Source of the DNA: Ferruginibacter sp.
GTDB taxonomy: Bacteria; Bacteroidota; Bacteroidia; Chitinophagales; Chitinophagaceae
Assembly: GCA_014379905.1 (NCBI GenBank)
Contig: JACMKX010000132.1
Span: 1 to 64,000 of the forward strand
DNA length: 64,000 nt
Reading direction: 5' to 3'
In this document: piece after piece, positions 1 through 64,000 of the stretch
Position numbering within the stretch: the stretch's first letter is position 1
How the letters are laid out: each line of letters starts with the position of its first letter
Position numbers and translations under genes: made by a program
Notes under the pieces: generated by a model
What the model was told of the DNA's origin: nothing
The model's database searches: none
The model's input: only the letters and a program-made list of their open reading frames with translations

Positions 1-1
1 A

Positions 2-303
2 GCTCCGCATTACCCCGTTGAAGGGTACTTCAAGGGTTTATACTCTAATGAAGTTGCCCTGATGCTGCTGGTTATAGAACGGGTGCGCAAATGCTTTGGA
101 ATGTGCAGGATGGTCCATCCAGAATGAACAGATGTGGTATCTTGCCCAATTCGAAGCAGGTGGTGATGGATAGCAGTATCAGCAATGGTTTACTATTGGG
201 TATGCGATATTTTGAAGTGTATGGAATTCATATCCAGGATGCAGCAATGGCCACAAATTTTGCCAACTACGATGCCATTTTAAGAACGAAGTATGCCTAC
301 TAA
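2..303 (+). pseudogene. 3' end of an unidentified gene, apparently frameshifted
   Basis: Frame +2 is open from the window edge and reads APHYPVEGYFKGLYSNEVA before losing coherence. Frame +1 then reads sensibly (DAAGYRTGAQMLWNV onward) to a TAA at 301. The two halves join into one protein-like sequence if a single base is gained or lost near positions 57 to 63. In frame +1 there are stops at 19 and 49, so if the gene is intact it would have to start inside the window; the ATG at 91 would give 70 residues with no signal peptide. The C-terminal part is rich in Asn, Tyr and Gly, as in secreted proteins of this group, but I recognise no family. It ends 25 bases before the convergent DUF4252 gene. 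It may be a broken gene, a sequencing slip or a short real ORF. Confidence 0.3.
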
Positions 304-327
304 TCAAAAAATGCTGATCCTAGCCTG

Positions 328-888
328 CTACAAGACTGTTTTAACAGCATCGCTGTTGATAGCTTTCATCATACCTGTCATACTTTCTTCATTGCTTAAA
401 ACCAGGTTGATAAAACCAGATAGCTCTTCGGGAGATAATTTACATTTTATCATGGCATATACCAGGGCATTGTCTTTGGCCGCTAACACAATATTTATTT
501 TACGGATGCTATTGTTTTTTTCTGCCGCATTTATATATACCAGGTTGCCATAAGCATTAATATTCATCCATGTTTGGTAGGGCGCCTTTGTTACCATTGC
601 TCTAAAGGCAGGCATATCGAAGCCGGGCCGCATTACCGCCAGGGTTACTTTTATAGCCCTGATGCGGTTTACATATTTCAGCAATTCTTTGGAGCAGTCC
701 TCATTTTTCAAATGTATTTTTGCCACGGGCCGGGCGAGGAACATCGGCACCCGAACCGTACGTACATCATATACTTCTCTGGTATCCATCTTACGCAGGT
801 CGTGCTGGGTATCCCGGTTGATAAGGCAGGATGGCATGCTCAATAAAGCAGCCAGGCCGGTTAATAAAAGCAGTAGTTGTTTTGTCAT
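328..888 (-). CDS. DUF4252 family lipoprotein
   Basis: A 186-residue exported protein. The N-terminus is a lipoprotein-type signal: Lys3, a run of Leu, then Cys21 in the context SMPSC. The mature part has the length and pattern of DUF4252 proteins, with a first half around FDMPAFRAMV and a second half around LVYAMIKCKLSPEELSGFINLVL; these small periplasmic or outer-membrane-tethered proteins have no known activity. It is the last gene of a minus-strand operon (ECF sigma factor, anti-sigma factor, DUF4252 protein, this gene) and starts 2 bases after the stop of the neighbouring DUF4252 gene, so translation is probably coupled. It is more diverged than that neighbour and looks like an old duplicate of it. 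The family call rests on pattern and context. Confidence 0.75.
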   Translation of the reverse strand: MTKQLLLLLTGLAALLSMPSCLINRDTQHDLRKMDTREVYDVRTVRVPMFLARPVAKIHLKNEDCSKELLKYVNRIRAIKVTLAVMRPGFDMPAFRAMVTKAPYQTWMNINAYGNLVYINAAEKNNSIRKINIVLAAKDNALVYAMIKCKLSPEELSGFINLVLSNEESMTGMMKAINSDAVKTVL

Positions 889-890
889 GT

Positions 891-1433
891 TTATTCGTTT
901 TCTGCGGCTATAAATTTATTTACTTCTTCCATATTTATTTTACCATCGAGAAACAGGAGCAGGTTGCCTTCTTTTTCGGAAGTGATGCTTAGCAACAGGT
1001 TTTGAATGACCGTCCCGTCCGACTGTGCCGTCATAAATTTCAGGCTCCTGCCCTTTGCATTCACCGTAATGAGTTCCATGTAATTTACATCGGCAACGGC
1101 CCTGTTTATATCTGCCTGGAGTTGCTTTAGTTTTTCAGGCGGTAATTTTTCTGCAGACAGGGCTTCTGTAAATTCTTGCAGCAACCCATTTTCTACTGCC
1201 AGCAACTTGAGCGAATTGATCTCTTTTAACATAGACATTAAATTGCTGATGGTTTTTTCGCCGGTATTAATTTTTAATTTATTTAGCAGGCTAAACATAG
1301 GCCTGGCTACGTTTACAGAAATTACACCCTCCATATGCTGGTAGGTATCGAATACCTGCTCCACTTTTTTGTTTTGTGCAATGCCGCAAAAGCTTATATG
1401 CAGCGCCAATAAAACCGTCATTAGTTTTTTCAT
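891..1433 (-). CDS. DUF4252 domain-containing secreted protein
   Basis: A 180-residue protein with a signal peptide (MKKLMTVLLALHISFCGIAQ) and a mature DUF4252 region that begins with the typical VFDTYQHMEGVISVNVARPMF pattern, followed by short alternating strands and helices. The function of DUF4252 is unknown. The gene starts 1 base after the stop of the anti-sigma factor gene and stops 2 bases before the next DUF4252 gene. It is therefore almost certainly cotranscribed with the sigma factor, and may be a target or accessory of that stress-response regulator (inference). Unlike its neighbour it has no lipobox Cys at the cleavage site, since the AQ end suggests cleavage by signal peptidase I, so the two paralogues may sit in different places in the envelope. 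Confidence 0.8.
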   Translation of the reverse strand: MKKLMTVLLALHISFCGIAQNKKVEQVFDTYQHMEGVISVNVARPMFSLLNKLKINTGEKTISNLMSMLKEINSLKLLAVENGLLQEFTEALSAEKLPPEKLKQLQADINRAVADVNYMELITVNAKGRSLKFMTAQSDGTVIQNLLLSITSEKEGNLLLFLDGKINMEEVNKFIAAENE

Positions 1434-1434
1434 G

Positions 1435-2079
1435 TCATTTAAATTTTACATCCAGTTTTGGAATATTGTTTATGCCGGTCATCGTTTGTCGTATATCTCC
1501 TGATAACGCATCCATGGACTTTTGCAGGACGGCCAGGGCTTCGTTTTCATTGCTGATTCGCCTGCCATCTACCATCACAAAAAAATCGTCATTTTTTTGT
1601 TGCGCACCTGCCCCCCGGACTTTTATACTATGTTTGTTGACTATAGATGGTGCGTATTTTACAATCGCTTTTCGGGTAACCGGTATAGTTGGCCCACTGC
1701 TGCTATCCTTAGCTGCCTGCGCTGCTTTTGCTGAGGCTAATGGTACACCCCGAGCAGTTTTCCCGGGCGGAAAAACGGCTGTGTCCTTTTTTGTGTAATT
1801 AATTGCTATGGCTACTATGGCCATCACTATTATTGCCGCTGCATATTTTACCAGTGGCATTTTTCGCAGCGCTCCTATTAGGGGCTGTTGCTGTTTATTT
1901 GCTTCGCTTAAAAATTCTTCAAAGCTCCAGTCCATTACAGGAGCGCCGGCAAGCGGTTCCACCAACGGAAGCGATTCCTGTAACAGGTGCCTGTTGACCT
2001 TAAGCAAGCGTTCTTCTTCAACAGAACTCCCGCCGCTGTAATATTTTTCCAGCAGGTCATTGTATTTGTTGCTGTTCAT
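1435..2079 (-). CDS. Membrane anti-sigma factor-like protein
   Basis: About 214 residues. A cytoplasmic N-terminal part of about 70 residues (NDLLEKYYSGGSSVEEERLL pattern, common at the start of Bacteroidota anti-sigma proteins) is followed by one membrane helix at about residues 76-95 (VKYAAAIIVMAIVAIAINY) and a periplasmic tail. I see no HxxxCxxC zinc motif. The start is taken as the ATG at 2079, because the longer reading begins with TTG; either way it overlaps the 3' end of the sigma factor gene (by 23 bases from 2079). It presumably holds the sigma factor at the membrane until a signal arrives; this role is inferred from position and topology. The downstream genes encode two DUF4252 proteins. 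Confidence 0.7.
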   Translation of the reverse strand: MNSNKYNDLLEKYYSGGSSVEEERLLKVNRHLLQESLPLVEPLAGAPVMDWSFEEFLSEANKQQQPLIGALRKMPLVKYAAAIIVMAIVAIAINYTKKDTAVFPPGKTARGVPLASAKAAQAAKDSSSGPTIPVTRKAIVKYAPSIVNKHSIKVRGAGAQQKNDDFFVMVDGRRISNENEALAVLQKSMDALSGDIRQTMTGINNIPKLDVKFK

Positions 2080-2566
2080 ACGTTTCAATTTTTTGCAGGT
2101 ATGCTCTTACTTTCTGCCTGGCCCTTGCCAGGTTGGTTCTTACAGCAGTTTCATCCATATGCAGCAAGGCCGCTATTTCACTGGTCTCCAATTCTTCTAT
2201 ATCTCTAAGCAGTATTACTGCTTTTTGCTTTGGCGGCAAGGTATCAACATAACCCCGAATGAGTTGCGCCATATTTCCAGGGTTCTGGCTATGCATGGCT
2301 GGCTGTTGGGCGCCTGCCAATGCCAGGTGTTTCCCGTTCATTTGCTGCCGGCGTATTTTGTTAATGCATTCGTTCCGGAGGGCACTCATTATATATGGTT
2401 TCAGTGCAGCTATGGTTGCCAGCCTTTCTTTTTGTTGCCACATTTTGATCATCACCACCTGAACACAGTCCTGGGCTTCGGCGGCGTCATTCAATACATT
2501 CCTTGCAAACCGGTACATAATATCCCGGTAACAAAAAACGAATTCATGAAATACCTTTTCGGTCAT
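2057..2566 (-). CDS. ECF-type RNA polymerase sigma factor
   Basis: A 169-residue sigma-70 family protein with the two domains of extracytoplasmic-function sigma factors. Region 2, at about residues 8-75, includes RFARNVLNDAAEAQDCVQ and KMWQQK; region 4, at about 108-165, includes LPPKQKAVILLRDIEELETS and the DNA-binding helix DETAVRTNLARARQKV. Region 3 is absent, as expected. It heads an operon with an overlapping anti-sigma gene and two DUF4252 genes, an arrangement seen repeatedly in Bacteroidota. Sigma factors of this kind usually drive their own operon. A TGTAACG motif lies on the minus strand about 45 bases upstream of the start (2609-2615) and could be part of such an autoregulated promoter, but that is speculative. 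Confidence 0.92.
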   Translation of the reverse strand: MTEKVFHEFVFCYRDIMYRFARNVLNDAAEAQDCVQVVMIKMWQQKERLATIAALKPYIMSALRNECINKIRRQQMNGKHLALAGAQQPAMHSQNPGNMAQLIRGYVDTLPPKQKAVILLRDIEELETSEIAALLHMDETAVRTNLARARQKVRAYLQKIETYEQQQIQ

Positions 2567-2844
2567 AATGCATTAGCTATAGTAATTAAACAGTTGGGGG
2601 AGGCAATTCGTTACATTAATCTGAAAGTTTTTTTTGCTGGGGTTGGGAAACATATGGGCGTTCGCAGAACCTTGGCTGAGGCACGGAGGCAGGCCCGGAG
2701 TGTTTTCGGATTTAGAAGAAAATTAAAAATCATACCGCTATATAAACACTCGGTAGTTTTCCAGGCATCTCCCGTAGATACAGGCCTGTAACTTTTCGCG
2801 GCTACAATCGTTTTGTATGTTTAAATTCTGCTTAAAACCAAAAT

Positions 2845-3924
2845 ATGACGCTGTTCAGATATTCCATCCTCCTTAGCTGCCTCTTGTTATCGGTTGGTTA
2901 TGTCACGCAGGCGCAATCCAAACAGCAACTGCACTCATTACTAGGCAACATGCCAGCCAAACCGCATGAAAGACCTGATACATTAGAGAAGCTGCGAATT
3001 GATAATGGCTGGAGATACCATCTAAAATTTCTGGCCGAAGATAGCAGCACATTACTCCACACACCAAAAGATTTTATATATGCTTACCTGTTTGTGCCGG
3101 ATGCAGCAGCCCGGCAAAAATTACCCGGCATGGTGGCCATTCACCAGGATGGCAGCCATAATTACCTGGGTTACCTGGAGACAGCGGGTATTGCCGGAGA
3201 TGCAGACCAACACTATGGCTTAGAATTATATACAAGAGGATACATTGTTATCTGCCCTGATCGTTTTCTGCACAATAAAAGAAGGCGTATTGCCAATCCT
3301 GATACATTGGCAGATGTATTTGACAAAGCTGATTTAGCAGAACAACATTGGGTGGGACAATTATTATCCACCGGCAGAAATTTCATTGGTAAAGAAGTGT
3401 ATGATCTTATGCTGGCTACAGATGTATTAATGGAAACCCAGGGAATCGACCGTAAACGTATTGGTGCTGTTGGTCATTCAGCCGGTGGGCAAATATTACC
3501 CTATTTTATGTTTGCTGACAGGCGCATAACAGCCGGCATCTCCTCCTGTGGTGTAGTAGAGCAGGCAGACTGGTTTGCAGAAGATGCCATTAGTAAACGG
3601 AACCTGCTGGCAGTGATACCCAGCTTTACATTACTGGCCCGTACATCAGATTTTATGGGCAGACTCGCACCCCGCCCCCTTCTTCTTACAAGAGGATTGT
3701 TTGAATGGGGCAAAGAAAATAGCAGGCAGCGGGAAAACAGTAAGCGCCACGTGGCTTCCACACTGCAACTCGTGGAAGAATCCACGGTAGCTTACAAGGC
3801 TAAAAATGTTGGGGAGCATTTACAAACTATTTATTTTGATGAGGAAGGCGGAAGACATAGTTTCCCGCCGGGTGTAAAGGCTAAGGCGTTCGGCTGGCTT
3901 GATAAATATCTGAAGACTCCGTGA
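2845..3924 (+). CDS. Secreted alpha/beta hydrolase (dienelactone hydrolase/acetyl xylan esterase-like)
   Basis: A 359-residue exported hydrolase. The signal peptide ends near Ala23 (VTQAQ). The alpha/beta-hydrolase nucleophile elbow GHSAG is at about residues 210-214, in the context RIGAVGHSAGGQ, and a candidate catalytic His follows near residue 338 (GGRHSFPPG). The layout resembles the PF12715-like abhydrolases near acetyl xylan esterases, with an early HQDGSHN segment that could contribute to the oxyanion hole. The substrate cannot be told from sequence; sugar-ester deacylation is a guess from the family. It stands alone: the sigma operon diverges upstream and the ELWxxDGT gene converges downstream. 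Confidence 0.82.
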   Translation: MTLFRYSILLSCLLLSVGYVTQAQSKQQLHSLLGNMPAKPHERPDTLEKLRIDNGWRYHLKFLAEDSSTLLHTPKDFIYAYLFVPDAAARQKLPGMVAIHQDGSHNYLGYLETAGIAGDADQHYGLELYTRGYIVICPDRFLHNKRRRIANPDTLADVFDKADLAEQHWVGQLLSTGRNFIGKEVYDLMLATDVLMETQGIDRKRIGAVGHSAGGQILPYFMFADRRITAGISSCGVVEQADWFAEDAISKRNLLAVIPSFTLLARTSDFMGRLAPRPLLLTRGLFEWGKENSRQRENSKRHVASTLQLVEESTVAYKAKNVGEHLQTIYFDEEGGRHSFPPGVKAKAFGWLDKYLKTP

Positions 3925-3944
3925 GCCCGGAAATAAATGACAGG

Positions 3945-3963
3945 CACCAGGTTTATCCTGGTG
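3945..3963. terminator. Hairpin between convergent genes
   Basis: CACCAGG, TTTAT, CCTGGTG: a perfect 7-bp stem with a 5-base loop in the 98-base gap between two convergent genes. There is no clear T-run on either side, so it is at best a weak intrinsic terminator or an mRNA 3'-end stabiliser. The following 60 bases contain imperfect repeats of the type TTACCRCTTACCACTYGCCACTT. Confidence 0.4.
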
Positions 3964-4022
3964 ATCCCTGATTACCAATCCCTAGTTACTCCATTGCCTT
4001 ACCGCTTACCACTCGCCACTTC

Positions 4023-5585
4023 TTATAGTATCGTCAGCGATCCCGGCACCACCAAACTTCCCCCGGTTGCTACCGTAACAGATGAACCAGCCTGTGCGGT
4101 TACCGCAATATCAAGCACACAATTTCCATTGATCACTACAGTATAACCGGCAGGTAAAACAGCAGGCGGCACCAGGCCCCCGGCCCAGTTGGCAGGATTG
4201 CTCCAGTTGCCATTTCCTGTAAATATATAATTGGTAACCATGGAGGCAGCTACCAGTTTCAATGGTTCTGTACTTTGAGAAATCACCGTATTATTTCCGC
4301 CAAAGTAGAGGGCCGAATTATAAGCTGTAAGACCAGCATCGGTTGCATAAATACCGATCAATGCAGCAGTATTGGTGGCAGTGGCATAACCAATGGTTGC
4401 AGACACTCCATCACTTTGCCACAGATACTGGTTGGTATTGGAGATGATATATATTTTGTTGTTCCATACAGCACCAAACCTGGCAGACTCGGGCGCTGTT
4501 GCCACCAGTTGTGTACCTGCAGTTGTACCATCGCTCTTCCACATTTCCCTGTTGTAATTATTGAGCAGGTATAACAGCCCGTTGTGAATAACCATTTGAT
4601 AAGGCAAACTGTTATCCGGTCCTGGCCACATATCTTTTACCAAAGTGGTTCCGGCGGCTGTGCCATCTGTCACAAACAATTCCTGGCCATGTGTGTCATC
4701 TGCTGCAGAGAAATATATTTTGCTGTTGTACACTGTCATGGCCATGGGAGCACCGCTGTTTAAAACACCCCCGGCATCTGCACGCATATTGATGACCATA
4801 TGGGTGCCGGGCCCTGTTCCATCAGTTACCCACAGTTCACTGCCATTGGTATAATCGAAGCCACTGAAATACATTTTATTATTGAGCACAGCGTAGTTGC
4901 TTCCCGCCGTTCCCGGTATTAATCCACCCGCCTTTACCAAAACGGTGCCGCCCAAAGTACCATCGCTTTTCCACAACCCGTAAGGAAAATTTGGTGCCCC
5001 ATCCCCGGTAAAATATATTTCATTGTTCATCACGGCAAAATTATTAAAGCCATTAAACAGGTTGATGTAATTGTTCCTGATAATAATGGTGCCGGCTGCG
5101 GTACCATCACTCACATACAACCTTCTTTCCCCATCTATCCCATTGCCCATAAAGAATAATTTTCCATTGGCTAATGTGAAGGCAGAAGGAAATGAACCGG
5201 TTGCGCCGGGATACAGATCTTTAAACAATACAGTGCCTGTAGCTGTTCCGTCGCTTGTCCATAGCTCCTGGCCATTTGCCCCATCATTGCAGCTAAAAAA
5301 CAATTTATTGTTGTACGCTACCAGGTTGTTGATTGATCCGTTTAAGCCCGCAGCCGGGCCCAATAACAATGTAGTGGCATTGGTTCCTTCTGTTACATAT
5401 AATTTAAACTGGTTGGCATCATCTTTTGCAACAAAAAATAATTTATTGGCCGCCACGGTAAAATTGTAAGGATTGGAACTTCCAAAACCGGTGCTGATCT
5501 CCTTTACCAGTTCAAGTGTTTGTGCCTGCAGGTTGATGAAAAAAAAATTGAATAAAACAATTACAGAAAATAAATATTTATACAT
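4023..5585 (-). CDS. Secreted ELWxxDGT-repeat protein
   Basis: A 520-residue exported protein. The start is taken at the ATG at 5585, giving the signal peptide MYKYLFSVIVLFNFFFINLQ; the longer reading adds 18 residues that do not look coding. About eight repeats of 45-60 residues carry the ELWxxDGTxxGT motif (for example ELWTSDGTATGT, GLWKSDGTLGGT, ELWVTDGTGPGT, ELFVTDGTAAGT), each alternating with LFFxxNxG-type strands, consistent with a beta-propeller-like surface protein. The last 65 residues form a separate module beginning FTGNGNWSNPANW that also ends the metalloprotease gene at 17109-18899. There is no standard T9SS type A or B tail. Function is unknown; surface display or adhesion is a guess. 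Confidence 0.85.
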   Translation of the reverse strand: MYKYLFSVIVLFNFFFINLQAQTLELVKEISTGFGSSNPYNFTVAANKLFFVAKDDANQFKLYVTEGTNATTLLLGPAAGLNGSINNLVAYNNKLFFSCNDGANGQELWTSDGTATGTVLFKDLYPGATGSFPSAFTLANGKLFFMGNGIDGERRLYVSDGTAAGTIIIRNNYINLFNGFNNFAVMNNEIYFTGDGAPNFPYGLWKSDGTLGGTVLVKAGGLIPGTAGSNYAVLNNKMYFSGFDYTNGSELWVTDGTGPGTHMVINMRADAGGVLNSGAPMAMTVYNSKIYFSAADDTHGQELFVTDGTAAGTTLVKDMWPGPDNSLPYQMVIHNGLLYLLNNYNREMWKSDGTTAGTQLVATAPESARFGAVWNNKIYIISNTNQYLWQSDGVSATIGYATATNTAALIGIYATDAGLTAYNSALYFGGNNTVISQSTEPLKLVAASMVTNYIFTGNGNWSNPANWAGGLVPPAVLPAGYTVVINGNCVLDIAVTAQAGSSVTVATGGSLVVPGSLTIL

Positions 5586-5765
5586 TGGAGCTGTTTTATT
5601 TTTTAAAGTTAATGCATGTACCCCTACACTTCGCCACATTGCCTATTACCTTTTTAGCGTATTGCCGCCCTTCATTTCAAAATTATTACAGCCTCTTAAT
5701 CTACCGCCTTGAGTCATTGAGCATTATTCAATATATTTACTACAGAACCAACTAACCCTTTTACC

Positions 5766-8700
5766 TTGCACAACAGCCTTTTTCATCCCCCTTCGCAAAA
5801 ATCTATACGGCGATCACTACTGCCTGTGATGTTGCTGCTTTTTTCGTTAAATATATTTTCACAACAACGCCTTTTTACCAATCAACAACATTTTGGAGTA
5901 GCCGATGGATTACCGCAAAGCTATGTAACGGGAATTTTACAGGATGCCGATGGGTTTATATGGCTGAGTACTTTCGATGGATTTTGCCGTTACGACGGCC
6001 GTACCTTTAAAACATTCCGCTACAACCCCAAAGACACATCAGGGCTTGCCACCAATACATTAAACGGATTGGGAAAACTGGCCAACAATATCGTTACCAT
6101 ATACTACAGCCCTACAGAGGCAGATGAATTTAACCTGCGAACCTATAAAACCACGCCCAACAATATCCGCAAACGCCTGGCCGAAATACCGGGCATCCGT
6201 TGGCAGTCTTACCGTTTTGGCTACGATAGTCCTAACTGGTTTTTTACTGTAAATAATAATAAAGGCATTGGCTGGCTCAATGGTACTACCGGGAAAATTC
6301 ATTATGCCAACAAGGCAAATGGTATGTTGCACACAGATACCGTAAGCGCTATGGTACAGTCAGCGGAAGGGCATATATACCTGGTCAGTGCAAATGGTGT
6401 ACAGGTAAGCGACACCGCTCAAACAAAATTTGAATGGCATCAATTTAATACTACGCTGGAACAGCAATGGACAAAACTTGGCTGGGATGTATTTGGAGAA
6501 AAATTTTCTATCGTTGCCTGTCCCGGTAATAAACTGGCCATGCTGGAAAAAGATACATTAATACTGCTGGACGTCAACAATAAAACCACCCGTATCATTA
6601 CTCCTCCTGCTCCCAAATTGAATGCCATAGCCGGTCACAATGGTTTACAGGTAGATCCGTCCGGCAGGATTTATTTTGAATATTATGGCTGCATCTATCG
6701 TGTTACTGACAAAGCTGAATTAAAATTATTATGGGAGATCAGTGGTGAGCCCAGCCGGGTAAGTTCTTTTTTTATAGACAGGTCGGAAGTGTTGTGGGTG
6801 AGTTTGAATGCACAGGGTCTGCTGAAAATAGATCTCCAGGCACTTCATTTTGAATCGTACAAATATAGCAGCAATTTTGTAGGCGAAATGACTGCCTGGA
6901 TGAGTGGCAAAGCTGTGCAGCCCGAAGGCTGGGAACACCCCGACGCCAGTTACTATTTTCGACAGGCTGCGGATAGCAAAAGAAATATTTATTCATGTAA
7001 CAGCTGGTATGATCGCTCCGGTGTATTTCAACTTACATCGCAGGGCTTTCGGCGCTTTGCGCATTTACCGGACAATAAATTATTCGCTGCCGTTATTACA
7101 AAGGACAATGATGAGGTATGGGCATTTGATCAATCACAGGCCATGTGGTATACCTGGAGCAACCCCGATGCCATGCCTCAACATTTACAACCGGATGTAG
7201 CCAACTTTACAGATGTAGAACTGGCGGATGCAAAATATGCGGGCGGATACATCTGGATAAGCACCTACATGCATGGTTTATTTCAGTGTGATGGAAATAA
7301 AGTCATTGCCAAATACGCAGGACCGGTTGGTACTAACACGGTTCCAAAAACGCTGACAGAAATATGTGTTGATCCTGTTGACAAAAACAAATTCTGGATT
7401 GGCTCCCGGGGTGGCGGGTTGATATTATGGGATGCCCGCAAAGGATTACAACGCATTTACACTACAGAAGATGGCCTGCCCAATAATACGATTTATTGCA
7501 TACTGCCCGATAAAAAAGGAAGGATCTGGTGCAGTACCAACAAAGGCATCTTCAGGCTGGACGCAGCTACCGGTCATATTATTGCTTTTGAAAAAACAGA
7601 TGGCCTGCAGAGCAATGAATTTAACCGGGCCCATAAATTTATATTACCCGATGGGCGATTGGTGTTTGGCGGACTGGATGGCTACACCATTTTTAACCCC
7701 GGCGATTTTGATACAGATAATACAACGGGACAGGTACCCGTATTGTTAACAGGATTGCAGATCAATAATGAACCGCAGGATATTAACATAGCCAACAGCA
7801 TCGTCAAAGAATCGCTGAGCACTTTATTATCTGTTGAGCTACCCTATTTTAAAAATTATATACGTTTCGAATTTGCCGCTCTCTTATATAACCAACCGCA
7901 AAAAATAAAATACCGTTACCAGCTCAAGGGTGCAGACAAAGGCTGGATAGAAAACGGTTATTCAAACATAGCTTCCTATTCCGCACTTCCGCCGGGCAGG
8001 TATACTTTTCGAATCAATGCTACCGATGACAATGGTTTATGGAGTGATACCGTTAAAGAAATAAAGCTGGTAATTAACCCCCCTTTTTGGGCAACCTGGT
8101 GGGCATGGCTACTTTATGCACTACTTGTTGCCGCATTAATAAGATGGTATTTTGTATTCAGGGAACGTACTTTACAAATTCAGCAAAACCTGGCTTTTGA
8201 AAAAAGAGAGGCCATTCGATTAAGAGAAGTAGATGAATTAAAAGACAGGTTCTTCAGCAATATCACCCACGAATTCAGAACGCCTTTAACGCTCATTATC
8301 ACACCGCTCGAAAAACTGGCACAGGATAGTTCATTGTCTGCCGCAGCCATAAGCAGCGTAAAAACAGCGCAACGAAATTCAAAACAATTGCTTCGCCTCA
8401 TTAATGAATTCCTCGATTTTTCAAAATTAAATGATGGGCAGCTTACATTAAAAACCGCGGCAGGAGAACTGGATACTTTCACCGCAGATTGCGTGCAATC
8501 ATTTGAAGTAGCTGCAAAAGAGAAAAATATTACACTCGGTTTTTCTGTCACTGGTGTAAAAGGTTATTATTTATTTGATGAAGAAAAATGGGGAAAAATT
8601 GTAACCAACCTGTTGAGCAATGCGTTGAAATTTACACCCGTCAATGGTACGGTTGCTGTTAACCTGTCTTCCACCGGTGAATTAATACAATTGGGGGTAA

Positions 8701-9743
8701 CAGACAGCGGGCCAGGCATACCGGCAGCGCAGCAGCAAAAAATATTTACCCGTTTTTACCAGGTAGATGATTCACCCATTCGTAACTATGGCGGCACAGG
8801 TATAGGATTATCACTGGTAAAAGAATTAACGGAATTGATGGAGGGAAATATTGTCTTAAAAAGTGAGCCGGGTAAGCACACCAGTTTCGTGGTAAATGTA
8901 CCTGTAAAAAAAGTAACTCCCGAAGCACGAATGGATTCTGTAGCAACATTTATTAATAATACGCAGCTGAATGCAATGACCGAAACGGATTTGCCCCTTC
9001 TATTGATTGTGGAAGACAATGATGAACTGAGGTCTTTTTTAGCAGAAAGCATGTGCAAATATTACCGGGTGCTCGAAGCTTCCGATGGATTAAAGGCCTG
9101 GGATATTATTTTGCAGGAACTGCCGGATATGGTGATCAGTGATGTAATGATGCCGGGCCAGGATGGCTTTGATTTGTGTTACAGTTGCAAAACAGATAAC
9201 CGTACTGCGCATATTGGTTTTATGCTGCTTACTTCCAAAGCAGCACATGATGCCCGTATAAAGGGACTGGGTACCGGCGCAGATGATTATATTACCAAGC
9301 CTTTCAGTCTCCCCGAACTGGAATTGCGTACGGCCAACCTGTTTCAACTCCAACAAAAACAACGGGCATGGCTGCAGTTGAAACTCTCTCATACTGCGCC
9401 GGCCGATCCGTTGCCCGAAATTACCGACCCCTTTCTTATTCAGCTATACCAAGAAATGGATGCCAAACTGGATGATGCAGACCTGGGTGTTGATTATCTC
9501 TGCAAAACAATGACCATGAGCCGGAGTACCCTCAATCGAAAATTAAAATCGCTGCTCAATATTTCCACTAATGACCTTATCCGGCAGTACCGGTTGCAAA
9601 AAGCTGCAAGTCTCATTTTGGCCGGACAGGATATTGCTTCGGCTGCTTACGGGGTTGGTTTTAGCAGCCCCTCCTATTTTAGCCAGTGCTTTAAGGAAAA
9701 GTATGGGGTAACCCCCTCCGATTGGGTGGATAAAAAAGATTGA
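5766..9743 (+). CDS. Hybrid two-component system sensor kinase/response regulator (HTCS)
   Basis: A 1325-residue one-protein signalling system. Order: signal anchor (about 1-32); periplasmic sensor built from two-component-regulator propeller repeats (for example DGLPQSYVTGILQDADGFIWLST, EDGLPNNTIYCILPD); Y_Y_Y domain (about 700-768); one membrane helix near 775-795; HisKA with the phospho-His in FFSNITHEFRTPLTL (about 835); HATPase with N box NLLSNALKF, DSGPGIP and GGTGIGLSL (about 940-1045); receiver domain with phospho-Asp in ISDVMMPGQDG (about 1125); and an AraC-type HTH (about 1218-1325). Such proteins usually sense a glycan fragment and switch on a polysaccharide locus. The start is TTG at 5766: the frame is closed upstream at 5718, and the next ATG (5829) would remove the basic part of the signal peptide. 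No SusC/SusD genes or glycosidases lie nearby, so its target is elsewhere. Confidence 0.95.
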   Translation: MHNSLFHPPSQKSIRRSLLPVMLLLFSLNIFSQQRLFTNQQHFGVADGLPQSYVTGILQDADGFIWLSTFDGFCRYDGRTFKTFRYNPKDTSGLATNTLNGLGKLANNIVTIYYSPTEADEFNLRTYKTTPNNIRKRLAEIPGIRWQSYRFGYDSPNWFFTVNNNKGIGWLNGTTGKIHYANKANGMLHTDTVSAMVQSAEGHIYLVSANGVQVSDTAQTKFEWHQFNTTLEQQWTKLGWDVFGEKFSIVACPGNKLAMLEKDTLILLDVNNKTTRIITPPAPKLNAIAGHNGLQVDPSGRIYFEYYGCIYRVTDKAELKLLWEISGEPSRVSSFFIDRSEVLWVSLNAQGLLKIDLQALHFESYKYSSNFVGEMTAWMSGKAVQPEGWEHPDASYYFRQAADSKRNIYSCNSWYDRSGVFQLTSQGFRRFAHLPDNKLFAAVITKDNDEVWAFDQSQAMWYTWSNPDAMPQHLQPDVANFTDVELADAKYAGGYIWISTYMHGLFQCDGNKVIAKYAGPVGTNTVPKTLTEICVDPVDKNKFWIGSRGGGLILWDARKGLQRIYTTEDGLPNNTIYCILPDKKGRIWCSTNKGIFRLDAATGHIIAFEKTDGLQSNEFNRAHKFILPDGRLVFGGLDGYTIFNPGDFDTDNTTGQVPVLLTGLQINNEPQDINIANSIVKESLSTLLSVELPYFKNYIRFEFAALLYNQPQKIKYRYQLKGADKGWIENGYSNIASYSALPPGRYTFRINATDDNGLWSDTVKEIKLVINPPFWATWWAWLLYALLVAALIRWYFVFRERTLQIQQNLAFEKREAIRLREVDELKDRFFSNITHEFRTPLTLIITPLEKLAQDSSLSAAAISSVKTAQRNSKQLLRLINEFLDFSKLNDGQLTLKTAAGELDTFTADCVQSFEVAAKEKNITLGFSVTGVKGYYLFDEEKWGKIVTNLLSNALKFTPVNGTVAVNLSSTGELIQLGVTDSGPGIPAAQQQKIFTRFYQVDDSPIRNYGGTGIGLSLVKELTELMEGNIVLKSEPGKHTSFVVNVPVKKVTPEARMDSVATFINNTQLNAMTETDLPLLLIVEDNDELRSFLAESMCKYYRVLEASDGLKAWDIILQELPDMVISDVMMPGQDGFDLCYSCKTDNRTAHIGFMLLTSKAAHDARIKGLGTGADDYITKPFSLPELELRTANLFQLQQKQRAWLQLKLSHTAPADPLPEITDPFLIQLYQEMDAKLDDADLGVDYLCKTMTMSRSTLNRKLKSLLNISTNDLIRQYRLQKAASLILAGQDIASAAYGVGFSSPSYFSQCFKEKYGVTPSDWVDKKD

Positions 9744-9958
9744 TTTTTTGCCGCAAACCTGCGCAGCTTGAATACCAACCATTTTCATCGATTAGGTGTG
9801 CGCATACACAAAAAAACCCCACCAACAGCTTGTTTCTATATAAGACTGACCCAAATTTGATAGTTTTTGAACCGATCGTGACAGCCCTCCGGCAGGGTTG
9901 TGGCCTAATTTTATGCCCGATAACAAACATCCGGTCTTAACTTTTAAAACTCATAAAA

Positions 9959-10462
9959 ATGAAACAACTCATCAAAACTATTGCAGCCACTTTATTTGTA
10001 AGCCTGGGTATCGCAACCCTCTCTTTTGCCCAGGATATGTTAGCAGTTAATTCGATCCAAGCTAAAAACACGACAGTTTCAAACGGGGAAACGAATTACA
10101 TTGAGACCATTGCCGAAGCAAATTTTTCGTCCCTGTTTCCAAATGCCACACATCAAAAATGGCACAATGTGGGTGTAAACAGTTTTGTTTCTTTTTTAAA
10201 CAATGGCCGCAAAGCCACTGCAAGTTTTAATGCACGGGGGGAGATAAATTATGTGATTACCCAGTGCAGTACAGAAAACCTCCCGGCTGCTTTCAGCAAA
10301 ACCATCAAAAAAAATTATGTAGGCTACCAGCTGTTTCATGGCAGTGAAATAAAAGCGCATGGAGAAACGGCTTACCAGGCGGTGCTGGAAAGTGCAACAG
10401 GATTTATTACGCTGAAGTACACAGGGGATGGTGTTGAAGAAATACAACAGGTAAAAAAATAA
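9959..10462 (+). CDS. Secreted protein, PepSY-like/BLIP-fold type
   Basis: A 167-residue protein with a clear signal peptide (LFVSLGIATLSFAQ, cleavage near residue 24). The mature part (HQKWHNVGVNSFVSFLNNGRK, ASFNARGEINYVIT, LESATGFITLKYTGDG) has the length, the periodic strands and the helix-plus-sheet pattern of the small PepSY-like or DUF2874-like proteins common in Bacteroidota, but no motif decides it. No enzymatic residues are visible. It follows the HTCS gene after about 215 bases and looks monocistronic. Role unknown. Confidence 0.7.
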   Translation: MKQLIKTIAATLFVSLGIATLSFAQDMLAVNSIQAKNTTVSNGETNYIETIAEANFSSLFPNATHQKWHNVGVNSFVSFLNNGRKATASFNARGEINYVITQCSTENLPAAFSKTIKKNYVGYQLFHGSEIKAHGETAYQAVLESATGFITLKYTGDGVEEIQQVKK

Positions 10463-10501
10463 ACAACCTAATAGGTGCTTAAACCAACGCTGCAGGCCTG
10501 G

Positions 10502-10522
10502 GGCCCGATAAAAATTCGGGCC
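10502..10522 (+). terminator. GC-rich hairpin downstream of the gene ending at 10462
   Basis: GGCCCGA, 7-base loop, TCGGGCC, followed by GGGCCGCAGTTATTGAGTTTT. The stem is strong but the T-tract is poor and distant, so termination here is plausible but not certain. Confidence 0.4.
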
Positions 10523-10728
10523 GGGCCGCAGTTATTGAGTTTTACGGTGTCTTAAAAGTGGGGAATAAAGTTTTATTGTCTTCTTGCTTGCCCCGATACA
10601 ATCTTGCGAGAAACAGAGTATCTCACCAATAAAGATAGCATTCATATGGAAGGATGGCAGCAACCGGGTAGCAATTATTGAGAAAAGCCATTTCCTGCGG
10701 GTTTGACCCCGTTACCGACCCCAAATAA

Positions 10729-10750
10729 AAAAGGGCCAACCGGCCCTTTT
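10729..10750. terminator. Intrinsic terminator of the RRM gene
   Basis: AAAAGGGCC, loop AACC, GGCCCTTTT: a 9-bp stem with A-runs and T-runs on both sides, so it can act in both directions. It lies 8 bases beyond the stop of the minus-strand RNA-binding protein gene. Confidence 0.85.
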
Positions 10751-10757
10751 ACTTTCA

Positions 10758-11054
10758 TTACCATTTGTTATTGCTATAACTGTTGCGGTTGTTGCCACCG
10801 CCGGTTCTTTCTGTTTTTTCCTTTGCTACACTCACCGACATATTCCTGCCTTCCAGCATTTTATTGTCGAGTGCTTTAATAGCAGCATTGCCTTCTTCTG
10901 CCGAAGACATTTCCACGAAACCAAAGCCACGTGACCTGCCGGTATCCCTATCCATGATAACTTTTGCAGAAGTTACTGCGCCAAATTCGGCAAACAAATC
11001 GTTTAGTTCAGCATCCAATGTGTTGAAGCTTAAATTAGAAACATAAAGGTTCAT
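10758..11054 (-). CDS. RNA-binding protein with one RRM domain
   Basis: A 98-residue protein. The start is the ATG at 11054 (MNLYVSNLSFN); the longer reading adds a hydrophobic stretch typical of untranslated AT-rich leader. One RNA recognition motif fills residues 1-80, with RNP2 as LYVSNL and RNP1 as RGFGFVEM, followed by a short Gly/Asn-rich tail (GGGNNRNSYSNN). It belongs to the Rbp/glycine-rich RNA-binding class found in cyanobacteria and Bacteroidota and probably binds mRNA, often linked to cold response. It is monocistronic with its own terminator, and the upstream 367 bases are gene-free. Confidence 0.93.
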   Translation of the reverse strand: MNLYVSNLSFNTLDAELNDLFAEFGAVTSAKVIMDRDTGRSRGFGFVEMSSAEEGNAAIKALDNKMLEGRNMSVSVAKEKTERTGGGNNRNSYSNNKW

Positions 11055-11421
11055 AAAAAAAATTTTAATTAATAAATAATACCGTGATAATGGCAGAAGA
11101 AAGCTGGCTAATGAAAAGTAAAAATTATTACAGAGAAGGAAAAACAATAAATGTTAAACTAACGAAAGCGCTTAATGAACTATGATCACCAGGGTGAAGA
11201 TAGGTTATAACTAATGAAATCAAGGATTATTAATGTAAATGGGTGATAATGAGTAGTGTAAATTTTTCCGAAGCTATGGTATAGTACAAATGTAGTGATT
11301 ACTGCGCCGACTGTTACTCGTCTATTAAAACTGTTATTCATCTATTGCCCGGTATAAAAATAACCGGCCATGCATAATATTGTACTCATCTGTCAAAAAA
11401 AGTCATTTCAATAATATACAC
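11055..11421. other. Gene-free intergenic region between divergent genes
   Basis: This 367-base region separates the divergent RRM gene (minus) and the NVGIG-repeat protein (plus). It is AT-rich and has no credible ORF. A minus-strand match to the -7 consensus (TACATTTG, 11287-11294) would give the RRM mRNA an unusually long 5' leader of about 225 bases, but I see no matching TTTG at -33. A palindrome AAGCGCTT lies at 11168-11175. Nothing else can be identified. Confidence 0.4.
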
Positions 11422-12495
11422 ATGAAAAAGTCATTCCTCTTTTTAATCGCAACATGCTGCATACAACCCTTAATTGCTCAAAATGTAGGTATAGGCACCA
11501 CTACACCACTGCAGCGACTCACCATAAAAACGGTGAGAGATTCATTTGGTATAGCACATACCAATGATACAATTACTTTGGCAACGAAGATTGGCGTTCC
11601 TGTAGCCGAAGATCCTTTGTACCCGCCACCTGCAGGCGGATGGCTGGGCACCCGCACCAACAACCCCCTTTATATTTACACCAACAACGGTAACAGGCAG
11701 GTTTCCTTCCGGCCGGATTATACAACGGAGTTCAGGGGTATAGACCCTTCCATATATCTATATGATGGAAATAGTTTTTCCGGCAGGTTGAGCGCTAATG
11801 CAAAACACCTTACCCTCAATGCCGCTTCCTATAATCCATTTGACGCCGGCAACCCGGAAGCCGGAAACCTATACCTGCAATACGGTGATTTTTTCAGTAA
11901 TGGCAATGTTGGCATAGGGGATATTTCCAGCGATTTTAAACTAACTGTGGGTGATACGAGATTAAGCGGGGGACAAACGCTATTGCTAAAATTAAGAGGC
12001 AGGAACCCCGTAATGACCTTTGAAGAAGGTTCCTTTAGATATGGTTACATCACAGCAAAATCACAAACACCTGCTGCACCGTTTACAAAAGGACTACTCA
12101 TAGGCGCAGAAGCGGGTTACCCAATCCAGTTCTCCACCAATAATTACAATCTTTCCATGATCATAGCCAATAATGGCAATGTGGGTATAGGCACCAGCAA
12201 TCCTACCTATAAATTATCAGTTAATGGAAATATCAGATCCAAAGAAGTAGTGGTGGAAAGCGGCTGGGCCGATTATGTTTTTGAAGAAGGGTATACACTT
12301 ACCTCCCTGAAAGAAACAGAAAAATTTATCCTGGAAAACAAACACCTGCCCGGCATTCCTTCTGCCAAAGAAATACGGGAAAACGGTCTTGCACTTGGCA
12401 AACTACAAACCAAAATGATGGCCAAAATAGAAGAACTCACTTTACACGTTATTGAATTGGAGAAAAAAATACAGGCCATGCAAAATAAAAAATAA
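11422..12495 (+). CDS. Secreted NVGIG-repeat protein with C-terminal coiled coil
   Basis: A 357-residue protein. The start is taken at the ATG at 11422, which gives the signal peptide MKKSFLFLIATCCIQPLIAQ. Three NVGIG units (NVGIGTTTPLQRLTI, NVGIGDISSDFKLTV, NVGIGTSNPTYKLSV) are spaced through the protein, as in tail-fibre-like surface proteins of Bacteroidota. The C-terminal 80 residues follow a very common pattern (DYVFEEGYTLTSL, FILENKHLPGIPSAKEI) and end in a short predicted coiled coil (KIEELTLHVIELEKKIQAM). That end resembles the chaperone-like tail of trimeric fibres. It is 21 bases upstream of the M43 protease gene and probably cotranscribed. Function unknown; a surface structural protein is likely. 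Confidence 0.82.
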   Translation: MKKSFLFLIATCCIQPLIAQNVGIGTTTPLQRLTIKTVRDSFGIAHTNDTITLATKIGVPVAEDPLYPPPAGGWLGTRTNNPLYIYTNNGNRQVSFRPDYTTEFRGIDPSIYLYDGNSFSGRLSANAKHLTLNAASYNPFDAGNPEAGNLYLQYGDFFSNGNVGIGDISSDFKLTVGDTRLSGGQTLLLKLRGRNPVMTFEEGSFRYGYITAKSQTPAAPFTKGLLIGAEAGYPIQFSTNNYNLSMIIANNGNVGIGTSNPTYKLSVNGNIRSKEVVVESGWADYVFEEGYTLTSLKETEKFILENKHLPGIPSAKEIRENGLALGKLQTKMMAKIEELTLHVIELEKKIQAMQNKK

Positions 12496-12516
12496 GATCC
12501 TTTTAAACTGTTTCAA

Positions 12517-13596
12517 ATGTTCAAAAAAATATTTATCTCTGCCATCACTGTATTTATACTCAGCCATTCATTTGCACAACAGGTAGAGCAAACAGAGTGC
12601 GACCCTAATATGATAAAGAATGCAGGACCATCTGTTGATCAGGCCATATTACAGCAGCGCATGAATGAAACCTGGCAAAGGGTCAGTCTGCCCTACACCA
12701 TGCGCATACAGGTGGTGGTATTTTATAAAAATTCTCCAACAGTGAACGATGCTCATATATTGCGCAATATCACCAATATGGCCAACTTTTACCGGCCGCA
12801 GAATATTTGTTTTGTATTGAGTGATATAGAATATGTAAAAGATTCGGCCATGGCAGACTTTAATATCAACAATCCGAACTCGTTACTCTCCTATACCCGG
12901 CCATCTTACCTCACCATTTTTATACATACTGACCTCGGCAACGGCTTAAATGGTACAGCCTATGTTATTCCCAATACTTACCTCTCACTCGTGGATGATG
13001 TTGTGTTAAGTTATTCCAATATTTCTACCATGGCGCATGAAATGGGGCATTGTTTTGGACTGTATCATACGTTTGAAACTTATTACGGATCCGAAAACGT
13101 TGCCAGAACAGGTACCTGTAAAAATTGTGAAACAAGGGGTGACTTTCTATGCGATACGCAGGCAGATCTCAGTTTGCCGGAAAACTTTGTAAACACAGCC
13201 TGTGAGTATAACGGTGATGCCCTTACGTCCTGCGGTGATGAGACCTATTTATTTGAAACAAGAAATATCATGACCTATGGCCGCCGTTCCTGCCGGAATA
13301 TTTTTACCAATGGCCAGGGCTCCCGTGCAAGGGATTTTATTTTAACCGAAACGATGTTGTATAATTGTATCGCGCCGGATATATTAACTATTTCGGCCAA
13401 CGTAAATTATACCGGTGGTATCTTTTCCCTTACCGCAAAAGACCTGATCAATGTTACGGGCAGTTCTTACAATATTTCCGGCGCTGCACAGATGAGAATG
13501 ACTTCACATGCTATAAGAATAGGCCCTGGCGCATCCTTTAGGCCTACTGCTGCAGGCGCAATTGTTTCGCTGAAAGGAAATCCTAATTGTGATTAG
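12517..13596 (+). CDS. Secreted M43-like zinc metalloprotease
   Basis: A 359-residue exported protein. The signal peptide ends near FAQQ (about residue 21). The metzincin zinc site HEMGHCFGLYH is at about residues 174-184. The Cys-containing block CKNCETRGDFLCDTQ follows, and NIMTYGRRSC supplies the Met-turn, as in pappalysin-like M43 proteases. The last 70 residues (ITISANVNY-like strand, then RIGPGASFRPTAAG) form a small beta module seen at the ends of other secreted proteins in this group. No canonical T9SS tail is present. It is likely to cleave extracellular proteins and shares a transcript with the upstream NVGIG-repeat protein. Confidence 0.88.
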   Translation: MFKKIFISAITVFILSHSFAQQVEQTECDPNMIKNAGPSVDQAILQQRMNETWQRVSLPYTMRIQVVVFYKNSPTVNDAHILRNITNMANFYRPQNICFVLSDIEYVKDSAMADFNINNPNSLLSYTRPSYLTIFIHTDLGNGLNGTAYVIPNTYLSLVDDVVLSYSNISTMAHEMGHCFGLYHTFETYYGSENVARTGTCKNCETRGDFLCDTQADLSLPENFVNTACEYNGDALTSCGDETYLFETRNIMTYGRRSCRNIFTNGQGSRARDFILTETMLYNCIAPDILTISANVNYTGGIFSLTAKDLINVTGSSYNISGAAQMRMTSHAIRIGPGASFRPTAAGAIVSLKGNPNCD

Positions 13597-13702
13597 GTTT
13601 GCTGAACAAACCGGGTATTTGTTGCGCCCCCGTTCGTGAAAACGGAAACGGAACCACGTATGTTTTATGAGTTACACAGCATTGCTTTTTATGGGAAGAA
13701 AA

Positions 13703-14899
13703 TCAATTAACCGGTATCCCAAACCATGTAACCTTTTTCTCGTAAAACATAGCTTTCCTTTTCGATTTAGATTTACCAAAATACGTTTCCAGCCAATCCT
13801 GTTGCTCTTTTACATGAACAGCCATTTCTTCCATGGATTTATTGAACTGGCTGATTAAAGTAATGGTCGAAGGATCCGGGTTTTTTATACTGCTTATTTT
13901 ATTTTTCGCATCTTCCAGTAAAATCATTACTCCATCCAACATCTTTTGAATTTCCGGATCTGTTTTTAAGGGAATAAACTGCTTATTTCGGTATTGTATA
14001 AAGGCGTTGAATTCACTGATAGATGCATTATAATCTGCAACAGCGGCATTAAACAATGCTACCATTTTTTTTTGCCTGGAATTTTCAATTTCCATTTTTA
14101 TATTTCGCAGCCTGTCAAATACCATTGCATTCTTTACACCATTTTTTTCTATACGATAGGCCGAAGCTGTTAACCGGGCAATAGTATCCTGCTCTTGGTA
14201 AACTTTTATAGAATCATTAAAACTAAAATATGGTTTCGTTTTGTTTTCAATTGCCCTGGCTTCGTAAAATTCCTGGTTGCTGACAGGGTAATAAAGGAAC
14301 TGCCACAAATAATCAAATGGCATATGTGATTTGATACTCACTGCCGGCGCTACTTTGTAATAAGCATTGTTGACTTTCTTATAAAATTTTCCGCCGTTCA
14401 CATAGCCGGAGCCCCAGGTAGGATCAAAAATAAACCAACTACTGTCCACCATTGCTGCACACCAGGCGTGTGGAATATAATCTGTAAAACCATTTTGTTT
14501 GGTGTACCCTTCCACTACAACACTGCTGATACCGCATTTAAGAGTGATATCATTAAACAGTGTTGCATAGTCAGCACAGATCCCCTTTCTTATGGTCAAC
14601 GACCTGGCAATAAGTGTTTCCTTTTCTTCGTAAAAATTAATAGCAAACATATTTTCAATATCATACTGAATATTGGAAGCCAGCCAGATAAAGATGGCCC
14701 TTGTTTTTTCTTTGACCGTTGTGAAATTGGTATTTATATAACCTGCTATTCCATCCGTAGTGTGGGTAAGCGAATCCGGCATCCTTAATGCCTTTACATC
14801 AATAGCAGCATATTCATTTACAGGAGTAGCTGCAGGCTTTTGAGCCGTTACAGCAATGGTAGAAAAAATGAATACAGCAAAAATCAACAAGTGTTTCAT
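13703..14899 (-). CDS. Secreted transglutaminase-like (cysteine protease fold) protein
   Basis: A 398-residue protein. The start is taken at the ATG at 14899 (MKHLLIFAVFIFSTIAV), a good signal peptide. The transglutaminase-like core spans about residues 55-185 with the three catalytic positions in order: Cys in RKGICADYATLF, His in IPHAWCAAMV and Asp in WFIFDPTWGSGY. The C-terminal 200 residues are helical and charged (QKKMVALFNAAVADY, GVMILLEDAKNKISSI) with no named domain. Members of this fold act as peptidases, amidases or cross-linking enzymes; which applies here cannot be told. It converges with the M43 protease gene and diverges from the serine hydrolase. Confidence 0.85.
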   Translation of the reverse strand: MKHLLIFAVFIFSTIAVTAQKPAATPVNEYAAIDVKALRMPDSLTHTTDGIAGYINTNFTTVKEKTRAIFIWLASNIQYDIENMFAINFYEEKETLIARSLTIRKGICADYATLFNDITLKCGISSVVVEGYTKQNGFTDYIPHAWCAAMVDSSWFIFDPTWGSGYVNGGKFYKKVNNAYYKVAPAVSIKSHMPFDYLWQFLYYPVSNQEFYEARAIENKTKPYFSFNDSIKVYQEQDTIARLTASAYRIEKNGVKNAMVFDRLRNIKMEIENSRQKKMVALFNAAVADYNASISEFNAFIQYRNKQFIPLKTDPEIQKMLDGVMILLEDAKNKISSIKNPDPSTITLISQFNKSMEEMAVHVKEQQDWLETYFGKSKSKRKAMFYEKKVTWFGIPVN

Positions 14900-15066
14900 A
14901 AGATTAGTAAAACAAATATCTAATATTGTTACCACAAGTTGTCAAAGATAAATTAAATGGATTTCTTAGGGAAATGAATATGGTAGGCCGGCGGGATAGG
15001 AAAGTGCCGGTGTTATAACACAACAACTAATTGTTATCTTAGCAAAACATTTCAGCAACTACCATC

Positions 15067-16251
15067 ATGCAAAAAATTATTAGCTTTTTCATTATACTAT
15101 CATTGGCCAATTCTTTATCCGCACAAAGCATTCAACGCATTGACGGAACTGAAATTTCTGCAAACAGCATTCAGCAAAAAATTGAATACCTCATGCAGGC
15201 AGCCAATGTATCCGGTGTAGCTGTTTCTATTTTCAATAACAACAAACCTGTTTTCAGTAAAACATATGGCTGGAGAAATGTTCCAAAAAAAGAGCCCTTC
15301 ACCAATGAATCGGTAATGTATGCAGCTTCTTTTGCTAAAACGGTTTTTGCTTATATAGCCATGCAATACGTAGCCGAAAAAGTTATTGACCTGGATAAAC
15401 CATTGTATCAATACCTGCCTCACCCATTAACCGAATACAAGATCAAAGGCTGGAACCGCGGCTACCAGGACCTTGCGAATGATGAACGTTATAAAAAGAT
15501 CACTGCCCGCATGTGTCTCACCCACAGCACCGGCTTTCCTAACTGGCGATGGTTTGAGGCAGACAGGAAATTGAAAATAAAAACGGAGCCTGGCAGCAGG
15601 TATAGTTATTCAGGTGAGGGACTGTATCTCCTCCAGTTTGTAATAGAAGAAGTTACCGGCAAAGACTATGAAACCATATCGAAGGAAAGAGTTTTTAAAC
15701 CATTTGGCCTAACCAACACAAGCCAGGTATGGCAGCCGGCTTTTGACAGTGCCACTGTTTTTGGTCATAATAACAAAGGGGAACGGTACGAATTAATGAA
15801 ATGGAAAGAAGCGAGTGCAGGAGGCAGTATGAGCACTACGCTGTGCGACTTTACTAAATTTTATACTGCACTCATCAGTAAACAAGGGTTAAGCAGTAAG
15901 GCTTTTAAACAAATGACTTCACCACAGGTACGCATACGATCAAGGCGACAGTTCGGACCACTTTCAAGAGTAGACAGTACCGATAATGACAACATAAACT
16001 TAAGCTACGGATTAGGTGTAGGCGTTTTTGAAACCAAATATGGCCGTGCCTTTTTTAAAGAAGGGCATGATGATGGCTGGGGACATTATTCTGTTTGTTT
16101 TCCCGATAAAAAAATTGCCATAGTTATTATGACGAACAATGACAATGGCGAAAGTATTTTTAAAGAATTGCTGGCTTACAGCATCGGTGATATTTATACT
16201 CCCTGGCAATGGGAAAATTATACGCCCTATAATACTAAAGGCGATGAATAA
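15067..16251 (+). CDS. Serine hydrolase of the beta-lactamase/class C penicillin-binding family
   Basis: A 394-residue exported protein with a signal peptide to about residue 20 (SLANSLSAQ). The catalytic SxxK motif is S88-F-A-K91 in MYAASFAKTVF. The second motif is Tyr-Ser-Gly (YSYSGEGLYLLQ, near 181), in place of YxN. The third region is HDDGWGHY, replacing the KTG box with an H-x-G-like variant usual in esterases of this family. These are periplasmic peptidases or esterases; beta-lactam resistance should not be inferred. It stands alone and its promoter region is shared with the divergent transglutaminase-like gene. Confidence 0.88.
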   Translation: MQKIISFFIILSLANSLSAQSIQRIDGTEISANSIQQKIEYLMQAANVSGVAVSIFNNNKPVFSKTYGWRNVPKKEPFTNESVMYAASFAKTVFAYIAMQYVAEKVIDLDKPLYQYLPHPLTEYKIKGWNRGYQDLANDERYKKITARMCLTHSTGFPNWRWFEADRKLKIKTEPGSRYSYSGEGLYLLQFVIEEVTGKDYETISKERVFKPFGLTNTSQVWQPAFDSATVFGHNNKGERYELMKWKEASAGGSMSTTLCDFTKFYTALISKQGLSSKAFKQMTSPQVRIRSRRQFGPLSRVDSTDNDNINLSYGLGVGVFETKYGRAFFKEGHDDGWGHYSVCFPDKKIAIVIMTNNDNGESIFKELLAYSIGDIYTPWQWENYTPYNTKGDE

Positions 16252-16313
16252 GAAAGTGATTTATTGATCCTAATCTCCGGAAGTTAGCATCATCATTCCT
16301 GCTGGAAATAGAT

Positions 16314-16424
16314 CTAGCCATCTTTCATCACCAATTTTATTTTATACAATACATTTTTAAAATCTTTTTCTAAGCCCAGGTCGCGGATGGTTGTAAAACC
16401 ATATTCGAGGTAGGCTTTGGCAAT
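16314..16424 (-). pseudogene. Short gene relic with an internal frameshift
   Basis: On the minus strand the sequence reads IAKAYLEYGFTTIRDLGL, EKDF, then a stop. Removing one base from the T5 run at that point restores the frame as KNVLYKIKLVMKDG and a stop at 16314. A stop also closes the frame immediately upstream. The codons look protein-like on both sides of the slip, so this is probably the remnant 3' end of a lost gene. The GFTTIRDLG segment resembles amidohydrolases, and the length and ending could also fit an acetyltransferase tail; I cannot decide. It lies in the 373-base gap between 16252 and 16624, which otherwise holds nothing recognisable. Confidence 0.35.
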
Positions 16425-16624
16425 TTACTGCATGCAGCGATCGCTCTATAACGGGATCTTCAAAATTACCAAAGTTTTTACAAAGAATACACGGAGAAAA
16501 GGAGAACAAAAGGCTGCTCTTTTCCCTCTTTCCTTCTTTATTCTCTTTGCACTTATCTCTTTCACCTCTTTTATTTCTTATAAGCATAACCTAACTTGCA
16601 AGGAGTTAATTTTAATACTATTAT

Positions 16625-16930
16625 ATGAGTACGAATTCTGATGAACTTTCTTCGCTTTTCGCCCGCATTCCCCGCCGGCATACGGTTGAGAATGTAAAGG
16701 AACTGAATGAGATACTTGATGCGTATGAAAATATATTACTCGGTATTGAAGCAGAGCCGGCATACGAAAAAGCCGTGGCTGTTTTTTTTGACGACCTTGA
16801 AACGGTGAGAGCAACGATCAAAAATTCTTCACATAGTAAACATTCAAAGCCCGCAAAGGATAAGTTGTTTGATGAAGGTTCGGGTGTACTAAAGAATAGT
16901 ATGGAAGAATTGATGAAAACCTACCAATAA
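16625..16930 (+). CDS. Small hypothetical protein
   Basis: A 101-residue soluble, acidic protein without a signal peptide or membrane segment. It is predicted mostly helical (VENVKELNEILDAYENILLGI, YEKAVAVFFDDLETVRATI), with a Ser/His/Lys-rich linker near residue 70. An AAGGAG-like sequence lies about 20 bases upstream of the ATG, rather far. Codon use and amino-acid pattern look real. I recognise no family. It stands between a relic and the metalloprotease gene, about 180 bases upstream of the latter. Confidence 0.6.
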   Translation: MSTNSDELSSLFARIPRRHTVENVKELNEILDAYENILLGIEAEPAYEKAVAVFFDDLETVRATIKNSSHSKHSKPAKDKLFDEGSGVLKNSMEELMKTYQ

Positions 16931-17033
16931 TGCTGAGGTATTAATGAAAATCTTCAGCCTGGACGCTACATCATCCAACGGCTTAATCAGACTATACCAA
17001 TGATTTGAGGAAGTTTCTATATATAATAATATT

Positions 17034-17065
17034 TTACCATAAATATTATTTATCTGTTACTTTTG
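17034..17065 (+). promoter_or_regulatory. Candidate Bacteroidota promoter for the metalloprotease gene
   Basis: A perfect TAnnTTTG -7 element (TACTTTTG, 17058-17065) with a one-mismatch TTTA in place of TTTG about 20 bases further upstream. The predicted transcript start is near 17071, leaving a leader of about 38 bases before the ATG at 17109. Confidence 0.45.
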
Positions 17066-17108
17066 GTTTTACAATAATGGATTAGTTAATCTTATCATAC
17101 CAACTTTA

Positions 17109-18899
17109 ATGAATCTGCGCATAACAGCCCTCCTCTTTTTCATGCTGGCATCTCCTGCTTTGAAGGCACAGCCAGGTTGCCTCAATGCAAGCAGGCTTGA
17201 AGTGTTACCGGTATTTTTCGTTCCTCAAAATGTGTCATTTCCCGATTTTTCTGATCAGAAAAACAGGATCAACCAACATTTACTTTGGGCACAAACCAGG
17301 TATAAAGAGATGCTGAATAACAGGGCAGGTTTTAAACTGGCTGATACAGGCGCTATTACTTATTATGGCACCAGGCCCGATAGTTACTACAAATCATTTA
17401 CAGACAGGGGTGCCGCCGCCTACCTTGAAGAGTTATTGCCCTACCTTGGATACAGCAGGTTTAACTGTCCTTATGCCATTTTAGTTATTTACATTGATTA
17501 CAATAGCAATTTTCCGGTAGCCGGAGCCAGGACATTGAACGGCGGGATAAATACAGGGGGCGGGATAATTATTATGTCGGGTGGGGATCTTAAATTTTCT
17601 CCCATTTTTCAATCAACTTTACAGCATGAACTTGGCCATGCATTTAGTTTGCCTCATGTAGATAGTTATGGATATAGTATGAACAGCAATGCATCCATTA
17701 TGTCGTACAATCCCAGTCATCAAACTAACTTTTTTAATCCCAGCCCTACACCCGGAATTCTTATACCGGAAGATATTCGTAACCTTGCTTTACATGAAAA
17801 CGCGTTTGCAGGATTAAATTTTGATTCTTTGGTTGATATCCCCGCTGCTTATAGTATGTACGAAGGAATACCACTGGTTGGCATCATGGATATTCCCGGC
17901 CAGAAAGATTACCGGGTAACTGTTACTACCAGCTCCGGTGAAACATATAGCTCATTAGCGGGCAACCTTGTGCAAAACGAAATAAAACTAAGCTACCCCG
18001 GTATGCCCTTTGCATACGATTATCAAAATATGTGGCATTCGGCTGAAGTGCCGGCATGGGCTAGTGTAGTGATAAAATTCCCTGTACCGGTTACATTAAA
18101 TAAGGTGGGAATTCACTCGCAACATAGCGGCATTTATCAAAAAGCAGATAGCGTAAGAATTGATAGATACAACAATAATAATTTTTTACAAATACTGGAA
18201 CAAACCCTGCCTGCTGTAGATGAATATATTTCTTTTTCACCCGCTACCGACAGTATTTTCAGGTTTCATTTTAAACCCGGTGTAACTAAAATGGTTACCA
18301 TCAGGGGAATTGAATTTTTTAATAACAACGAACCGGTGTTTCCACCAAGGGTACCCTATAGTTTGCGGAATCCCCAACAAAATGCATTACCAGCTAAACC
18401 AGTATTAAATGTTCCTCCCGACAGTGCTGTTATTCTTTCCTTTCTAATACCCTTATCCTGGAGTGGGCTAAATTCACAAAATTATAAGCTACAGATTGAT
18501 ACCTGTAAAGATTTTTGCGCTCCTGTTTTTGAAACCACCACCAGCAGTACACTGTTTTTTTACCCGGCTGGTATCTCCAATAAAAGATATTTTTGGCGTG
18601 TAAAAGGCCTTAATGGAATTGGCCAGGGATTCGGTGAGTGGAGCAACATAAAACAGTTTACCACACAGGCAGTAGCGGTATATTATTTTACCGGAAATGG
18701 TGATTATTTTCTTCCTTCTAACTGGCAAAATAATATTACTCCTCCCAATCCGGTAACTGCTGGTTCTGAAGTGATAATAAAAAGTGGAATGCCGTTAGAA
18801 TGTTATATAAATCAACCTGTAACTTTTTTACCGGGTTCAAAACTAACGGTAGAACCCAATGCCAGGTTAAGGCTTATTGAAAATTTAATTATTCAGTGA
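17109..18899 (+). CDS. Secreted metzincin-type metalloprotease with fibronectin-like and FTGNG C-terminal modules
   Basis: A 596-residue exported protein. Signal peptide to about residue 20 (LASPALKAQ). The zinc motif HELGHAFSLPH is at about residues 173-183, with SIMSYNPSHQ as the likely Met-turn about 20 residues later. A discoidin-like stretch (about 300-410, VKFPVPVTLNKVGIH-type strands) is followed by a fibronectin-like stretch around 435-520 (PLSWSGLNSQNYKLQID, RYFWRVKGLNG). The last 70 residues begin YYFTGNGDYFLPSNW and match the end of the ELWxxDGT protein at 4023. No T9SS type A or B signature is visible. It is probably a cell-surface or secreted protease; the substrate is unknown. 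Confidence 0.82.
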   Translation: MNLRITALLFFMLASPALKAQPGCLNASRLEVLPVFFVPQNVSFPDFSDQKNRINQHLLWAQTRYKEMLNNRAGFKLADTGAITYYGTRPDSYYKSFTDRGAAAYLEELLPYLGYSRFNCPYAILVIYIDYNSNFPVAGARTLNGGINTGGGIIIMSGGDLKFSPIFQSTLQHELGHAFSLPHVDSYGYSMNSNASIMSYNPSHQTNFFNPSPTPGILIPEDIRNLALHENAFAGLNFDSLVDIPAAYSMYEGIPLVGIMDIPGQKDYRVTVTTSSGETYSSLAGNLVQNEIKLSYPGMPFAYDYQNMWHSAEVPAWASVVIKFPVPVTLNKVGIHSQHSGIYQKADSVRIDRYNNNNFLQILEQTLPAVDEYISFSPATDSIFRFHFKPGVTKMVTIRGIEFFNNNEPVFPPRVPYSLRNPQQNALPAKPVLNVPPDSAVILSFLIPLSWSGLNSQNYKLQIDTCKDFCAPVFETTTSSTLFFYPAGISNKRYFWRVKGLNGIGQGFGEWSNIKQFTTQAVAVYYFTGNGDYFLPSNWQNNITPPNPVTAGSEVIIKSGMPLECYINQPVTFLPGSKLTVEPNARLRLIENLIIQ

Positions 18900-18975
18900 T
18901 TGAAAACATCGGTAGTCGCACAGCCGGCTTAGGGTTAACAAATAATTTGAAATCGATGGCCGGACGAATAAAGAT

Positions 18976-19009
18976 AAAAAGCCTCCAGGTTTAACCCTGC
19001 AGACTTTTT
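18976..19009. terminator. Imperfect bidirectional terminator between convergent genes
   Basis: AAAAAG pairs with CTTTTT and an inner CAGG pairs with CCTG, with a 4-base internal loop between them. It lies in the gap between the metalloprotease (plus) and methyltransferase (minus) genes, 26 bases past the stop of the latter. Confidence 0.6.
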
Positions 19010-19034
19010 GTTGATATTCAACCAAATAATTTCA

Positions 19035-19847
19035 TTAAACTTTAACCGTTACCCTTAAAAAAGTAGCCTGTACAGAAGTTTTGCCCGGGTCGGTACTTTT
19101 GTTCTGGCTGTTGAACAATACTTCCAGTTCATCCTGTAGCTGTGCAGCTTTGCCTTCTTTTTCGGCTGCTTCAAATGCATTCATGGTTGGGCCATAATAA
19201 GTTTTAAATGTTTGCACAAATTCAGCCGGCGAATAAGGAGTATTAAATGTAAATGTATCCCTTGAAAATGAAATATTCTCTTTTGATATACCGGCCTGTA
19301 CAAAACGATCCGTCACTTCTTCTTCCTTCCCCCACAACATCGGGCTTATAAAACCTTCGGGAGGTGCGGGTGTGTAGGCAGAACTGATCCTTAAAATCTG
19401 TGCCACCAGCGTAGGATCCTGTGGTATCCAGTTTCCCATCACTATTTTTCCGCCGGGTTTGGTAACCCGCACCATTTCCTTAGCTACATCGTATGGCTTT
19501 GGTGCAAACATGGCACCGAAGATGGTAACTACCATATCAAAACTTTTATCGTCCAGGCCGGTGAGTGCAATGGCATCGCCTTCCCGGAAACTTATATTGT
19601 TAAGACCTTCGTCTTGTACTCTTTTATTGCCTGCTTCTACCAGGTTGGCAGCGATATCAACACCTAATACTTTTGCAGCCAGTTTAGCCGCGGGAATTGC
19701 CGTGGTACCATCGCCGCAGCCCAGGTCAAGAATAGTAAGGTCTTTTGTGATGCCCAGTGTGGACACAAATGCTTCCCCGCTCTCCCGCATGGTTTGAGCC
19801 AGTTGGGTAAAGTCGCCTTTTTCCCAGAGTGCTTTGTTCGGATTCAT
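19035..19847 (-). CDS. Class I SAM-dependent methyltransferase
   Basis: A 270-residue cytoplasmic protein. The start is taken at the ATG at 19847 (MNPNKALWEKGDFTQLA), because the upstream 50 codons are not protein-like. The SAM-binding motif I is ILDLGCGDGTTAIP (about residues 38-51), with the acidic residue of motif II in VLGVDIAANLVEAG and the motif IV region in DMVVTIFGAMFAPKP. The family resembles UbiE/COQ5-like enzymes, but the substrate is unknown. It is monocistronic, with a good -7 promoter element at 19879-19886. Confidence 0.9.
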   Translation of the reverse strand: MNPNKALWEKGDFTQLAQTMRESGEAFVSTLGITKDLTILDLGCGDGTTAIPAAKLAAKVLGVDIAANLVEAGNKRVQDEGLNNISFREGDAIALTGLDDKSFDMVVTIFGAMFAPKPYDVAKEMVRVTKPGGKIVMGNWIPQDPTLVAQILRISSAYTPAPPEGFISPMLWGKEEEVTDRFVQAGISKENISFSRDTFTFNTPYSPAEFVQTFKTYYGPTMNAFEAAEKEGKAAQLQDELEVLFNSQNKSTDPGKTSVQATFLRVTVKV

Positions 19848-20275
19848 TGTTTGGTTTTTTATGTTTAATAATTTCCAGCAAAAGTAAAGGGGGCCGGCGA
19901 AATAGAATGTGCTGTAAGGTTCATCAATTTGCCTGGAAAGTCCAAATATTTGTTGCGATAAATTTTTAAAAATCTTTTTACGGGGGAAATATTTCATAAA
20001 AAGCTTTCTTACCTGCTCATCTTTTTCTTTACCCGTTTTTCTTTACAACTTTTTGGATACCAGGGCCGGGTTGTATCAAAACCGGACAATACTGTATTAA
20101 AAACGAACAGCGGGGAAATTGTCATTCCGGTTATTAATTGATTATCAATACTAAAGAATCTGGCCTCTTGTTTGGTAAATTCACATGGCTATTATAAAAT
20201 ACCAGGCCCTGGTCAATTAAAGCAGGACAAATTTATTAGTGAATTCAGCATGCCTTTTAGTAAAAATCATTTTTT
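19848..20275. other. Gene-free intergenic region upstream of the MacB/FtsX-type permease
   Basis: This 428-base region separates the divergent methyltransferase and permease genes. It includes the minus-strand -7 element TACTTTTG (19879-19886). No ORF, RNA gene or repeat is recognisable. A loose stem CCGG...CCGG lies near 20067-20085. Confidence 0.5.
19879..19886 (-). promoter_or_regulatory. -7 promoter element of the methyltransferase gene
   Basis: A perfect TAnnTTTG match (TACTTTTG on the minus strand) 31 bases upstream of the start codon. The -33 TTTG element is not clear. Confidence 0.45.
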
Positions 20276-22672
20276 ATGTTAAACACTTATTTCAAAATTG
20301 CGTGGCGAAATCTTCAACGCAATAAGATCTATTCTTTAATTAATATTGCCGGGTTAAGTATTGGGTTGGCCTGCGCCATGTTGATCATGCTGTATGTGAA
20401 AGATGAGGCAAGCTATGACCGCTTCCAGCAAAAGGCTAATAATATTTATCGTATTGTTACGCAAAATTTTGATCAGAACGGAAACAAAGAGCGAAAGGAT
20501 GGTAACACAGGTTTTTTTCAGGGACCCAGGTTTACACAACAGGTACCGGAAATAATGTCTTTTGTGCGGGTACAGAGTGGATCGCAGGATATTAAAACAG
20601 GCGAAGAAATAAAATCACAGGGGTTATTGTATGTTGATTCAAGTTTCTTTTCCGTTTTTTCTTTTCCACTGATAAATGGCAATCCTGCTACCTGTTTAAA
20701 AGAACCACGTTCTGTTGTCTTGAGTGAAGATGCTGCCAAAAAACAATTTGGAACAACAGATGCCAATGGTAAAATAGTGATGTTGAAAGAGGGTGATGTT
20801 TTTGTACCCTACAAAGTTACTGCCGTAGCAAAAAGATGCCCGCAAAACTCCTCTATAAAATTTGATGTATTGCTGCCATTAATAGTTTCGGCCGGGGATG
20901 AGCAGAACAATGAAAACTGGTTTAATTTTTTCCTGAATACATTTGTGGTACTTAATGCCAAAGCCGATGTAGCCGCTGTAAATAATAAAATACAAAAAGC
21001 ATACATCGCAGATTCCAAAGAAGGAATGAAAACTATCTCTGAAAAATATGGAGATATTGGTACGCCCACACAGTATTTCCTGCAACCTTTTCTTGACATG
21101 CACATGAGCACTGAACTTCCTTCGCAAAACGGACTTTCAGACGCCAGCAACCCCATCTATTCCTACATTCTTTCAGGCATTGCATTATTTATTTTACTGA
21201 TCGCCTGTATTAATTTCATTAACCTCACGGTTGCCCGTTCTGTAAAGCGCGCAAAAGAGATCGGTATTCGCAAAGTGGTTGGCAGCAGCAGGAAGCAACT
21301 TATTTTCCAGTTCATGGGCGAGTCATTTTTACTAAGTACTATTGCCTTTGCTTTAGCCGTTATGCTGGTACAATTAATATTGCCTGTTTTTAATAACCTC
21401 TCCAATAAAGCGCTGGCACTCTCCTATTTATTTGATGCAAAATTAATAGGAGGTTACATTATCTTATTCCTTATTACAGCTTTGCTGGCAGGATTTTATC
21501 CCGCACTGGTATTGTCCGGTTATAAACCTGTTGAAACATTGTACAGCCGTTTTAATCTCGCAGGAAAAAATTATTTACAAAAATCCCTGGTGGTATTGCA
21601 ATTTGCACTGGCTTCTTTTTTGATCATCGCCACTTTCATTATTTATTCACAGTTTAATTATCTTACCGGAACAGACCTGGGATATGACGACAGTAATACT
21701 GTTTTAGTAAATAAAAATTCTCTTACACATAGCGAAGCCGCACGCTTTACAAATGAATTGATCAAAAACCCAGACATCATTAGTGTGGCACCCAAAAATG
21801 AAGGCAGCTGGCAAACCACTGCAAAACTGGGTAACGATTCCACCATTAGTTTTGCCTATGAAACGGTGAATGAATTTTACCTCCCATTGTATAAAATCCC
21901 TTTAGTGCAGGGCCGAAATTTTTCCAGCGAATTTCCTGCAGATTCCAACAATTCAGTCCTCGTAAACGAAGCATTTGTAAAAGAAGCAGGCTGGAAAATC
22001 CCCGTAGGTGAAAGCGTAAATTTTTGGTACGACAATAAAATATATAACGTTGCCGGAGTCGTAAAAGACCATCACTTTGCTTCCCTTGATCAAAAAATTA
22101 TGCCTCAGTTATTCACCATGAAGCATGGCAATCATTTTGGAACGCTCAACATAAAAATAAAACCCAATAGCAATACTGCCAGCTTACAGCATATTGAAAA
22201 AACATTCAAGCAATTTTTCCCGCTAAGTCCTTACACCTACAATTTTAAAGACGAGCAGAATTATACCAATTATAAAAACGTGGAGAAGTGGAAACAGATC
22301 CTTCTTTTTGGTGCCATACTTACTATTTTCATCTCCTGTATAGGCCTGTTTGGGCTAACAGTTTTATCCGCAGAAAAAAGAACCAAAGAAATTGGGATAC
22401 GCAAGGTTCTGGGCTCCTCAGTGCAGGCCATAATAGCTATTCTTTCCAAAGATTTTTTAAAACTGGTAATTATTGCGCTAATTATTTCTATACCTGCAGC
22501 ATGGATTGCCGCCAACAAATGGCTGGATAATTATCCTTACCGCATTACGGTTAGCTGGTGGCTCTTTGCTTCAGCAGGCATGATGGTGATAGTAATTGCT
22601 TTTGTAACGATCAGTTTCCAGGCTATAAAAGCAGCTATAGCTAATCCTGTAAAGAGTTTAAGAACAGACTGA
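20276..22672 (+). CDS. ABC transporter permease of the MacB/FtsX type
   Basis: A 798-residue inner-membrane protein with two FtsX-type halves. It opens with FKIAWRNLQRNKIYSLINIAGLSIGLACAM (first membrane helix), then a large periplasmic MacB-like domain to about residue 285. Three helices lie around 292-410 (with VKRAKEIGIRKVVGSSRKQL), a helix near 435, a second periplasmic domain, and three final helices around 680-790 (with KRTKEIGIRKVLGSSVQAI). These eight-helix permeases normally work with a MacB-type ATPase, but none is encoded next to it. Substrate unknown; export of lipids, peptides or stress signals is typical. Confidence 0.93.
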   Translation: MLNTYFKIAWRNLQRNKIYSLINIAGLSIGLACAMLIMLYVKDEASYDRFQQKANNIYRIVTQNFDQNGNKERKDGNTGFFQGPRFTQQVPEIMSFVRVQSGSQDIKTGEEIKSQGLLYVDSSFFSVFSFPLINGNPATCLKEPRSVVLSEDAAKKQFGTTDANGKIVMLKEGDVFVPYKVTAVAKRCPQNSSIKFDVLLPLIVSAGDEQNNENWFNFFLNTFVVLNAKADVAAVNNKIQKAYIADSKEGMKTISEKYGDIGTPTQYFLQPFLDMHMSTELPSQNGLSDASNPIYSYILSGIALFILLIACINFINLTVARSVKRAKEIGIRKVVGSSRKQLIFQFMGESFLLSTIAFALAVMLVQLILPVFNNLSNKALALSYLFDAKLIGGYIILFLITALLAGFYPALVLSGYKPVETLYSRFNLAGKNYLQKSLVVLQFALASFLIIATFIIYSQFNYLTGTDLGYDDSNTVLVNKNSLTHSEAARFTNELIKNPDIISVAPKNEGSWQTTAKLGNDSTISFAYETVNEFYLPLYKIPLVQGRNFSSEFPADSNNSVLVNEAFVKEAGWKIPVGESVNFWYDNKIYNVAGVVKDHHFASLDQKIMPQLFTMKHGNHFGTLNIKIKPNSNTASLQHIEKTFKQFFPLSPYTYNFKDEQNYTNYKNVEKWKQILLFGAILTIFISCIGLFGLTVLSAEKRTKEIGIRKVLGSSVQAIIAILSKDFLKLVIIALIISIPAAWIAANKWLDNYPYRITVSWWLFASAGMMVIVIAFVTISFQAIKAAIANPVKSLRTD

Positions 22673-22730
22673 TCATTGTAAAATATATCCACAGACTGCC
22701 TGATGTAGTCCGTGGATAATCGCTGCCTGT

Positions 22731-22934
22731 TCACCTGGTTCTTTCCAGCAGGAAAATTTTTGCATTTTGTTCTTCCGGTTTAAGGGTAAATGCTTCAATT
22801 ATTTGTTGTTGCTCCTGCATGGCTTATCCCAGCGGCACTACAAATGCTGCATAAGGCAGGCCATAGAAATGATTTTCATTTTTGGGGTTGTCTATGTCAA
22901 TAAAATTATAACCAGTTTCCTTCGCTGCTTTTTT
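22731..22934 (-). pseudogene. Gene relic on the minus strand with an in-frame stop
   Basis: The minus strand reads a coherent sequence from KKAAKETGYNFIDIDNP, through ENHFYGLPYAAFVVPLG, a TAA, then AMQEQQQIIEAFTLKPEEQ and KIFLLERTR to a TGA at 22731. A further TAG closes the frame upstream at 22935. The sequence on both sides of the internal stop is protein-like and in one frame, so this looks like the decayed C-terminus of a gene. I recognise no family. It fills most of the first half of the 560-base gap between the permease and the SGNH-like gene; the remainder (22938-23232) shows nothing recognisable. Confidence 0.45.
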
Positions 22935-23232
22935 CTACATCCCGGCAATAAAACCGGGATAACAGATCTACCTAACTGCTGTTCATCGATTTTAAAGGGA
23001 GGTTGGTCGATGAGTAACTGGCAGAGCAAACTTACCGCTGTAAATTTACACAGTCAATAATAACGGGATTGTAAGATTAATGAGAATTAGATGTTTTAAT
23101 TTTTATATATTATCTTCAACCGGAATTTTTAAAGTCCAAACTTCCTGCAAAATACTGACTGTGCTACTCCTTTAAACCACCGTGTGGAATGCTTTGTGTG
23201 CAACACTGATTTTTAGCCCTTAACCAATAATA

Positions 23233-24285
23233 ATGAATAGTTCTCCTTTACAAAAAGCGGGGATACTTGCTTTTACACTTGTAATTATTGCTGTCATCAG
23301 CTGGGAATGGTATGTTCGCAGCAAGGGTTTTGATACGTCCTATGATGATGGCGGTGCCTTATGGACGGACAAGCGAAAAATGGTGTATGAACCGTCTGAC
23401 ATCACCACTGTATTTGTTGGATCCTCCCGCATAAAGTTTGATATTGACGTTGAACTCTGGGAAAAACTCACCGGCACCAAAGCAGTGCAGTTATCCTGCG
23501 TGGGCAGTACTCCCCTGCCCATTTTATTTGACCTGGCTGCAGATAAAAAATACAAAGGCAAAACAGTAGTAGATGTAACGGAAGTATTGTTTTTTTCTGG
23601 TGCGCCACCCAACAGGGCTACACCTGATGAAAATTTAAAATACTACAAAGAAGAAACGCCGGCACAAAAAGCCGGCTTCCAGATCAATCGTTTTTTAGAA
23701 TCCAATCTGGTTTTTTTAGATAAAGACAGGCTTTCTTTGAATGCGAAATTAGCAAAGCTGCAAATTCCCAACAGGCCCGGGGTGTTTGAATTCCCCTTGT
23801 TCCCCGACGGATTCGGAAGATCCAAGTTTAGCCGGCAGGAATATATGACCGAACAGTTCTTAGCCGATACAAACCAGCAAAATCAAACCAGAGGCGTTTG
23901 GGGAACATTGGCAAAAATGGGGGCAGGAATGCCGCCGCCTTCCCCTGGCAAGATAGACACACTGTTTGCTTCTGTAAAAAATGCAGTGGATAAAATAAGG
24001 TCGAGAGGTGGAGATGTGATCTTTGTTAGAACTCCCTCCACCGGACCATTTTGGATGGGAGAAAATATGGGCTTCCCAAGAGAAAAATATTTTGACAGGT
24101 TATTGACCGTCACCAATAGCAAAGGCATCCATTTTTTAGATTATGCTGCCACGAAAAATCTGCAATGCCCCGAATTTTCACATCTCAGCATGGCCGACGC
24201 AGCTGTTTTTACAAAAGAAATAGTAAGAGTAATGCAGGAAGAAAAAGGCTGGACGTTTTCCCATGCTACTACTTCGGCAAACTAA
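23233..24285 (+). CDS. Membrane-anchored SGNH-like protein, partner of MBOAT acyltransferase
   Basis: A 350-residue protein with one N-terminal membrane helix (ILAFTLVIIAVISWEWYV, about residues 10-27) and a periplasmic domain. VFVGSSRIKFDID at about residue 62 matches block I of SGNH-type proteins, with the Ser as the likely nucleophile. EFSHLSMADAAVF near 317 matches the His-containing block V, although the usual Asp is Glu here. The gene ends 27 bases before an MBOAT acyltransferase gene. Such pairs (as in alginate, cellulose or teichoic-acid acylation) move acyl groups across the membrane onto a surface polymer, and this protein is the likely periplasmic transferase (inference). Confidence 0.7.
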   Translation: MNSSPLQKAGILAFTLVIIAVISWEWYVRSKGFDTSYDDGGALWTDKRKMVYEPSDITTVFVGSSRIKFDIDVELWEKLTGTKAVQLSCVGSTPLPILFDLAADKKYKGKTVVDVTEVLFFSGAPPNRATPDENLKYYKEETPAQKAGFQINRFLESNLVFLDKDRLSLNAKLAKLQIPNRPGVFEFPLFPDGFGRSKFSRQEYMTEQFLADTNQQNQTRGVWGTLAKMGAGMPPPSPGKIDTLFASVKNAVDKIRSRGGDVIFVRTPSTGPFWMGENMGFPREKYFDRLLTVTNSKGIHFLDYAATKNLQCPEFSHLSMADAAVFTKEIVRVMQEEKGWTFSHATTSAN

Positions 24286-24312
24286 ATTAAATCAACCCAA
24301 ACCCTTCCTGTC

Positions 24313-25788
24313 ATGGTTTTTAACTCCTATACTTTTATTGTATTTTTCATTATAATGCTGGTGCTGCATAACCTCCCGTTTTCGTGGAAAACGAAAAAAG
24401 TAAACATGTTATTAGCAAGTTATATTTTTTATGCCGCCTGGAACCCCCCGTTTATTTTATTACTCTGGCTTTCTACGGTAATAGACTTTTATGTGGGCAG
24501 GGCTTTGTACACACAACCCGATGGCCATAAACGAAAACTATTGCTGGTAATAAGTTTAATCGGCAACCTGGGTATGCTTTGCTTTTTTAAGTATGGCACT
24601 TTTCTGCTGGATAATTTTACTTCGCTTGTTAATTTAATGGGCGCTGATTACCATCCCGCCAAACCCAATATTATTTTGCCCGCGGGAATTTCCTTTTACA
24701 CATTTACTACTTTGTGTTATACCATTGATATGTACAGAAGGGAGAGTAAACCTGTTAAATCCCTGCTGGATTTTTCTTTGTTCGTAACGTTTTTCCCTCA
24801 CCTGGTTGCCGGGCCTATTGTTCGTCCGCCGCAACTGGTGCCACAATTTGAAACACCCAGAACAGCATCGCAACAGCAATTACTCAACGGCCTGTTACTC
24901 CTGTCGCTCGGATTGTTTATGAAAGTTGTATTGGCAGATAGCATGCTGGCTGCATCGGCAGATGATGTGTTTAATGAAAGATCGCCTTTACAAACACTGG
25001 ATGCATGGATAGGCGTGCTCGCCTTCTCTGCACAAATATTTTTTGACTTTGCCGGCTACTCAACCTGTGCGGTTGGGGTGGCTTTATGCCTCGGTTTCGT
25101 GTTGCCGGAAAACTTCCGCTATCCTTATGCCGCCATTGGCTTCTCCGACTTTTGGCGGCGCTGGCATATCACACTGTCCGCCTGGTTACGGGATTATTTA
25201 TACATACCATTGGGAGGCAATAAAAACGGGAGGTTCAGAACTTATATCAATTTAATGATCACCATGTTGCTGGGTGGCCTCTGGCATGGTGCTAACTGGA
25301 CCTTTGTAGTTTGGGGTGCCCTGCATGGTCTTTATTTATGGGTAGAAAAATGGATCCAGGGTTTTAGAAAAAGGATTCCGGTACCCGTAATTGTGGCCGA
25401 AGGAACAGGCGCTATTCCTGTGATGCCGAAAGATGTAAAGAAAAATAATCTTCGCAATTTTTTATTGGCCATGATCACTTTCTTTTTCATTAATGTAACC
25501 TGGGTATTTTTCAGGGCTCCGGATTTTCATTCGGCCCGGCAGCTGCTGACTTCCATGTTTTCGGCTGTACGAAATGGTGCGACCATACTCACTACCCTTG
25601 CCATTATTAAAGTAGCCGTGATCGTATTTTTCCTTATTATTTTTCATTGGTTAATGCGCAATACCAGTGTTATTGCAGTAGCCAATAAAATGCCATGGTG
25701 GTTATTAGGGCTCATTTGGGCTGTTTTGTTGATCTTATTGATCTGGAGCCAGGAGAGTACGAGCTCGTTTATTTATTTCCAGTTTTAG
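24313..25788 (+). CDS. MBOAT family O-acyltransferase
   Basis: A 491-residue polytopic membrane protein with about 10-12 helices. It begins MVFNSYTFIVFFIIMLVLH, as in AlgI/DltB-type proteins. The family signatures are present: FWRRWHITLSAWLRDYLYIP with the conserved Trp-His, and the catalytic His in GGLWHGANWTFVVWGALHG (about residue 318). It takes an acyl group (usually acetyl) from the cytoplasm and passes it to a periplasmic transferase, which fits the SGNH-like gene just upstream. No polysaccharide synthesis genes lie nearby, so the acceptor polymer is not identified. Confidence 0.95.
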   Translation: MVFNSYTFIVFFIIMLVLHNLPFSWKTKKVNMLLASYIFYAAWNPPFILLLWLSTVIDFYVGRALYTQPDGHKRKLLLVISLIGNLGMLCFFKYGTFLLDNFTSLVNLMGADYHPAKPNIILPAGISFYTFTTLCYTIDMYRRESKPVKSLLDFSLFVTFFPHLVAGPIVRPPQLVPQFETPRTASQQQLLNGLLLLSLGLFMKVVLADSMLAASADDVFNERSPLQTLDAWIGVLAFSAQIFFDFAGYSTCAVGVALCLGFVLPENFRYPYAAIGFSDFWRRWHITLSAWLRDYLYIPLGGNKNGRFRTYINLMITMLLGGLWHGANWTFVVWGALHGLYLWVEKWIQGFRKRIPVPVIVAEGTGAIPVMPKDVKKNNLRNFLLAMITFFFINVTWVFFRAPDFHSARQLLTSMFSAVRNGATILTTLAIIKVAVIVFFLIIFHWLMRNTSVIAVANKMPWWLLGLIWAVLLILLIWSQESTSSFIYFQF

Positions 25789-25790
25789 GG

Positions 25791-25814
25791 GATGCTAATC
25801 ATAGCATCAATCTT
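25791..25814 (+). terminator. Weak terminator-like hairpin after the MBOAT gene
   Basis: GATGCTA, ATCA, TAGCATC followed by AATCTTTT. A 7-bp stem and a short, interrupted T-run directly after the MBOAT stop codon. Confidence 0.4.
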
Positions 25815-26073
25815 TTAAATATTTGCAGGTCAGGTTTTTACAAATAAATACCCATTTGTTTGCCTGGCCTGCCCGGCACTTTACAATCCACCTGCTAGCG
25901 GATTTAGTGCATAATGCGACAATTTCTTATATTTGGTAATTACTTTGTCATCAGATCGCTCCGTTTAAAAAAGGTATGCAACTGTAAGAAGGTGAACCAT
26001 ATACCAAAACTAATTTTAGATGACCGCTATTTTTAATCGCTGCCGCAGCAGTGAAACTTCCGGCAATAATTTT

Positions 26074-27012
26074 ATGCCGTTTAAACGATTCATGATCCCG
26101 CTTTTGTTGTTGTTGTCAGCACAGCAACAGGTGCAGGCGCAAACAGATATTGATGGATTGTTTATGGAGAAAAATTTCTTCTGTATTGGCCCCACTATCG
26201 GCCAAAGTTCCTGGAAAGAATATTGGGAAGGCACTAACAAAAGAGAAAACCTTAACCTTGGAAGGGTAAGAACTACCACGGCCATGGTAATGGGAAATTA
26301 TGGCGTTACCGATAAACTGAATATTTTATTTGGAGTTCCCTACGTAAAAACAAAAGCAGGTGCCGGGCAGCTGGCCGGGCAAAAAGGTTTCCAGGATCTG
26401 TCGTTTTTTATAAAATGGATAGCTGCTGAAAAGCATATTGGCAAAGGACATCTGAAAGGAATTTTAATTGGAGGGGTTAGTACCCCGTTATCTGATTATA
26501 CGCCTGATATGTTACCTACTTCTATAGGTTTAAAAAGCAAAACTGCTATGCTGCGCCTGATGGCCGATTACCAGGCAGGCAATTGGTTTGGCACACTGAG
26601 CGGCACCTATAATTTTCGCAGCAATGTGGAACTTGACAGGAATACTTATTACACTACACAGATGCACTATACAAATGAGGTGAGAATGCCGGACGCCTCT
26701 TATATTAACCTGCGGGCCGGTTACAGGAGCACTACCTGGATACTGGAAGCTTTTGCCGACCAATGGAAAACACTGGGCGGTTACGACATCACTAAAAACA
26801 ATATGCCTTTCATCAGCAATAAAATGAATGCAACAAGAGTGGGTGTGCATATAAAATATGAAACTGATTTCATAAATGGTTTGTCATTTGTAGCCGATGC
26901 AGGTACCACTGTTGCCGGCCGCAACGTAGGCAAGAGTACCAATTATGGTGGTGGAATATTTTATATAATGGATTTTAGCAAAAAGAAAAAAACGGATAAA
27001 TCTTCTAAATAA
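26074..27012 (+). CDS. Outer-membrane beta-barrel protein (MetA-phenol-pathway-like)
   Basis: A 312-residue exported protein. The ATG at 26074 is preferred, as it places the signal peptide MPFKRFMIPLLLLLSAQQQ at the start; an upstream ATG at 26020 would add 18 residues. The mature part alternates amphipathic strands and Gly/Asn turns (TTAMVMGNYGVTDKLNILFG, LRAGYRSTTWILEAFADQW), as expected for a barrel of about 12-14 strands, and resembles proteins labelled MetA-pathway of phenol degradation. There is no sign of an actual phenol pathway. It is 31 bases upstream of the haloperoxidase-like lipoprotein and probably in one operon with it. Confidence 0.7.
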   Translation: MPFKRFMIPLLLLLSAQQQVQAQTDIDGLFMEKNFFCIGPTIGQSSWKEYWEGTNKRENLNLGRVRTTTAMVMGNYGVTDKLNILFGVPYVKTKAGAGQLAGQKGFQDLSFFIKWIAAEKHIGKGHLKGILIGGVSTPLSDYTPDMLPTSIGLKSKTAMLRLMADYQAGNWFGTLSGTYNFRSNVELDRNTYYTTQMHYTNEVRMPDASYINLRAGYRSTTWILEAFADQWKTLGGYDITKNNMPFISNKMNATRVGVHIKYETDFINGLSFVADAGTTVAGRNVGKSTNYGGGIFYIMDFSKKKKTDKSSK

Positions 27013-27043
27013 TTTTAAACAGACCTGGTTACAATTACCTTTT

Positions 27044-28594
27044 ATGAAAAAAATATTTTTATATAGCAGCCTGGTGGCGATAGCAGCAATTTCTCTTATG
27101 GCTTGTTCAAAACAAATCAATGAGGTTAATATGAGTTACCCGGCTATTGATCCTGTTCGTACAGATGCCAATGCGGGTACATGGAAACCATTGCTGTTAA
27201 CATCGCCTTCGGAATTTACCTGCCCTGCTCCTATTGCCACAGCATCCCCGGATTATGTGCTGCAATTAAACGAGATCAAAAGTTTCCAGGATGATATTAC
27301 TTCGGAAGAAAAAGCCCTGGTAAAATACTGGGGAGCAGGTGCAGTACTGCGCTGGAATGAAATTATGCGGGAACTGGTAGCAAAACATAATATTCCCCCG
27401 TATCAAAACCCCGATGGCACTTACCCTATTCCTAGTGCAGCAAATCCTTTGGCATATCCAACTTTCCCTTTTGCCAATCCTCCTTACGCGGCAAGGGCGT
27501 ATGCATACCTGAGTGCCGCACAATATGATGCGTGTATTGCAGGTTATCATTACAAATCAGTTTACAACCGCTCTGCGCCTTTTAAAGTAGATACATTGAT
27601 CAGAACTTTGTTGCCAAAATCCTCCCTGCCATCTTACCCAAGTGAAGATGCGGTAGTAATGGGAGCCAGTGTTGAATTATTAAAATTATTATTTCCGGGC
27701 GACCAGGATTATATTGACCAGAGAGCCGCGGAGCATAAAAGAGCAAGATTAATTTCCGGCGCTAATGTTAGAAGCGACCTCGACGCAGGCGAGAACCTGG
27801 GAAAAGCAGTGGCTGCAAAATTTGTTGCAAGGGCAAGAGGCGACAGGGCTGGTGCAGCTGTTGGTAATCCAGCTATATGGGCACAAACGGAAGCTGATTG
27901 TGTTGCCAGGGGCGAAATTCCCTGGATCAGCCAGGAAACCCCAAAACGACCTGGCATGTTACCCTTGTTTGGAAAAGTAAGAGCGTGGTTATTTGACTCG
28001 GCCACAATGGTAAATGCAGTACGCCCCGGCCCGCCGCCATTAACAGGCTCGCAGGAATTTAAAACAGAGCTGGAAGAAATTTACCGATATAGTAAAAACC
28101 TGTCCTCTTCTCAAAGAGCTATTGCTCATTTTTGGGCAGATGGATTAAATACCTACACTCCACCCGGTCACTGGAACTATATTGCAGCCAATGATTTTGC
28201 CTTATTAAATTTTAGTGAAGCAAGATGGGCACGCAATATGGCATTGCTGAATATTAGTTTGATGGATGCAGGCATTGCCTGTTGGGATGCCAAATACTTT
28301 TACTATAATCCAAGGCCATCTCATATGGACAGCAGGATAAAAACGGTGACAGGCTTACCAAACTTTCCATCTTATATTTCTGGTCACAGCACTTTTAGCG
28401 GAGCGGCGGCTACGGTATTGGCATATATCGTTCCATCCAAAGCGGCTGATTATATGGCCATGGCAAAAGATGCTTCTTTATCACGTATGTATGGCGCCAT
28501 TCATTATCGCAGTGATTGTGATAAAGGTTTGGAAACGGGTTATAAAGTAGGTAATTATGCTGTAACAAAAGGACACTTAGACGGGGCTGAATAA
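27044..28594 (+). CDS. Vanadium-dependent haloperoxidase/PAP2-like lipoprotein
   Basis: A 516-residue lipoprotein with signal and lipobox ending at Cys21 (AISLMACSK). The C-terminal half carries the acid-phosphatase/vanadium-haloperoxidase motifs in order: YYNPRPSHMDSRI (about 420-432), FPSYISGHSTFSGAAATV (about 440-458) and SRMYGAIHYRSDCDKG (about 478-494), with the Arg, His and His residues that would hold vanadate or phosphate. It may oxidise halides or act as a phosphatase; the motif alone does not separate these. It is likely tethered to the outer membrane. It lies downstream of a beta-barrel gene and ends at a strong terminator. Confidence 0.88.
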   Translation: MKKIFLYSSLVAIAAISLMACSKQINEVNMSYPAIDPVRTDANAGTWKPLLLTSPSEFTCPAPIATASPDYVLQLNEIKSFQDDITSEEKALVKYWGAGAVLRWNEIMRELVAKHNIPPYQNPDGTYPIPSAANPLAYPTFPFANPPYAARAYAYLSAAQYDACIAGYHYKSVYNRSAPFKVDTLIRTLLPKSSLPSYPSEDAVVMGASVELLKLLFPGDQDYIDQRAAEHKRARLISGANVRSDLDAGENLGKAVAAKFVARARGDRAGAAVGNPAIWAQTEADCVARGEIPWISQETPKRPGMLPLFGKVRAWLFDSATMVNAVRPGPPPLTGSQEFKTELEEIYRYSKNLSSSQRAIAHFWADGLNTYTPPGHWNYIAANDFALLNFSEARWARNMALLNISLMDAGIACWDAKYFYYNPRPSHMDSRIKTVTGLPNFPSYISGHSTFSGAAATVLAYIVPSKAADYMAMAKDASLSRMYGAIHYRSDCDKGLETGYKVGNYAVTKGHLDGAE

Positions 28595-28613
28595 TAATAA
28601 AATATTTTTAGAA

Positions 28614-28649
28614 AAAAAGGCAGGCAACATTATGGTGGCCTGCCTTTTT
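28614..28649 (+). terminator. Intrinsic terminator
   Basis: AAAAAGGCAGGC and GCCTGCCTTTTT form a 12-bp stem with a 12-base loop. It lies 20 bases after the haloperoxidase-like gene and 18 bases before the next operon starts. Confidence 0.88.
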
Positions 28650-28666
28650 AACTTTACTCTACAGGC

Positions 28667-29047
28667 ATGTATATACACAGGATCTTAACTTACATCATAG
28701 CAATCACCTGGTTCATCAACGGCTTGTTTTGTAAATTGCTGAACATGGTACCAAGACACCAGGAAATTGTTGCAAGTATCCTGGGTACTCCAAATGCATC
28801 ATTGCTAACAAAACTAATCGGCATTTCAGAAATAGCCATGGCAGCCTGGATCTTAAGTGGGATTGCGCGGAGGCTAAACACCTGGACACAGGTGATCATT
28901 ATTGCTGTAATGAATACTTTGGAATTTATCTTAACTCCTCACTTACTTTTGTGGGGCAGGATGAACGCTGTTTTTGCATGTATACTTATCCTGCTTATTT
29001 TGTACAATGAATTTTATCTCAACAGAAGCCCCCATAAACCTGTATAA
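28667..29047 (+). CDS. DoxX-like family membrane protein
   Basis: A 126-residue protein with four predicted membrane helices: ILTYIIAITWFINGLFCKL, KLIGISEIAMAAWILSGI, VIIIAVMNTLEFILT and VFACILILLILYNEF. The length, the GLFCKLLNMVPRH motif and the GISEIAMAAW motif fit the DoxX-like family (PF13781 type). Function unknown; related proteins are linked to quinone or redox processes. It is the first gene of a compact operon: the next gene's ATG follows directly after its TAA with no spacer. Confidence 0.75.
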   Translation: MYIHRILTYIIAITWFINGLFCKLLNMVPRHQEIVASILGTPNASLLTKLIGISEIAMAAWILSGIARRLNTWTQVIIIAVMNTLEFILTPHLLLWGRMNAVFACILILLILYNEFYLNRSPHKPV

Positions 29048-29788
29048 ATGCTATCATTCCTAAAAGATCATCCTTTTGCTGTAGAAGCTTTTTTTGAAAG
29101 TTCACTTGTGTTCACTTTTGCAGTACCAAAAGAGGAAATCCAACAACTGTTGCCGGAGTGTTTAACGTTAGATACTTATAATGATAAGTGGGCATTTATT
29201 GCCGTAGCCATGGTTAAAACAAAAGGGTTAAGGCCAAAAGGTTTTCCTTCAATAATGGGTAATGACTTTTTTTTAATTGGCTATCGTGTATTTGTAAGAT
29301 ATACAAATTTAGCAGGAAAAAATTTGAGAGGATTGTACATACTAAAATCTGAAACAGACAAGAAGAAAATGGAATTTTTCGGCAATATATTTACCCATTA
29401 CAATTACACAACAACAGATATTCATCAAAATAATAACAATGGAATAAGAGAAATCTATTCTAACCAATCAGCTTTCAGGATAAGTGTTGAAGACTCCTGT
29501 AATGAAAACATTGAACTGCCTGCAGGCTCTCCTTTTACAACTTGGAAAGAAGCAAGGCGATTTGCAGGCCCGCTACCCTTTACTTTCACTTATAATGAAG
29601 CTAAAAGAGAAGTATTGATCATTGAAGGTGTAAGAGAAAACTGGAAACCTGCGCCGGTCAAAGTGATCAGCTATAATTTTCCTTTTATAGAAAATTTAAA
29701 ACTAAATGATGCAAGGCTGGCCAATGCATTTATCATCCGGAATATTCCGTATCATTGGAAAAAAGGCAAAACTGAACAATGGGAGTAA
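29048..29788 (+). CDS. DUF2071-like protein (acetoacetate-decarboxylase fold)
   Basis: A 246-residue soluble protein. FAVPKEEIQQLLPECLTLDT near the start, WAFIAVAMVKTKGLRPKGFP, the RVFVRYTNLAGKNLRGLYIL block and the final NAFIIRNIPYHWKKG follow the pattern of DUF2071/YqjF-like proteins. Those share a fold with acetoacetate decarboxylase but usually lack its Lys. No catalytic residue is clear. Its start is directly joined to the DoxX-like stop (TAA then ATG) and its end overlaps the next gene by 10 bases, so these genes are translated as a unit. Confidence 0.7.
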   Translation: MLSFLKDHPFAVEAFFESSLVFTFAVPKEEIQQLLPECLTLDTYNDKWAFIAVAMVKTKGLRPKGFPSIMGNDFFLIGYRVFVRYTNLAGKNLRGLYILKSETDKKKMEFFGNIFTHYNYTTTDIHQNNNNGIREIYSNQSAFRISVEDSCNENIELPAGSPFTTWKEARRFAGPLPFTFTYNEAKREVLIIEGVRENWKPAPVKVISYNFPFIENLKLNDARLANAFIIRNIPYHWKKGKTEQWE

Positions 29789-30531
29789 AACGCAAACCTT
29801 TGCAGGGTGTATTGAATATTTTAAGTTTTAACCGGCACTTTTATGTGGGAGGTATTATAGCATTGGCTGCCTTATTTGCCGGCAGGTATTTTATGGAATG
29901 GCATGGTACAATTTTTTGGATCATCATTGCTGCATTTGTTTATGGACTTATTATGCCTTTGATTATTTCTGCATATGTATATGATTTTTCAGGCTTTAAT
30001 AAATTGAACTGGCTGGATAATATCGTTAAAGATGATGGAACCAAAAAACAACTTGTAAATATTAATGCCGGCTTTGATGAAACAAGTTTTATCATAAAAA
30101 ATAAATTTCCATCATCTGATCTGAACGTTTTCGATTTTTACAATGCAGCCAGGCACACAGAACCTGCCATACGAAGGGCACGCAAAGTAAGTTTGATCTA
30201 TCCCACAAATAAACAAATAGAATCAAACTCAATCCCGTTGCTACACAAAAGTATAGATATTATTTTCCTGCTTTCGGCAGTTCATGAAATAAGGTCTCAC
30301 AAAGAAAAAGTGGCCTTTCTAAAAGAATGTCAAAGAATTTGCAAGCCTGATGCGCAGGTTATTATGGTAGAGCACCTGCGTGATTTCCCAAATTTTGTTG
30401 CGTTCAGTATAGGCTTCACTCATTTTTTTTCCCGTCATACCTGGAAAAACGCTTTCGAAAGCGCTGGATTTTCTTCATTCAAGGAAAATAAATTCACTCC
30501 GTTTATGTCTGTTTTTACCTGCAGGCCTTAA
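29779..30531 (+). CDS. Membrane-anchored methyltransferase-like protein with a degenerate SAM motif
   Basis: A 250-residue protein with two N-terminal membrane helices (GGIIALAALFAGRYFM and IFWIIIAAFVYGLIMPLIISAY, about residues 24-68). A cytoplasmic class I methyltransferase-like domain follows. The later half is typical: IDIIFLLSAVHEIRSHKEKVAFLKEC then CKPDAQVIMVEHLRD. However, the region where motif I (DxGxGxG) should lie reads VNINAGFDETSFIIKNK, with no glycine-rich loop. It may bind SAM differently or have lost activity. It overlaps the DUF2071-like gene by 10 bases. Confidence 0.7.
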   Translation: MGVKRKPLQGVLNILSFNRHFYVGGIIALAALFAGRYFMEWHGTIFWIIIAAFVYGLIMPLIISAYVYDFSGFNKLNWLDNIVKDDGTKKQLVNINAGFDETSFIIKNKFPSSDLNVFDFYNAARHTEPAIRRARKVSLIYPTNKQIESNSIPLLHKSIDIIFLLSAVHEIRSHKEKVAFLKECQRICKPDAQVIMVEHLRDFPNFVAFSIGFTHFFSRHTWKNAFESAGFSSFKENKFTPFMSVFTCRP

Positions 30532-30541
30532 TGTTTTTGCT

Positions 30542-30937
30542 ATGGAAATACATCTGAAAATTATCGGGATAGCGTTGATGGTTCTCGCCCTGGTTCATTT
30601 TTTGTTTCCAAAATATTTTAACTGGAAAGAAGAGCTAGCTTCCCTAAGCATTATTAACCGGCAATTAATGTATGTGCATGCATTCTTTATTGCCTTTGTT
30701 ATTTTCCTGATGGGATTACTTTGCTTTACATCGGCAGAGGAATTGGTTAATACCGCTTTTGGCAAAAAGATCGCCGGGGCGCTTGCTATATTCTGGATCG
30801 CCAGGTTGCTTGTTCAGTTCTTCGGATATTCTTCAAAGACATGCCGTGGAAAATCTTTTGAGACAATAATTCATATTGTGTTTTCAATATTCTGGACATA
30901 CCTCTGCGTCGTCTTTATTTTCATATTTCTGCAATAA
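30542..30937 (+). CDS. Small hypothetical membrane protein
   Basis: A 131-residue protein of four predicted helices (IIGIALMVLALVHFLFP, MYVHAFFIAFVIFLMGLLCF, IAGALAIFWIARLLVQFF, IIHIVFSIFWTYLCVVFIF), a common size and layout for small integral proteins in this group. It carries a KTCRGKSFE loop but no named motif. It begins 10 bases after the methyltransferase-like gene and ends the four-gene operon. I do not recognise a family. Confidence 0.75.
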   Translation: MEIHLKIIGIALMVLALVHFLFPKYFNWKEELASLSIINRQLMYVHAFFIAFVIFLMGLLCFTSAEELVNTAFGKKIAGALAIFWIARLLVQFFGYSSKTCRGKSFETIIHIVFSIFWTYLCVVFIFIFLQ

Positions 30938-31066
30938 CAAAAAGTACCGGGGAAATTAGTTTTATTATCAGGGCTCCCGATCTTTTACAATGCCCTCATA
31001 GTATTAAAAGCCTGCCCAACTATTTATTATATTTACACACATTATTTATCATATCAACCAGCCTTC

Positions 31067-32128
31067 ATGTCTTTACTTTTTCAACCCCTTACCATAAGAA
31101 GCATCACATTCAAAAACCGTATCGTAGTATCTCCTATGTGCCAGTATTCATCACAGGATGGATTTGCCGGCGACTGGCACCTGGTACATTTGGGCAGCAG
31201 GGCGGTTGGTGGTGCAGGCCTTATTATCACCGAAGCTGCTGCGGTATCACCACAGGGAAGAATATCGCCCGGCGACCTGGGTATCTGGAAAGATGAACAC
31301 ATTGAATTTTTAAAAAGGATCAGCAATTTTATCGAAGGCCAGGGATCAGTGCCGGGTATCCAGCTGGCGCATGCAGGCCGCAAAGCCAGTATGCATGAAC
31401 CCTGGAAAGGCACCAATACGCTTACGCCGGAAGAAGGTGCCTGGCAAACGGAAGCACCATCTGCACTGACGTACGCAGCCACCTACCCGATGCCGGCTGC
31501 TATGAGCATGGCGACCATACAACAATGTATAAAAGATTTTACAGCCGCTGCACAAAGAGCATTGAGAGCAGGATTTAAAGTGATTGAGATACATGCAGCT
31601 CATGGATATTTGTTAAACCAGTTTCTCTCGCCGCTGAGTAATCAACGCACCGATGATTATGGCGGCAGCCTTGGCAGCCGGATGCGTTTTTTATTGGAGA
31701 TTGTTAGAAGTGTAAGAAATGCTATTGGTGATGATATCCCTTTGTTTGTACGCATATCCGCAACAGAATGGGTGCCTGGCGGCTGGACAATAGAAGACAG
31801 CATTTCCTTGTCGAAAATCTTAAAAGAAGTGTCTGTGGATTTAATTGATTGCTCGAGCGGCGGCAACTCACGCGACCAGCAAATAACAACAGGCCCCTTA
31901 TACCAAACACCCTTTGCAGCACAAATAAAAAAAGAAACAGGGATAATGACCGGCGCGGTAGGCATGATCACCACGGCTGCCGAAGCGGAAAATATTTTAC
32001 AAGAAGAAAAAGCTGACCTCGTTTTTATGGCCAGGCAAATGCTCAGGGATCCATATTTTCCCTTGCATGCAGCCAAAGAACTCAACAGCGATATCAAATG
32101 GCCGGTACAATATGAGCGGTCGAAATAA
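31067..32128 (+). CDS. NADH:flavin oxidoreductase of the Old Yellow Enzyme family (YqjM/NamA-like)
   Basis: A 353-residue FMN-dependent enzyme with a TIM-barrel. VVSPMCQYSSQDGFAGDWH near the start includes Cys25, matching the redox-tuning Cys of the YqjM class. HAAHGYLLNQFLSPLSNQR and TDDYGGSLGSRMRFLLEI are the family signatures, with the paired His substrate ligands and the FMN-binding Arg region downstream (LVFMARQMLRDPYFPLHAAK). It reduces activated C=C bonds in enones or nitro-compounds using NAD(P)H. It stands alone. The YqjM/NamA name is used for class, not as a firm gene symbol. Confidence 0.95.
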   Translation: MSLLFQPLTIRSITFKNRIVVSPMCQYSSQDGFAGDWHLVHLGSRAVGGAGLIITEAAAVSPQGRISPGDLGIWKDEHIEFLKRISNFIEGQGSVPGIQLAHAGRKASMHEPWKGTNTLTPEEGAWQTEAPSALTYAATYPMPAAMSMATIQQCIKDFTAAAQRALRAGFKVIEIHAAHGYLLNQFLSPLSNQRTDDYGGSLGSRMRFLLEIVRSVRNAIGDDIPLFVRISATEWVPGGWTIEDSISLSKILKEVSVDLIDCSSGGNSRDQQITTGPLYQTPFAAQIKKETGIMTGAVGMITTAAEAENILQEEKADLVFMARQMLRDPYFPLHAAKELNSDIKWPVQYERSK

Positions 32129-32294
32129 TAGGTAAATTCTACCAAAGAATAATGCAGGAACACCTGCAGCACCCTGTTTCAATATTTAGTAGTGTAACAG
32201 TTTAAAACGAATATTAAAAAATGTTTTCAGCTTTTCGAGCTGAGACAGCACCCGATATTATAAACTTCCACCCGATTAAAAAATATTGCCCTGT

Positions 32295-33671
32295 TTATAT
32301 CCTTACATTTCTTCCAAACATTTTATTCATTGCCGCACCGGATATTTCTGTAAAGTACAGCTTTACTGTTTTGTTCTTATTTATAACAAATGATTCTTTG
32401 GACTGAAAGATCTTTCCATCTTTTTTTATAAAGGCAATCAATAAAAGTTGCTGTCCGGCTGGTTGGCCGGGCAGTACAAAGGAGCCATTCTCATTTGGAG
32501 CAAGCGTCCCTTTCATAAGGCCGTTGATAGAAGTATACAATAAAAAATATTGTATACCGGAAGACCGGAAAGTAATTGGAAGATCCAGTTCTACTTCTGT
32601 ATCCAATGGCGACCTGTAGAAGCGGTCACAATTGATCCAGCCAAGACTGCTGATACCGGCAGGGTCATAATATTTTTGCAACTGCCCCGCCAGTGTTTGT
32701 GGTTGCCAGTTTTCAATGGCTTGCCTGCGCTTTTTTTCAGCCAGGGCTTTTCTTTCTTTTTCTTTTTCAATATCACGGAAAGTTCTCAATATATATTGTT
32801 TTTCCGGGCCATACCGTGCTAACAAATAACCGGTATCCCTGTGCTGCCCTTTTGCTAATTGTTGCGTAAACACCGGCCACATGCGAACCGTATCAATCAC
32901 AACTTTTACCACATGCGCATTGATACTGTCTACCATTTCTTCCAGGCTCATAAGTTTATTTACGTAATATACTTTCCTTTTTAGCGATGGATGTATCAGG
33001 GCTACACCTTCTTTGGTAGTCATTAGTCCAGGTAATATATCGGGGCCGCTGCTTTGATCATTGTCTGCGAATTCAATTTTTTCCCGCGGTGCTGGCTGTT
33101 CCAGTTTTATGCCGGCGCGGATCCAGTTCATATCCTGCACGGAATCCCGCTCACCATAAAATAATTCCATTTCTGCTGCTTTCAACACGGGGAATTCTGC
33201 CGACAGTGTCTTTCCTTTTTTAATACGCAGCTTTTGGCCGCCGCACTCCATACCAATAAAATAGCTGCCACCCGATGCCAGTAATTTTCCATTACTTACC
33301 GTTGCCACATTCGCTTTAAAGAAATCTTCGGAATCGGTGAGTTCAATAATAGCAACTGCTATTTTATCATCAACAGCCTGCCCGTTCTCCTTTTCCAGTA
33401 CAGCCGGATCGATGGTAACTTTTAGACCTTTTTGTGCCGTGATTACGGAAACATTTTTATGATCTGCCGTAAATTTTTGTGTACTTAATTTGTTGAAAAA
33501 ATGATTATAATCTGCGAGGTTGATCATTTCTGCCGCGGCTATTTGTACTGTATCAGTTACCAGTTGTACCACAGATTCCTTAACAGGAACGGTCTTTGTG
33601 TTTTTTGAATTACAGGAAATGATAAAAGTTAAGGACAAAAATAAAAACAATAAGCGGGCTGGCTTTTGCAT
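32295..33671 (-). CDS. Hypothetical lipoprotein
   Basis: A 458-residue lipoprotein. The ATG at 33671 gives MQKPARLLFLFLSLTFIISC, a strong lipobox; the longer reading adds 37 residues. The mature part has Gln/Lys-rich segments and beta-rich blocks (GWINCDRFYRSPLDTEVELD, SFVLPGQPAGQQLLLIAF, FVINKNKTVKLYFTEISG), and a helical central stretch with KEKERKALAEKKRRQAIEN (coiled-coil-like, about residue 320). The C-terminal block from SLGWINCDRFY is found in other Bacteroidota proteins of unknown function. No enzyme motif is visible. It is probably a periplasmic or surface protein; its role cannot be inferred. Confidence 0.75.
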   Translation of the reverse strand: MQKPARLLFLFLSLTFIISCNSKNTKTVPVKESVVQLVTDTVQIAAAEMINLADYNHFFNKLSTQKFTADHKNVSVITAQKGLKVTIDPAVLEKENGQAVDDKIAVAIIELTDSEDFFKANVATVSNGKLLASGGSYFIGMECGGQKLRIKKGKTLSAEFPVLKAAEMELFYGERDSVQDMNWIRAGIKLEQPAPREKIEFADNDQSSGPDILPGLMTTKEGVALIHPSLKRKVYYVNKLMSLEEMVDSINAHVVKVVIDTVRMWPVFTQQLAKGQHRDTGYLLARYGPEKQYILRTFRDIEKEKERKALAEKKRRQAIENWQPQTLAGQLQKYYDPAGISSLGWINCDRFYRSPLDTEVELDLPITFRSSGIQYFLLYTSINGLMKGTLAPNENGSFVLPGQPAGQQLLLIAFIKKDGKIFQSKESFVINKNKTVKLYFTEISGAAMNKMFGRNVRI

Positions 33672-33876
33672 GTGTTGGTTATTTAGCGTTAAAATTGCAG
33701 GGAAGATGGAAGCTAACGGATAAAAAAATATTTTCTTACACCGCCGCTGCAAAAAATATGTTAAACGAAAATGTTCTGACATTCATCCCCCGGCATTTCC
33801 GAAAAAAATATTTTATCCTGTTTACTTTAAGGCTTATCGCTTAACTTGGATTTATTATTAACTGCACTGTTGCACC

Positions 33877-35250
33877 ATGAACCACCAACTCTGGAATAAT
33901 ATATTGGCATTTGATTTTGATCATCCGCCCGGTGAATATGGCTTTACAACAAGATTGGCCAATGAAAATTACTGGATAAAAACATTTACACAGCAAGCCA
34001 TTCTTGAGTACCGGAGGTTTATGTATATGGCAGCTACTGCAGATCATATGGTTTCACCTTCGGCCATCGTTGATACCGTATGGCACCAGCATCTTATCTT
34101 TTCCCAGTCATACCAGGAGTTTTGCAGCCTGATCGGCAAAACCGTTCAACATCTTCCTTCTACGCACAACGAGGGAGAATTTGAAAAATTCAGGTTGGCA
34201 AAGGAAAGAACTAAAAAATTATACAAAGAAACATTTGGCGAATTACCCGGGGCAATATGGGACCACAAGGGAATGTATGAGAGTTTACGCTTAGACAAAG
34301 CAAAGTTCCCCATCCGGGCATTTATCATTGCCGGTATACTGGCTGTTTTATTGATGATAGTCCCATTTTATTACCTGCTGTCTCCTGTTTACATTAAAAT
34401 CGAAAACCCGGATTTTATTTTTGGATTTATTTTTTGTTGCATAGCAGTTATTTCTTTTTTGAAATTTTACAACCGGAAACGGTTAAGAGAAATTATAAAA
34501 GCAGTTGACAAAGACTCTTTTATTTACCAGCTGGAGCCGCTGGAACTGGTTTACCTTAAAACACAGCGATTGTCCAATGTAGTAAACGGGGTTGTGAATG
34601 AACTCGTAGAAGATTACCGGATCGATATAAATACCGATTATACGATTGAAATGTCTGGAAGAGGCACCACCAATTCCATTGAGGAATTACAGGTGATGAA
34701 TACTTTACATGCGCTCGGTAAAACTTATTATCCTACACTACTCAAAAAATTAGTTAGAAAACCTGTATTCTGGAATACAGCGAACTGCATGAACGCTTTC
34801 AAAAAATATTTTAATAAATCAAAAAAATTTGCAGGCGTATTTTATGTCAATTTCGCTGTGATGGCCCTGCTTCTGCTGCTGGGTAGCATCAGACTTGTTA
34901 CCGGAATTTTAAGAGATAAACCCATCATAATAATAACCGGCCTGTTGGTTTTACTGGCTATGATAATGTTTATTCAGTTGTACCGCCTTACCAGACTGGT
35001 TTGTACCCATACCATCCCGGAAATGTATAAAAGTGAAATTATTACCACAACCCAACTACAAAGTAACTGGCAGTGGAATTATTTTATAGCCGGCCCGGCT
35101 GCCTTAACTGTCAGTTTTGTCCCCATAGTAAATTATGTGGAAAGAAAGTATGATAACGGCTCCGGTTCAGGAAGTTCATGCGGGACATCCTGTGGAAGTT
35201 CCTGTGGAAGTTCCTGTGGAAGTTCCTGCGGTGGCTGCGGTGGAGATTAG
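33877..35250 (+). CDS. GRDP-like/TIGR04222-like membrane protein with Gly/Ser/Cys-rich tail
   Basis: A 457-residue protein. The N-terminal 135 residues match the glycine-rich-domain-protein-like pattern: IVDTVWHQHLIFSQSYQEFC (about 63-82) and RTKKLYKETFGELPGAIWD. Two membrane helices follow (about 148-170 and 178-197), then a cytoplasmic stretch with MNTLHALGKTYYPTLLKKLV, two helices at 325-372 and a last one near 395-417. The extreme C-terminus after YDNGSGSGSSCGTSC consists of four GSSC-type repeats and ends GGCGGD, with six Cys in the last 25 residues. Such TIGR04222-like proteins carry Cys-rich tails of unknown role. No signal peptide or partner gene is visible. Confidence 0.75.
   Translation: MNHQLWNNILAFDFDHPPGEYGFTTRLANENYWIKTFTQQAILEYRRFMYMAATADHMVSPSAIVDTVWHQHLIFSQSYQEFCSLIGKTVQHLPSTHNEGEFEKFRLAKERTKKLYKETFGELPGAIWDHKGMYESLRLDKAKFPIRAFIIAGILAVLLMIVPFYYLLSPVYIKIENPDFIFGFIFCCIAVISFLKFYNRKRLREIIKAVDKDSFIYQLEPLELVYLKTQRLSNVVNGVVNELVEDYRIDINTDYTIEMSGRGTTNSIEELQVMNTLHALGKTYYPTLLKKLVRKPVFWNTANCMNAFKKYFNKSKKFAGVFYVNFAVMALLLLLGSIRLVTGILRDKPIIIITGLLVLLAMIMFIQLYRLTRLVCTHTIPEMYKSEIITTTQLQSNWQWNYFIAGPAALTVSFVPIVNYVERKYDNGSGSGSSCGTSCGSSCGSSCGSSCGGCGGD
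35191..35226 (+). repeat. Tandem 12-base repeat encoding Cys-Gly-Ser-Ser
   Basis: Three identical copies of TGTGGAAGTTCC lie inside the 3' end of the membrane protein gene, flanked by diverged copies. The identity at the DNA level suggests recent expansion by slippage. Confidence 0.9.
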
Positions 35251-35373
35251 TACTCTTTTACCAAGACTTCCAAAGCTGGAAAGCCCGCCGCATAAGCAGA
35301 TCAGCAAATCATATCAGTGAAGACCTGCGGTATTAAATCTGCGGGAACCAGATTTTCTCCATTATGATCCAGA

Positions 35374-36420
35374 TCAAAGCTCCTCCTCAAAATATATCTT
35401 ATAGAATTTTTTACCTGTTGCTTCATCTACGCCTCTTTCTATAAGATCACGCCGGCCATGTATGTAAATATGGAAATTTTTATCCAGTTTTAAAACGGAC
35501 TTAAATTGCTTTTGCTGCTTTTTTACTGCAGATAAATGAATATCAAAATTATCTTCGATTTCGTAGTTGCGTGCCGTTTCAAAAGTCTTTTTGTATTCCA
35601 TGAAACTATCCACCACTTCGGGGTGATGAATAACTTCTCCCGTAAATTCTTCCATACTGAAATGATCCCTCGTTTTAAAATAGTCTATCGAGCGATTAAG
35701 CATTTCTATCTGTTCTGTTTTTGTTACGTCAAACTTTTCAGCGTATTCATTGGTAACAAATTGTTTGCAGAGTGACAGGTATTTATCGGTGTGATGATAG
35801 CTGTCTGCAACCGGCTGCACCTGCGAAAAATTATTTACCCAGTATTGTGCATCCTGCTGTTTATTGGTATGATCAATAACACAAATCCTGTAACCATCGT
35901 CGGCGCTGGTTTTAAAAACCAGGCAGGCCTTATCGGGTTTACTAACATTGATACCATCTTCCTGCACCATTTCAAGGCTATCGCCATGTTCAAATATTTT
36001 TAGGAAACTTTCTTTATTCTCTGCTTTAAAAATCCCAACTGCAGACACTGTTTCATTTTCAAATGGCACTTCCCCCAGGTGGACAATGCATAGTTCCCCT
36101 TCTTTTACCTTAACATGTGTTGATTTACTGTAAAGAAATTGCGCCAGGTAGTAAGATTGTCTTACAAAATCATCCTCCTTTTTAAAAATTGCTTTCACAT
36201 AATTATATACTTCATTCAGTTGAAGATCACTTAAATGCGTAAACCTGTACAATTCATTTTCGTTGATGGCGCCCAAAAAATATTGTAGTAATAGTTTTTT
36301 TACGAAAGGATCGTTTAGCGTAAGCGCATTTTCGGAAAGTTTAAGGGCTTCTCCACGGGATGGATTGCCCACCCTATGTACTATAGCCTGCCGGATAATT
36401 ACATTTTCAATTCCTGTCAT
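35374..36420 (-). CDS. Nucleoid-associated protein (NdpA/37-kDa family)
   Basis: A 348-residue cytoplasmic protein. The ATG at 36420 (MTGIENVIIRQAIVHRVGNP) is preferred; the upstream 10 codons are poor. It has the typical NA37/NdpA pattern: an N-terminal IRQAIVHRVGNPSRGE block, LYRFTHLSDLQLNEVYNYV, an acidic centre, and KRDLIERGVDE-like C-terminal block (IYIHGRRDLIERGVDEATGKK). The family binds DNA-associated complexes and possibly nucleic acid; its exact job is unclear. It converges on the Cys-tail gene and diverges from the T9SS protein gene. Confidence 0.88.
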   Translation of the reverse strand: MTGIENVIIRQAIVHRVGNPSRGEALKLSENALTLNDPFVKKLLLQYFLGAINENELYRFTHLSDLQLNEVYNYVKAIFKKEDDFVRQSYYLAQFLYSKSTHVKVKEGELCIVHLGEVPFENETVSAVGIFKAENKESFLKIFEHGDSLEMVQEDGINVSKPDKACLVFKTSADDGYRICVIDHTNKQQDAQYWVNNFSQVQPVADSYHHTDKYLSLCKQFVTNEYAEKFDVTKTEQIEMLNRSIDYFKTRDHFSMEEFTGEVIHHPEVVDSFMEYKKTFETARNYEIEDNFDIHLSAVKKQQKQFKSVLKLDKNFHIYIHGRRDLIERGVDEATGKKFYKIYFEEEL

Positions 36421-36533
36421 GCGGCAAAAATAAGTGATGAAGGCAAACAAAATGGCAGCCGTTCTTGTTTATGCTCAAAGTGCTTGGATATTTGGGCCGT
36501 TTTTTCCTTTACATAACAGATATTTGCGATCTC

Positions 36534-38465
36534 ATGAATAAAAGGATCTTCCTGACAGTTTCTATTGTTGTCAATTTTATAAATGCTTATTCCCAGTTAT
36601 GTACCGGCAGCCTGGGTGATCCACTGGTGAATATTAGCTTTGGCAGTGGCAGCAACCCGGGGCCTGCATTGGCTGCGGCAGCAACGGGTTACCAGTTTGT
36701 TAGCGGCGATTGCCCGGGTGATGGATTTTATTCTGTACGAAATAATACATCAGCATGTTTTGGAAATACATGGCATACCCTTAATGCCGATCATACCGGA
36801 AATAACAACGGGTATTTTATGCTGGTGAATGCCTCCCTACAACCCAGTGCATTTTATGTTGATACTGTGAAGGGATTGTGTGGTGGTAGCACATATGAAT
36901 TCGCTGCATGGATTATGAATGTTATCCTGCCTTCATCCTGCAATGGCAACAGCAACCAGCCCAATCTTACTTTTACCATTGAGCGGACAAATGGTACTAT
37001 TTTACAGACTTACAACAGCAATAACATACCGCCTACCCCTGCGCCCACCTGGAAACAATACGGATTTTTCTTTACAACCCCGGCAGGTGTTAGCGATATT
37101 GTTCTTCGGATAGTAAACAATGCACCAGGTGGATGTGGTAATGACCTGGCTTTGGATGATATCACATTCAGACCCTGCGGCCCGCAACTAACGCCGGCTG
37201 TAGCCGGACAACCAGGTACATCAGCCAATCTTTGCGAAGGTATTGCAACAACTTATACCTATTCCTGCACCGTTTCTGCTGGCTTTAATACACCTGTTTT
37301 TCAATGGCAGCAAAGATTTAATAACAGCACCTGGACAGACATAGCCGGGGCCAATACAACAACCTACATTAATAACGTTTTGAGTAATGCTCCGTTGGGT
37401 ATTTATGAATACAGGCTTACGGTGGCAGAAGCGGGAAATATTGCTTCGCCGCAATGCAGGATTTCGAGCCTGCCCATCCGGCTAACCATTAATGCCAATC
37501 CTGTAGCCTCGGCAATTAACAACGGCCCTGTGTGCGAAGGAACCACTATACAACTCACCTCAACCGGCGGTACACAGTACAACTGGACAGGCCCCAATGG
37601 CTATGCAGCCTCCGGTGCATCTGTAACTATTTTAAATACCAGCCAAACGCAGGCTGGCAGTTACAATGTATTGGTAACAAATGCAGCAGGTTGCATAGCA
37701 AATGCTGCTACCAATATTATCGTTCAACCGGCACCGTTAGTAATCGTTGCATTTCCCGATACCGCTATTTGTATAAAAGACAGTATTATGCTGATTGCGG
37801 CAGGTGCCCCGAATTTCCAGTGGATACCTGCAGCAGGTTTATCCGCGGCTGGCGTTGCCACACCAAACGCATCACCTGCTGTGCCAACTATATATACAGT
37901 GATTGGAACAAATGCTGCAGGTTGTAAAGATAGTGCAACGATTGATGTAAATGTCTACAACAAAGCCATTGCCAATGCGGGGCCGGATAAAACAATTATT
38001 TCAGGAGGTGCTGCAACTTTATCTGCAGTTATTGAAGGGGATTATCTTAGTTTCAGCTGGACAGCTTCTCCTGACATTGCAGACCCCACCGTATTACAAC
38101 CGGTGGTGTCGCCTTTGGCCGATGCTACTTACCAGTTAAATGTTGCTTCCAAAAATGGTTGCGGCAGTAGCAGCGACCAGGTAAATGTAAATTTTTACAC
38201 AGGCATTTTTATTCCCAACACCTTTACCCCAAATAACGATGGCCGAAACGATACCTGGAATATACCGGCCCTGGATGCCTACCCGGGTTTTCAATTAAAA
38301 GTATTTAACCGTTACGGCCAGGCTATATTTGAAAACAATCATTTAAACCAGCCATGGAATGGCAGTTTTAAAGGGCAGCCCCTGGAAATGGGCGCCTATA
38401 TCTATTTTATCCGGCTCAACAATGAACTACCGGTTTTAAAGGGAACAGTGATCATTATGAGGTAG
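36534..38465 (+). CDS. T9SS type B sorted surface protein (gliding-motility-associated C-terminal domain)
   Basis: A 643-residue exported protein. The ATG at 36534 gives the signal peptide MNKRIFLTVSIVVNFINAY; the longer reading adds 23 residues. The N-terminal 200 residues have Cys-rich, Asn-rich segments (CFGNTWHTLNADHTGN, CGGSTYEFAAWIMN, ending NDLALDDITFRPCGP), a carbohydrate-binding-like or jelly-roll-like fold. Ig-like or PKD-like modules follow, each with CEG or CIKDS and GCK motifs (about 215-560). The end, IPNTFTPNNDGRNDTWNIP to LKGTVIIMR, is the CHU_C domain used for type IX secretion and surface attachment. Likely an adhesin or surface-layer component. Confidence 0.92.
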   Translation: MNKRIFLTVSIVVNFINAYSQLCTGSLGDPLVNISFGSGSNPGPALAAAATGYQFVSGDCPGDGFYSVRNNTSACFGNTWHTLNADHTGNNNGYFMLVNASLQPSAFYVDTVKGLCGGSTYEFAAWIMNVILPSSCNGNSNQPNLTFTIERTNGTILQTYNSNNIPPTPAPTWKQYGFFFTTPAGVSDIVLRIVNNAPGGCGNDLALDDITFRPCGPQLTPAVAGQPGTSANLCEGIATTYTYSCTVSAGFNTPVFQWQQRFNNSTWTDIAGANTTTYINNVLSNAPLGIYEYRLTVAEAGNIASPQCRISSLPIRLTINANPVASAINNGPVCEGTTIQLTSTGGTQYNWTGPNGYAASGASVTILNTSQTQAGSYNVLVTNAAGCIANAATNIIVQPAPLVIVAFPDTAICIKDSIMLIAAGAPNFQWIPAAGLSAAGVATPNASPAVPTIYTVIGTNAAGCKDSATIDVNVYNKAIANAGPDKTIISGGAATLSAVIEGDYLSFSWTASPDIADPTVLQPVVSPLADATYQLNVASKNGCGSSSDQVNVNFYTGIFIPNTFTPNNDGRNDTWNIPALDAYPGFQLKVFNRYGQAIFENNHLNQPWNGSFKGQPLEMGAYIYFIRLNNELPVLKGTVIIMR

Positions 38466-38757
38466 GTATACCAGAAACTGAAAATATTTTTAGAATTATT
38501 TTTCAACATTATTACTGCATCATAAACACGTAGAAATACGGGTTAGTCTACCAAAATCAATTGAGTATCATCAGGATGCACTGTAAAAAAGTGAGTAGTA
38601 AATAACCTACAACCCAGGCTGCGCTTATACTACATTAAAATCAAATGCTTTGCATGATTAATATTGTTTAAATTTAAATAATCAATTCTTCATGCTATAA
38701 AGTAATGAGGGATTGAATAAACAGAACCAATATTATAAACTACCAACCAAAATTAAC

Positions 38758-40380
38758 ATGCCAGACATTACTGCCCACAGTGGCGTACTAGGTGCACGCT
38801 TAGCTGCACACCTGTTGCGTCGCACCACTTTTGGACCTTCCAAAGCCAGTATCAATGAGTATGCAACTAAAACACCTGCGGAAGCACTCGCCCAGTTATT
38901 GGTATTTGCTCCCATTGCCAATAAACCGGTTGAACCTGTGGGTAATGCCACCTGGGTAGATACCATTCCAACTCCCGACACCTTGGATGACACCACCATG
39001 AGAGGATATATAATAGGTTGGATGATGGACAATATGCGAAGCGATCATTCATTGCGCAGCAAGATGATCTTATTTCTACATCAAAACTGGATGGTAGATG
39101 ATGAATCCTGGAGCAGCCACAACATGTATGATTATTTAAAACTCCTGGAATTGTACAGTTTGGGCAGTTATAAAATGCTGGCAAAAAAAATGTGTCGTGA
39201 TAACCGTATGCTCGTTTATTTAAATGGTCATCAAAGCACAGGTAATAACCCAAATGAAAACTATGCACGGGAATTTTTAGAGCTGTTCACCATTGGCAAA
39301 GGCCCCCAGATAGGTGTTGGAAATTATACCAATTATACAGAAGATGATATTAAGGCCGCGGCTAAAGTTTTAAGCGGGTATCAATATAATTTAAACAATA
39401 CTGCCATTGATACCGAAACAGGCATTCGTTATTGCACTGCCACTGCCAGCAGGCATTCCACCGCAACCAAACAATTTTCTGCCGCTTTTCAAAATGCAGC
39501 TATTGCAGGTACCAATACTGTTGCAGGGATGGCTACAGAATTAAACCAGTTTGTAACCCTGGTATTTGACCAGGCAGAAACCGCAAAAAATATTTGCCGA
39601 AAACTTTATCGCTACTTTGTTCACCGGGATATCAGCCTTGCAGTGGAAACAGATATTATTGTTCCTTTAGCGCTTACTTTAAAAAACAGTGATTATAATT
39701 TGAGCCTGGCCTTAAATCAATTATTACAAAGCAAACATTTTTATGACCTGGATGATACAGTAGCTACCGACAACAAGATCGGTGCTATGGTAAAATCTCC
39801 GCTTGAACTTGTTTTGCAGACAATGAATTTCTTCAGCATCTCCCCTCATACATTTACTGCCGCTACTCCTGCTACCATTTGGGAAACATTTTATCGAAGC
39901 GGTTTAAGAGAAAATATTTTAAAAAATGCCGACATGTATTTATTCAGCACTGCCACGGTTGCAGGCTTCCCGGCTTATTATTCTTCACCTAAGTGGGATA
40001 AACATTGGTTTGATGCCAGCAATATTTCTCAGCGATATTATTTAGGAAGATGTTTCCTGGAAAACAAAAGACTCCCTTATAGCAATTCGGCCCTGGGTAT
40101 CCAGGTAGATATTACAACATGGGTTAGAAATAATATCAGCAACCCCGGCAATGGTGCTGCTATTGTGGATGAACTGGTCAATTTCTTGTTGCCGGAACTT
40201 CCTGATGCAGCAAGGCGTACTTATTTTCTCAATCAAACTTTGCTGGGTTCACTGAGTTTAACCAACTGGGCCAATGAGTGGACCAATTATATTAACAGCG
40301 GCTCACTCACTGTTGTTAAACCAAGGCTTGAATTATTATTTAAAGCCATCATTTTTTCACAGGAATATCAATTGAAATAA
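38758..40380 (+). CDS. DUF1800 domain-containing protein
   Basis: About 540 residues (ATG at 38758, MPDITAHSGVLGARLAAHLLRR). An alternative TTG start at 38713 has a nearby GAGG and would add 15 residues. The DUF1800 signatures are visible: HLLRRTTFGPSK near the start, MRSDHSLRSKMILFLHQNW, NPNENYAREFLELFTIGKGP (about 170-195), and LPDAARRTYFLNQTLL at the end. There is no signal peptide with either start. DUF1800 genes are regularly followed by DUF1501 genes, as here (16 bases apart), and the pair is thought to act together; the biochemical role is unknown. Confidence 0.92.
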   Translation: MPDITAHSGVLGARLAAHLLRRTTFGPSKASINEYATKTPAEALAQLLVFAPIANKPVEPVGNATWVDTIPTPDTLDDTTMRGYIIGWMMDNMRSDHSLRSKMILFLHQNWMVDDESWSSHNMYDYLKLLELYSLGSYKMLAKKMCRDNRMLVYLNGHQSTGNNPNENYAREFLELFTIGKGPQIGVGNYTNYTEDDIKAAAKVLSGYQYNLNNTAIDTETGIRYCTATASRHSTATKQFSAAFQNAAIAGTNTVAGMATELNQFVTLVFDQAETAKNICRKLYRYFVHRDISLAVETDIIVPLALTLKNSDYNLSLALNQLLQSKHFYDLDDTVATDNKIGAMVKSPLELVLQTMNFFSISPHTFTAATPATIWETFYRSGLRENILKNADMYLFSTATVAGFPAYYSSPKWDKHWFDASNISQRYYLGRCFLENKRLPYSNSALGIQVDITTWVRNNISNPGNGAAIVDELVNFLLPELPDAARRTYFLNQTLLGSLSLTNWANEWTNYINSGSLTVVKPRLELLFKAIIFSQEYQLK

Positions 40381-40396
40381 CTGAAAACCCAATAAC

Positions 40397-42325
40397 ATGC
40401 AAAGGAGAAAATTTTTACAAACGACCGGAAGCTTAACTATAGGTTCTATATTATTGAATGGCATTTCCGTAAAAGGAAGTCCACTGGCCCCGCCTTTCAC
40501 CTGCCCTGAAATTCATAACAGGATCCTGGTAATGGTAAATCTCTTTGGAGCCAACGATACCCTCAACACCGTAGTGCCCATGCAGCAATACAGTATATAT
40601 GCTACCAACAGGCCTAACATTCGTATCCCTGATACGGGTGCGGGAAAATATCTTGAACTCGACGCCACACTTCCAGCAGATCAGCAGACGGCTATCCATC
40701 CTATCATGACGCCCTTCAAAGCCTTGTACGACGCCGGTAAATTAAATGTGGTGCATGGGGTGGGCTATCTCAATAATAACCGTAGTCATTTTAAAAGCGA
40801 TGATCTCTGGAATACCGCCGGCGATTCTACTCCCGCCAATTTTGATTTTATGAGCGGCTGGGCCGGGGACCTTTTTGAATACCGGTACCCGGGTTTATTG
40901 GGTAATCCCAACAGCGCTATGCCCGATCCGCCCTGTATTGAACTGGGCGCTACCAGCGGTTCTACTCTTTTCCAAACAGCCAACAGTAATAACGCATCTA
41001 TCCTGTTAACTACTACCAACGTATCTTCTTATTATAATACATTGGTGGCAGTTGGCGGGCCGGCACCTGCTAACTTTCCTGTTTCTGATTTTGGAAACGA
41101 CCTGCATTTTATAGATGACGTACAACGGCTGAGTAATGTATATGCACAACGCATTCAAACAGTGTTTAATGCAGGAAGTAACAGCACTACTGTATATCCC
41201 AATACAAATATTGCCAACCAGTTAAAAACTGTTGCACGGTTAATAAAAGGCGGAAGTAAATCCAGCATGTACACAGTTCATCAATATGGGTTCGATACGC
41301 ATGGCACACAGGTAGTGGCAGGTAGCCCTACTACCGGTACCCATGCCAATCTTTTAAGAGATCTTACAGCAGCCATCAAAGCTTTCCAGGATGATATTGG
41401 TTTGCTTGGTTTTGAAGACAGGGTGATCACTACCACCCATTCAGAATTTGGAAGAACCATTGATGAAAATTCAGGGCTCGGTACCGATCACGGTGGGGTT
41501 AGTACGATGTTCATTATTGGCAAAGGAGTGAGGCCTGGTGTTACAGGTAAGCCAATCGATCTTACCAAAGTGTCTAGCCGTGGTTTAACAGACCTGCAAT
41601 TTGATTACAGGCGGGTATGGTCAGCAGTGCTGCAGGATTTTATGGGACATGGAACCCAACCAATGTCGGCAGCACGTATGTCGGGCTATTTAACGGAAAA
41701 AGCACCCATCATTGCTGATACCCATAAAGCGCCGCCCGGATGTTATATCGATTATGTAGTATTACCGGTAACATTGGCCAGCCTCGATGCACGACTACTG
41801 CAAAATGGCAGTGCCGAAATTTTCTGGGAAACTTCTTCAGAAGCCAACTGTAAAGAATTTGAGATACAACACAGCCGGGATAATATTAACTGGACGGCAA
41901 TAGGAACGGTAGCCGGAAATGGCGACTCCAACATTTTACGCAGGTATAAAATTACACATCCACAACCATTTTTTGGCCTCAACTATTACAGGTTATGGCA
42001 GGTTGATTTTAACGGAAGTAAAAGACAATTTGGACCAGCAGTATTAAATGTTCGCAATAAAAAAGGATTTGATGTGAGCGTCTATCCCAATCCTGCAGTG
42101 TTTGATTTCAATATTGCTGTAACTGCCGACAAAGAGCAAAAAGGCATCATTAATTTATACGATATCCAGGGACATTTATTACAGAGCAGGCCGGTAACTA
42201 TTCTTAATGGTTTTAATAAATTCAATTTCCTCACCGCCCAGTTAAGAAATTATAAAGGAGAAATTATTATCCACATAAAAACAGACAATGCTATTGAACG
42301 AACTTTTAAACAGCTAATACAATAA
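40397..42325 (+). CDS. DUF1501 protein with twin-arginine signal and T9SS type A tail
   Basis: A 642-residue protein. The N-terminus MQRRKFLQTTGSLTIGSILL carries a twin-arginine-like signal. The DUF1501 core (about 40-440) includes MVNLFGANDTLNTVVP, GVGYLNNNRSHFKSDDLW, FDTHGTQ, TTTHSEFGRTIDENSGLGTDHG. It is followed by a linker with SLDARLLQNGSAEIFWETSSE (a fibronectin-like stretch) and a type A sorting domain: VYPNPAVFDFNIAV through NLYDIQGHLL. DUF1501 proteins resemble alkaline-phosphatase-superfamily hydrolases, but the substrate is unknown. Immediately upstream lies the DUF1800 gene, and a strong terminator follows. Confidence 0.93.
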   Translation: MQRRKFLQTTGSLTIGSILLNGISVKGSPLAPPFTCPEIHNRILVMVNLFGANDTLNTVVPMQQYSIYATNRPNIRIPDTGAGKYLELDATLPADQQTAIHPIMTPFKALYDAGKLNVVHGVGYLNNNRSHFKSDDLWNTAGDSTPANFDFMSGWAGDLFEYRYPGLLGNPNSAMPDPPCIELGATSGSTLFQTANSNNASILLTTTNVSSYYNTLVAVGGPAPANFPVSDFGNDLHFIDDVQRLSNVYAQRIQTVFNAGSNSTTVYPNTNIANQLKTVARLIKGGSKSSMYTVHQYGFDTHGTQVVAGSPTTGTHANLLRDLTAAIKAFQDDIGLLGFEDRVITTTHSEFGRTIDENSGLGTDHGGVSTMFIIGKGVRPGVTGKPIDLTKVSSRGLTDLQFDYRRVWSAVLQDFMGHGTQPMSAARMSGYLTEKAPIIADTHKAPPGCYIDYVVLPVTLASLDARLLQNGSAEIFWETSSEANCKEFEIQHSRDNINWTAIGTVAGNGDSNILRRYKITHPQPFFGLNYYRLWQVDFNGSKRQFGPAVLNVRNKKGFDVSVYPNPAVFDFNIAVTADKEQKGIINLYDIQGHLLQSRPVTILNGFNKFNFLTAQLRNYKGEIIIHIKTDNAIERTFKQLIQ

Positions 42326-42331
42326 TCATAA

Positions 42332-42362
42332 AAATGCTTCGCCAGTACGAAGCATTTTTTTT
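42332..42362 (+). terminator. Intrinsic terminator of the DUF1800-DUF1501 operon
   Basis: AAATGCTTCG, loop CCAGTA, CGAAGCATTT with a run of eight T. A perfect 10-bp stem 7 bases after the stop codon. Confidence 0.92.
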
Positions 42363-42476
42363 CGAACAACCTTTACAGTTCCCTGTTAAACGAAGTTAAC
42401 ATTTGGCACCATTTTGGGGCTTTACACTTATCTTGAACCCGAATAAACAATTATTAGATAATTAAAACGATTCGAT

Positions 42477-42794
42477 ATGCTGATTCAAATTAATACAGAT
42501 AAAAACATTGAAGGAACTGTAGAATTAATAGCTCATTTTACAGAAGTTTTAAAAGAAAGTTTAGATAGGTTCGATGAACAGGTAACCCGGCTCGAAGTAC
42601 ACCTAAGCGATGAAAATGGAAGTAAAAACGCAGGCGATGACAAAAAATGCGTACTGGAAGCAAGGTTGAAAGGAGCAAATCCTGTCGTAATCACCACCAT
42701 ATCAGCAACGTTACACCAGTCGGTAAAAGCGGCTGCAGATAAAATGTTCCTGACTTTGGAAAAAAACCTGGAGAAAAAAAGAGTTCAGTCTTAA
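42477..42794 (+). CDS. HPF/RaiA family ribosome-associated protein
   Basis: A 105-residue protein starting MLIQINTDKNIEGTVELIAHF. TRLEVHLSDENG, KCVLEARLKGANPVVIT and SVKAAADKMFLTLEKNLEK follow the HPF/RaiA fold (beta-alpha-beta-beta-beta-alpha). It is the short form without the C-terminal dimerisation domain. The family binds the small ribosomal subunit and inhibits or stores ribosomes in stationary phase. It is monocistronic and ends at a strong terminator shared with the convergent DUF1801 gene. Confidence 0.85.
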   Translation: MLIQINTDKNIEGTVELIAHFTEVLKESLDRFDEQVTRLEVHLSDENGSKNAGDDKKCVLEARLKGANPVVITTISATLHQSVKAAADKMFLTLEKNLEKKRVQS

Positions 42795-42810
42795 TAAACA
42801 AAAAGTATCA

Positions 42811-42845
42811 AAAAAGGGGCTTCGTTGTTAACGAAGCCCCTTTTT
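42811..42845. terminator. Bidirectional intrinsic terminator
   Basis: AAAAAGGGGCTTCGTT, loop GTT, AACGAAGCCCCTTTTT. The 16-bp perfect stem lies between the convergent HPF and DUF1801 genes, with T-runs in both directions. Confidence 0.95.
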
Positions 42846-42855
42846 ATTTAAACAA

Positions 42856-43311
42856 TTATTTCTTTAGCATCTTTTCGTAAGTGGCGATCCATTCATCTAC
42901 GGTTACTTTGGTACTTAATTCCCCTATCAATTCAAAAGGGATCTTATCCATCTTTTTGAAGCGGATGCAGCTTTTGCCCATATCTAATTTACCAGCAGTT
43001 GTTTTTGCATAAGCATCCGTAAACCATTTATTAATCTTTGGATCGCTATATACACCCATATGATATACAGCAATAAAATTTTTTTGTGAAGCCAGGCTCA
43101 TAAAAGCCAAAGCATCTGCTGGATTACAATGATACCCATCCGGGTATTTGCTGTGTGGTATTACAAAACTGATCATGCCGTACTGCATCACATCCTTAAA
43201 ACCTTTGGGAAGATTTTTTTTGATAGTGCTGTATAACTTTTTAACCGGCACTCTCCTTTCTTCAGGCAATTCTGCCAGGTATTGCTCAATGGTGGAAGCT
43301 GTTGACTGCAT
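42856..43311 (-). CDS. DUF1801 (YdhG-like) protein
   Basis: A 151-residue cytoplasmic protein. The ATG at 43311 is used (MQSTASTIEQYLAELPEERR); the longer reading would need a TTG. The pattern MQYGMISFVIPHSKYPDGYHC, GKLDMGKSCIRFKKMDKIPFELIGEL is that of DUF1801 family members, whose relatives include frataxin-like and iron-chaperone-labelled proteins. No catalytic motif can be assigned. It is monocistronic and ends at the shared terminator. Confidence 0.85.
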   Translation of the reverse strand: MQSTASTIEQYLAELPEERRVPVKKLYSTIKKNLPKGFKDVMQYGMISFVIPHSKYPDGYHCNPADALAFMSLASQKNFIAVYHMGVYSDPKINKWFTDAYAKTTAGKLDMGKSCIRFKKMDKIPFELIGELSTKVTVDEWIATYEKMLKK

Positions 43312-43422
43312 AAGCAATTTTTTTTGCCGTTTGTACTATGAATATACAAAATCGCATAAAATAATTCATTTTCTTGTAAAGAAAGCGATGGAAATACTAC
43401 CTTGTAACAATAAAACTTTAAT

Positions 43423-44034
43423 ATGAAACAAATAACTGCACTCCTATTACTGGCTTCGTTTTCTTTAACCGCCTATTTACCTGCCGGTAAAGAACTGGAT
43501 AATGAAGACAGGAAAAAAGCCATCGAATATTTTAAAGAAACCAAAGCCTTCCTTCAAAAGGAAATAGCCGGCTTGAGTGAAGCCCAACTTAACTGGAAAC
43601 CTGCCGATTCTGTATGGAGTGTTGCTAACTGTGTAGAACATATAGCTGTTACAGAAACAGGCATTTTTGATTGGGCAATGGGTACATTAAAAACAGCCCC
43701 TGACAGCAGCATTAATCTTTCCAAAAAAGTTAAAGATGAAGATGTCAAAGCTAAAGTATCAGACAGGTCTGTAAAAGGAAAGGCCCCTGAAATTTTTAAA
43801 CCGAGTGGCCAGTTTGGTAATACGGCACAATCTTACGCAGCTTTTGAGAAAAAAAGAGATAGCCTGATTCAATACATAAAAATAACAAAAGATGATCTGC
43901 GTGGTCACGGTTCGCTTTCTCAATTGGGCGTAATGGATACATACCAGATCCTGTTACTCCTGAGTGGTCATACCAGGAGGCATACTTTACAAATTGTTGA
44001 ATTAAAAGCGATGCCTGGTTTCCCTTCCAAATAA
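43423..44034 (+). CDS. Secreted DinB-like protein
   Basis: A 203-residue protein with a signal peptide (MKQITALLLLASFSLTAYLP). The mature part is a four-helix DinB/DUF664-type fold with the characteristic His positions: SVANCVEHIAVTE (about residue 72) and LLLSGHTRRHTLQIVELK (about 183-195). The three His would bind a metal ion. Most DinB proteins are cytoplasmic thiol-transferase-like, so an exported one is notable. It starts an operon with tatD-like and tcdA genes, with 1 base between its stop and the next ATG. A candidate promoter with TACCTTG about 23 bases upstream of the ATG is plausible. Confidence 0.85.
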   Translation: MKQITALLLLASFSLTAYLPAGKELDNEDRKKAIEYFKETKAFLQKEIAGLSEAQLNWKPADSVWSVANCVEHIAVTETGIFDWAMGTLKTAPDSSINLSKKVKDEDVKAKVSDRSVKGKAPEIFKPSGQFGNTAQSYAAFEKKRDSLIQYIKITKDDLRGHGSLSQLGVMDTYQILLLLSGHTRRHTLQIVELKAMPGFPSK

Positions 44035-44035
44035 A

Positions 44036-44692
44036 ATGGATGTATTTCCACTCATAAATATTCACACCCATTCCCCCGCCCGGCCGGGTGAATGGGTTAT
44101 ACAAAATATACATAAAGATTTTTTTGATTTACCGCCTGCTTTTTTTTCAGCAGGTTTACATCCCTGGTATGTAAGTGCCGCAACATGGCAACAGCAATTA
44201 AACACATTAAAAGAAATAAGCGCTAATACCCGCATGATGGCATTGGGTGAATGTGGGTTGGATAAAGTTTGCACAACCCGGTATGAATTACAAATAGAGG
44301 TTTTTACTGCACATATAAAATTAGCTAACCAGGTTAAGAAGCCTTTGATCCTCCATTGTGTAAGGGCGCATGAAGATGTTCTGCATTTACTGGAAAAACA
44401 TCATAGTACCGTACCGGTTATTTTCCACGGATTCAATAAGGGAGGCCTATTGGCACAACGCATTGTTGACAAAGGTTATTTTTTATCCTTTGGCAAAGAC
44501 CTGCAAAGACCACACATGCCGGAAATCTTTGCAGGCATTTCAATGACACATCTATTTCTTGAAACGGATGATGCAAATACCGGCATTGAGGGGGTGTATA
44601 ATACCGCAGCCGGCATCCGTAATATATCACTGGAAGAATTAAGTTTACAGCTCAAACAAAATCTTCAAAAAGTTTTCAATATTAGTGTATGA
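44036..44692 (+). CDS. TatD family metal-dependent hydrolase
   Basis: A 218-residue cytoplasmic protein. The metal ligands follow the TatD order: NIHTHSPARPGEW near the start, ALGECGLDKVC (Glu of about residue 72), LILHCVRAHEDVL (His near 102), VIFHGFNKGG (His near 125) and FLETDDANTG (Asp near 180). The family are metal-dependent nucleases or hydrolases. It is shorter than the usual 250-265 residues. Its last codons overlap the tcdA start by 4 bases (ATGA), which suggests coupled translation. Confidence 0.88.
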   Translation: MDVFPLINIHTHSPARPGEWVIQNIHKDFFDLPPAFFSAGLHPWYVSAATWQQQLNTLKEISANTRMMALGECGLDKVCTTRYELQIEVFTAHIKLANQVKKPLILHCVRAHEDVLHLLEKHHSTVPVIFHGFNKGGLLAQRIVDKGYFLSFGKDLQRPHMPEIFAGISMTHLFLETDDANTGIEGVYNTAAGIRNISLEELSLQLKQNLQKVFNISV

Positions 44693-45414
44693 TGAATGAT
44701 ATTTCCTGGCTTAGCAGAACCAGTTTATTGATAGGTGAACAAGCAATAAGTGCGCTCACAACAAAGCATGTTATGATTGTGGGCCTGGGCGGTGTAGGGT
44801 CTTTTGCTGCTGAATTTATATGCAGGGCCGGTATAGGAAAAATGACGATCATTGATGGTGATGTGGTAGACCCAACTAATCGCAACCGTCAGTTACCGGC
44901 CTTGGCTACCAATCACGGTGAATCAAAAGCCGATATTATGGCAGAAAGATTGAAGGCCATTAATCCTGAGCTGGAATTGATCGTGGTAAAAGAATTTATC
45001 AATCCCGAAATGGTGGAACATCTGTTTACAGAAAAATATGATTATATCATTGACGCTATTGACAGTATCACACCTAAACTTACTTTTATAAAGAAAGCTT
45101 ACAATAGCCATATTCCTTTTGTAAGCAGCATGGGCGCCGGTGGCAAACTTGATCCCACCCGATTACAGGTGGTAGATATTTCTAAAACTTTTAATTGCCC
45201 CTTTGCACAGCAGGTTCGTAAAATGCTGAAGACAGATAAAATTTATAAAGGCTTTAAAGCAGTATTTTCCCCGGAAGAAAATGTAAAGGAAAGCCTTGTA
45301 TTGACTGATGGAAATAATTACAAAAAATCTGCTTATGGTACTATGAGTTATATGCCTGCCACATTTGGAGCAGTGCTGGCATCGGTTGCTATCAGGGACA
45401 TGATTGATTATTAA
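44689..45414 (+). CDS. tcdA: tRNA threonylcarbamoyladenosine dehydratase
   Basis: A 241-residue ThiF/E1-like enzyme. IVGLGGVGSFAAEFICRAGIG is the ATP-binding loop, TIIDGDVVDPTNRNRQLPAL the adenylate-binding segment (with the typical NRNRQ), and IPFVSSMGAGGKLDPTRL the following catalytic region. It cyclises t6A37 to ct6A in tRNAs reading ANN codons. The start overlaps the tatD-like stop. The two genes are often neighbours in Bacteroidota. Confidence 0.93.
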   Translation: MMNDISWLSRTSLLIGEQAISALTTKHVMIVGLGGVGSFAAEFICRAGIGKMTIIDGDVVDPTNRNRQLPALATNHGESKADIMAERLKAINPELELIVVKEFINPEMVEHLFTEKYDYIIDAIDSITPKLTFIKKAYNSHIPFVSSMGAGGKLDPTRLQVVDISKTFNCPFAQQVRKMLKTDKIYKGFKAVFSPEENVKESLVLTDGNNYKKSAYGTMSYMPATFGAVLASVAIRDMIDY

Positions 45415-45443
45415 TTAATAATTTATTTATTACTGGACACCGG

Positions 45444-45480
45444 CAAATCAGAAATCGGAAATCAAAAATCACAAATCAAT
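45444..45480 (+). repeat. Five tandem imperfect AAATC repeats
   Basis: CAAATCA, GAAATCG, GAAATCA, AAAATCA, CAAATCA follow each other directly in the 81-base gap before pdxJ. This unit arrangement is short and diverged; I see no protein or RNA role. Confidence 0.7.
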
Positions 45481-45483
45481 TCC

Positions 45484-45491
45484 TACTTTTG
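45484..45491 (+). promoter_or_regulatory. -7 promoter element directly before pdxJ
   Basis: TACTTTTG is a perfect TAnnTTTG match 4 bases upstream of the pdxJ ATG (45496). A transcript from it would begin at or next to the start codon, so the mRNA would be leaderless. The -33 TTTG element is not visible. Confidence 0.5.
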
Positions 45492-45495
45492 TTGC

Positions 45496-46218
45496 ATGAC
45501 AAGGCTCTCGGTAAATATCAATAAACTGGCTACCCTCCGCAATTCCCGCGGACACAACAATCCTGATCTTGCTCAATCTGCAAAAGACATTGAACGTTTT
45601 GGTGCAGATGGAATTACGGTGCATCCCAGGCCGGATGAAAGACATATCCGTTACCAGGATGTGTTTGATCTAAAAAAAATAATTACCACAGAATTTAATA
45701 TCGAAGGAAATCCTACCGAAGATAAATTTGTACAACTGGTATTGGATAATAAGCCTACACAGGTTACTTTGGTTCCTGATGCACTGGGACAGATCACCAG
45801 TAACCACGGATGGGATACTGTTGAGCACGCTAATTATCTGAAAGAAATTATTGCTGTTTTTAAAAATGCAGCCATTCGTGTTTCCATTTTTGTTGACCCT
45901 GTTGTGGAAATGGTTGCAGCTGCAAAAGACACCGGCACCGATCGCATTGAATTATATACCCAATCTTTTGCCAGCGAGTATGCCCGCGATAAACAGGCTG
46001 CTGTTGCGCCCTACATGGTGGCTGCCAATAAAGCAAATGAAATGGGATTGGGGATAAATGCAGGGCATGATCTGGATTTAAATAACCTCCAATTTTTTGC
46101 TCAGAATATTCCGGGTTTGCTGGAAGTTTCAATTGGCCATGCATTGATATGCGACGCTATTTATTTAGGACTGCAGAATACCGTGCAATTGTATAAAAGG
46201 CAACTTAATCGCTCATGA
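45496..46218 (+). CDS. pdxJ: Pyridoxine 5'-phosphate synthase
   Basis: A 240-residue TIM-barrel enzyme that condenses 1-deoxyxylulose-5-phosphate with 3-amino-2-oxopropyl phosphate to make pyridoxine 5'-phosphate in the DXP-dependent vitamin B6 pathway. LSVNINKLATLRNSRG, ADGITVHPRPDERHI, FNIEGNPTEDKF, QVTLVPDALGQITS, IELYTQSFA and LGINAGHDLDLNNL are the family blocks, with the catalytic His in INAGHD and Glu in NIEG. Start codon near a possible leaderless promoter. The following small gene begins 34 bases later. Confidence 0.97.
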   Translation: MTRLSVNINKLATLRNSRGHNNPDLAQSAKDIERFGADGITVHPRPDERHIRYQDVFDLKKIITTEFNIEGNPTEDKFVQLVLDNKPTQVTLVPDALGQITSNHGWDTVEHANYLKEIIAVFKNAAIRVSIFVDPVVEMVAAAKDTGTDRIELYTQSFASEYARDKQAAVAPYMVAANKANEMGLGINAGHDLDLNNLQFFAQNIPGLLEVSIGHALICDAIYLGLQNTVQLYKRQLNRS

Positions 46219-46252
46219 AAAACCAAATGATCTATCGGGAGCCTGCCAGGAA

Positions 46253-46618
46253 ATGTTAGCGGGATTAGGGTTTAAGGAAGCAGGGTCTTCAACTGGTGGA
46301 ATGTCGCAATATTACTTATGGTCCGGTAATGATATGAAATTTTCTCTTCAGGATGACAGAGGATATTATGAATGTAATATAATTTCAATCAATAAACCTA
46401 TAGAACGGTTAGAACTGATCAAACTGTTACGCTTCTTAAAAGACGACGCTTTTTTCTATAGAGAAGAATTAAAAATTGCGAAATTGAGTGGCACCTTGTC
46501 TGCAAATGCTTATGTAGATTTGTTCTATAAAAACTACCGTTTAATTAAAGATTTTCTTTTTGGATTTTCACAATCAGGTTTTGATGATTATCAGAATTAT
46601 GTTGTCATTTTTGACTGA
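46253..46618 (+). CDS. Small hypothetical protein
   Basis: A 121-residue cytoplasmic protein (MLAGLGFKEAGSSTGGMS, YYLWSGNDMKFSLQDDRGYYE, LSANAYVDLFYKNYRLIKDF). It has mixed strands and helices with a high Tyr/Phe content and no named motif. The same frame is open upstream and reads HEKPNDLSGACQE in continuation of the N-terminus, without an ATG, so the start may be non-standard or the gene may have lost its original 5' end. It follows pdxJ by 34 bases. Function unknown. Confidence 0.6.
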   Translation: MLAGLGFKEAGSSTGGMSQYYLWSGNDMKFSLQDDRGYYECNIISINKPIERLELIKLLRFLKDDAFFYREELKIAKLSGTLSANAYVDLFYKNYRLIKDFLFGFSQSGFDDYQNYVVIFD

Positions 46619-46663
46619 CTTTCATTTAAAATCTTTCAAATTTTATTAAATACTTATTGAAAA

Positions 46664-46693
46664 AGATGACATCTTTCTAAAAAGATGTCATCT
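46664..46693. repeat. Perfect inverted repeat, 13-bp arms
   Basis: AGATGACATCTTT, loop CTAA, AAAGATGTCATCT. Each arm is itself nearly self-complementary around the core GATGACATC, so the element could form a cruciform. A second, longer hairpin sharing the core begins 3 bases later. Not followed by a T-run. Confidence 0.9.
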
Positions 46694-46696
46694 CTG

Positions 46697-46741
46697 ATCG
46701 AACAAGGTGACATCTTTTAAAAAGGTGTCACCTTGTTCGAT
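46697..46741. repeat. Long inverted repeat, 21-bp arms
   Basis: ATCGAACAAGGTGACATCTTT (46697-46717) and AAAGGTGTCACCTTGTTCGAT (46721-46741) pair with a single mismatch that would be a G-U in RNA, with only a 3-base loop TAA. It shares the GTGACAYC core with the preceding hairpin. The pair lies between a plus-strand hypothetical gene and a convergent minus-strand gene and could act as a terminator or a REP-like element. Confidence 0.9.
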
Positions 46742-46849
46742 TAGAACACGAAATGATCTTTGCTATTGCACAATTAAAGTTCAATAGATATTCAACGCCT
46801 GAATGGAGCGTCGCCCAAAATGTTGCCCAAAGATATTCTGCCTGTCAAC

Positions 46850-46883
46850 AAAAAAAGACAGGCTCAAAAATTTTGAGCCTGTC
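46850..46883 (-). terminator. Intrinsic terminator of the TlpA-like gene
   Basis: On the minus strand GACAGGCTCAAAA and TTTTGAGCCTGTC form a 13-bp stem almost without a loop, then seven T (46850-46856). It lies 20 bases after the TlpA-like stop codon. Confidence 0.9.
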
Positions 46884-46903
46884 GAAAATCATTTATCCTA
46901 CCA

Positions 46904-47956
46904 TTATTTAATGAGGCTGGCCAGCTTAGCTTCCAAGGCAGGACCACGAAGGTTCTTTGCAACGACATTTCCTTTGGGATCGATTAAAAAATTTTGTGGA
47001 ATACTCGTGATGCCATATTGCCTGGCTACCGAATTACTCCACCCCTGCAAGTCACTTACATGGAGCCACGTAAGATTGTCGGCTTTTACAGCTTCCATCC
47101 ATTTGTCTTTTGTTTTATCGAGTGATACACCAAAAACTGTGAAATTTTTATCCTTGAACCTGTTATAAGTGGCTACAACATTAGGATTTTCCATGCGGCA
47201 TGGTCCACACCAGCTTGCCCAAAAATCAACCAATACATATTTTCCTTTGAAAGAAGAAAGGCTGATCATCTTACCTTCGGGATCTGCCTGCGAAAAATCT
47301 GAAATAGGTTTACCAATCGGGATTTTTTTATTATCCGCAATGATGTTGGCAAGGTATGCGCCGATAGATCCTTTTTTAACGGGTTCATCCATTTTATTGA
47401 ACATCGCCTCCAGTTTATCCGCATCCTGGCTTAACTGGTTGTGCCTGTAAATAGCCAGTGGTGCTATGTAGGAGGATGAATTTTGTTGTGCAAAGGCTTC
47501 CAGTTCATCCGAAGCTTTTTTTGCTGCTGTTTCATCCGAACTTGTACCGTTAAATAATCCCTCGTATTGTTTTAATATCTTGTTCAATGCAACAAACTGG
47601 TCATGTGATGCAGAACCTTTTATTGCAGCGGTTTCGAAAGCATCTTTTGTACCGGTTACAGTGATGTTGCTATTGTCTAAAAATAGATTGATATAAGGTG
47701 GCTGAGAATTTACACTCAGCACTTTAAAATCAGGGAAGGCTAGCTTTCCTTTAATGATAAATTTGCCGCCGGTAACAGTGCCACTTGCCTCTACCGCCCC
47801 GCTGTTGGGATTGAGCAGGTTCATAGTGCTGTTATCAGGGATACCGGAGATATTACCGGTGATAATAAATTCATTGGCAGCTTTTGCAACGGAACCGCCG
47901 TTTTGCGCAAACAGGAAAGACGGAACCAGGGCAAGTAAAAGGAGATATTGCTTCAT
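46904..47956 (-). CDS. Periplasmic TlpA-like thioredoxin family protein with DUF4369-like N-terminus
   Basis: A 350-residue exported protein. The ATG at 47956 (MKQYLLLLALVPSFLFAQ) gives a clear signal peptide. An N-terminal DUF4369-like beta-domain (FIITGNISGIPDNSTMNLL) is followed by a helical linker and a thioredoxin domain from about residue 215: ISLSSFKGKYVLVDFWASW, then CGPC as the redox motif, ending with the cis-Pro loop YGITSIPQNFLIDP. It is likely to reduce periplasmic disulphides or help cytochrome assembly. It is transcribed alone, 73 bases beyond the trpA end, with its own terminator. Confidence 0.92.
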   Translation of the reverse strand: MKQYLLLLALVPSFLFAQNGGSVAKAANEFIITGNISGIPDNSTMNLLNPNSGAVEASGTVTGGKFIIKGKLAFPDFKVLSVNSQPPYINLFLDNSNITVTGTKDAFETAAIKGSASHDQFVALNKILKQYEGLFNGTSSDETAAKKASDELEAFAQQNSSSYIAPLAIYRHNQLSQDADKLEAMFNKMDEPVKKGSIGAYLANIIADNKKIPIGKPISDFSQADPEGKMISLSSFKGKYVLVDFWASWCGPCRMENPNVVATYNRFKDKNFTVFGVSLDKTKDKWMEAVKADNLTWLHVSDLQGWSNSVARQYGITSIPQNFLIDPKGNVVAKNLRGPALEAKLASLIK

Positions 47957-48029
47957 TTTATAAATTTGTGATTGCAAGGTAAATTTTCTTGTGCAATCAA
48001 AGATCGCTATATAAAATAATTAACAACCC

Positions 48030-48809
48030 TCAATTTCCATGAATGGCACTAATAAATTGTGCTGTAGCGTGGTTTATATCAACGGCAGCAGCAATATGTT
48101 GAATAAATGCCGTACCAATAATAGCGCCGGCGCCATAGGAGGCGGCTTCATCAAAACTTTCTTTATCTTTTATTCCAAAGCCAATCAGCAAAGGATTTTT
48201 GAGTTTCATATTTTGAATTCTCTTTAAATATCCCCCTATGTTTTCCCTGGAATTGACAGATCCTGTTGTAGAGGAAGATGAAACAGCATATACAAATCCG
48301 CCGCTCAGTTCATCCGCTTTTTTAATTCTTTCGCTGCTTGTTACAGGGCTGATGAGGAAAATAGCGTGTAATCCATATTTTTTAAATACTCCCTTATACT
48401 TTTTGTCAAATTCATACATGGGCAGGTCAGGTAATATAATGCCTGATACCCCGGAGCCGGCGGCTGCTTTGCAAAAATTTTCCATACCATACTGTAACAC
48501 AGGATTGATATAGCCCATTAGTATTAAAGGAATATGCAGCTGTTCTTTAACTGAAGCGAGTTGGGTAAACAATAATTCAATGGTCATCCCATTTTCCAGT
48601 GCCTGCATATTGCTTTGCTGAATTACCGGGCCATCTGCCACAGGATCACTGTAAGGAATACCGAGTTCAATTATATCGGCACCATGTTGTTGCAGCGCCA
48701 GCATGATGGCAGTTGTACTATACAGTTTGGGGAAACCGGCCGTGCAATAAATATTAAGAATGTTGTTAAATTTTTGGGCAAACAATATATCCAGTCTGTT
48801 CATAATCAT
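48030..48809 (-). CDS. trpA: Tryptophan synthase alpha chain
   Basis: A 259-residue TIM-barrel subunit that cleaves indole-3-glycerol phosphate to indole and glyceraldehyde 3-phosphate. IIELGIPYSDPVADGPVIQ holds the catalytic Glu and Asp-containing loop, and GSVNSRENIGGYLKR and LIGFGIKDKESF are phosphate-binding regions. The start at 48809 is supported by a 4-base ATGA overlap with the upstream lipoprotein gene; an ATG at 48803 is also possible. It is the last gene of the trp operon and works with TrpB, although a lipoprotein gene lies between them. Confidence 0.96.
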   Translation of the reverse strand: MIMNRLDILFAQKFNNILNIYCTAGFPKLYSTTAIMLALQQHGADIIELGIPYSDPVADGPVIQQSNMQALENGMTIELLFTQLASVKEQLHIPLILMGYINPVLQYGMENFCKAAAGSGVSGIILPDLPMYEFDKKYKGVFKKYGLHAIFLISPVTSSERIKKADELSGGFVYAVSSSSTTGSVNSRENIGGYLKRIQNMKLKNPLLIGFGIKDKESFDEAASYGAGAIIGTAFIQHIAAAVDINHATAQFISAIHGN

Positions 48810-49171
48810 AATCTTTCGGAAGGTACCAGGGGGATAGTTTGGCCACCCTCCCCTAATGTGATAAAACGATAAGGGGGTTTGGCATCAATATCAAGTATGA
48901 GTTTATAGGAAAACTTTTTACCTCCTGTTGCCGGAAATTTTACCAGCAAACTGTCTCCGCTTCTTACCACGGTATAATTTTTTTCATCAAATCCTTCACC
49001 CAGGCAGTATTGAAATTCATACCGTTCTCCATTAATATTGGAGATCATTTTTACGGGTACTGGCTGCTCATTACATTCACCTGAACCTTCTGCTTTAAGT
49101 GTGTGGTTGATAAAGGAGTCGCTGCAGGAACAAACCAAGACAATAACAATGACTGATAACAGGTATTTCAT
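48806..49171 (-). CDS. Small lipoprotein inserted between trpB and trpA
   Basis: A 121-residue protein with a lipoprotein signal (MKYLLSVIVIVLVCSCSDS, Cys near residue 16). The mature part is beta-rich (MISNINGERYEFQYCLGEGFD, GKKFSYKLILDIDAKPPYR) with two further Cys and no known domain. It begins 2 bases after the trpB stop and its stop overlaps the trpA ATG (ATGA), so it is fully embedded in the operon and translated with it. It may have nothing to do with tryptophan, and I do not recognise a family. Confidence 0.8.
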   Translation of the reverse strand: MKYLLSVIVIVLVCSCSDSFINHTLKAEGSGECNEQPVPVKMISNINGERYEFQYCLGEGFDEKNYTVVRSGDSLLVKFPATGGKKFSYKLILDIDAKPPYRFITLGEGGQTIPLVPSERL

Positions 49172-49173
49172 AC

Positions 49174-50367
49174 TCAAATAGATTTTATGTAAGTTGCCAG
49201 GTCTTTATCCCCTCTCCCACTCAAACACAGCACTACCACATCATTTTTTTTAAATGCCATTTTATGTAAGGCGAATAAAGCATGCGCACTTTCCAATGCA
49301 GGAATAATGCCTTCCAATTTACTGAGTTCAAAAGCGGCTGATAACGCTTCTTCATCGGTAGCACTCATAAATACAGCACGGCCGGATTTGTACAGGTGAG
49401 CGTGTAAAGGACCAATGCCCGGATAATCCAATCCAGCTGAAATGCTGTGTGGTTCTGTTACCTGGCCGTCTTTTGTTTGCATCACAAAACTTTTGCTGCC
49501 ATGCAATACACCAGGCGTCCCCAATTGAGTGGTAGCAGCAGATCTGCCGCTATCCAATCCGCAGCCTGCAGCTTCCACTGCAATTAACTGTACTTTTTTT
49601 TCTTTTATAAAATGATAAAAAGCACCGGCCGCATTGCTCCCCCCGCCAACACATGCTATTACATGCGTAGGCAATTCTTTACCGGTGGCCAGCTTCAATT
49701 GCTTTTTTATTTCTTTACTGATAACAGATTGAAATCTTGCAACCATGTCAGGATAAGGATGCGGTCCAACCACGCTGCCAATAATATAATGTGTATCATC
49801 GGGATGATTGATCCAGTCCCTGATGGCTTCGTTGGTAGCATCTTTTAATGTTTTGCTTCCACTGGTAGCCGGGATCACTGTTGCGCCGAGCATTTGCATA
49901 CGGGCAACATTGGGTGCCTGCCTTTCAATGTCTTTCTCTCCCATATATACAATACATTCCAGGCCCATGAGTGCGCAAACAGTTGCAGTGGCAACTCCAT
50001 GCTGACCTGCACCGGTTTCTGCAATGATCCTTTTTTTACCCAATTGTTGTGCCACCAATACCTGCCCTATAGTATTGTTGATCTTATGTGCACCGGTGTG
50101 GCACAGGTCTTCCCGCTTTAGGTAAATATTGGTATTGTATTGTTTGCTTAACCGCTTTGCATAATACAAAGGAGTAGGCCTGCCCACATAATTTTTTAAG
50201 AGCTGGCTGAATTGTTTTTTAAAAGAACTGCTACGGGATATTTTTAAATAATTATTCCGAAGTTCTTCTACATTCGGGTGCAACATCTCCGGAATGAAAG
50301 CACCTCCAAATTCGCCATAGTAGCCATGCTTATCCGGGTGAAGCATATATTTATTTTTCTCTCTCAT
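49174..50367 (-). CDS. trpB: Tryptophan synthase beta chain
   Basis: A 397-residue pyridoxal-phosphate enzyme that joins indole and serine to make tryptophan. [19 protein letters not shown] holds the PLP Lys, [20 protein letters not shown] the substrate loop, and [10 protein letters not shown] the phosphate-binding glycines. Length and start ([21 protein letters not shown]) are normal. It lies 10 bases downstream of trpF and 2 bases upstream of the embedded lipoprotein gene. Confidence 0.98.
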
Positions 50368-50377
50368 TTCAATTGGT

Positions 50378-51004
50378 CTATTTCAACCCGTGAATAAATT
50401 TTAGTAAAAGACCCATATCTTTTACACCCGGTTCCTTTTCGAAAAGACTGTTAAGGTCTACGCCAAAAAAATCAGGATGTTTAAAGGCCTTTACCATTTT
50501 TGCATCTTCGGGCCCAATGCCACCACTTAAGAAAAAGGGTTTTTCAATTTTTGCTGCTGCTATTTTGCTCCAGTCGAATTTTTTCCCGGTGGCACCTGCA
50601 CTGCCGTTCACTTTATTGTCAAACAAATAATAATCGCATACGCCATCATAGGCTGCAATCATTGCGTCAATATCCGTTATATTATCGTCGATACTGAAGG
50701 CTTTAATCACTTCTACTTCCGAAGAAAGATCATCGCACATTTCCGGTGTTTCATTGCCGTGTAATTGCACTACATCGAGTTTATAATTGTCAACGGCATC
50801 CAATACGTCTATCAATTCGGGATTTACAAATACGCCAACTTTTTTAAGATCGAGATCTGCATCTTTTACAAGGTTCTTTTCAATTTTTCCATCCACATAG
50901 CGGGGCGAATCTTTTACAAAGATTAATCCGGCAAAATCTACATTGAGCCCATCCAGCTGTTGTAATTGTTTAAAGGAATTGATGCCACATACTTTAATGT
51001 TCAT
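50378..51004 (-). CDS. trpF: Phosphoribosylanthranilate isomerase
   Basis: A 208-residue TIM-barrel enzyme of tryptophan synthesis (Amadori rearrangement of PRA to CdRP). [12 protein letters not shown] carries the catalytic Cys, [15 protein letters not shown] and [10 protein letters not shown] the family blocks with the catalytic Asp region ([11 protein letters not shown]), and [12 protein letters not shown] the phosphate site. It lies between trpC (23 bases) and trpB (10 bases). Confidence 0.95.
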
Positions 51005-51027
51005 ATAAATTATTTTTATTGCGTATT

Positions 51028-51810
51028 TTATTGATGCAATTTCTGTACAAAATTTTGAAATGCTTTACCGGGATTCTTTTCTTTCATAAAATTTTCTCCT
51101 ATTAAAAATCCTTTATAGCCCGCGTTTTTCAAAAGCTGCACATTGGAGGGATCGCTGATCCCGCTTTCCGCAATTGTTACTTTACCGGAGGGTATTGATT
51201 TACTTAACAGGATTGATTGATGAATATCTACATCAAAGGTTTTTAAATTCCGGTTATTGATGCCAACGAGATCTATTTCATTACAAATATGATCCAATTC
51301 GGTTTCATCGTGTAATTCCAGTAAAACTTCCAGTTGTAGTTCTTTTGCATAGGCGGCCAGGTCTTTTACCTGTGCTATTGTAAGGCAGGATGCAATCAAC
51401 AGTATCACATCGGCACCAATAGCTTTTGCTTCTGTTACCTGGTAGGGATCAATTATAAAATCTTTCCGCAAAATTGGAATATTATTTACTCTTGCTGTTA
51501 TTAAATCTTCGTTATTGCCGGCAAAAAATTCGTGATCGGTTAATATACTCAGACCGCTGGCTCTAAACTGTGTATAGGCTTTTGTAACGGCACCTGCATC
51601 TGCATGTTGATTGATAAAACCTTTGGAAGGCGATCTTCTTTTAAACTCCGCAATAATGCCTGTTGAATTTTCTGCCAGTAAGTTTTTCTTTAAAGAAAAG
51701 CATGGCCGGGTGAAATGAGAACAGTCTTTCATCTCTTCTTCCGTTAGCATAATCTTTCTTACGGCTACTTCTTCAATTTTATGCGCTATGATCTTATCGA
51801 GTATATTCAT
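51028..51810 (-). CDS. trpC: Indole-3-glycerol phosphate synthase
   Basis: A 260-residue TIM-barrel enzyme that closes the indole ring. IIAEFKRRSPSKGFIN holds the first catalytic Lys region, ILTDHEFFAGNNEDL and PILRKDFIIDPYQ the next blocks (Lys in LRKDF), and LVGINNRNLKTFDVD the Asn-containing loop; IAESGISDPSNVQLL completes the phosphate site. Three bases separate it from trpD. Confidence 0.97.
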   Translation of the reverse strand: MNILDKIIAHKIEEVAVRKIMLTEEEMKDCSHFTRPCFSLKKNLLAENSTGIIAEFKRRSPSKGFINQHADAGAVTKAYTQFRASGLSILTDHEFFAGNNEDLITARVNNIPILRKDFIIDPYQVTEAKAIGADVILLIASCLTIAQVKDLAAYAKELQLEVLLELHDETELDHICNEIDLVGINNRNLKTFDVDIHQSILLSKSIPSGKVTIAESGISDPSNVQLLKNAGYKGFLIGENFMKEKNPGKAFQNFVQKLHQ

Positions 51811-51813
51811 GTT

Positions 51814-52797
51814 TTATGCAATTAGGGTTTGCAAACACTTATAAGCTTTCCCGCTTTCCAGGCTCTCTACTGCCAGCTGGTAACAGCTTTCATAATCTCC
51901 ATATTTATTCATACAGTTCAAAGCCATGGCCGCATTGGAAATCACAACGGCGTTCTGCGACCAGGTACCTTCGCCTCTTAGGATTTTTAAAAAGATAGCA
52001 GCGGCCTCCTCCACAGTATTCCCGCCATACAATTCCGAAGGCAACACAATTCTTTTTCCCAGTTTTTCTGCACTTAAAACCTGTTCTCCCTTTTTAGTGA
52101 TCACTTTGGTATCACCGGTCAGAGAAATTTCATCATAGCCATCCAGGCTGTGTAAGATGGTAAATGCGGAATTTTCCTGTTGTAAAAGATAGTTATAAAT
52201 CCTGGCCATTTCAAGATTAAATACACCTACCAGCTGGAATTTTGGGGATGCGGGGTTTACCATTGGCCCCAGCATGTTAAAAAATGTACGTACCCCAAGG
52301 TTTTTACGAATGTTTCCTGCTACTTTTAATGCCGGGTGAAATAAGGGTGCGTGTAAAAAACAAATGTTTGAACGATCAAGTTCTTTATTCAATTCAGCTT
52401 CTGATGTTTGAAAACGATAGCCCAGCTGCTCCATCACATTGGAAGAGCCGCTGATTGAACTGGCGCCGTAATTACCATGCTTGGCCACTTTGTTACCGGT
52501 GCCGGCAACGATAAAACAGCTAAGGGTTGAAATATTAAAGGTATTTTTTCCATCCCCGCCGGTGCCAACAATATCTGTCAATTCGCCTTCCAGGTTTACA
52601 GGCAGGGCTAATTCCATCAATGCATCTTTAAATCCCTGCAGTTCATCAATGGTAATGGTTCGCATAAGGTATACCGTTATCAATGCGGCAATTTCCGATT
52701 CATTGAATTTTTTTTCACTAACCTGCACTAATATATCACGGGCTTGTTGCCGGGTAAGTGTTTTGTATTCGAAAAGATAATTTAGAATCTTCTTCAT
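51814..52797 (-). CDS. trpD: Anthranilate phosphoribosyltransferase
   Basis: A 327-residue enzyme (counted from MKKILNYLFEYKTLT at 52797; ATGs at 52800 and 52806 are also in frame). It adds phosphoribose to anthranilate. The PRPP-binding signatures are VGTGGDGKNTFNIST, KHGNYGASSISGSSNVMEQLGY and the HPALKVAGNIRKNLGVRTFFN loop with its family-typical Arg. It lies 50 bases downstream of an embedded membrane-protein gene, the widest gap inside the operon. Confidence 0.97.
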   Translation of the reverse strand: MKKILNYLFEYKTLTRQQARDILVQVSEKKFNESEIAALITVYLMRTITIDELQGFKDALMELALPVNLEGELTDIVGTGGDGKNTFNISTLSCFIVAGTGNKVAKHGNYGASSISGSSNVMEQLGYRFQTSEAELNKELDRSNICFLHAPLFHPALKVAGNIRKNLGVRTFFNMLGPMVNPASPKFQLVGVFNLEMARIYNYLLQQENSAFTILHSLDGYDEISLTGDTKVITKKGEQVLSAEKLGKRIVLPSELYGGNTVEEAAAIFLKILRGEGTWSQNAVVISNAAMALNCMNKYGDYESCYQLAVESLESGKAYKCLQTLIA

Positions 52798-52847
52798 CAT
52801 TAACATTATTTATAAATCCTTGTTTTTGTATTTTGACCATCTCTCAT

Positions 52848-53339
52848 TTAATAGTTTTTCCAAATATTAAATGAATATTTGAGTGATACAGTAGAGATAA
52901 CCAATGGGGAATCATAGATATCCATGGTTGCTTTTAAACTACTTTTTTTAAAGCCAGTAACTTTTGCTAAAAAAAAGTCTGGTTGTTTTACATGTATAAA
53001 TATTAGCCTTATAGACTGAACTTTCAGCATTTCTAAATCTACTATTTCATTCCAAGGTATAAAACCAATTGCTGAAGCGCTGCTGTTATCATAAATACCG
53101 TTTTCATCAATTATCAATCCCGGATTTCTATCAAAAATTTTATAAACGCTATAAATGCTCATTAATCCTGAAAGAAGTATGAAAAGCCCACCAATAATTT
53201 TTATAATTAATGTATTATAAGGTTGTTGAATATCAACTAGTTCAACAATAAAATACATCCCGATAAAAAAAAATACTAATGAACCTAATAAAAACAAAAA
53301 CATCTTTCTTCTACTTAAAGGAATTTCGATTTTTTCCAT
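52848..53339 (-). CDS. STM3941-like membrane protein embedded in the trp operon
   Basis: A protein of 163 residues (from the ATG at 53339) with two membrane helices near the N-terminus (FLFLLGSLVFFFIGMYFIV and IIKIIGGLFILLSGLMSIYS). A cytoplasmic domain follows with a PH-like pattern (GLIIDENGIYDNS, IGFIPWNEIVDLEML). MEKIEIPLSRRK at the start resembles the STM3941 family. A further ATG at 53348 directly follows the trpG TAA. It is read in the same direction as trpG and trpD, so it is cotranscribed, but no link with tryptophan synthesis is known. Confidence 0.72.
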   Translation of the reverse strand: MEKIEIPLSRRKMFLFLLGSLVFFFIGMYFIVELVDIQQPYNTLIIKIIGGLFILLSGLMSIYSVYKIFDRNPGLIIDENGIYDNSSASAIGFIPWNEIVDLEMLKVQSIRLIFIHVKQPDFFLAKVTGFKKSSLKATMDIYDSPLVISTVSLKYSFNIWKNY

Positions 53340-53348
53340 AAACAACAT

Positions 53349-53918
53349 TTATGACTTTAACCAATTCCTCATGATCTGTTCCCCACAAGGCGTTAATACA
53401 CTTTCCGGGTGAAACTGAACTCCCTGCACGTCATATTTTTTGTGTTGCATAGCCATTATAAATCCATTGTCATCCAATGCAGTTACTTCCAGTTCTGCCG
53501 GTAATGTATTTTTATTTACTATCCAGCTATGATACCTGCCTACTTCTTCTGTAGCATTGAGTCCCTTTAAAATTCCTTTTTGATCCGGGAAAATTTTTAT
53601 CGGTGTTGCCACACCATGGTATACGGTATCCAGGTTGATCAGGTTTCCCCCAAAAGCTTCGCCGATGGCCTGGTGCCCCAAACATACGCCCAGTATTGAT
53701 TTGGAAGGAGCATATTGTTTTATCAGGCTTAACAACAATCCTGCCTCTGAAGGAACGCCGGGACCCGGTGATAAAATGATCTTGTCATACTCCTTTATTT
53801 TTTCCAATGCAATTTCATCATTACGAAATACATCCACCTTTTCATGAGTGATCTTTTCCACCAGGTGCACAAGATTGTAGGTGAAAGAATCATAATTATC
53901 AAAAACGAGCATCTTCAT
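53349..53918 (-). CDS. trpG: Anthranilate synthase component II (glutamine amidotransferase)
   Basis: A 189-residue class I glutamine amidotransferase that supplies ammonia to TrpE. LVFDNYDSFTYNLVHLVE is the N-terminal motif, the catalytic Cys is in LGVCLGHQAIGEAFGG (about residue 79) and His-Glu in VQFHPESVLTPCGEQ (about 168-170). One base separates it from trpE. The similar PabA form is excluded by its place in the trp operon. Confidence 0.97.
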   Translation of the reverse strand: MKMLVFDNYDSFTYNLVHLVEKITHEKVDVFRNDEIALEKIKEYDKIILSPGPGVPSEAGLLLSLIKQYAPSKSILGVCLGHQAIGEAFGGNLINLDTVYHGVATPIKIFPDQKGILKGLNATEEVGRYHSWIVNKNTLPAELEVTALDDNGFIMAMQHKKYDVQGVQFHPESVLTPCGEQIMRNWLKS

Positions 53919-53919
53919 G

Positions 53920-55341
53920 TTAAATAGTTTGTGCTAATTCAATGGCTTTTTTTAATGCGCCTAATTTATTATTTACTTCCTGCAATTCATTTTCCGGCTG
54001 ACTGGCAGCTACTACACCGGCTCCTGCCTGGTAATACAAAGTGTTGTTCTTACTTAAAAAACTACGGATCATAATGGCATGATTGCAACTGCCATCAAAA
54101 CCAATAAAACCGATGGCACCGCCATAAAATCCCCTTGCTGTTCTTTCGCTGGCATCAATGATTTGCATGGCTTTGTATTTGGGTGCCCCGCTTAATGTAC
54201 CTGCAGGGAAACTAGTCCCTAATATTTTAAAAGGATTACCGCTTTGATCAATTGTTCCCTGTACTTCACTCACCATATGAATGACATGAGAATAAAATTG
54301 TATTTTTTTAAAGGCAGTTACTTCAACGTTATTGCATACCCGGCTGAGGTCATTTCTTGCCAGGTCTACCAACATTACGTGTTCTGCATTTTCTTTAGGA
54401 TCATTTTCAAGTTCAATGGCGCTCGCTTTATCTATATCGTCATCCCCACTGCGTTTGAAAGTGCCTGCAATTGGATGAACAATAGCCTTACCATTCTGAA
54501 TAATAAGTTGACTTTCCGGGGAAGATCCGGTTAATTTATAATCGCCATAATCAAAATAAAAAAGATAGGGACTGGGGTTGACTGTTCGCAATGCTCGGTA
54601 AACATTAAATTCATCGCCTTTGAATGATTGCTGAAAACGCCTGCTTAAAACTACCTGGAATACATCGCCCCTTTGACAGGCCTTTATACCAGTGTTTACC
54701 ATATCCACATATTCTTTATCGGAGATATTGGTAGCTTCATCGCCATATACAGAAAAAGGAAACACGGGAACATCCTTATTGCTGATCAGGCTTTCCACAT
54801 CTGCCAGCCTGCTTTCCAACCCGCTGAATATATTTTCGGATAAGTACAATTCATCTTTAAAATGATTGAAGATGATCACATACTGGTATAGCCTGTAGCG
54901 CACTAAAGGAATTTGCATTTCATTTTCCTTTATTTTTTTTTGATCAAATTGTATGTTTTCAAAAAAAGGAATGGCATCATAAGCCGTATAACCAAACATT
55001 CCCTGGGCAATATTTACAGGTTTTACAGCAGGCTTTTCCATCTCAAACTGATCCATAAAACCGGCCATTATACCGGCAAGATCATTGGCTTTGCCAAGAT
55101 TGGTTTTTTCAGGGTTGCGATTGGGCAGTTTTGATTCTACCTGTTGCTGATCGGTGATCTCTATGCCAGCAATGGCATTGATTCCTATAATAGAAAAACT
55201 GTTTTCACCAGCATGAAAATCAGTACTCTCCATGAGAATAGTATCCCTGAATTTATCACGCAGGCGAAGGTAAATGCCCACCGGCGTGTAAATATCTGCC
55301 AGCATTTTTTTGAATTCAGTTTTAAAAACTATTTTTTTCAT
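53920..55341 (-). CDS. trpE: Anthranilate synthase component I
   Basis: A 473-residue chorismate-utilising enzyme. The N-terminal region begins MKKIVFKTEFKKMLADIYTP and includes ESTDFHAGENSFSIIG near residue 40; the LLES Trp-feedback motif of other TrpE proteins appears here as LMESTD. Core signatures are QVVLSRRFQQSFKGDEFNVY, GSSPE, IAGTFKRSGDDDIDKA, HVMLVDLARNDLSRV and FPAGTLSGAPKYKAMQIID. It is the first structural gene of the operon. Expression is likely controlled by the leader peptide and terminator directly upstream. Confidence 0.97.
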   Translation of the reverse strand: MKKIVFKTEFKKMLADIYTPVGIYLRLRDKFRDTILMESTDFHAGENSFSIIGINAIAGIEITDQQQVESKLPNRNPEKTNLGKANDLAGIMAGFMDQFEMEKPAVKPVNIAQGMFGYTAYDAIPFFENIQFDQKKIKENEMQIPLVRYRLYQYVIIFNHFKDELYLSENIFSGLESRLADVESLISNKDVPVFPFSVYGDEATNISDKEYVDMVNTGIKACQRGDVFQVVLSRRFQQSFKGDEFNVYRALRTVNPSPYLFYFDYGDYKLTGSSPESQLIIQNGKAIVHPIAGTFKRSGDDDIDKASAIELENDPKENAEHVMLVDLARNDLSRVCNNVEVTAFKKIQFYSHVIHMVSEVQGTIDQSGNPFKILGTSFPAGTLSGAPKYKAMQIIDASERTARGFYGGAIGFIGFDGSCNHAIMIRSFLSKNNTLYYQAGAGVVAASQPENELQEVNNKLGALKKAIELAQTI

Positions 55342-55352
55342 TTGATGCCATT

Positions 55353-55378
55353 AAAAAAGCCCCGACTGTGTCGGGGCC
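55353..55378 (-). terminator. Attenuator (intrinsic terminator) of the trp operon
   Basis: On the minus strand GCCCCGAC, loop ACA, GTCGGGGC is followed by six T, just 12 bases before the trpE ATG. A terminator this close to a gene it precedes, rather than follows, implies regulated read-through. The 5' side and loop can alternatively pair with the end of the leader-peptide sequence (55411-55423). Confidence 0.88.
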
Positions 55379-55423
55379 TGGTATATTTTAAACAAATACA
55401 AATAAGCGATGACACAATCAGGA
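55360..55423 (-). promoter_or_regulatory. Antiterminator of the trp attenuator
   Basis: TCCTGATTGTGTC (minus strand, 55423-55411) and GACACAGTCGGGG (55372-55360) pair over 13 consecutive positions, ten Watson-Crick and three G-U. This would disrupt the terminator, whose first arm and loop it uses. The 5' segment includes the last codon (TCC) and stop (TGA) of the leader peptide, so a ribosome at the stop would mask it and one stalled at the Trp codons would not. This is inference from base pairing. Confidence 0.78.
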
Positions 55424-55471
55424 GATTATGTTCCACCACCAGCATTTGTTATTTGATTTGATAATTGTCAT
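55418..55471 (-). CDS. trpL: trp operon leader peptide
   Basis: A 17-codon ORF reading MTIIKSNNKCWWWNIIS and a TGA, with three Trp codons in a row (codons 11-13, TGGTGGTGG at 55441-55433), a strong signal because Trp is the rarest codon. It begins at an ATG 127 bases upstream of the trpE ATG and is too short for standard gene finders. No ribosome-binding site is evident and the predicted promoter would place the transcript start near the ATG. The combination with the following antiterminator and terminator makes it a ribosome-sensed attenuator: low charged tRNA-Trp stalls the ribosome and permits read-through. Confidence 0.85.
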   Translation of the reverse strand: MTIIKSNNKCWWWNIIS

Positions 55472-55479
55472 TCGTTGTA

Positions 55480-55510
55480 CAAAGTAAACAGAGATTGATC
55501 AAACAGCAAA
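55480..55510 (-). promoter_or_regulatory. Candidate promoter of the trp operon
   Basis: A TTTG at 55510-55507 (minus strand) lies 20 bases upstream of TACTTTG (55486-55480), close to the Bacteroidota consensus TTTG-N19/21-TAnnTTTG except that one base is missing in the -7 element. Transcription would start within a few bases of the trpL ATG. Confidence 0.5.
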
Positions 55511-55586
55511 AAAAACTTTTACTATATTGTAAAACAGTATCTGGTATCCAGTATAAACCAAAGTGAATCTCTTAAAAACATTTCTT

Positions 55587-56219
55587 ATGATACTTACCAT
55601 ATTTGGGGCGACGGGTCAAACTGGCAAAGAACTGGTTAAACAGGCGTTGCTAACAGGCCATACAGTAAAAGCCTTTGGCAGAAATGTGTTTTCGACTCAA
55701 TTCTTAAAAAATGCTAACCTGCAATTAATACCCGGTGCGTTGTTTGATGAAAAAGATGTCAGGAATGTGATTGCAGGAAGCGATGCGGTGCTTTCCGTGA
55801 TTGGCGGTGCATTTGATGGTTCAGATAAAAGCCGTTCCCTGGGAATAAAAAATATCATCGCACAAATGGAGGCCCTTTCTGTTAAAAGAATAGTAGCATT
55901 GGGAGGCATGGGTGTACTGCCGGCTGAAGATGGCAGCCTGTTGATGGATGCAAAAAATTACCCGGAAGAATATATCCCTGTTGGCAAAGAACACCTGAAA
56001 GCATATGAACTGCTAAAAGCTTCCACGCTCAACTGGACATTTGTTTGTGCGCCGGATCTGGAAGATGCAGCGGCCACGGGCTTATTCGTGACCGCTTCTG
56101 AAGGCAGGCCTGCTGCCGGCAGTTTTAAAATAAACATTGGCGACCTGGCATTATTCATGCTAAATGAAGTGAGTAAAAATCATTTTTTACAACAGCGTGT
56201 GGGTATTGGTAATTCATAA
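55587..56219 (+). CDS. NAD(P)-binding (atypical SDR/NmrA-like) protein
   Basis: A 210-residue cytoplasmic protein. The ATG at 55587 (MILTIFGATGQTGKELVKQA) places the TGxxGxxG-type NAD(P) motif GATGQTG at residues 6-12; an upstream GTG at 55563 is less likely. The later VKRIVALGGMGVL and LNWTFVCAPDLEDA segments fit the atypical SDR/NmrA-like families, often annotated as NAD(P)H-binding proteins. The substrate is unknown. It is transcribed divergently from the trp operon. Confidence 0.85.
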   Translation: MILTIFGATGQTGKELVKQALLTGHTVKAFGRNVFSTQFLKNANLQLIPGALFDEKDVRNVIAGSDAVLSVIGGAFDGSDKSRSLGIKNIIAQMEALSVKRIVALGGMGVLPAEDGSLLMDAKNYPEEYIPVGKEHLKAYELLKASTLNWTFVCAPDLEDAAATGLFVTASEGRPAAGSFKINIGDLALFMLNEVSKNHFLQQRVGIGNS

Positions 56220-56298
56220 GGAGCGTTGCAGACTTTAAGACCGCCTTAACTGAAATTGGATTTAGTTTCCACAACTTTGCAAAAAAATTATTAATCAT

Positions 56299-56697
56299 TT
56301 GAAACACCTGTTTATTATAGCATTTATTGTTACCGGTTTTGCGGCAAAGGCGCAGAAAGTAGACAGTATGTTTGTTCACCTCTATACGGATAGTTTAAAA
56401 AAAGGAACTTACAATTATATCAATGTAGATGGTTTATTAGCGGACGGAAAATGGTTGCCGCTCGACAGCAATCATATTGAGTTTAAATGCAGCCATGGCG
56501 AATTTTATGGTAACCAACTTTGGATAGATCCTGCTTTTACCGGCGATAAAATCAATATTACCACCACCTTAAAATCCGACAGGAAACAATACAAATCTTT
56601 TGATATGTATTTAAAGAAAAAAAAGGATGATGAGTTATTGCCCTTAGAACAGGATATCCTTAACCATACAAAGAAGAAGAAAAAGAAAGATAGTTGA
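56299..56697 (+). CDS. Small secreted hypothetical protein
   Basis: A 132-residue protein read from a TTG start (no ATG in frame upstream). The signal peptide KHLFIIAFIVTGFAAKAQ is clear. The mature part (MFVHLYTDSLKKGTYNYIN, HGEFYGNQLWIDPAFTGDKI) looks like a beta-sandwich and ends in a strongly basic, Lys-rich tail (HTKKKKKKDS). No family is recognised. A strong terminator follows directly, so it is probably transcribed alone. Confidence 0.72.
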   Translation: MKHLFIIAFIVTGFAAKAQKVDSMFVHLYTDSLKKGTYNYINVDGLLADGKWLPLDSNHIEFKCSHGEFYGNQLWIDPAFTGDKINITTTLKSDRKQYKSFDMYLKKKKDDELLPLEQDILNHTKKKKKKDS

Positions 56698-56707
56698 TAG
56701 CGAACAT

Positions 56708-56738
56708 AAAAAATCCCGGTTTATAGCCAGGATTTTTT
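56708..56738. terminator. Bidirectional intrinsic terminator
   Basis: AAAATCC and GGATTTT with inner GG and CC pairs around a TTTATAG loop, one C-A mismatch, T-runs on both sides. It lies between the convergent small secreted protein gene and the aldolase gene. Confidence 0.82.
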
Positions 56739-56753
56739 AGTATGAGTAATAAT

Positions 56754-57407
56754 TTATGCGAATTTTTTAGCGTCTTCTAAAAACTGTGCGAGACCAATAT
56801 CTGTTAACGGGTGTTTTAATAATCCAAGGATAGAACTCAACGGGCAGGTGCAAACGTCAGCCCCGGCTTCAGCACACTTTATGATATGATTGGGATAACG
56901 GATGGAAGCTGCTAATATCTCTGTGTTGAATCCCTGTACAGAATAGATCTGGCGGATCTGGTGAATGAGCTCAATACCATCCCAACCACTATCGTCAATA
57001 CGGCCTATAAAAGGTGAAACGTAGGTAGCGCCTGCCTTTGCAGCCAGTATTGCCTGTCCGGCAGAGAATACCAGGGTACAGTTGGTGCGGATACCATTGT
57101 CAGTAAACCATTTTAATGCCTTGATGCCATCTTTGATCATAGGCACTTTAACCACGATATTCTTATGAATAGCGGCAAATTTTTTTCCTTCTTCGATCAT
57201 CGTTGCGAAGTCTGTCGAAACTACTTCCGCACTAATATCGCCGTCTACTAATTCGCAAATGGTTTTATAATGTTGCATTACTGCATCAATTCCTTTAATG
57301 CCTTCTTTGGCCATCAGGGAAGGGTTAGTAGTTACCCCATCCAAAATACCCAGGTCGTTTGCTTCTTTTATCTGATCAAGATTTGCGGTATCAATAAAAA
57401 ATTTCAT
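56754..57407 (-). CDS. Fructose-6-phosphate aldolase/transaldolase (small class)
   Basis: A 217-residue TIM-barrel enzyme of the small transaldolase/FSA class. MKFFIDTANLDQIKEANDLG, VTTNPSLMAKEG and NIVVKVPMIKDGIKALK carry the family signature, with the Schiff-base Lys in VVKVP (about residue 86). TNCTLVFSAGQAILAAKAGATYVSPFIGRIDD follows. Members either cleave fructose-6-phosphate or act as transaldolases, which cannot be separated by eye. The mRNA ends at the bidirectional terminator 16 bases past the stop. Confidence 0.93.
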   Translation of the reverse strand: MKFFIDTANLDQIKEANDLGILDGVTTNPSLMAKEGIKGIDAVMQHYKTICELVDGDISAEVVSTDFATMIEEGKKFAAIHKNIVVKVPMIKDGIKALKWFTDNGIRTNCTLVFSAGQAILAAKAGATYVSPFIGRIDDSGWDGIELIHQIRQIYSVQGFNTEILAASIRYPNHIIKCAEAGADVCTCPLSSILGLLKHPLTDIGLAQFLEDAKKFA

Positions 57408-57579
57408 ATCCCTTACCCCTAAAGGGGATTTTGATTTAATGTGATTGAATACATTTTCTATTGCAAAAGTATAGTAATTGCATCGCTTTGCTTTAGAAAT
57501 TTTAGCGGCTTAAATGAATGAAGCGGCTGTAAAGATTCGGGAAGTAAAAAGCGCCCTCAGGAGTTGGGGCAAAAAAAAA

Positions 57580-57677
57580 TGGCAAGTTACTTACATCGCA
57601 CCGCTCAACCATCTACCCTTGCTACCTTCCGGTCCTGGGGGAGTTCAACAGGAGCTGGTCGTATAAGACTTGCCGGG
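57580..57677 (-). ncRNA. ffs: Small signal recognition particle RNA (4.5S-like)
   Basis: The minus strand shows the conserved SRP RNA core: AACTCCCCCAGGACCGGAAG and GTAGCAAGGGTAGATGGTTG, which fold into the helix 8 that binds Ffh (CAGG, GGAAG, AGCAAGG motifs). The ends GGCAAG (57581-57586) and CTTGCC (57669-57674) on the plus strand are complementary, closing a hairpin of about 94 bases. A run of nine T follows at 57571-57579 as terminator. It lies in the 430-base gap between the aldolase gene and the plug-protein gene; the rest of that gap holds only an inverted GATGCCGGA pair. Confidence 0.9.
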
Positions 57678-57837
57678 GCAAAGATAAGGAGAATAGCGTT
57701 TAATAAAAAAGGATCGGAGAATTATTATTGTTGGCAGGGATATTTTTTCAGGATGCCGGATACCAGATCCTGGGAAGAGTCTATAAAATTTTATAGATTT
57801 ATTTAATATCTTGAAGATCTCAACCAGCATCCGGCAT

Positions 57838-59121
57838 CTAGAAACTAAACCCCGGCCTGTCTCTTCTTGAATTTATTTGTGCCACCCCAATCAGTTGATC
57901 TGCCCTGTCGGTAAAAGATTTATAATATATTAGAATAGTATAGGTATTTTCTGTTTCCCAGTAATTGCCTTCCAGTGCTACATTGCGTTTTGGATCAGCG
58001 ACATCCGCTAATATATATTGGTAATTGTAATATCCTTGTTTCATAAATACTTTTGTTTCATACATGGATTTCTCCCCGTTGAAGGTCATCTTCCATTTTT
58101 CATTTAAGTCGAAACCGGTAAAACCACCTGATAAATAAATATCCTGTCCTGCATAAGCCCTGCCGTCGGGAGGAACAAAAGAAAAATACACCATAGCATA
58201 ATCCCCCTGCCAAAAAGGATTGATGCTTTCGTAGGTAGTTACCTGGTACATGCCATCGAGGTCGGCAAAGTATACATAGCGCTCTGCTCTTTTGTCGGTA
58301 TCCGGTTTTAAAAAAATATACGTGGAATCTTTTTTATAACTCGCCTTTTCTACCCGGTCACTTTGCAAACGAAAGCTCCGCAGGTCAAGCCAGCGCCATT
58401 CTTTCCCACCTTCAAACATACCAACCGATTCGGAATTGTACTCCAGTGAATTTCCTCTCACAAAAGTTGGTATGATGTCTTTCTGTGCATTGTCCCAACG
58501 GTTATTTTGTAGTATAACCGCCTTTACCTGCTGGCCTGCGCTAAAACTGTTGATACCTTTTATACCGGCAGAAAACTTAATCCTTTGATGTGTTCCAAAT
58601 AACTGGGGAGTAAAGGGCTGAACAACGTCGGCGGTAATAGTGGCTTTTTGATCAAGCACATACATACGCCTGGTAAATACGAGTTTAGATGTATCTCCAT
58701 CTAAAAAAACTTTTAACAAATAATTGCCTGAACGGGAAGGGGCAGAATTTCTTTCCGGTAAAATAGCCTGGTAATGGGTGTACCTGGTAAAAGAAATAGA
58801 AGAGTAACGGTAAGTACCTATACGGTTTTGTGTAAACCCCTTTATATAATCAAAAGGATTAAGGTTGAGCACATTCCAGTTATAGTCGCACAATACATAG
58901 GTGTAGTAGTAATTTTTTAAACTGCCTTCCATATCATCAAACTCAAGCTGGATGCGGTCTGTACCATTTAAAGTTAGCACCGGCAACCCCTGTTGGTTAC
59001 CATACTGAAACAATTGAGCTGTTTGAATATTGGACTTATAAATCTTATCTGGTTGCTGAGCAGCAGCAGGCGATATTATTAATGTAAAAAGAAAAAATAT
59101 ACAGCAACAAACAATCTTCAT
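57838..59121 (-). CDS. Type IX secretion system plug protein (DUF5103)
   Basis: A 427-residue exported protein with signal peptide (MKIVCCCIFFLFTLIISPAA, then AQQ). It has the DUF5103 pattern: LNGTDRIQLEFDDMEGSLKNYYYTYVLCDYNWN near the N-terminus, DYIKGFTQNRIGTYRYSS, RRMYVLDQKATITADVVQP and YNYQYILADV near the end. In gliding Bacteroidota, DUF5103 (Plug) is found with the SprA translocon and is thought to close it. This fits the T9SS substrates in the same window. It diverges from the FtsX-type permease gene. Confidence 0.9.
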   Translation of the reverse strand: MKIVCCCIFFLFTLIISPAAAQQPDKIYKSNIQTAQLFQYGNQQGLPVLTLNGTDRIQLEFDDMEGSLKNYYYTYVLCDYNWNVLNLNPFDYIKGFTQNRIGTYRYSSISFTRYTHYQAILPERNSAPSRSGNYLLKVFLDGDTSKLVFTRRMYVLDQKATITADVVQPFTPQLFGTHQRIKFSAGIKGINSFSAGQQVKAVILQNNRWDNAQKDIIPTFVRGNSLEYNSESVGMFEGGKEWRWLDLRSFRLQSDRVEKASYKKDSTYIFLKPDTDKRAERYVYFADLDGMYQVTTYESINPFWQGDYAMVYFSFVPPDGRAYAGQDIYLSGGFTGFDLNEKWKMTFNGEKSMYETKVFMKQGYYNYQYILADVADPKRNVALEGNYWETENTYTILIYYKSFTDRADQLIGVAQINSRRDRPGFSF

Positions 59122-59168
59122 CTAATAGTTATTTGATTTACTTTTGAAAGATACCAAAATTATGCCTT

Positions 59169-60398
59169 TTGAATATATCCCTGTTTATAGCCAACCGAAT
59201 TGGTGCAGTTAAACAAAAAACTTTCAGCAGGTTCATTATCGGTCTTGCTATTGGCGCTACCACCCTTAGTGTGGCAGTGATGATAGTGGCATTGAGCTTT
59301 GTAAATGGCTTTCAAACAGTGATCAGCAATAAGGTATTTAGTTTTTGGGGCCATATAAGAGTACAAAAGACGCTGGAAGAGAACGTAAACACTGCCGAAG
59401 AATTGCCCATACAAAAAAATGACTCCATCGAAAACTATCTCCGGCAGCTACCCCAGGTTCAGGCAGTAGAAAAATATGCGACTAAATCGGCCATCCTCAA
59501 ATATGAAACAGATATTGAAAGCATTCTTTTGAAAGGTGTTGACAAAGACTTTGATTTTAGAAGATGGGAACGTTTTTTACAAAAAGGAAAATGGATTTCT
59601 TTTGCTGATAGTGGCTATAGCACACAACTTACCATTAGTGCCTATACTGCCAACCAGCTAAGAGCCGATGTGGGAGATACCATGCTTGTATTTTTCTTTC
59701 GCCAGGATGGTTCACGTACTGCCAGGAAATTAGCTGTGTGTGGTATTTATAAAACAGGAATAGATAAATATGATAATAGTTTTGCAGTTTGCGATATCAA
59801 TCTTATAAGGAGACTAAACAACTGGGATTCTACCCAGATAGGTGGGTACGAAGTTTTATTAAAAGACTACAGGCAAACAGACAGCATGAATAATTTTATT
59901 TATGATGAATTGCCACAGAGCTGGTATAGCCGGAGTATAAGAGAAATATCACCTGACATTTTCGACTGGCTGGACTTACAGGGGCAGATAAAAAATATTT
60001 TACTGGCCATTATGATGGTTGTAGCAACTGTTAATCTTATTACCTGCCTTATTATTCTCGTGCTGGAACGCACAAGAATGACGGGTATTCTAAAAGCCCT
60101 TGGAAGTAACGACTGGACCATTCAAAAGATATTCTTATACAATACCATGAAGATCGCCCTCATTGGAATTTTGACCGGAACTTTACTAGGCATAGGTATT
60201 TGCGTACTACAGCAACTAACAGGTTTTATTAAATTAAATGAAGAAGCCTATTATATGAGTAAGGCGGAAGCTGATATAAACTGGCTGCAGGTGCTGGTAG
60301 TTGATCTTATTACGCTGCTGATTTGCTTTTGCACGCTTATCATTCCTACCCTTCTCATTAAAAAAGTAAACCCGGTAAAGGCTATCCAGTTTAGGTGA
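59169..60398 (+). CDS. ABC transporter permease of the LolE/FtsX type
   Basis: A 409-residue inner-membrane protein of four helices in the LolC/LolE arrangement. It starts with a TTG (59169), giving [21 protein letters not shown]; the ATG at 59162 is in another frame. The first helix is [23 protein letters not shown], followed by a periplasmic MacB-like domain to about 275 and three helices near 275-400 with [20 protein letters not shown]. Lol-type permeases extract lipoproteins for the outer membrane; a different cargo is possible. No ATPase gene adjoins it. Confidence 0.9.
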
Positions 60399-60411
60399 GG
60401 AGGTTGGTGGA

Positions 60412-60437
60412 TACTGGATACTCAATGCTGGATGCTG
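60412..60437 (+). repeat. GGATAC/GGATGC repeat word in intergenic sequence
   Basis: GGATACTGGATACTCAATGC and TGGATGCTG follow each other after the permease stop. Similar words occur at 55536-55556 and 57752-57776, all in gaps between genes. Confidence 0.5.
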
Positions 60438-60487
60438 CAGGGATCCAGAATGGCGGGTTCAACCACTGTGACTGTTGAACTGTTGAA

Positions 60488-61231
60488 CTACCTTCTAAGT
60501 TCATACAAAATAATCCCTGTTGCTACTGCAGCATTTAAAGATTCTGCGTTTCCTACCCGTGGTATAGTTATTTTATTTTCCGACAGTTTCATTACGCCAT
60601 CACTAACCCCTTTTGATTCATTGCCAATAATAATAATGCCCTCCTTTATTTGATTGAAGTGGGCAATTGCTTTTCCATTTAATGTGGTGGCATATTTTTT
60701 TATGGATTGATTTTGCAGCCATTCTTCCAGGCTTGTATAAATTACATTCACTCTTTGCAAACTGGCCATGGTACTTTGTACTACTTTGGCATTATACATA
60801 TCTGCAGTTTGCAGGGAGCATATAATATTTTCAATTCCAAACCAATCTGCAATACGGATAATGGTGCCCAGGTTACCAGGGTCCTGTATATCATCTAATA
60901 CCAGCGTTAGTTTACTTTTCAGATCGGGCGAAGACAGCACTTTTTTTTGTTCAAAAACCGCCAATACAAGATTCGGTTTTGACAAAGAAGATATTTTTTC
61001 GAGTTCAAAATCTTGTATGGTAATGATGCATGATCTATGATCATCTTCAATTTTTTTTGAGAGTGAATTTTCCCAACCAGCCAGCGCGTAGATATTACGG
61101 CAGGCGAAAATCCCATCTTCCAGCAGTTCGGTTACCAGTTTGGGACCTTCTGCCACAAAAAGCTTTTCTTCCTCCCTGAATTTTTTGTGCTGTAAACTTT
61201 GGATATATTTGACGGTGGATTTGCTAAACAT
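60488..61231 (-). CDS. TrmH family RNA 2'-O-methyltransferase (SpoU)
   Basis: A 247-residue protein with an N-terminal substrate-binding part (KYIQSLQHKKFREEEKLFVAEG) and the SpoU knot domain: LDDIQDPGNLGTIIRIADWFG (motif 1), GIIIIGNESKGVSDGV (motif 2) and ITIPRVGNAESLNAAVATGI (motif 3). It transfers methyl groups from SAM to a ribose 2'-OH of rRNA or tRNA; the specific site is not determined. It is divergent from the BamA-like gene with only 12 bases between start codons. Confidence 0.95.
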   Translation of the reverse strand: MFSKSTVKYIQSLQHKKFREEEKLFVAEGPKLVTELLEDGIFACRNIYALAGWENSLSKKIEDDHRSCIITIQDFELEKISSLSKPNLVLAVFEQKKVLSSPDLKSKLTLVLDDIQDPGNLGTIIRIADWFGIENIICSLQTADMYNAKVVQSTMASLQRVNVIYTSLEEWLQNQSIKKYATTLNGKAIAHFNQIKEGIIIIGNESKGVSDGVMKLSENKITIPRVGNAESLNAAVATGIILYELRR

Positions 61232-61243
61232 CGCTTAATATTT

Positions 61244-63730
61244 ATGCCTTTATCATCATTGGAAAATACCGGCTCTCTTAAATTTGCCTGCACCGTTTTT
61301 ATATTGTGCCTGCTTTTTTCTTCCTGCAATATTACAAGAAAAGCACCCAAGGGCAAGCCATACCTTGCGAAAAATACCATTGAATTAAAAGGCGGCGATT
61401 TTAGTAAACTGGAAAGATCTGCTGTGGTAGACCGGTTGTTAAACCAGTTAGATGATAGTTCCAGGTTAAGGGTAACCAGTTCGTTCCTGGTTTTAAATGT
61501 ACTGAAACGCCCTCCCACCTACGATACCATGTATTCAAATTTATCTGCGGCAAATATGCGGGCTTCCATGTATCATATCGGTTATTACAATTCGGCAGTT
61601 TCTTACAAAGCTGATACTTCCGGCAAAAAAGTAAAAGTTCATTACACGGTTCAGGCAGGTAATCCAACAAGAATAGATACATTCAGCTACCGCCTTGTGC
61701 GACCCGATTTACAGGAACTGGCCTTAAAATCTTTCGACAAAACAATTCTTGAGGAGGGCAATCCAATTACCAAAGCTGCTGTTGTAGGTGAAATTGGCCG
61801 GTTGGTAGACACTTTCCGCAACAATGGCTACTACAAATTTACCGCCTCAGAATTAAAGATGAGAGGTGATACCAGTATTGCTGCGCTTACCACCATTAGT
61901 GATGATCCTTTTGAGCAATTGCAGTTATTGGCCGAAGCACAACAAAAAAGAGACTCCCCGGAAATAAAACTTGCAATGGTACTTGACCAGCCGGACGATT
62001 CCTCCAGGTTCAACCAATACCGGGTTCGCAAAATTTTTATACTACAGGATTATTACCCGGGTGATCACTTCGATGATACCACCTATATTATACAAAGGCG
62101 TACACGGAGTTTTGTATTGCGTTATCACAAACCCTATCCTATGTTCCGCACGGGGTTTTTGGCAAGAAATATAAGCCTGCGCCCAGGCCAGTTATTTCGA
62201 CAGGATGACTATAATAAAACGCTGAGCAGCCTTTCTAAAAGCAATGCATGGCAAAGCGTAAACATTCAAACCAAAGAAATACCAGATAGTAACCAGGTAG
62301 ATCTTATACTTGAACTTATTCCGGAAAAGAAGTTTTCATTTGAAGCTTCGGTGGAAGCCAGTTATTCTGCCACCAGTAATACTACCAGTGCCCTGGCCGG
62401 AAACCTGATTGGGTTCTCAGGAAATCTTGCATTAATTAATAAAAATTTTCTGCTTACCCGTAAAAAACTGGGAGGAGAAGCTATAAGGATGACGCACCGG
62501 TTGCGTGCAGGAGTTGAATTAAACAACAACAGCAGGGCTGCCAATACCAGTCTTATCAATTCAAATGAATTGAGTTACAGCAACAATGTTGTTATTCCCC
62601 GGCGTATTAACCTCAATCCTTTTAAAAAGACAAGATTGAATTCGCAGGGGGTACGGGTTTCAGCAGCACCCGTAAAGCCGGGCGAAACCTTCATTAATAC
62701 TACGCTTTCTTTAAATAACCGGCTCAACCTGTTTAACCTGCAGAGTGTAAATCTTGCTGCCGGTTTTGCAGGGAAGTTTGAAAAAAAATTCCTAAAAGGC
62801 TGGAACTTTGTATTTAAACCGCTTAATGTTGAATTTAGTTACCTATACAACAGGACAGATAGTTTCAAAACAATTCTGGACCGTAATCCTTTTTTACGTT
62901 ACTCCTATAATACAGCTTTGGTAATTGGCATGGGGGCTGGTATCTCTCACATATATCAAAACCCTAGGCATCTTCACAGTTTATTGAAAGAACGCTCCAT
63001 AAAATTAAATATAGAAGAATCAGGCCTTACATGGGGGTTACTGGTACCGGGCATAAATACTTATAAGTATAAAGCCAATTTTGCCAAACTCGACGCGGAG
63101 TATAAGTACACTGTTAATTATAGAAAAACTTCCTTTGTATTCCGTGGCTTTTTAGGCGTGGGCGTGCCGTTAAAAAAAGATACCAGCCTGCCTTTCTTTA
63201 AACAATTTTTCGGCGGGGGAACAAACAGCATGCGCGGATGGCCTATACGTGGAATTGGTGCGGGCGGACAACAGTTGGTTGGTTATACCTCTGATCAGTT
63301 CAACGACCGAAGGGGAGATATGCAAATAGAATTAAATACGGAGTATCGTTATGAGATTGCACGGTTGATACCAAATATACTCACTTTAGGAGGAGCTGTA
63401 TTTGTAGATGCCGGGAACGTGTGGAACCTGCGAAATTCCAAAACAAACGGCACTACAGATAGTACACAATTTAAATTTAAAAATCTTTATAATCAAATGG
63501 GGCTCTCTGCAGGTACGGGTTTCCGGCTGGATTTTAATTACGTGGTTATTCGTTTTGACCTGGGTTTCCGTTTAAAACGACCTGAAACAAGTTATGAAAA
63601 TGCAGGCTGGAAATTACCCCCCATCGGCTTTGATGATGTTTTTAAGAAAATATTTTCAGGCAGGCGGGAATACCGGCGATGGAGATATGAGAACTTCAAC
63701 TTTACACTGGGTATAGGTGTACCATTCTAA
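61244..63730 (+). CDS. BamA/TamA-like outer-membrane lipoprotein
   Basis: An 828-residue protein. The ATG at 61244 (MPLSSLENTGSLKFACTVF) leads to a lipobox near residue 28 (ILCLLFSSCNITRKAP). An N-terminal POTRA-like region (VHYTVQAGNPTRIDTFSYRLV, MFRTGFLARNISLRPGQLFRQDDYNKTLSSLSKS) precedes a C-terminal 16-strand barrel (GGGTNSMRGWPIRGIGAGGQQ holds the conserved GxRG-type motif; the protein ends in Phe). It resembles BamA-type insertases or TamA-like proteins and would sit in the outer membrane, with the lipid anchor unusual for BamA. The 3' end overlaps the convergent truB gene by 4 bases. Confidence 0.9.
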   Translation: MPLSSLENTGSLKFACTVFILCLLFSSCNITRKAPKGKPYLAKNTIELKGGDFSKLERSAVVDRLLNQLDDSSRLRVTSSFLVLNVLKRPPTYDTMYSNLSAANMRASMYHIGYYNSAVSYKADTSGKKVKVHYTVQAGNPTRIDTFSYRLVRPDLQELALKSFDKTILEEGNPITKAAVVGEIGRLVDTFRNNGYYKFTASELKMRGDTSIAALTTISDDPFEQLQLLAEAQQKRDSPEIKLAMVLDQPDDSSRFNQYRVRKIFILQDYYPGDHFDDTTYIIQRRTRSFVLRYHKPYPMFRTGFLARNISLRPGQLFRQDDYNKTLSSLSKSNAWQSVNIQTKEIPDSNQVDLILELIPEKKFSFEASVEASYSATSNTTSALAGNLIGFSGNLALINKNFLLTRKKLGGEAIRMTHRLRAGVELNNNSRAANTSLINSNELSYSNNVVIPRRINLNPFKKTRLNSQGVRVSAAPVKPGETFINTTLSLNNRLNLFNLQSVNLAAGFAGKFEKKFLKGWNFVFKPLNVEFSYLYNRTDSFKTILDRNPFLRYSYNTALVIGMGAGISHIYQNPRHLHSLLKERSIKLNIEESGLTWGLLVPGINTYKYKANFAKLDAEYKYTVNYRKTSFVFRGFLGVGVPLKKDTSLPFFKQFFGGGTNSMRGWPIRGIGAGGQQLVGYTSDQFNDRRGDMQIELNTEYRYEIARLIPNILTLGGAVFVDAGNVWNLRNSKTNGTTDSTQFKFKNLYNQMGLSAGTGFRLDFNYVVIRFDLGFRLKRPETSYENAGWKLPPIGFDDVFKKIFSGRREYRRWRYENFNFTLGIGVPF

Positions 63731-64000
63731 AATGGTTCTTCGTGCACCACAGGAGAAGCATTTTCATCCTGCAATGAATGTATAAAAGTTTCAATTGTTT
63801 TTGCATCTTCTACCCAAAATTCCCCAATGCGGGTACGCCTTAGTTCACTGAGGTAGCCACCGCAGCCCAGTACTGCGCCAAAATCATTTGCCAGGCTCCT
63901 GATATAAGTTCCGGTAGAACATACAACCCTGAATTTCAACAGGGGCATTTCAATGGCGGTGATATCAAACTCCCTTATAAAAATATCCCTTGCTTCCAGC
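63727..64000 (-). CDS. truB: tRNA pseudouridine synthase B, C-terminal part (truncated by window edge)
   Basis: The 91 codons before the window edge match the C-terminal TruB region: EMPLLKFRVVCSTGTYIRSL holds the typical CSxGTYIRSL motif, with LGCGGYLSELRRTRIGEFWV following. The enzyme makes pseudouridine 55 in the T-loop of tRNAs. Only this C-terminal part is visible, and its N-terminus and catalytic Asp lie outside the window. It overlaps the BamA-like gene's stop by 4 bases, in the convergent orientation. Confidence 0.93.
   Translation of the reverse strand, partial: LEARDIFIREFDITAIEMPLLKFRVVCSTGTYIRSLANDFGAVLGCGGYLSELRRTRIGEFWVEDAKTIETFIHSLQDENASPVVHEEPF

Follow-up and report, generated by a model that had tools for sequence, protein, structure and literature searches.

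The trp operon of Ferruginibacter sp. lies on the minus strand of a 64,000-nucleotide stretch of contig JACMKX010000132.1 (assembly GCA_014379905.1), here called the window, and the short region in front of trpE raises the question of whether, and by what means, it decides if the operon is transcribed. On this strand a 17-codon ORF is followed by a pairing arm, by the partner of that arm within a GC-rich hairpin, by six T and then by trpE. The leader ORF MTIIKSNNKCWWWNIIS (55418..55471), which is kept in relatives, has 17 codons and the stop codon TGA (55420-55418). As an earlier note on this DNA had described, it carries three consecutive Trp codons, TGG TGG TGG, at 55433..55441 (read 55441-55433). 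The sequence TGGTGGTGG was counted three times in the window against 0.51 expected, so the motif by itself is weak evidence, and the case for it depends on its conservation and on where it stands, inside an ORF that is followed by a terminator and trpE.

A full trp operon stands behind the leader, all on the minus strand: trpE for anthranilate synthase component I (53920..55341, ATG at 55341), trpG for a glutamine amidotransferase (53349..53918), an ORF, trpD (51814..52806), trpC (51028..51810), trpF (50378..51004), trpB (49174..50367; Pfam PALP, the gene name being inferred from family and place), a second ORF and trpA (48030..48809). The two ORFs, of 166 aa between trpG and trpD (52848-53348) and of 123 aa between trpB and trpA (48806-49177), had no Pfam match.

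In the predicted fold of 55425-55352, the antiterminator 5' arm TCCTGATTGTGTC (55423-55411) pairs over 13 bp with the 3' arm GACACAGTCGGGG (55372-55360). Arms and fold are as the earlier note gave them, but conservation is confined to the inner 6 bp, namely the core TGTGTC at 55416-55411, seen in both fold and covariation, and the core GACACA at 55372-55367, which is shared with the terminator. The terminator stem-loop (55357..55379) was counted at 9-10 pairs (10 over 55379-55357 in one count) instead of the 8 bp claimed before, and the run of six T (55353..55358) is present as claimed but ends 11 bases, not 12, before the ATG of trpE. Fold and covariation in the genus agree on this intrinsic terminator between the leader and the first structural gene. 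The fold also suggests that ACATAATC and GATTGTGT may pair into a leader hairpin around the stop codon (55412..55431). The 120-nt leader had a folding energy of -40.6 kcal/mol, compared with -22.2 (sd 3.1) for shuffled sequences (z -6.0; none of 200 shuffles was as low), and the z values of the antiterminator segment and the terminator in the shuffle test were -5.4 and -4.9.

The element before trpE is very probably a ribosome-mediated transcription attenuator that controls the trp operon by the same logic as in E. coli. The earlier note had read it in this way, and leader conservation and the covariation of core and terminator in relatives support that reading. The start of transcription would lie a few bases upstream of the leader ATG. 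With little charged tRNA-Trp in the cell, the leading ribosome would stall at 55441-55433, and the arm 55416-55411, which begins 25 nt downstream of the first base of the first Trp codon, would be free to pair with 55372-55367. This antiterminator would take the top of the terminator 5' strand and the loop, and with no terminator formed, RNA polymerase would go on into the operon. With ample tryptophan, the ribosome would reach the stop codon and, going by the generally known ribosome footprint, would be expected to cover the arm; the terminator would then form and transcription would end before trpE. We infer the coupling of translation with transcription and the response to tryptophan in this mechanism.

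Relatives were searched by taxonomic group of the genome collection, and "family" and "genus" are used here in that sense. TrpE was matched at E 1e-60 in 86 of 117 family genomes, and inspection of all 86 upstream regions found a leader ORF with tandem Trp codons (TGGTGG) in 84. Three TGG were present in 75 of these 84 leaders, the first Trp codon came after 7-11 codons in 82, and a simple rule recognised a terminator behind the leader in 75, leaving 9 without. The two exceptions in the family were a locus with a one-Trp leader, judged by eye (L067), and a locus with no leader (L082).

In the genus, trpE was present in 31 of 59 genomes, and all 31 had a Trp leader. The leader scan was positive in 28 of them (26 of 29 scanned, plus L001 and L003, both counted in the family too), and the other three were recovered by a model of the genus leader or by eye. 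Two leaders recognised by eye have WCW (L094) and WIW with a GTG start (L114), and that of genome G166 lies about 530 nt upstream of trpE with another ORF between. This intervening ORF belongs to Pfam PDDEXK_3 (L203, C44:4300-5100). The 28 genus genomes with trpE missing at E 1e-60 include 20 of the 42 with at least 90% completeness and at most 5% contamination, and tryptophan synthesis seems to have been lost often in this genus.

Outside the family, the leader was found in 26 of 28 loci of the order and class. In other classes of the phylum it was found in 17 of 36 loci examined, out of 96 with trpE, which is a guide figure since one locus (L150) is doubtful and start sites are rough there. 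Among named records, the best 80 of a larger number of TrpE matches (nearest: Chitinophagales, Chitinophagaceae, Ferruginibacter) gave 72 leaders in the 79 loci with enough upstream sequence, and these loci overlap the other sets. Several cultured, named strains carry the leader.

Covariation was measured in an alignment of 30 sequences, 29 from genus loci and one from another genus of the family (L050), with L101 and L114 left out. The arm in the genus is TGTGYC, mostly directly after the stop codon, and its partner GRCACA is at the top of the terminator 5' strand. In the antiterminator core (6 bp, 55416-55411 with 55372-55367) 85.1% of cells were paired, where shuffles gave 79.3 (sd 0.9), and pairing fell to 22-49% when the core was slid. 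The covariation score was 0.219 against 0.123 in shuffles, and none of 500 shuffles was as high. Two of the five antiterminator measures were not above shuffles (both-side changes, 122/500; further pair types, 484/500). Pair 33:81 was C-G in 16 sequences, U-A in 13 and other in 1 (n=30); pair 29:85 was U-A in 18, C-G in 3 and G-C in 1, with 6 unpaired and 2 gaps. The seventh pair (35:79) failed in 17 of 30, and the outer part of the 13-bp pairing (TCCTGA with TCGGGG) was not found among the relatives. Compensatory change thus backs an antiterminator that excludes the terminator for the core 6 bp only. The opposing leader hairpin (1:2) did not covary as aligned (61.0% of cells paired; 390 of 500 shuffles as high).

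In the terminator, 94.5% of cells were paired against 87.2 (sd 1.0) in shuffles. The triplets formed by the arm, the terminator 5' strand and its 3' strand were CGC in 14, TAT in 12, CGT in 2, GGT in 1 and TAG in 1 of the 30 sequences; such joint change of three strands is expected where two structures compete for one strand. On the TrpE tree of the 30 rows, pair 33:81 changed state at least 5 times; starred branches force 2 of the changes, and in all 27 scored rows the arm agrees with its partner. The starred branches leave 2 independent pairs, too few for a sign test. One locus had no pairing (L100) and one was out of register in the alignment (L088). The parts of the element, their conservation and the joint change of the arm and both terminator strands in relatives are direct observations, and the Trp codons and stems for which the earlier note had proposed a search in relatives are both there, as Trp codons in leaders of 84 of 86 family genomes with trpE and as covarying terminator and core antiterminator in the genus.

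In the rest of the family the arm has another form. In 66 of 84 family leaders it is GGGG or GAGG within the last codons, a copy of the terminator 3' strand, and it is in reading phase 1, 0 or 2 in 44, 15 and 7 of the 66. Because the G-rich arm is kept in all three phases, it is the RNA and not the peptide that is constrained there. Leader codons fitted the terminator 5' strand of their own genome better than those of other genomes (-13.93 vs -12.47 kcal/mol, p 0.0002), as did the coding arm against the loop and 3' strand (p 0.008); both values come from the 75 loci with a terminator by the simple rule, with relatedness not removed. Across the whole family the same test was negative for the 18 nt that follow the stop (p 0.93 and 0.63), which is what an arm lying within the codons would lead one to expect. 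Against shuffled leader segments the arm pairing gave a weak result, with 36 of 75 loci beating 95% of shuffles, and the shuffled segments stay G-rich and are a poor control.

The distance from the first Trp codon to the arm was 21-27 nt for GGGG/GAGG (66 leaders) and 23-29 nt for the RTGYY arm in 29 of 30 leaders of the genus type. In three leaders (L110, L112, L115) the stop is further on and the arm is inside the codons, and the distance is still 27. Both forms of the antiterminator arm keep a spacing of about 25 nt to the first Trp codon.

A nascent peptide can itself sense free tryptophan and arrest the ribosome, as TnaC does. If the trp leader worked in this way, the peptide sequence would matter beyond the Trp codons. 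Many family leaders do have WWWHTNxxRGL in common, as well as an Asn three codons ahead of the first Trp, which speaks for such sensing; HTNxxRGL, however, is lost in the genus of the window, and tandem cognate codons fit the sensing of tRNA. The last part of the conserved peptide end was considered as a sensor and rejected, since the G-rich stretch behind RGL occurs in the three phases counted above. We regard peptide sensing as very unlikely.

For the start of the leader RNA, we noted by eye, on the minus strand, a TTTG at 55507..55510 as a possible -33 element and TTACTTTG at 55480..55487 as the likely -7 box, one base off TAnnTTTG. The box also misses the pattern YAnnTTYG by one base, stands 8 nt before the ATG and is placed as in relatives. 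The RNA start in the window is predicted near 55475, with a 5' UTR of about 4 nt. A YAnnTTYG box ending 4-9 nt before the leader start was found in 96 of 133 loci (136 were scanned and three dropped for short upstream sequence), that is in 66/81 of the family, 20/26 of the genus and 10/26 of the order and class, where support is weak. The commonest gap from box to start was 7 nt (44 loci). Shuffles gave 2.5 loci with a box on average and 8 at most, and the box stood before 4 of 332 long ORFs of the fetched loci and the window, a rough control that includes genes inside operons and chance ORFs.

The -33 TTTG consensus is given in PMC7366714, which also puts about 3.7% of 5' UTRs in B. thetaiotaomicron under 10 nt. 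For F. psychrophilum, PMC9723704 gives a box from -12 to -5 and a share of 5.5% leaderless mRNAs. With the F. psychrophilum spacing, the predicted leader 5' UTR is 0-5 nt. The leader RNA is probably near-leaderless, because a Bacteroidetes -7 box stands so close to the start in these 96 loci. Such a start suggests a way for quick ribosome loading without a Shine-Dalgarno sequence, which genes of Bacteroidota mostly lack. On balance we favour a general rule for the phylum: translation of trp leader peptides would begin at the 5' end of the RNA or a few bases from it, and the ribosome would act as a ruler that sets the antiterminator arm about 25 nt downstream of the first Trp codon, with the stop and the phase drifting about this constant spacing. 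If this is true, the first ribosome trails RNA polymerase closely at trp leaders in Bacteroidota. To our knowledge, the coupling of translation with transcription has been little tested in Bacteroidota, and since this conserved, covarying design needs it at the leader, the element is a ready test system.

The model of the genus leader matched strongly, at E 1.2e-6 or lower, in 30 of the 31 genus genomes with trpE, of which 29 were in the model by construction and G166 was not. The remaining one, G154, has a leader of the other form. In the 28 genus genomes without trpE no match was better than 1.8e-4, and by eye the matches in four of them (G165, G121, G143 and G162) were rejected as Trp leaders, being ordinary terminators with no Trp leader ORF. 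In the genome of the window, the leader was the single match.

These matches bear on a second alternative, in which the leader RNA, once terminated, or the peptide that it encodes would act in trans in the manner of rnTrpL/peTrpL of Sinorhizobium meliloti, and this action, not read-through, would be the selected function. A near-leaderless short ORF with a strong terminator is indeed the layout of rnTrpL (PMC7298713). The strong matches, however, accompany trpE (30/31 with it, 0/28 without), and the arms that covary are those required for cis control. Trans action in place of cis attenuation is very unlikely; it might instead exist in addition to it. A chance neighbourhood of a three-TGG short ORF and an ordinary terminator, for which one may point to the two further copies of TGGTGGTGG in the window, is hardly credible against the conservation, the covariation, the constant distance from Trp codon to arm and the link with trpE.

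The genome of the window was also scanned for other leaders within 1.5 kb around the matches to hisG, ilvD, homoserine dehydrogenase and prephenate dehydratase, a scan that may miss a thrA or pheA leader. Leaders were found at two hisG and at ilvD. Before one hisG (L183, C30, 1122-1250, plus strand) there are the ORF MKQNIHINHHHYFAEG, a terminator GGGCTTAC..GTAAGCCC and seven T, a probable his attenuator by its sequence; before the second (L184, C21, 1221-1340, plus strand), the ORF MKQFSHIHHYHILPPGKLC, GGCTTAC..GTGAGCC and seven T are probably another. Before ilvD (L185, C98, 171-325 of the minus strand) there are an Ile/Val-rich ORF MLKNNINRIIAATIIIVVIIIIPVTTGGGSCI, ACCCGCC..GGCGGGT and a T run, a probable ilv attenuator. 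This genome (194 contigs, 3.25% contamination) had two hisG and two homoserine dehydrogenase matches, from either gene duplication or a mixed assembly.

No trp-leader model of Rfam matched the window at cut-off. Its only match at cut-off was the Bacteroidales small SRP RNA (RF04183, 92 bits; 57576-57682, minus strand). The scores were 27.8 bits for RF01692, Bacteroid-trp (E 0.27; gathering cut-off 49), and 29.8 bits for RF00513, Trp_leader (E 0.00021 with 261 bases searched; cut-off 41). T-box models were absent at cut-off in the window, and none was among the 14 matches that 55300-55560 gave with E up to 10. In the family, none of 40 other loci scanned (of 85; 20 with matches listed to E 0.05 and 20 at cut-off, without match) reached a trp-leader cut-off, and four RF00513 matches of 28-30 bits among 20 family loci were under the cut-off of 41. 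In the order and class, RF01692 passed its cut-off at 8 of the 20 loci scanned (of 28), all of them with a Trp leader in front of trpE.

Weinberg et al. 2010 (PMC2864571) list Bacteroid-trp for Bacteroidetes, and PMC6414381 places it before the trp operon of F. psychrophilum. Strong clues to leader-peptide attenuation before amino-acid operons are reported in PMC9723704. This kind of attenuator is already described in silico for Bacteroidetes (RF01692), and the core finding is what a specialist would expect. On trp attenuation in this family nothing was found in the open PMC literature, which is weak evidence as subscription journals were outside the scope. The present work gives a comparative record of a ribosome-mediated trp attenuator in a family whose scanned loci miss the Rfam cut-offs.

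Compared with known systems, the element shares with Bacteroid-trp the phylum and a Trp leader RNA before the trp operon, but arm sequence and leader differ. With the E. coli-type attenuator (RF00513), whose match in the window is full-length but weak, it shares tandem Trp codons for a leader peptide, an antiterminator and a terminator that exclude each other, and the position of the terminator directly before trpE. It differs in that the antiterminator takes the top of the terminator and the loop, not the whole 5' strand, and in that its leader ORF is predicted to start only a few bases into the RNA. This last feature resembles rnTrpL/peTrpL of S. meliloti, a trp attenuator with the leader ORF at the very 5' end of its RNA, the first bases of rnTrpL being the ATG of trpL (PMC7298713); that system belongs to another phylum, and trans action is reported for it. 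The attenuator of the window is of a known kind, outside the catalogue models, to which it adds the near-leaderless start predicted here and the fixed distance from the Trp codons to the arm.
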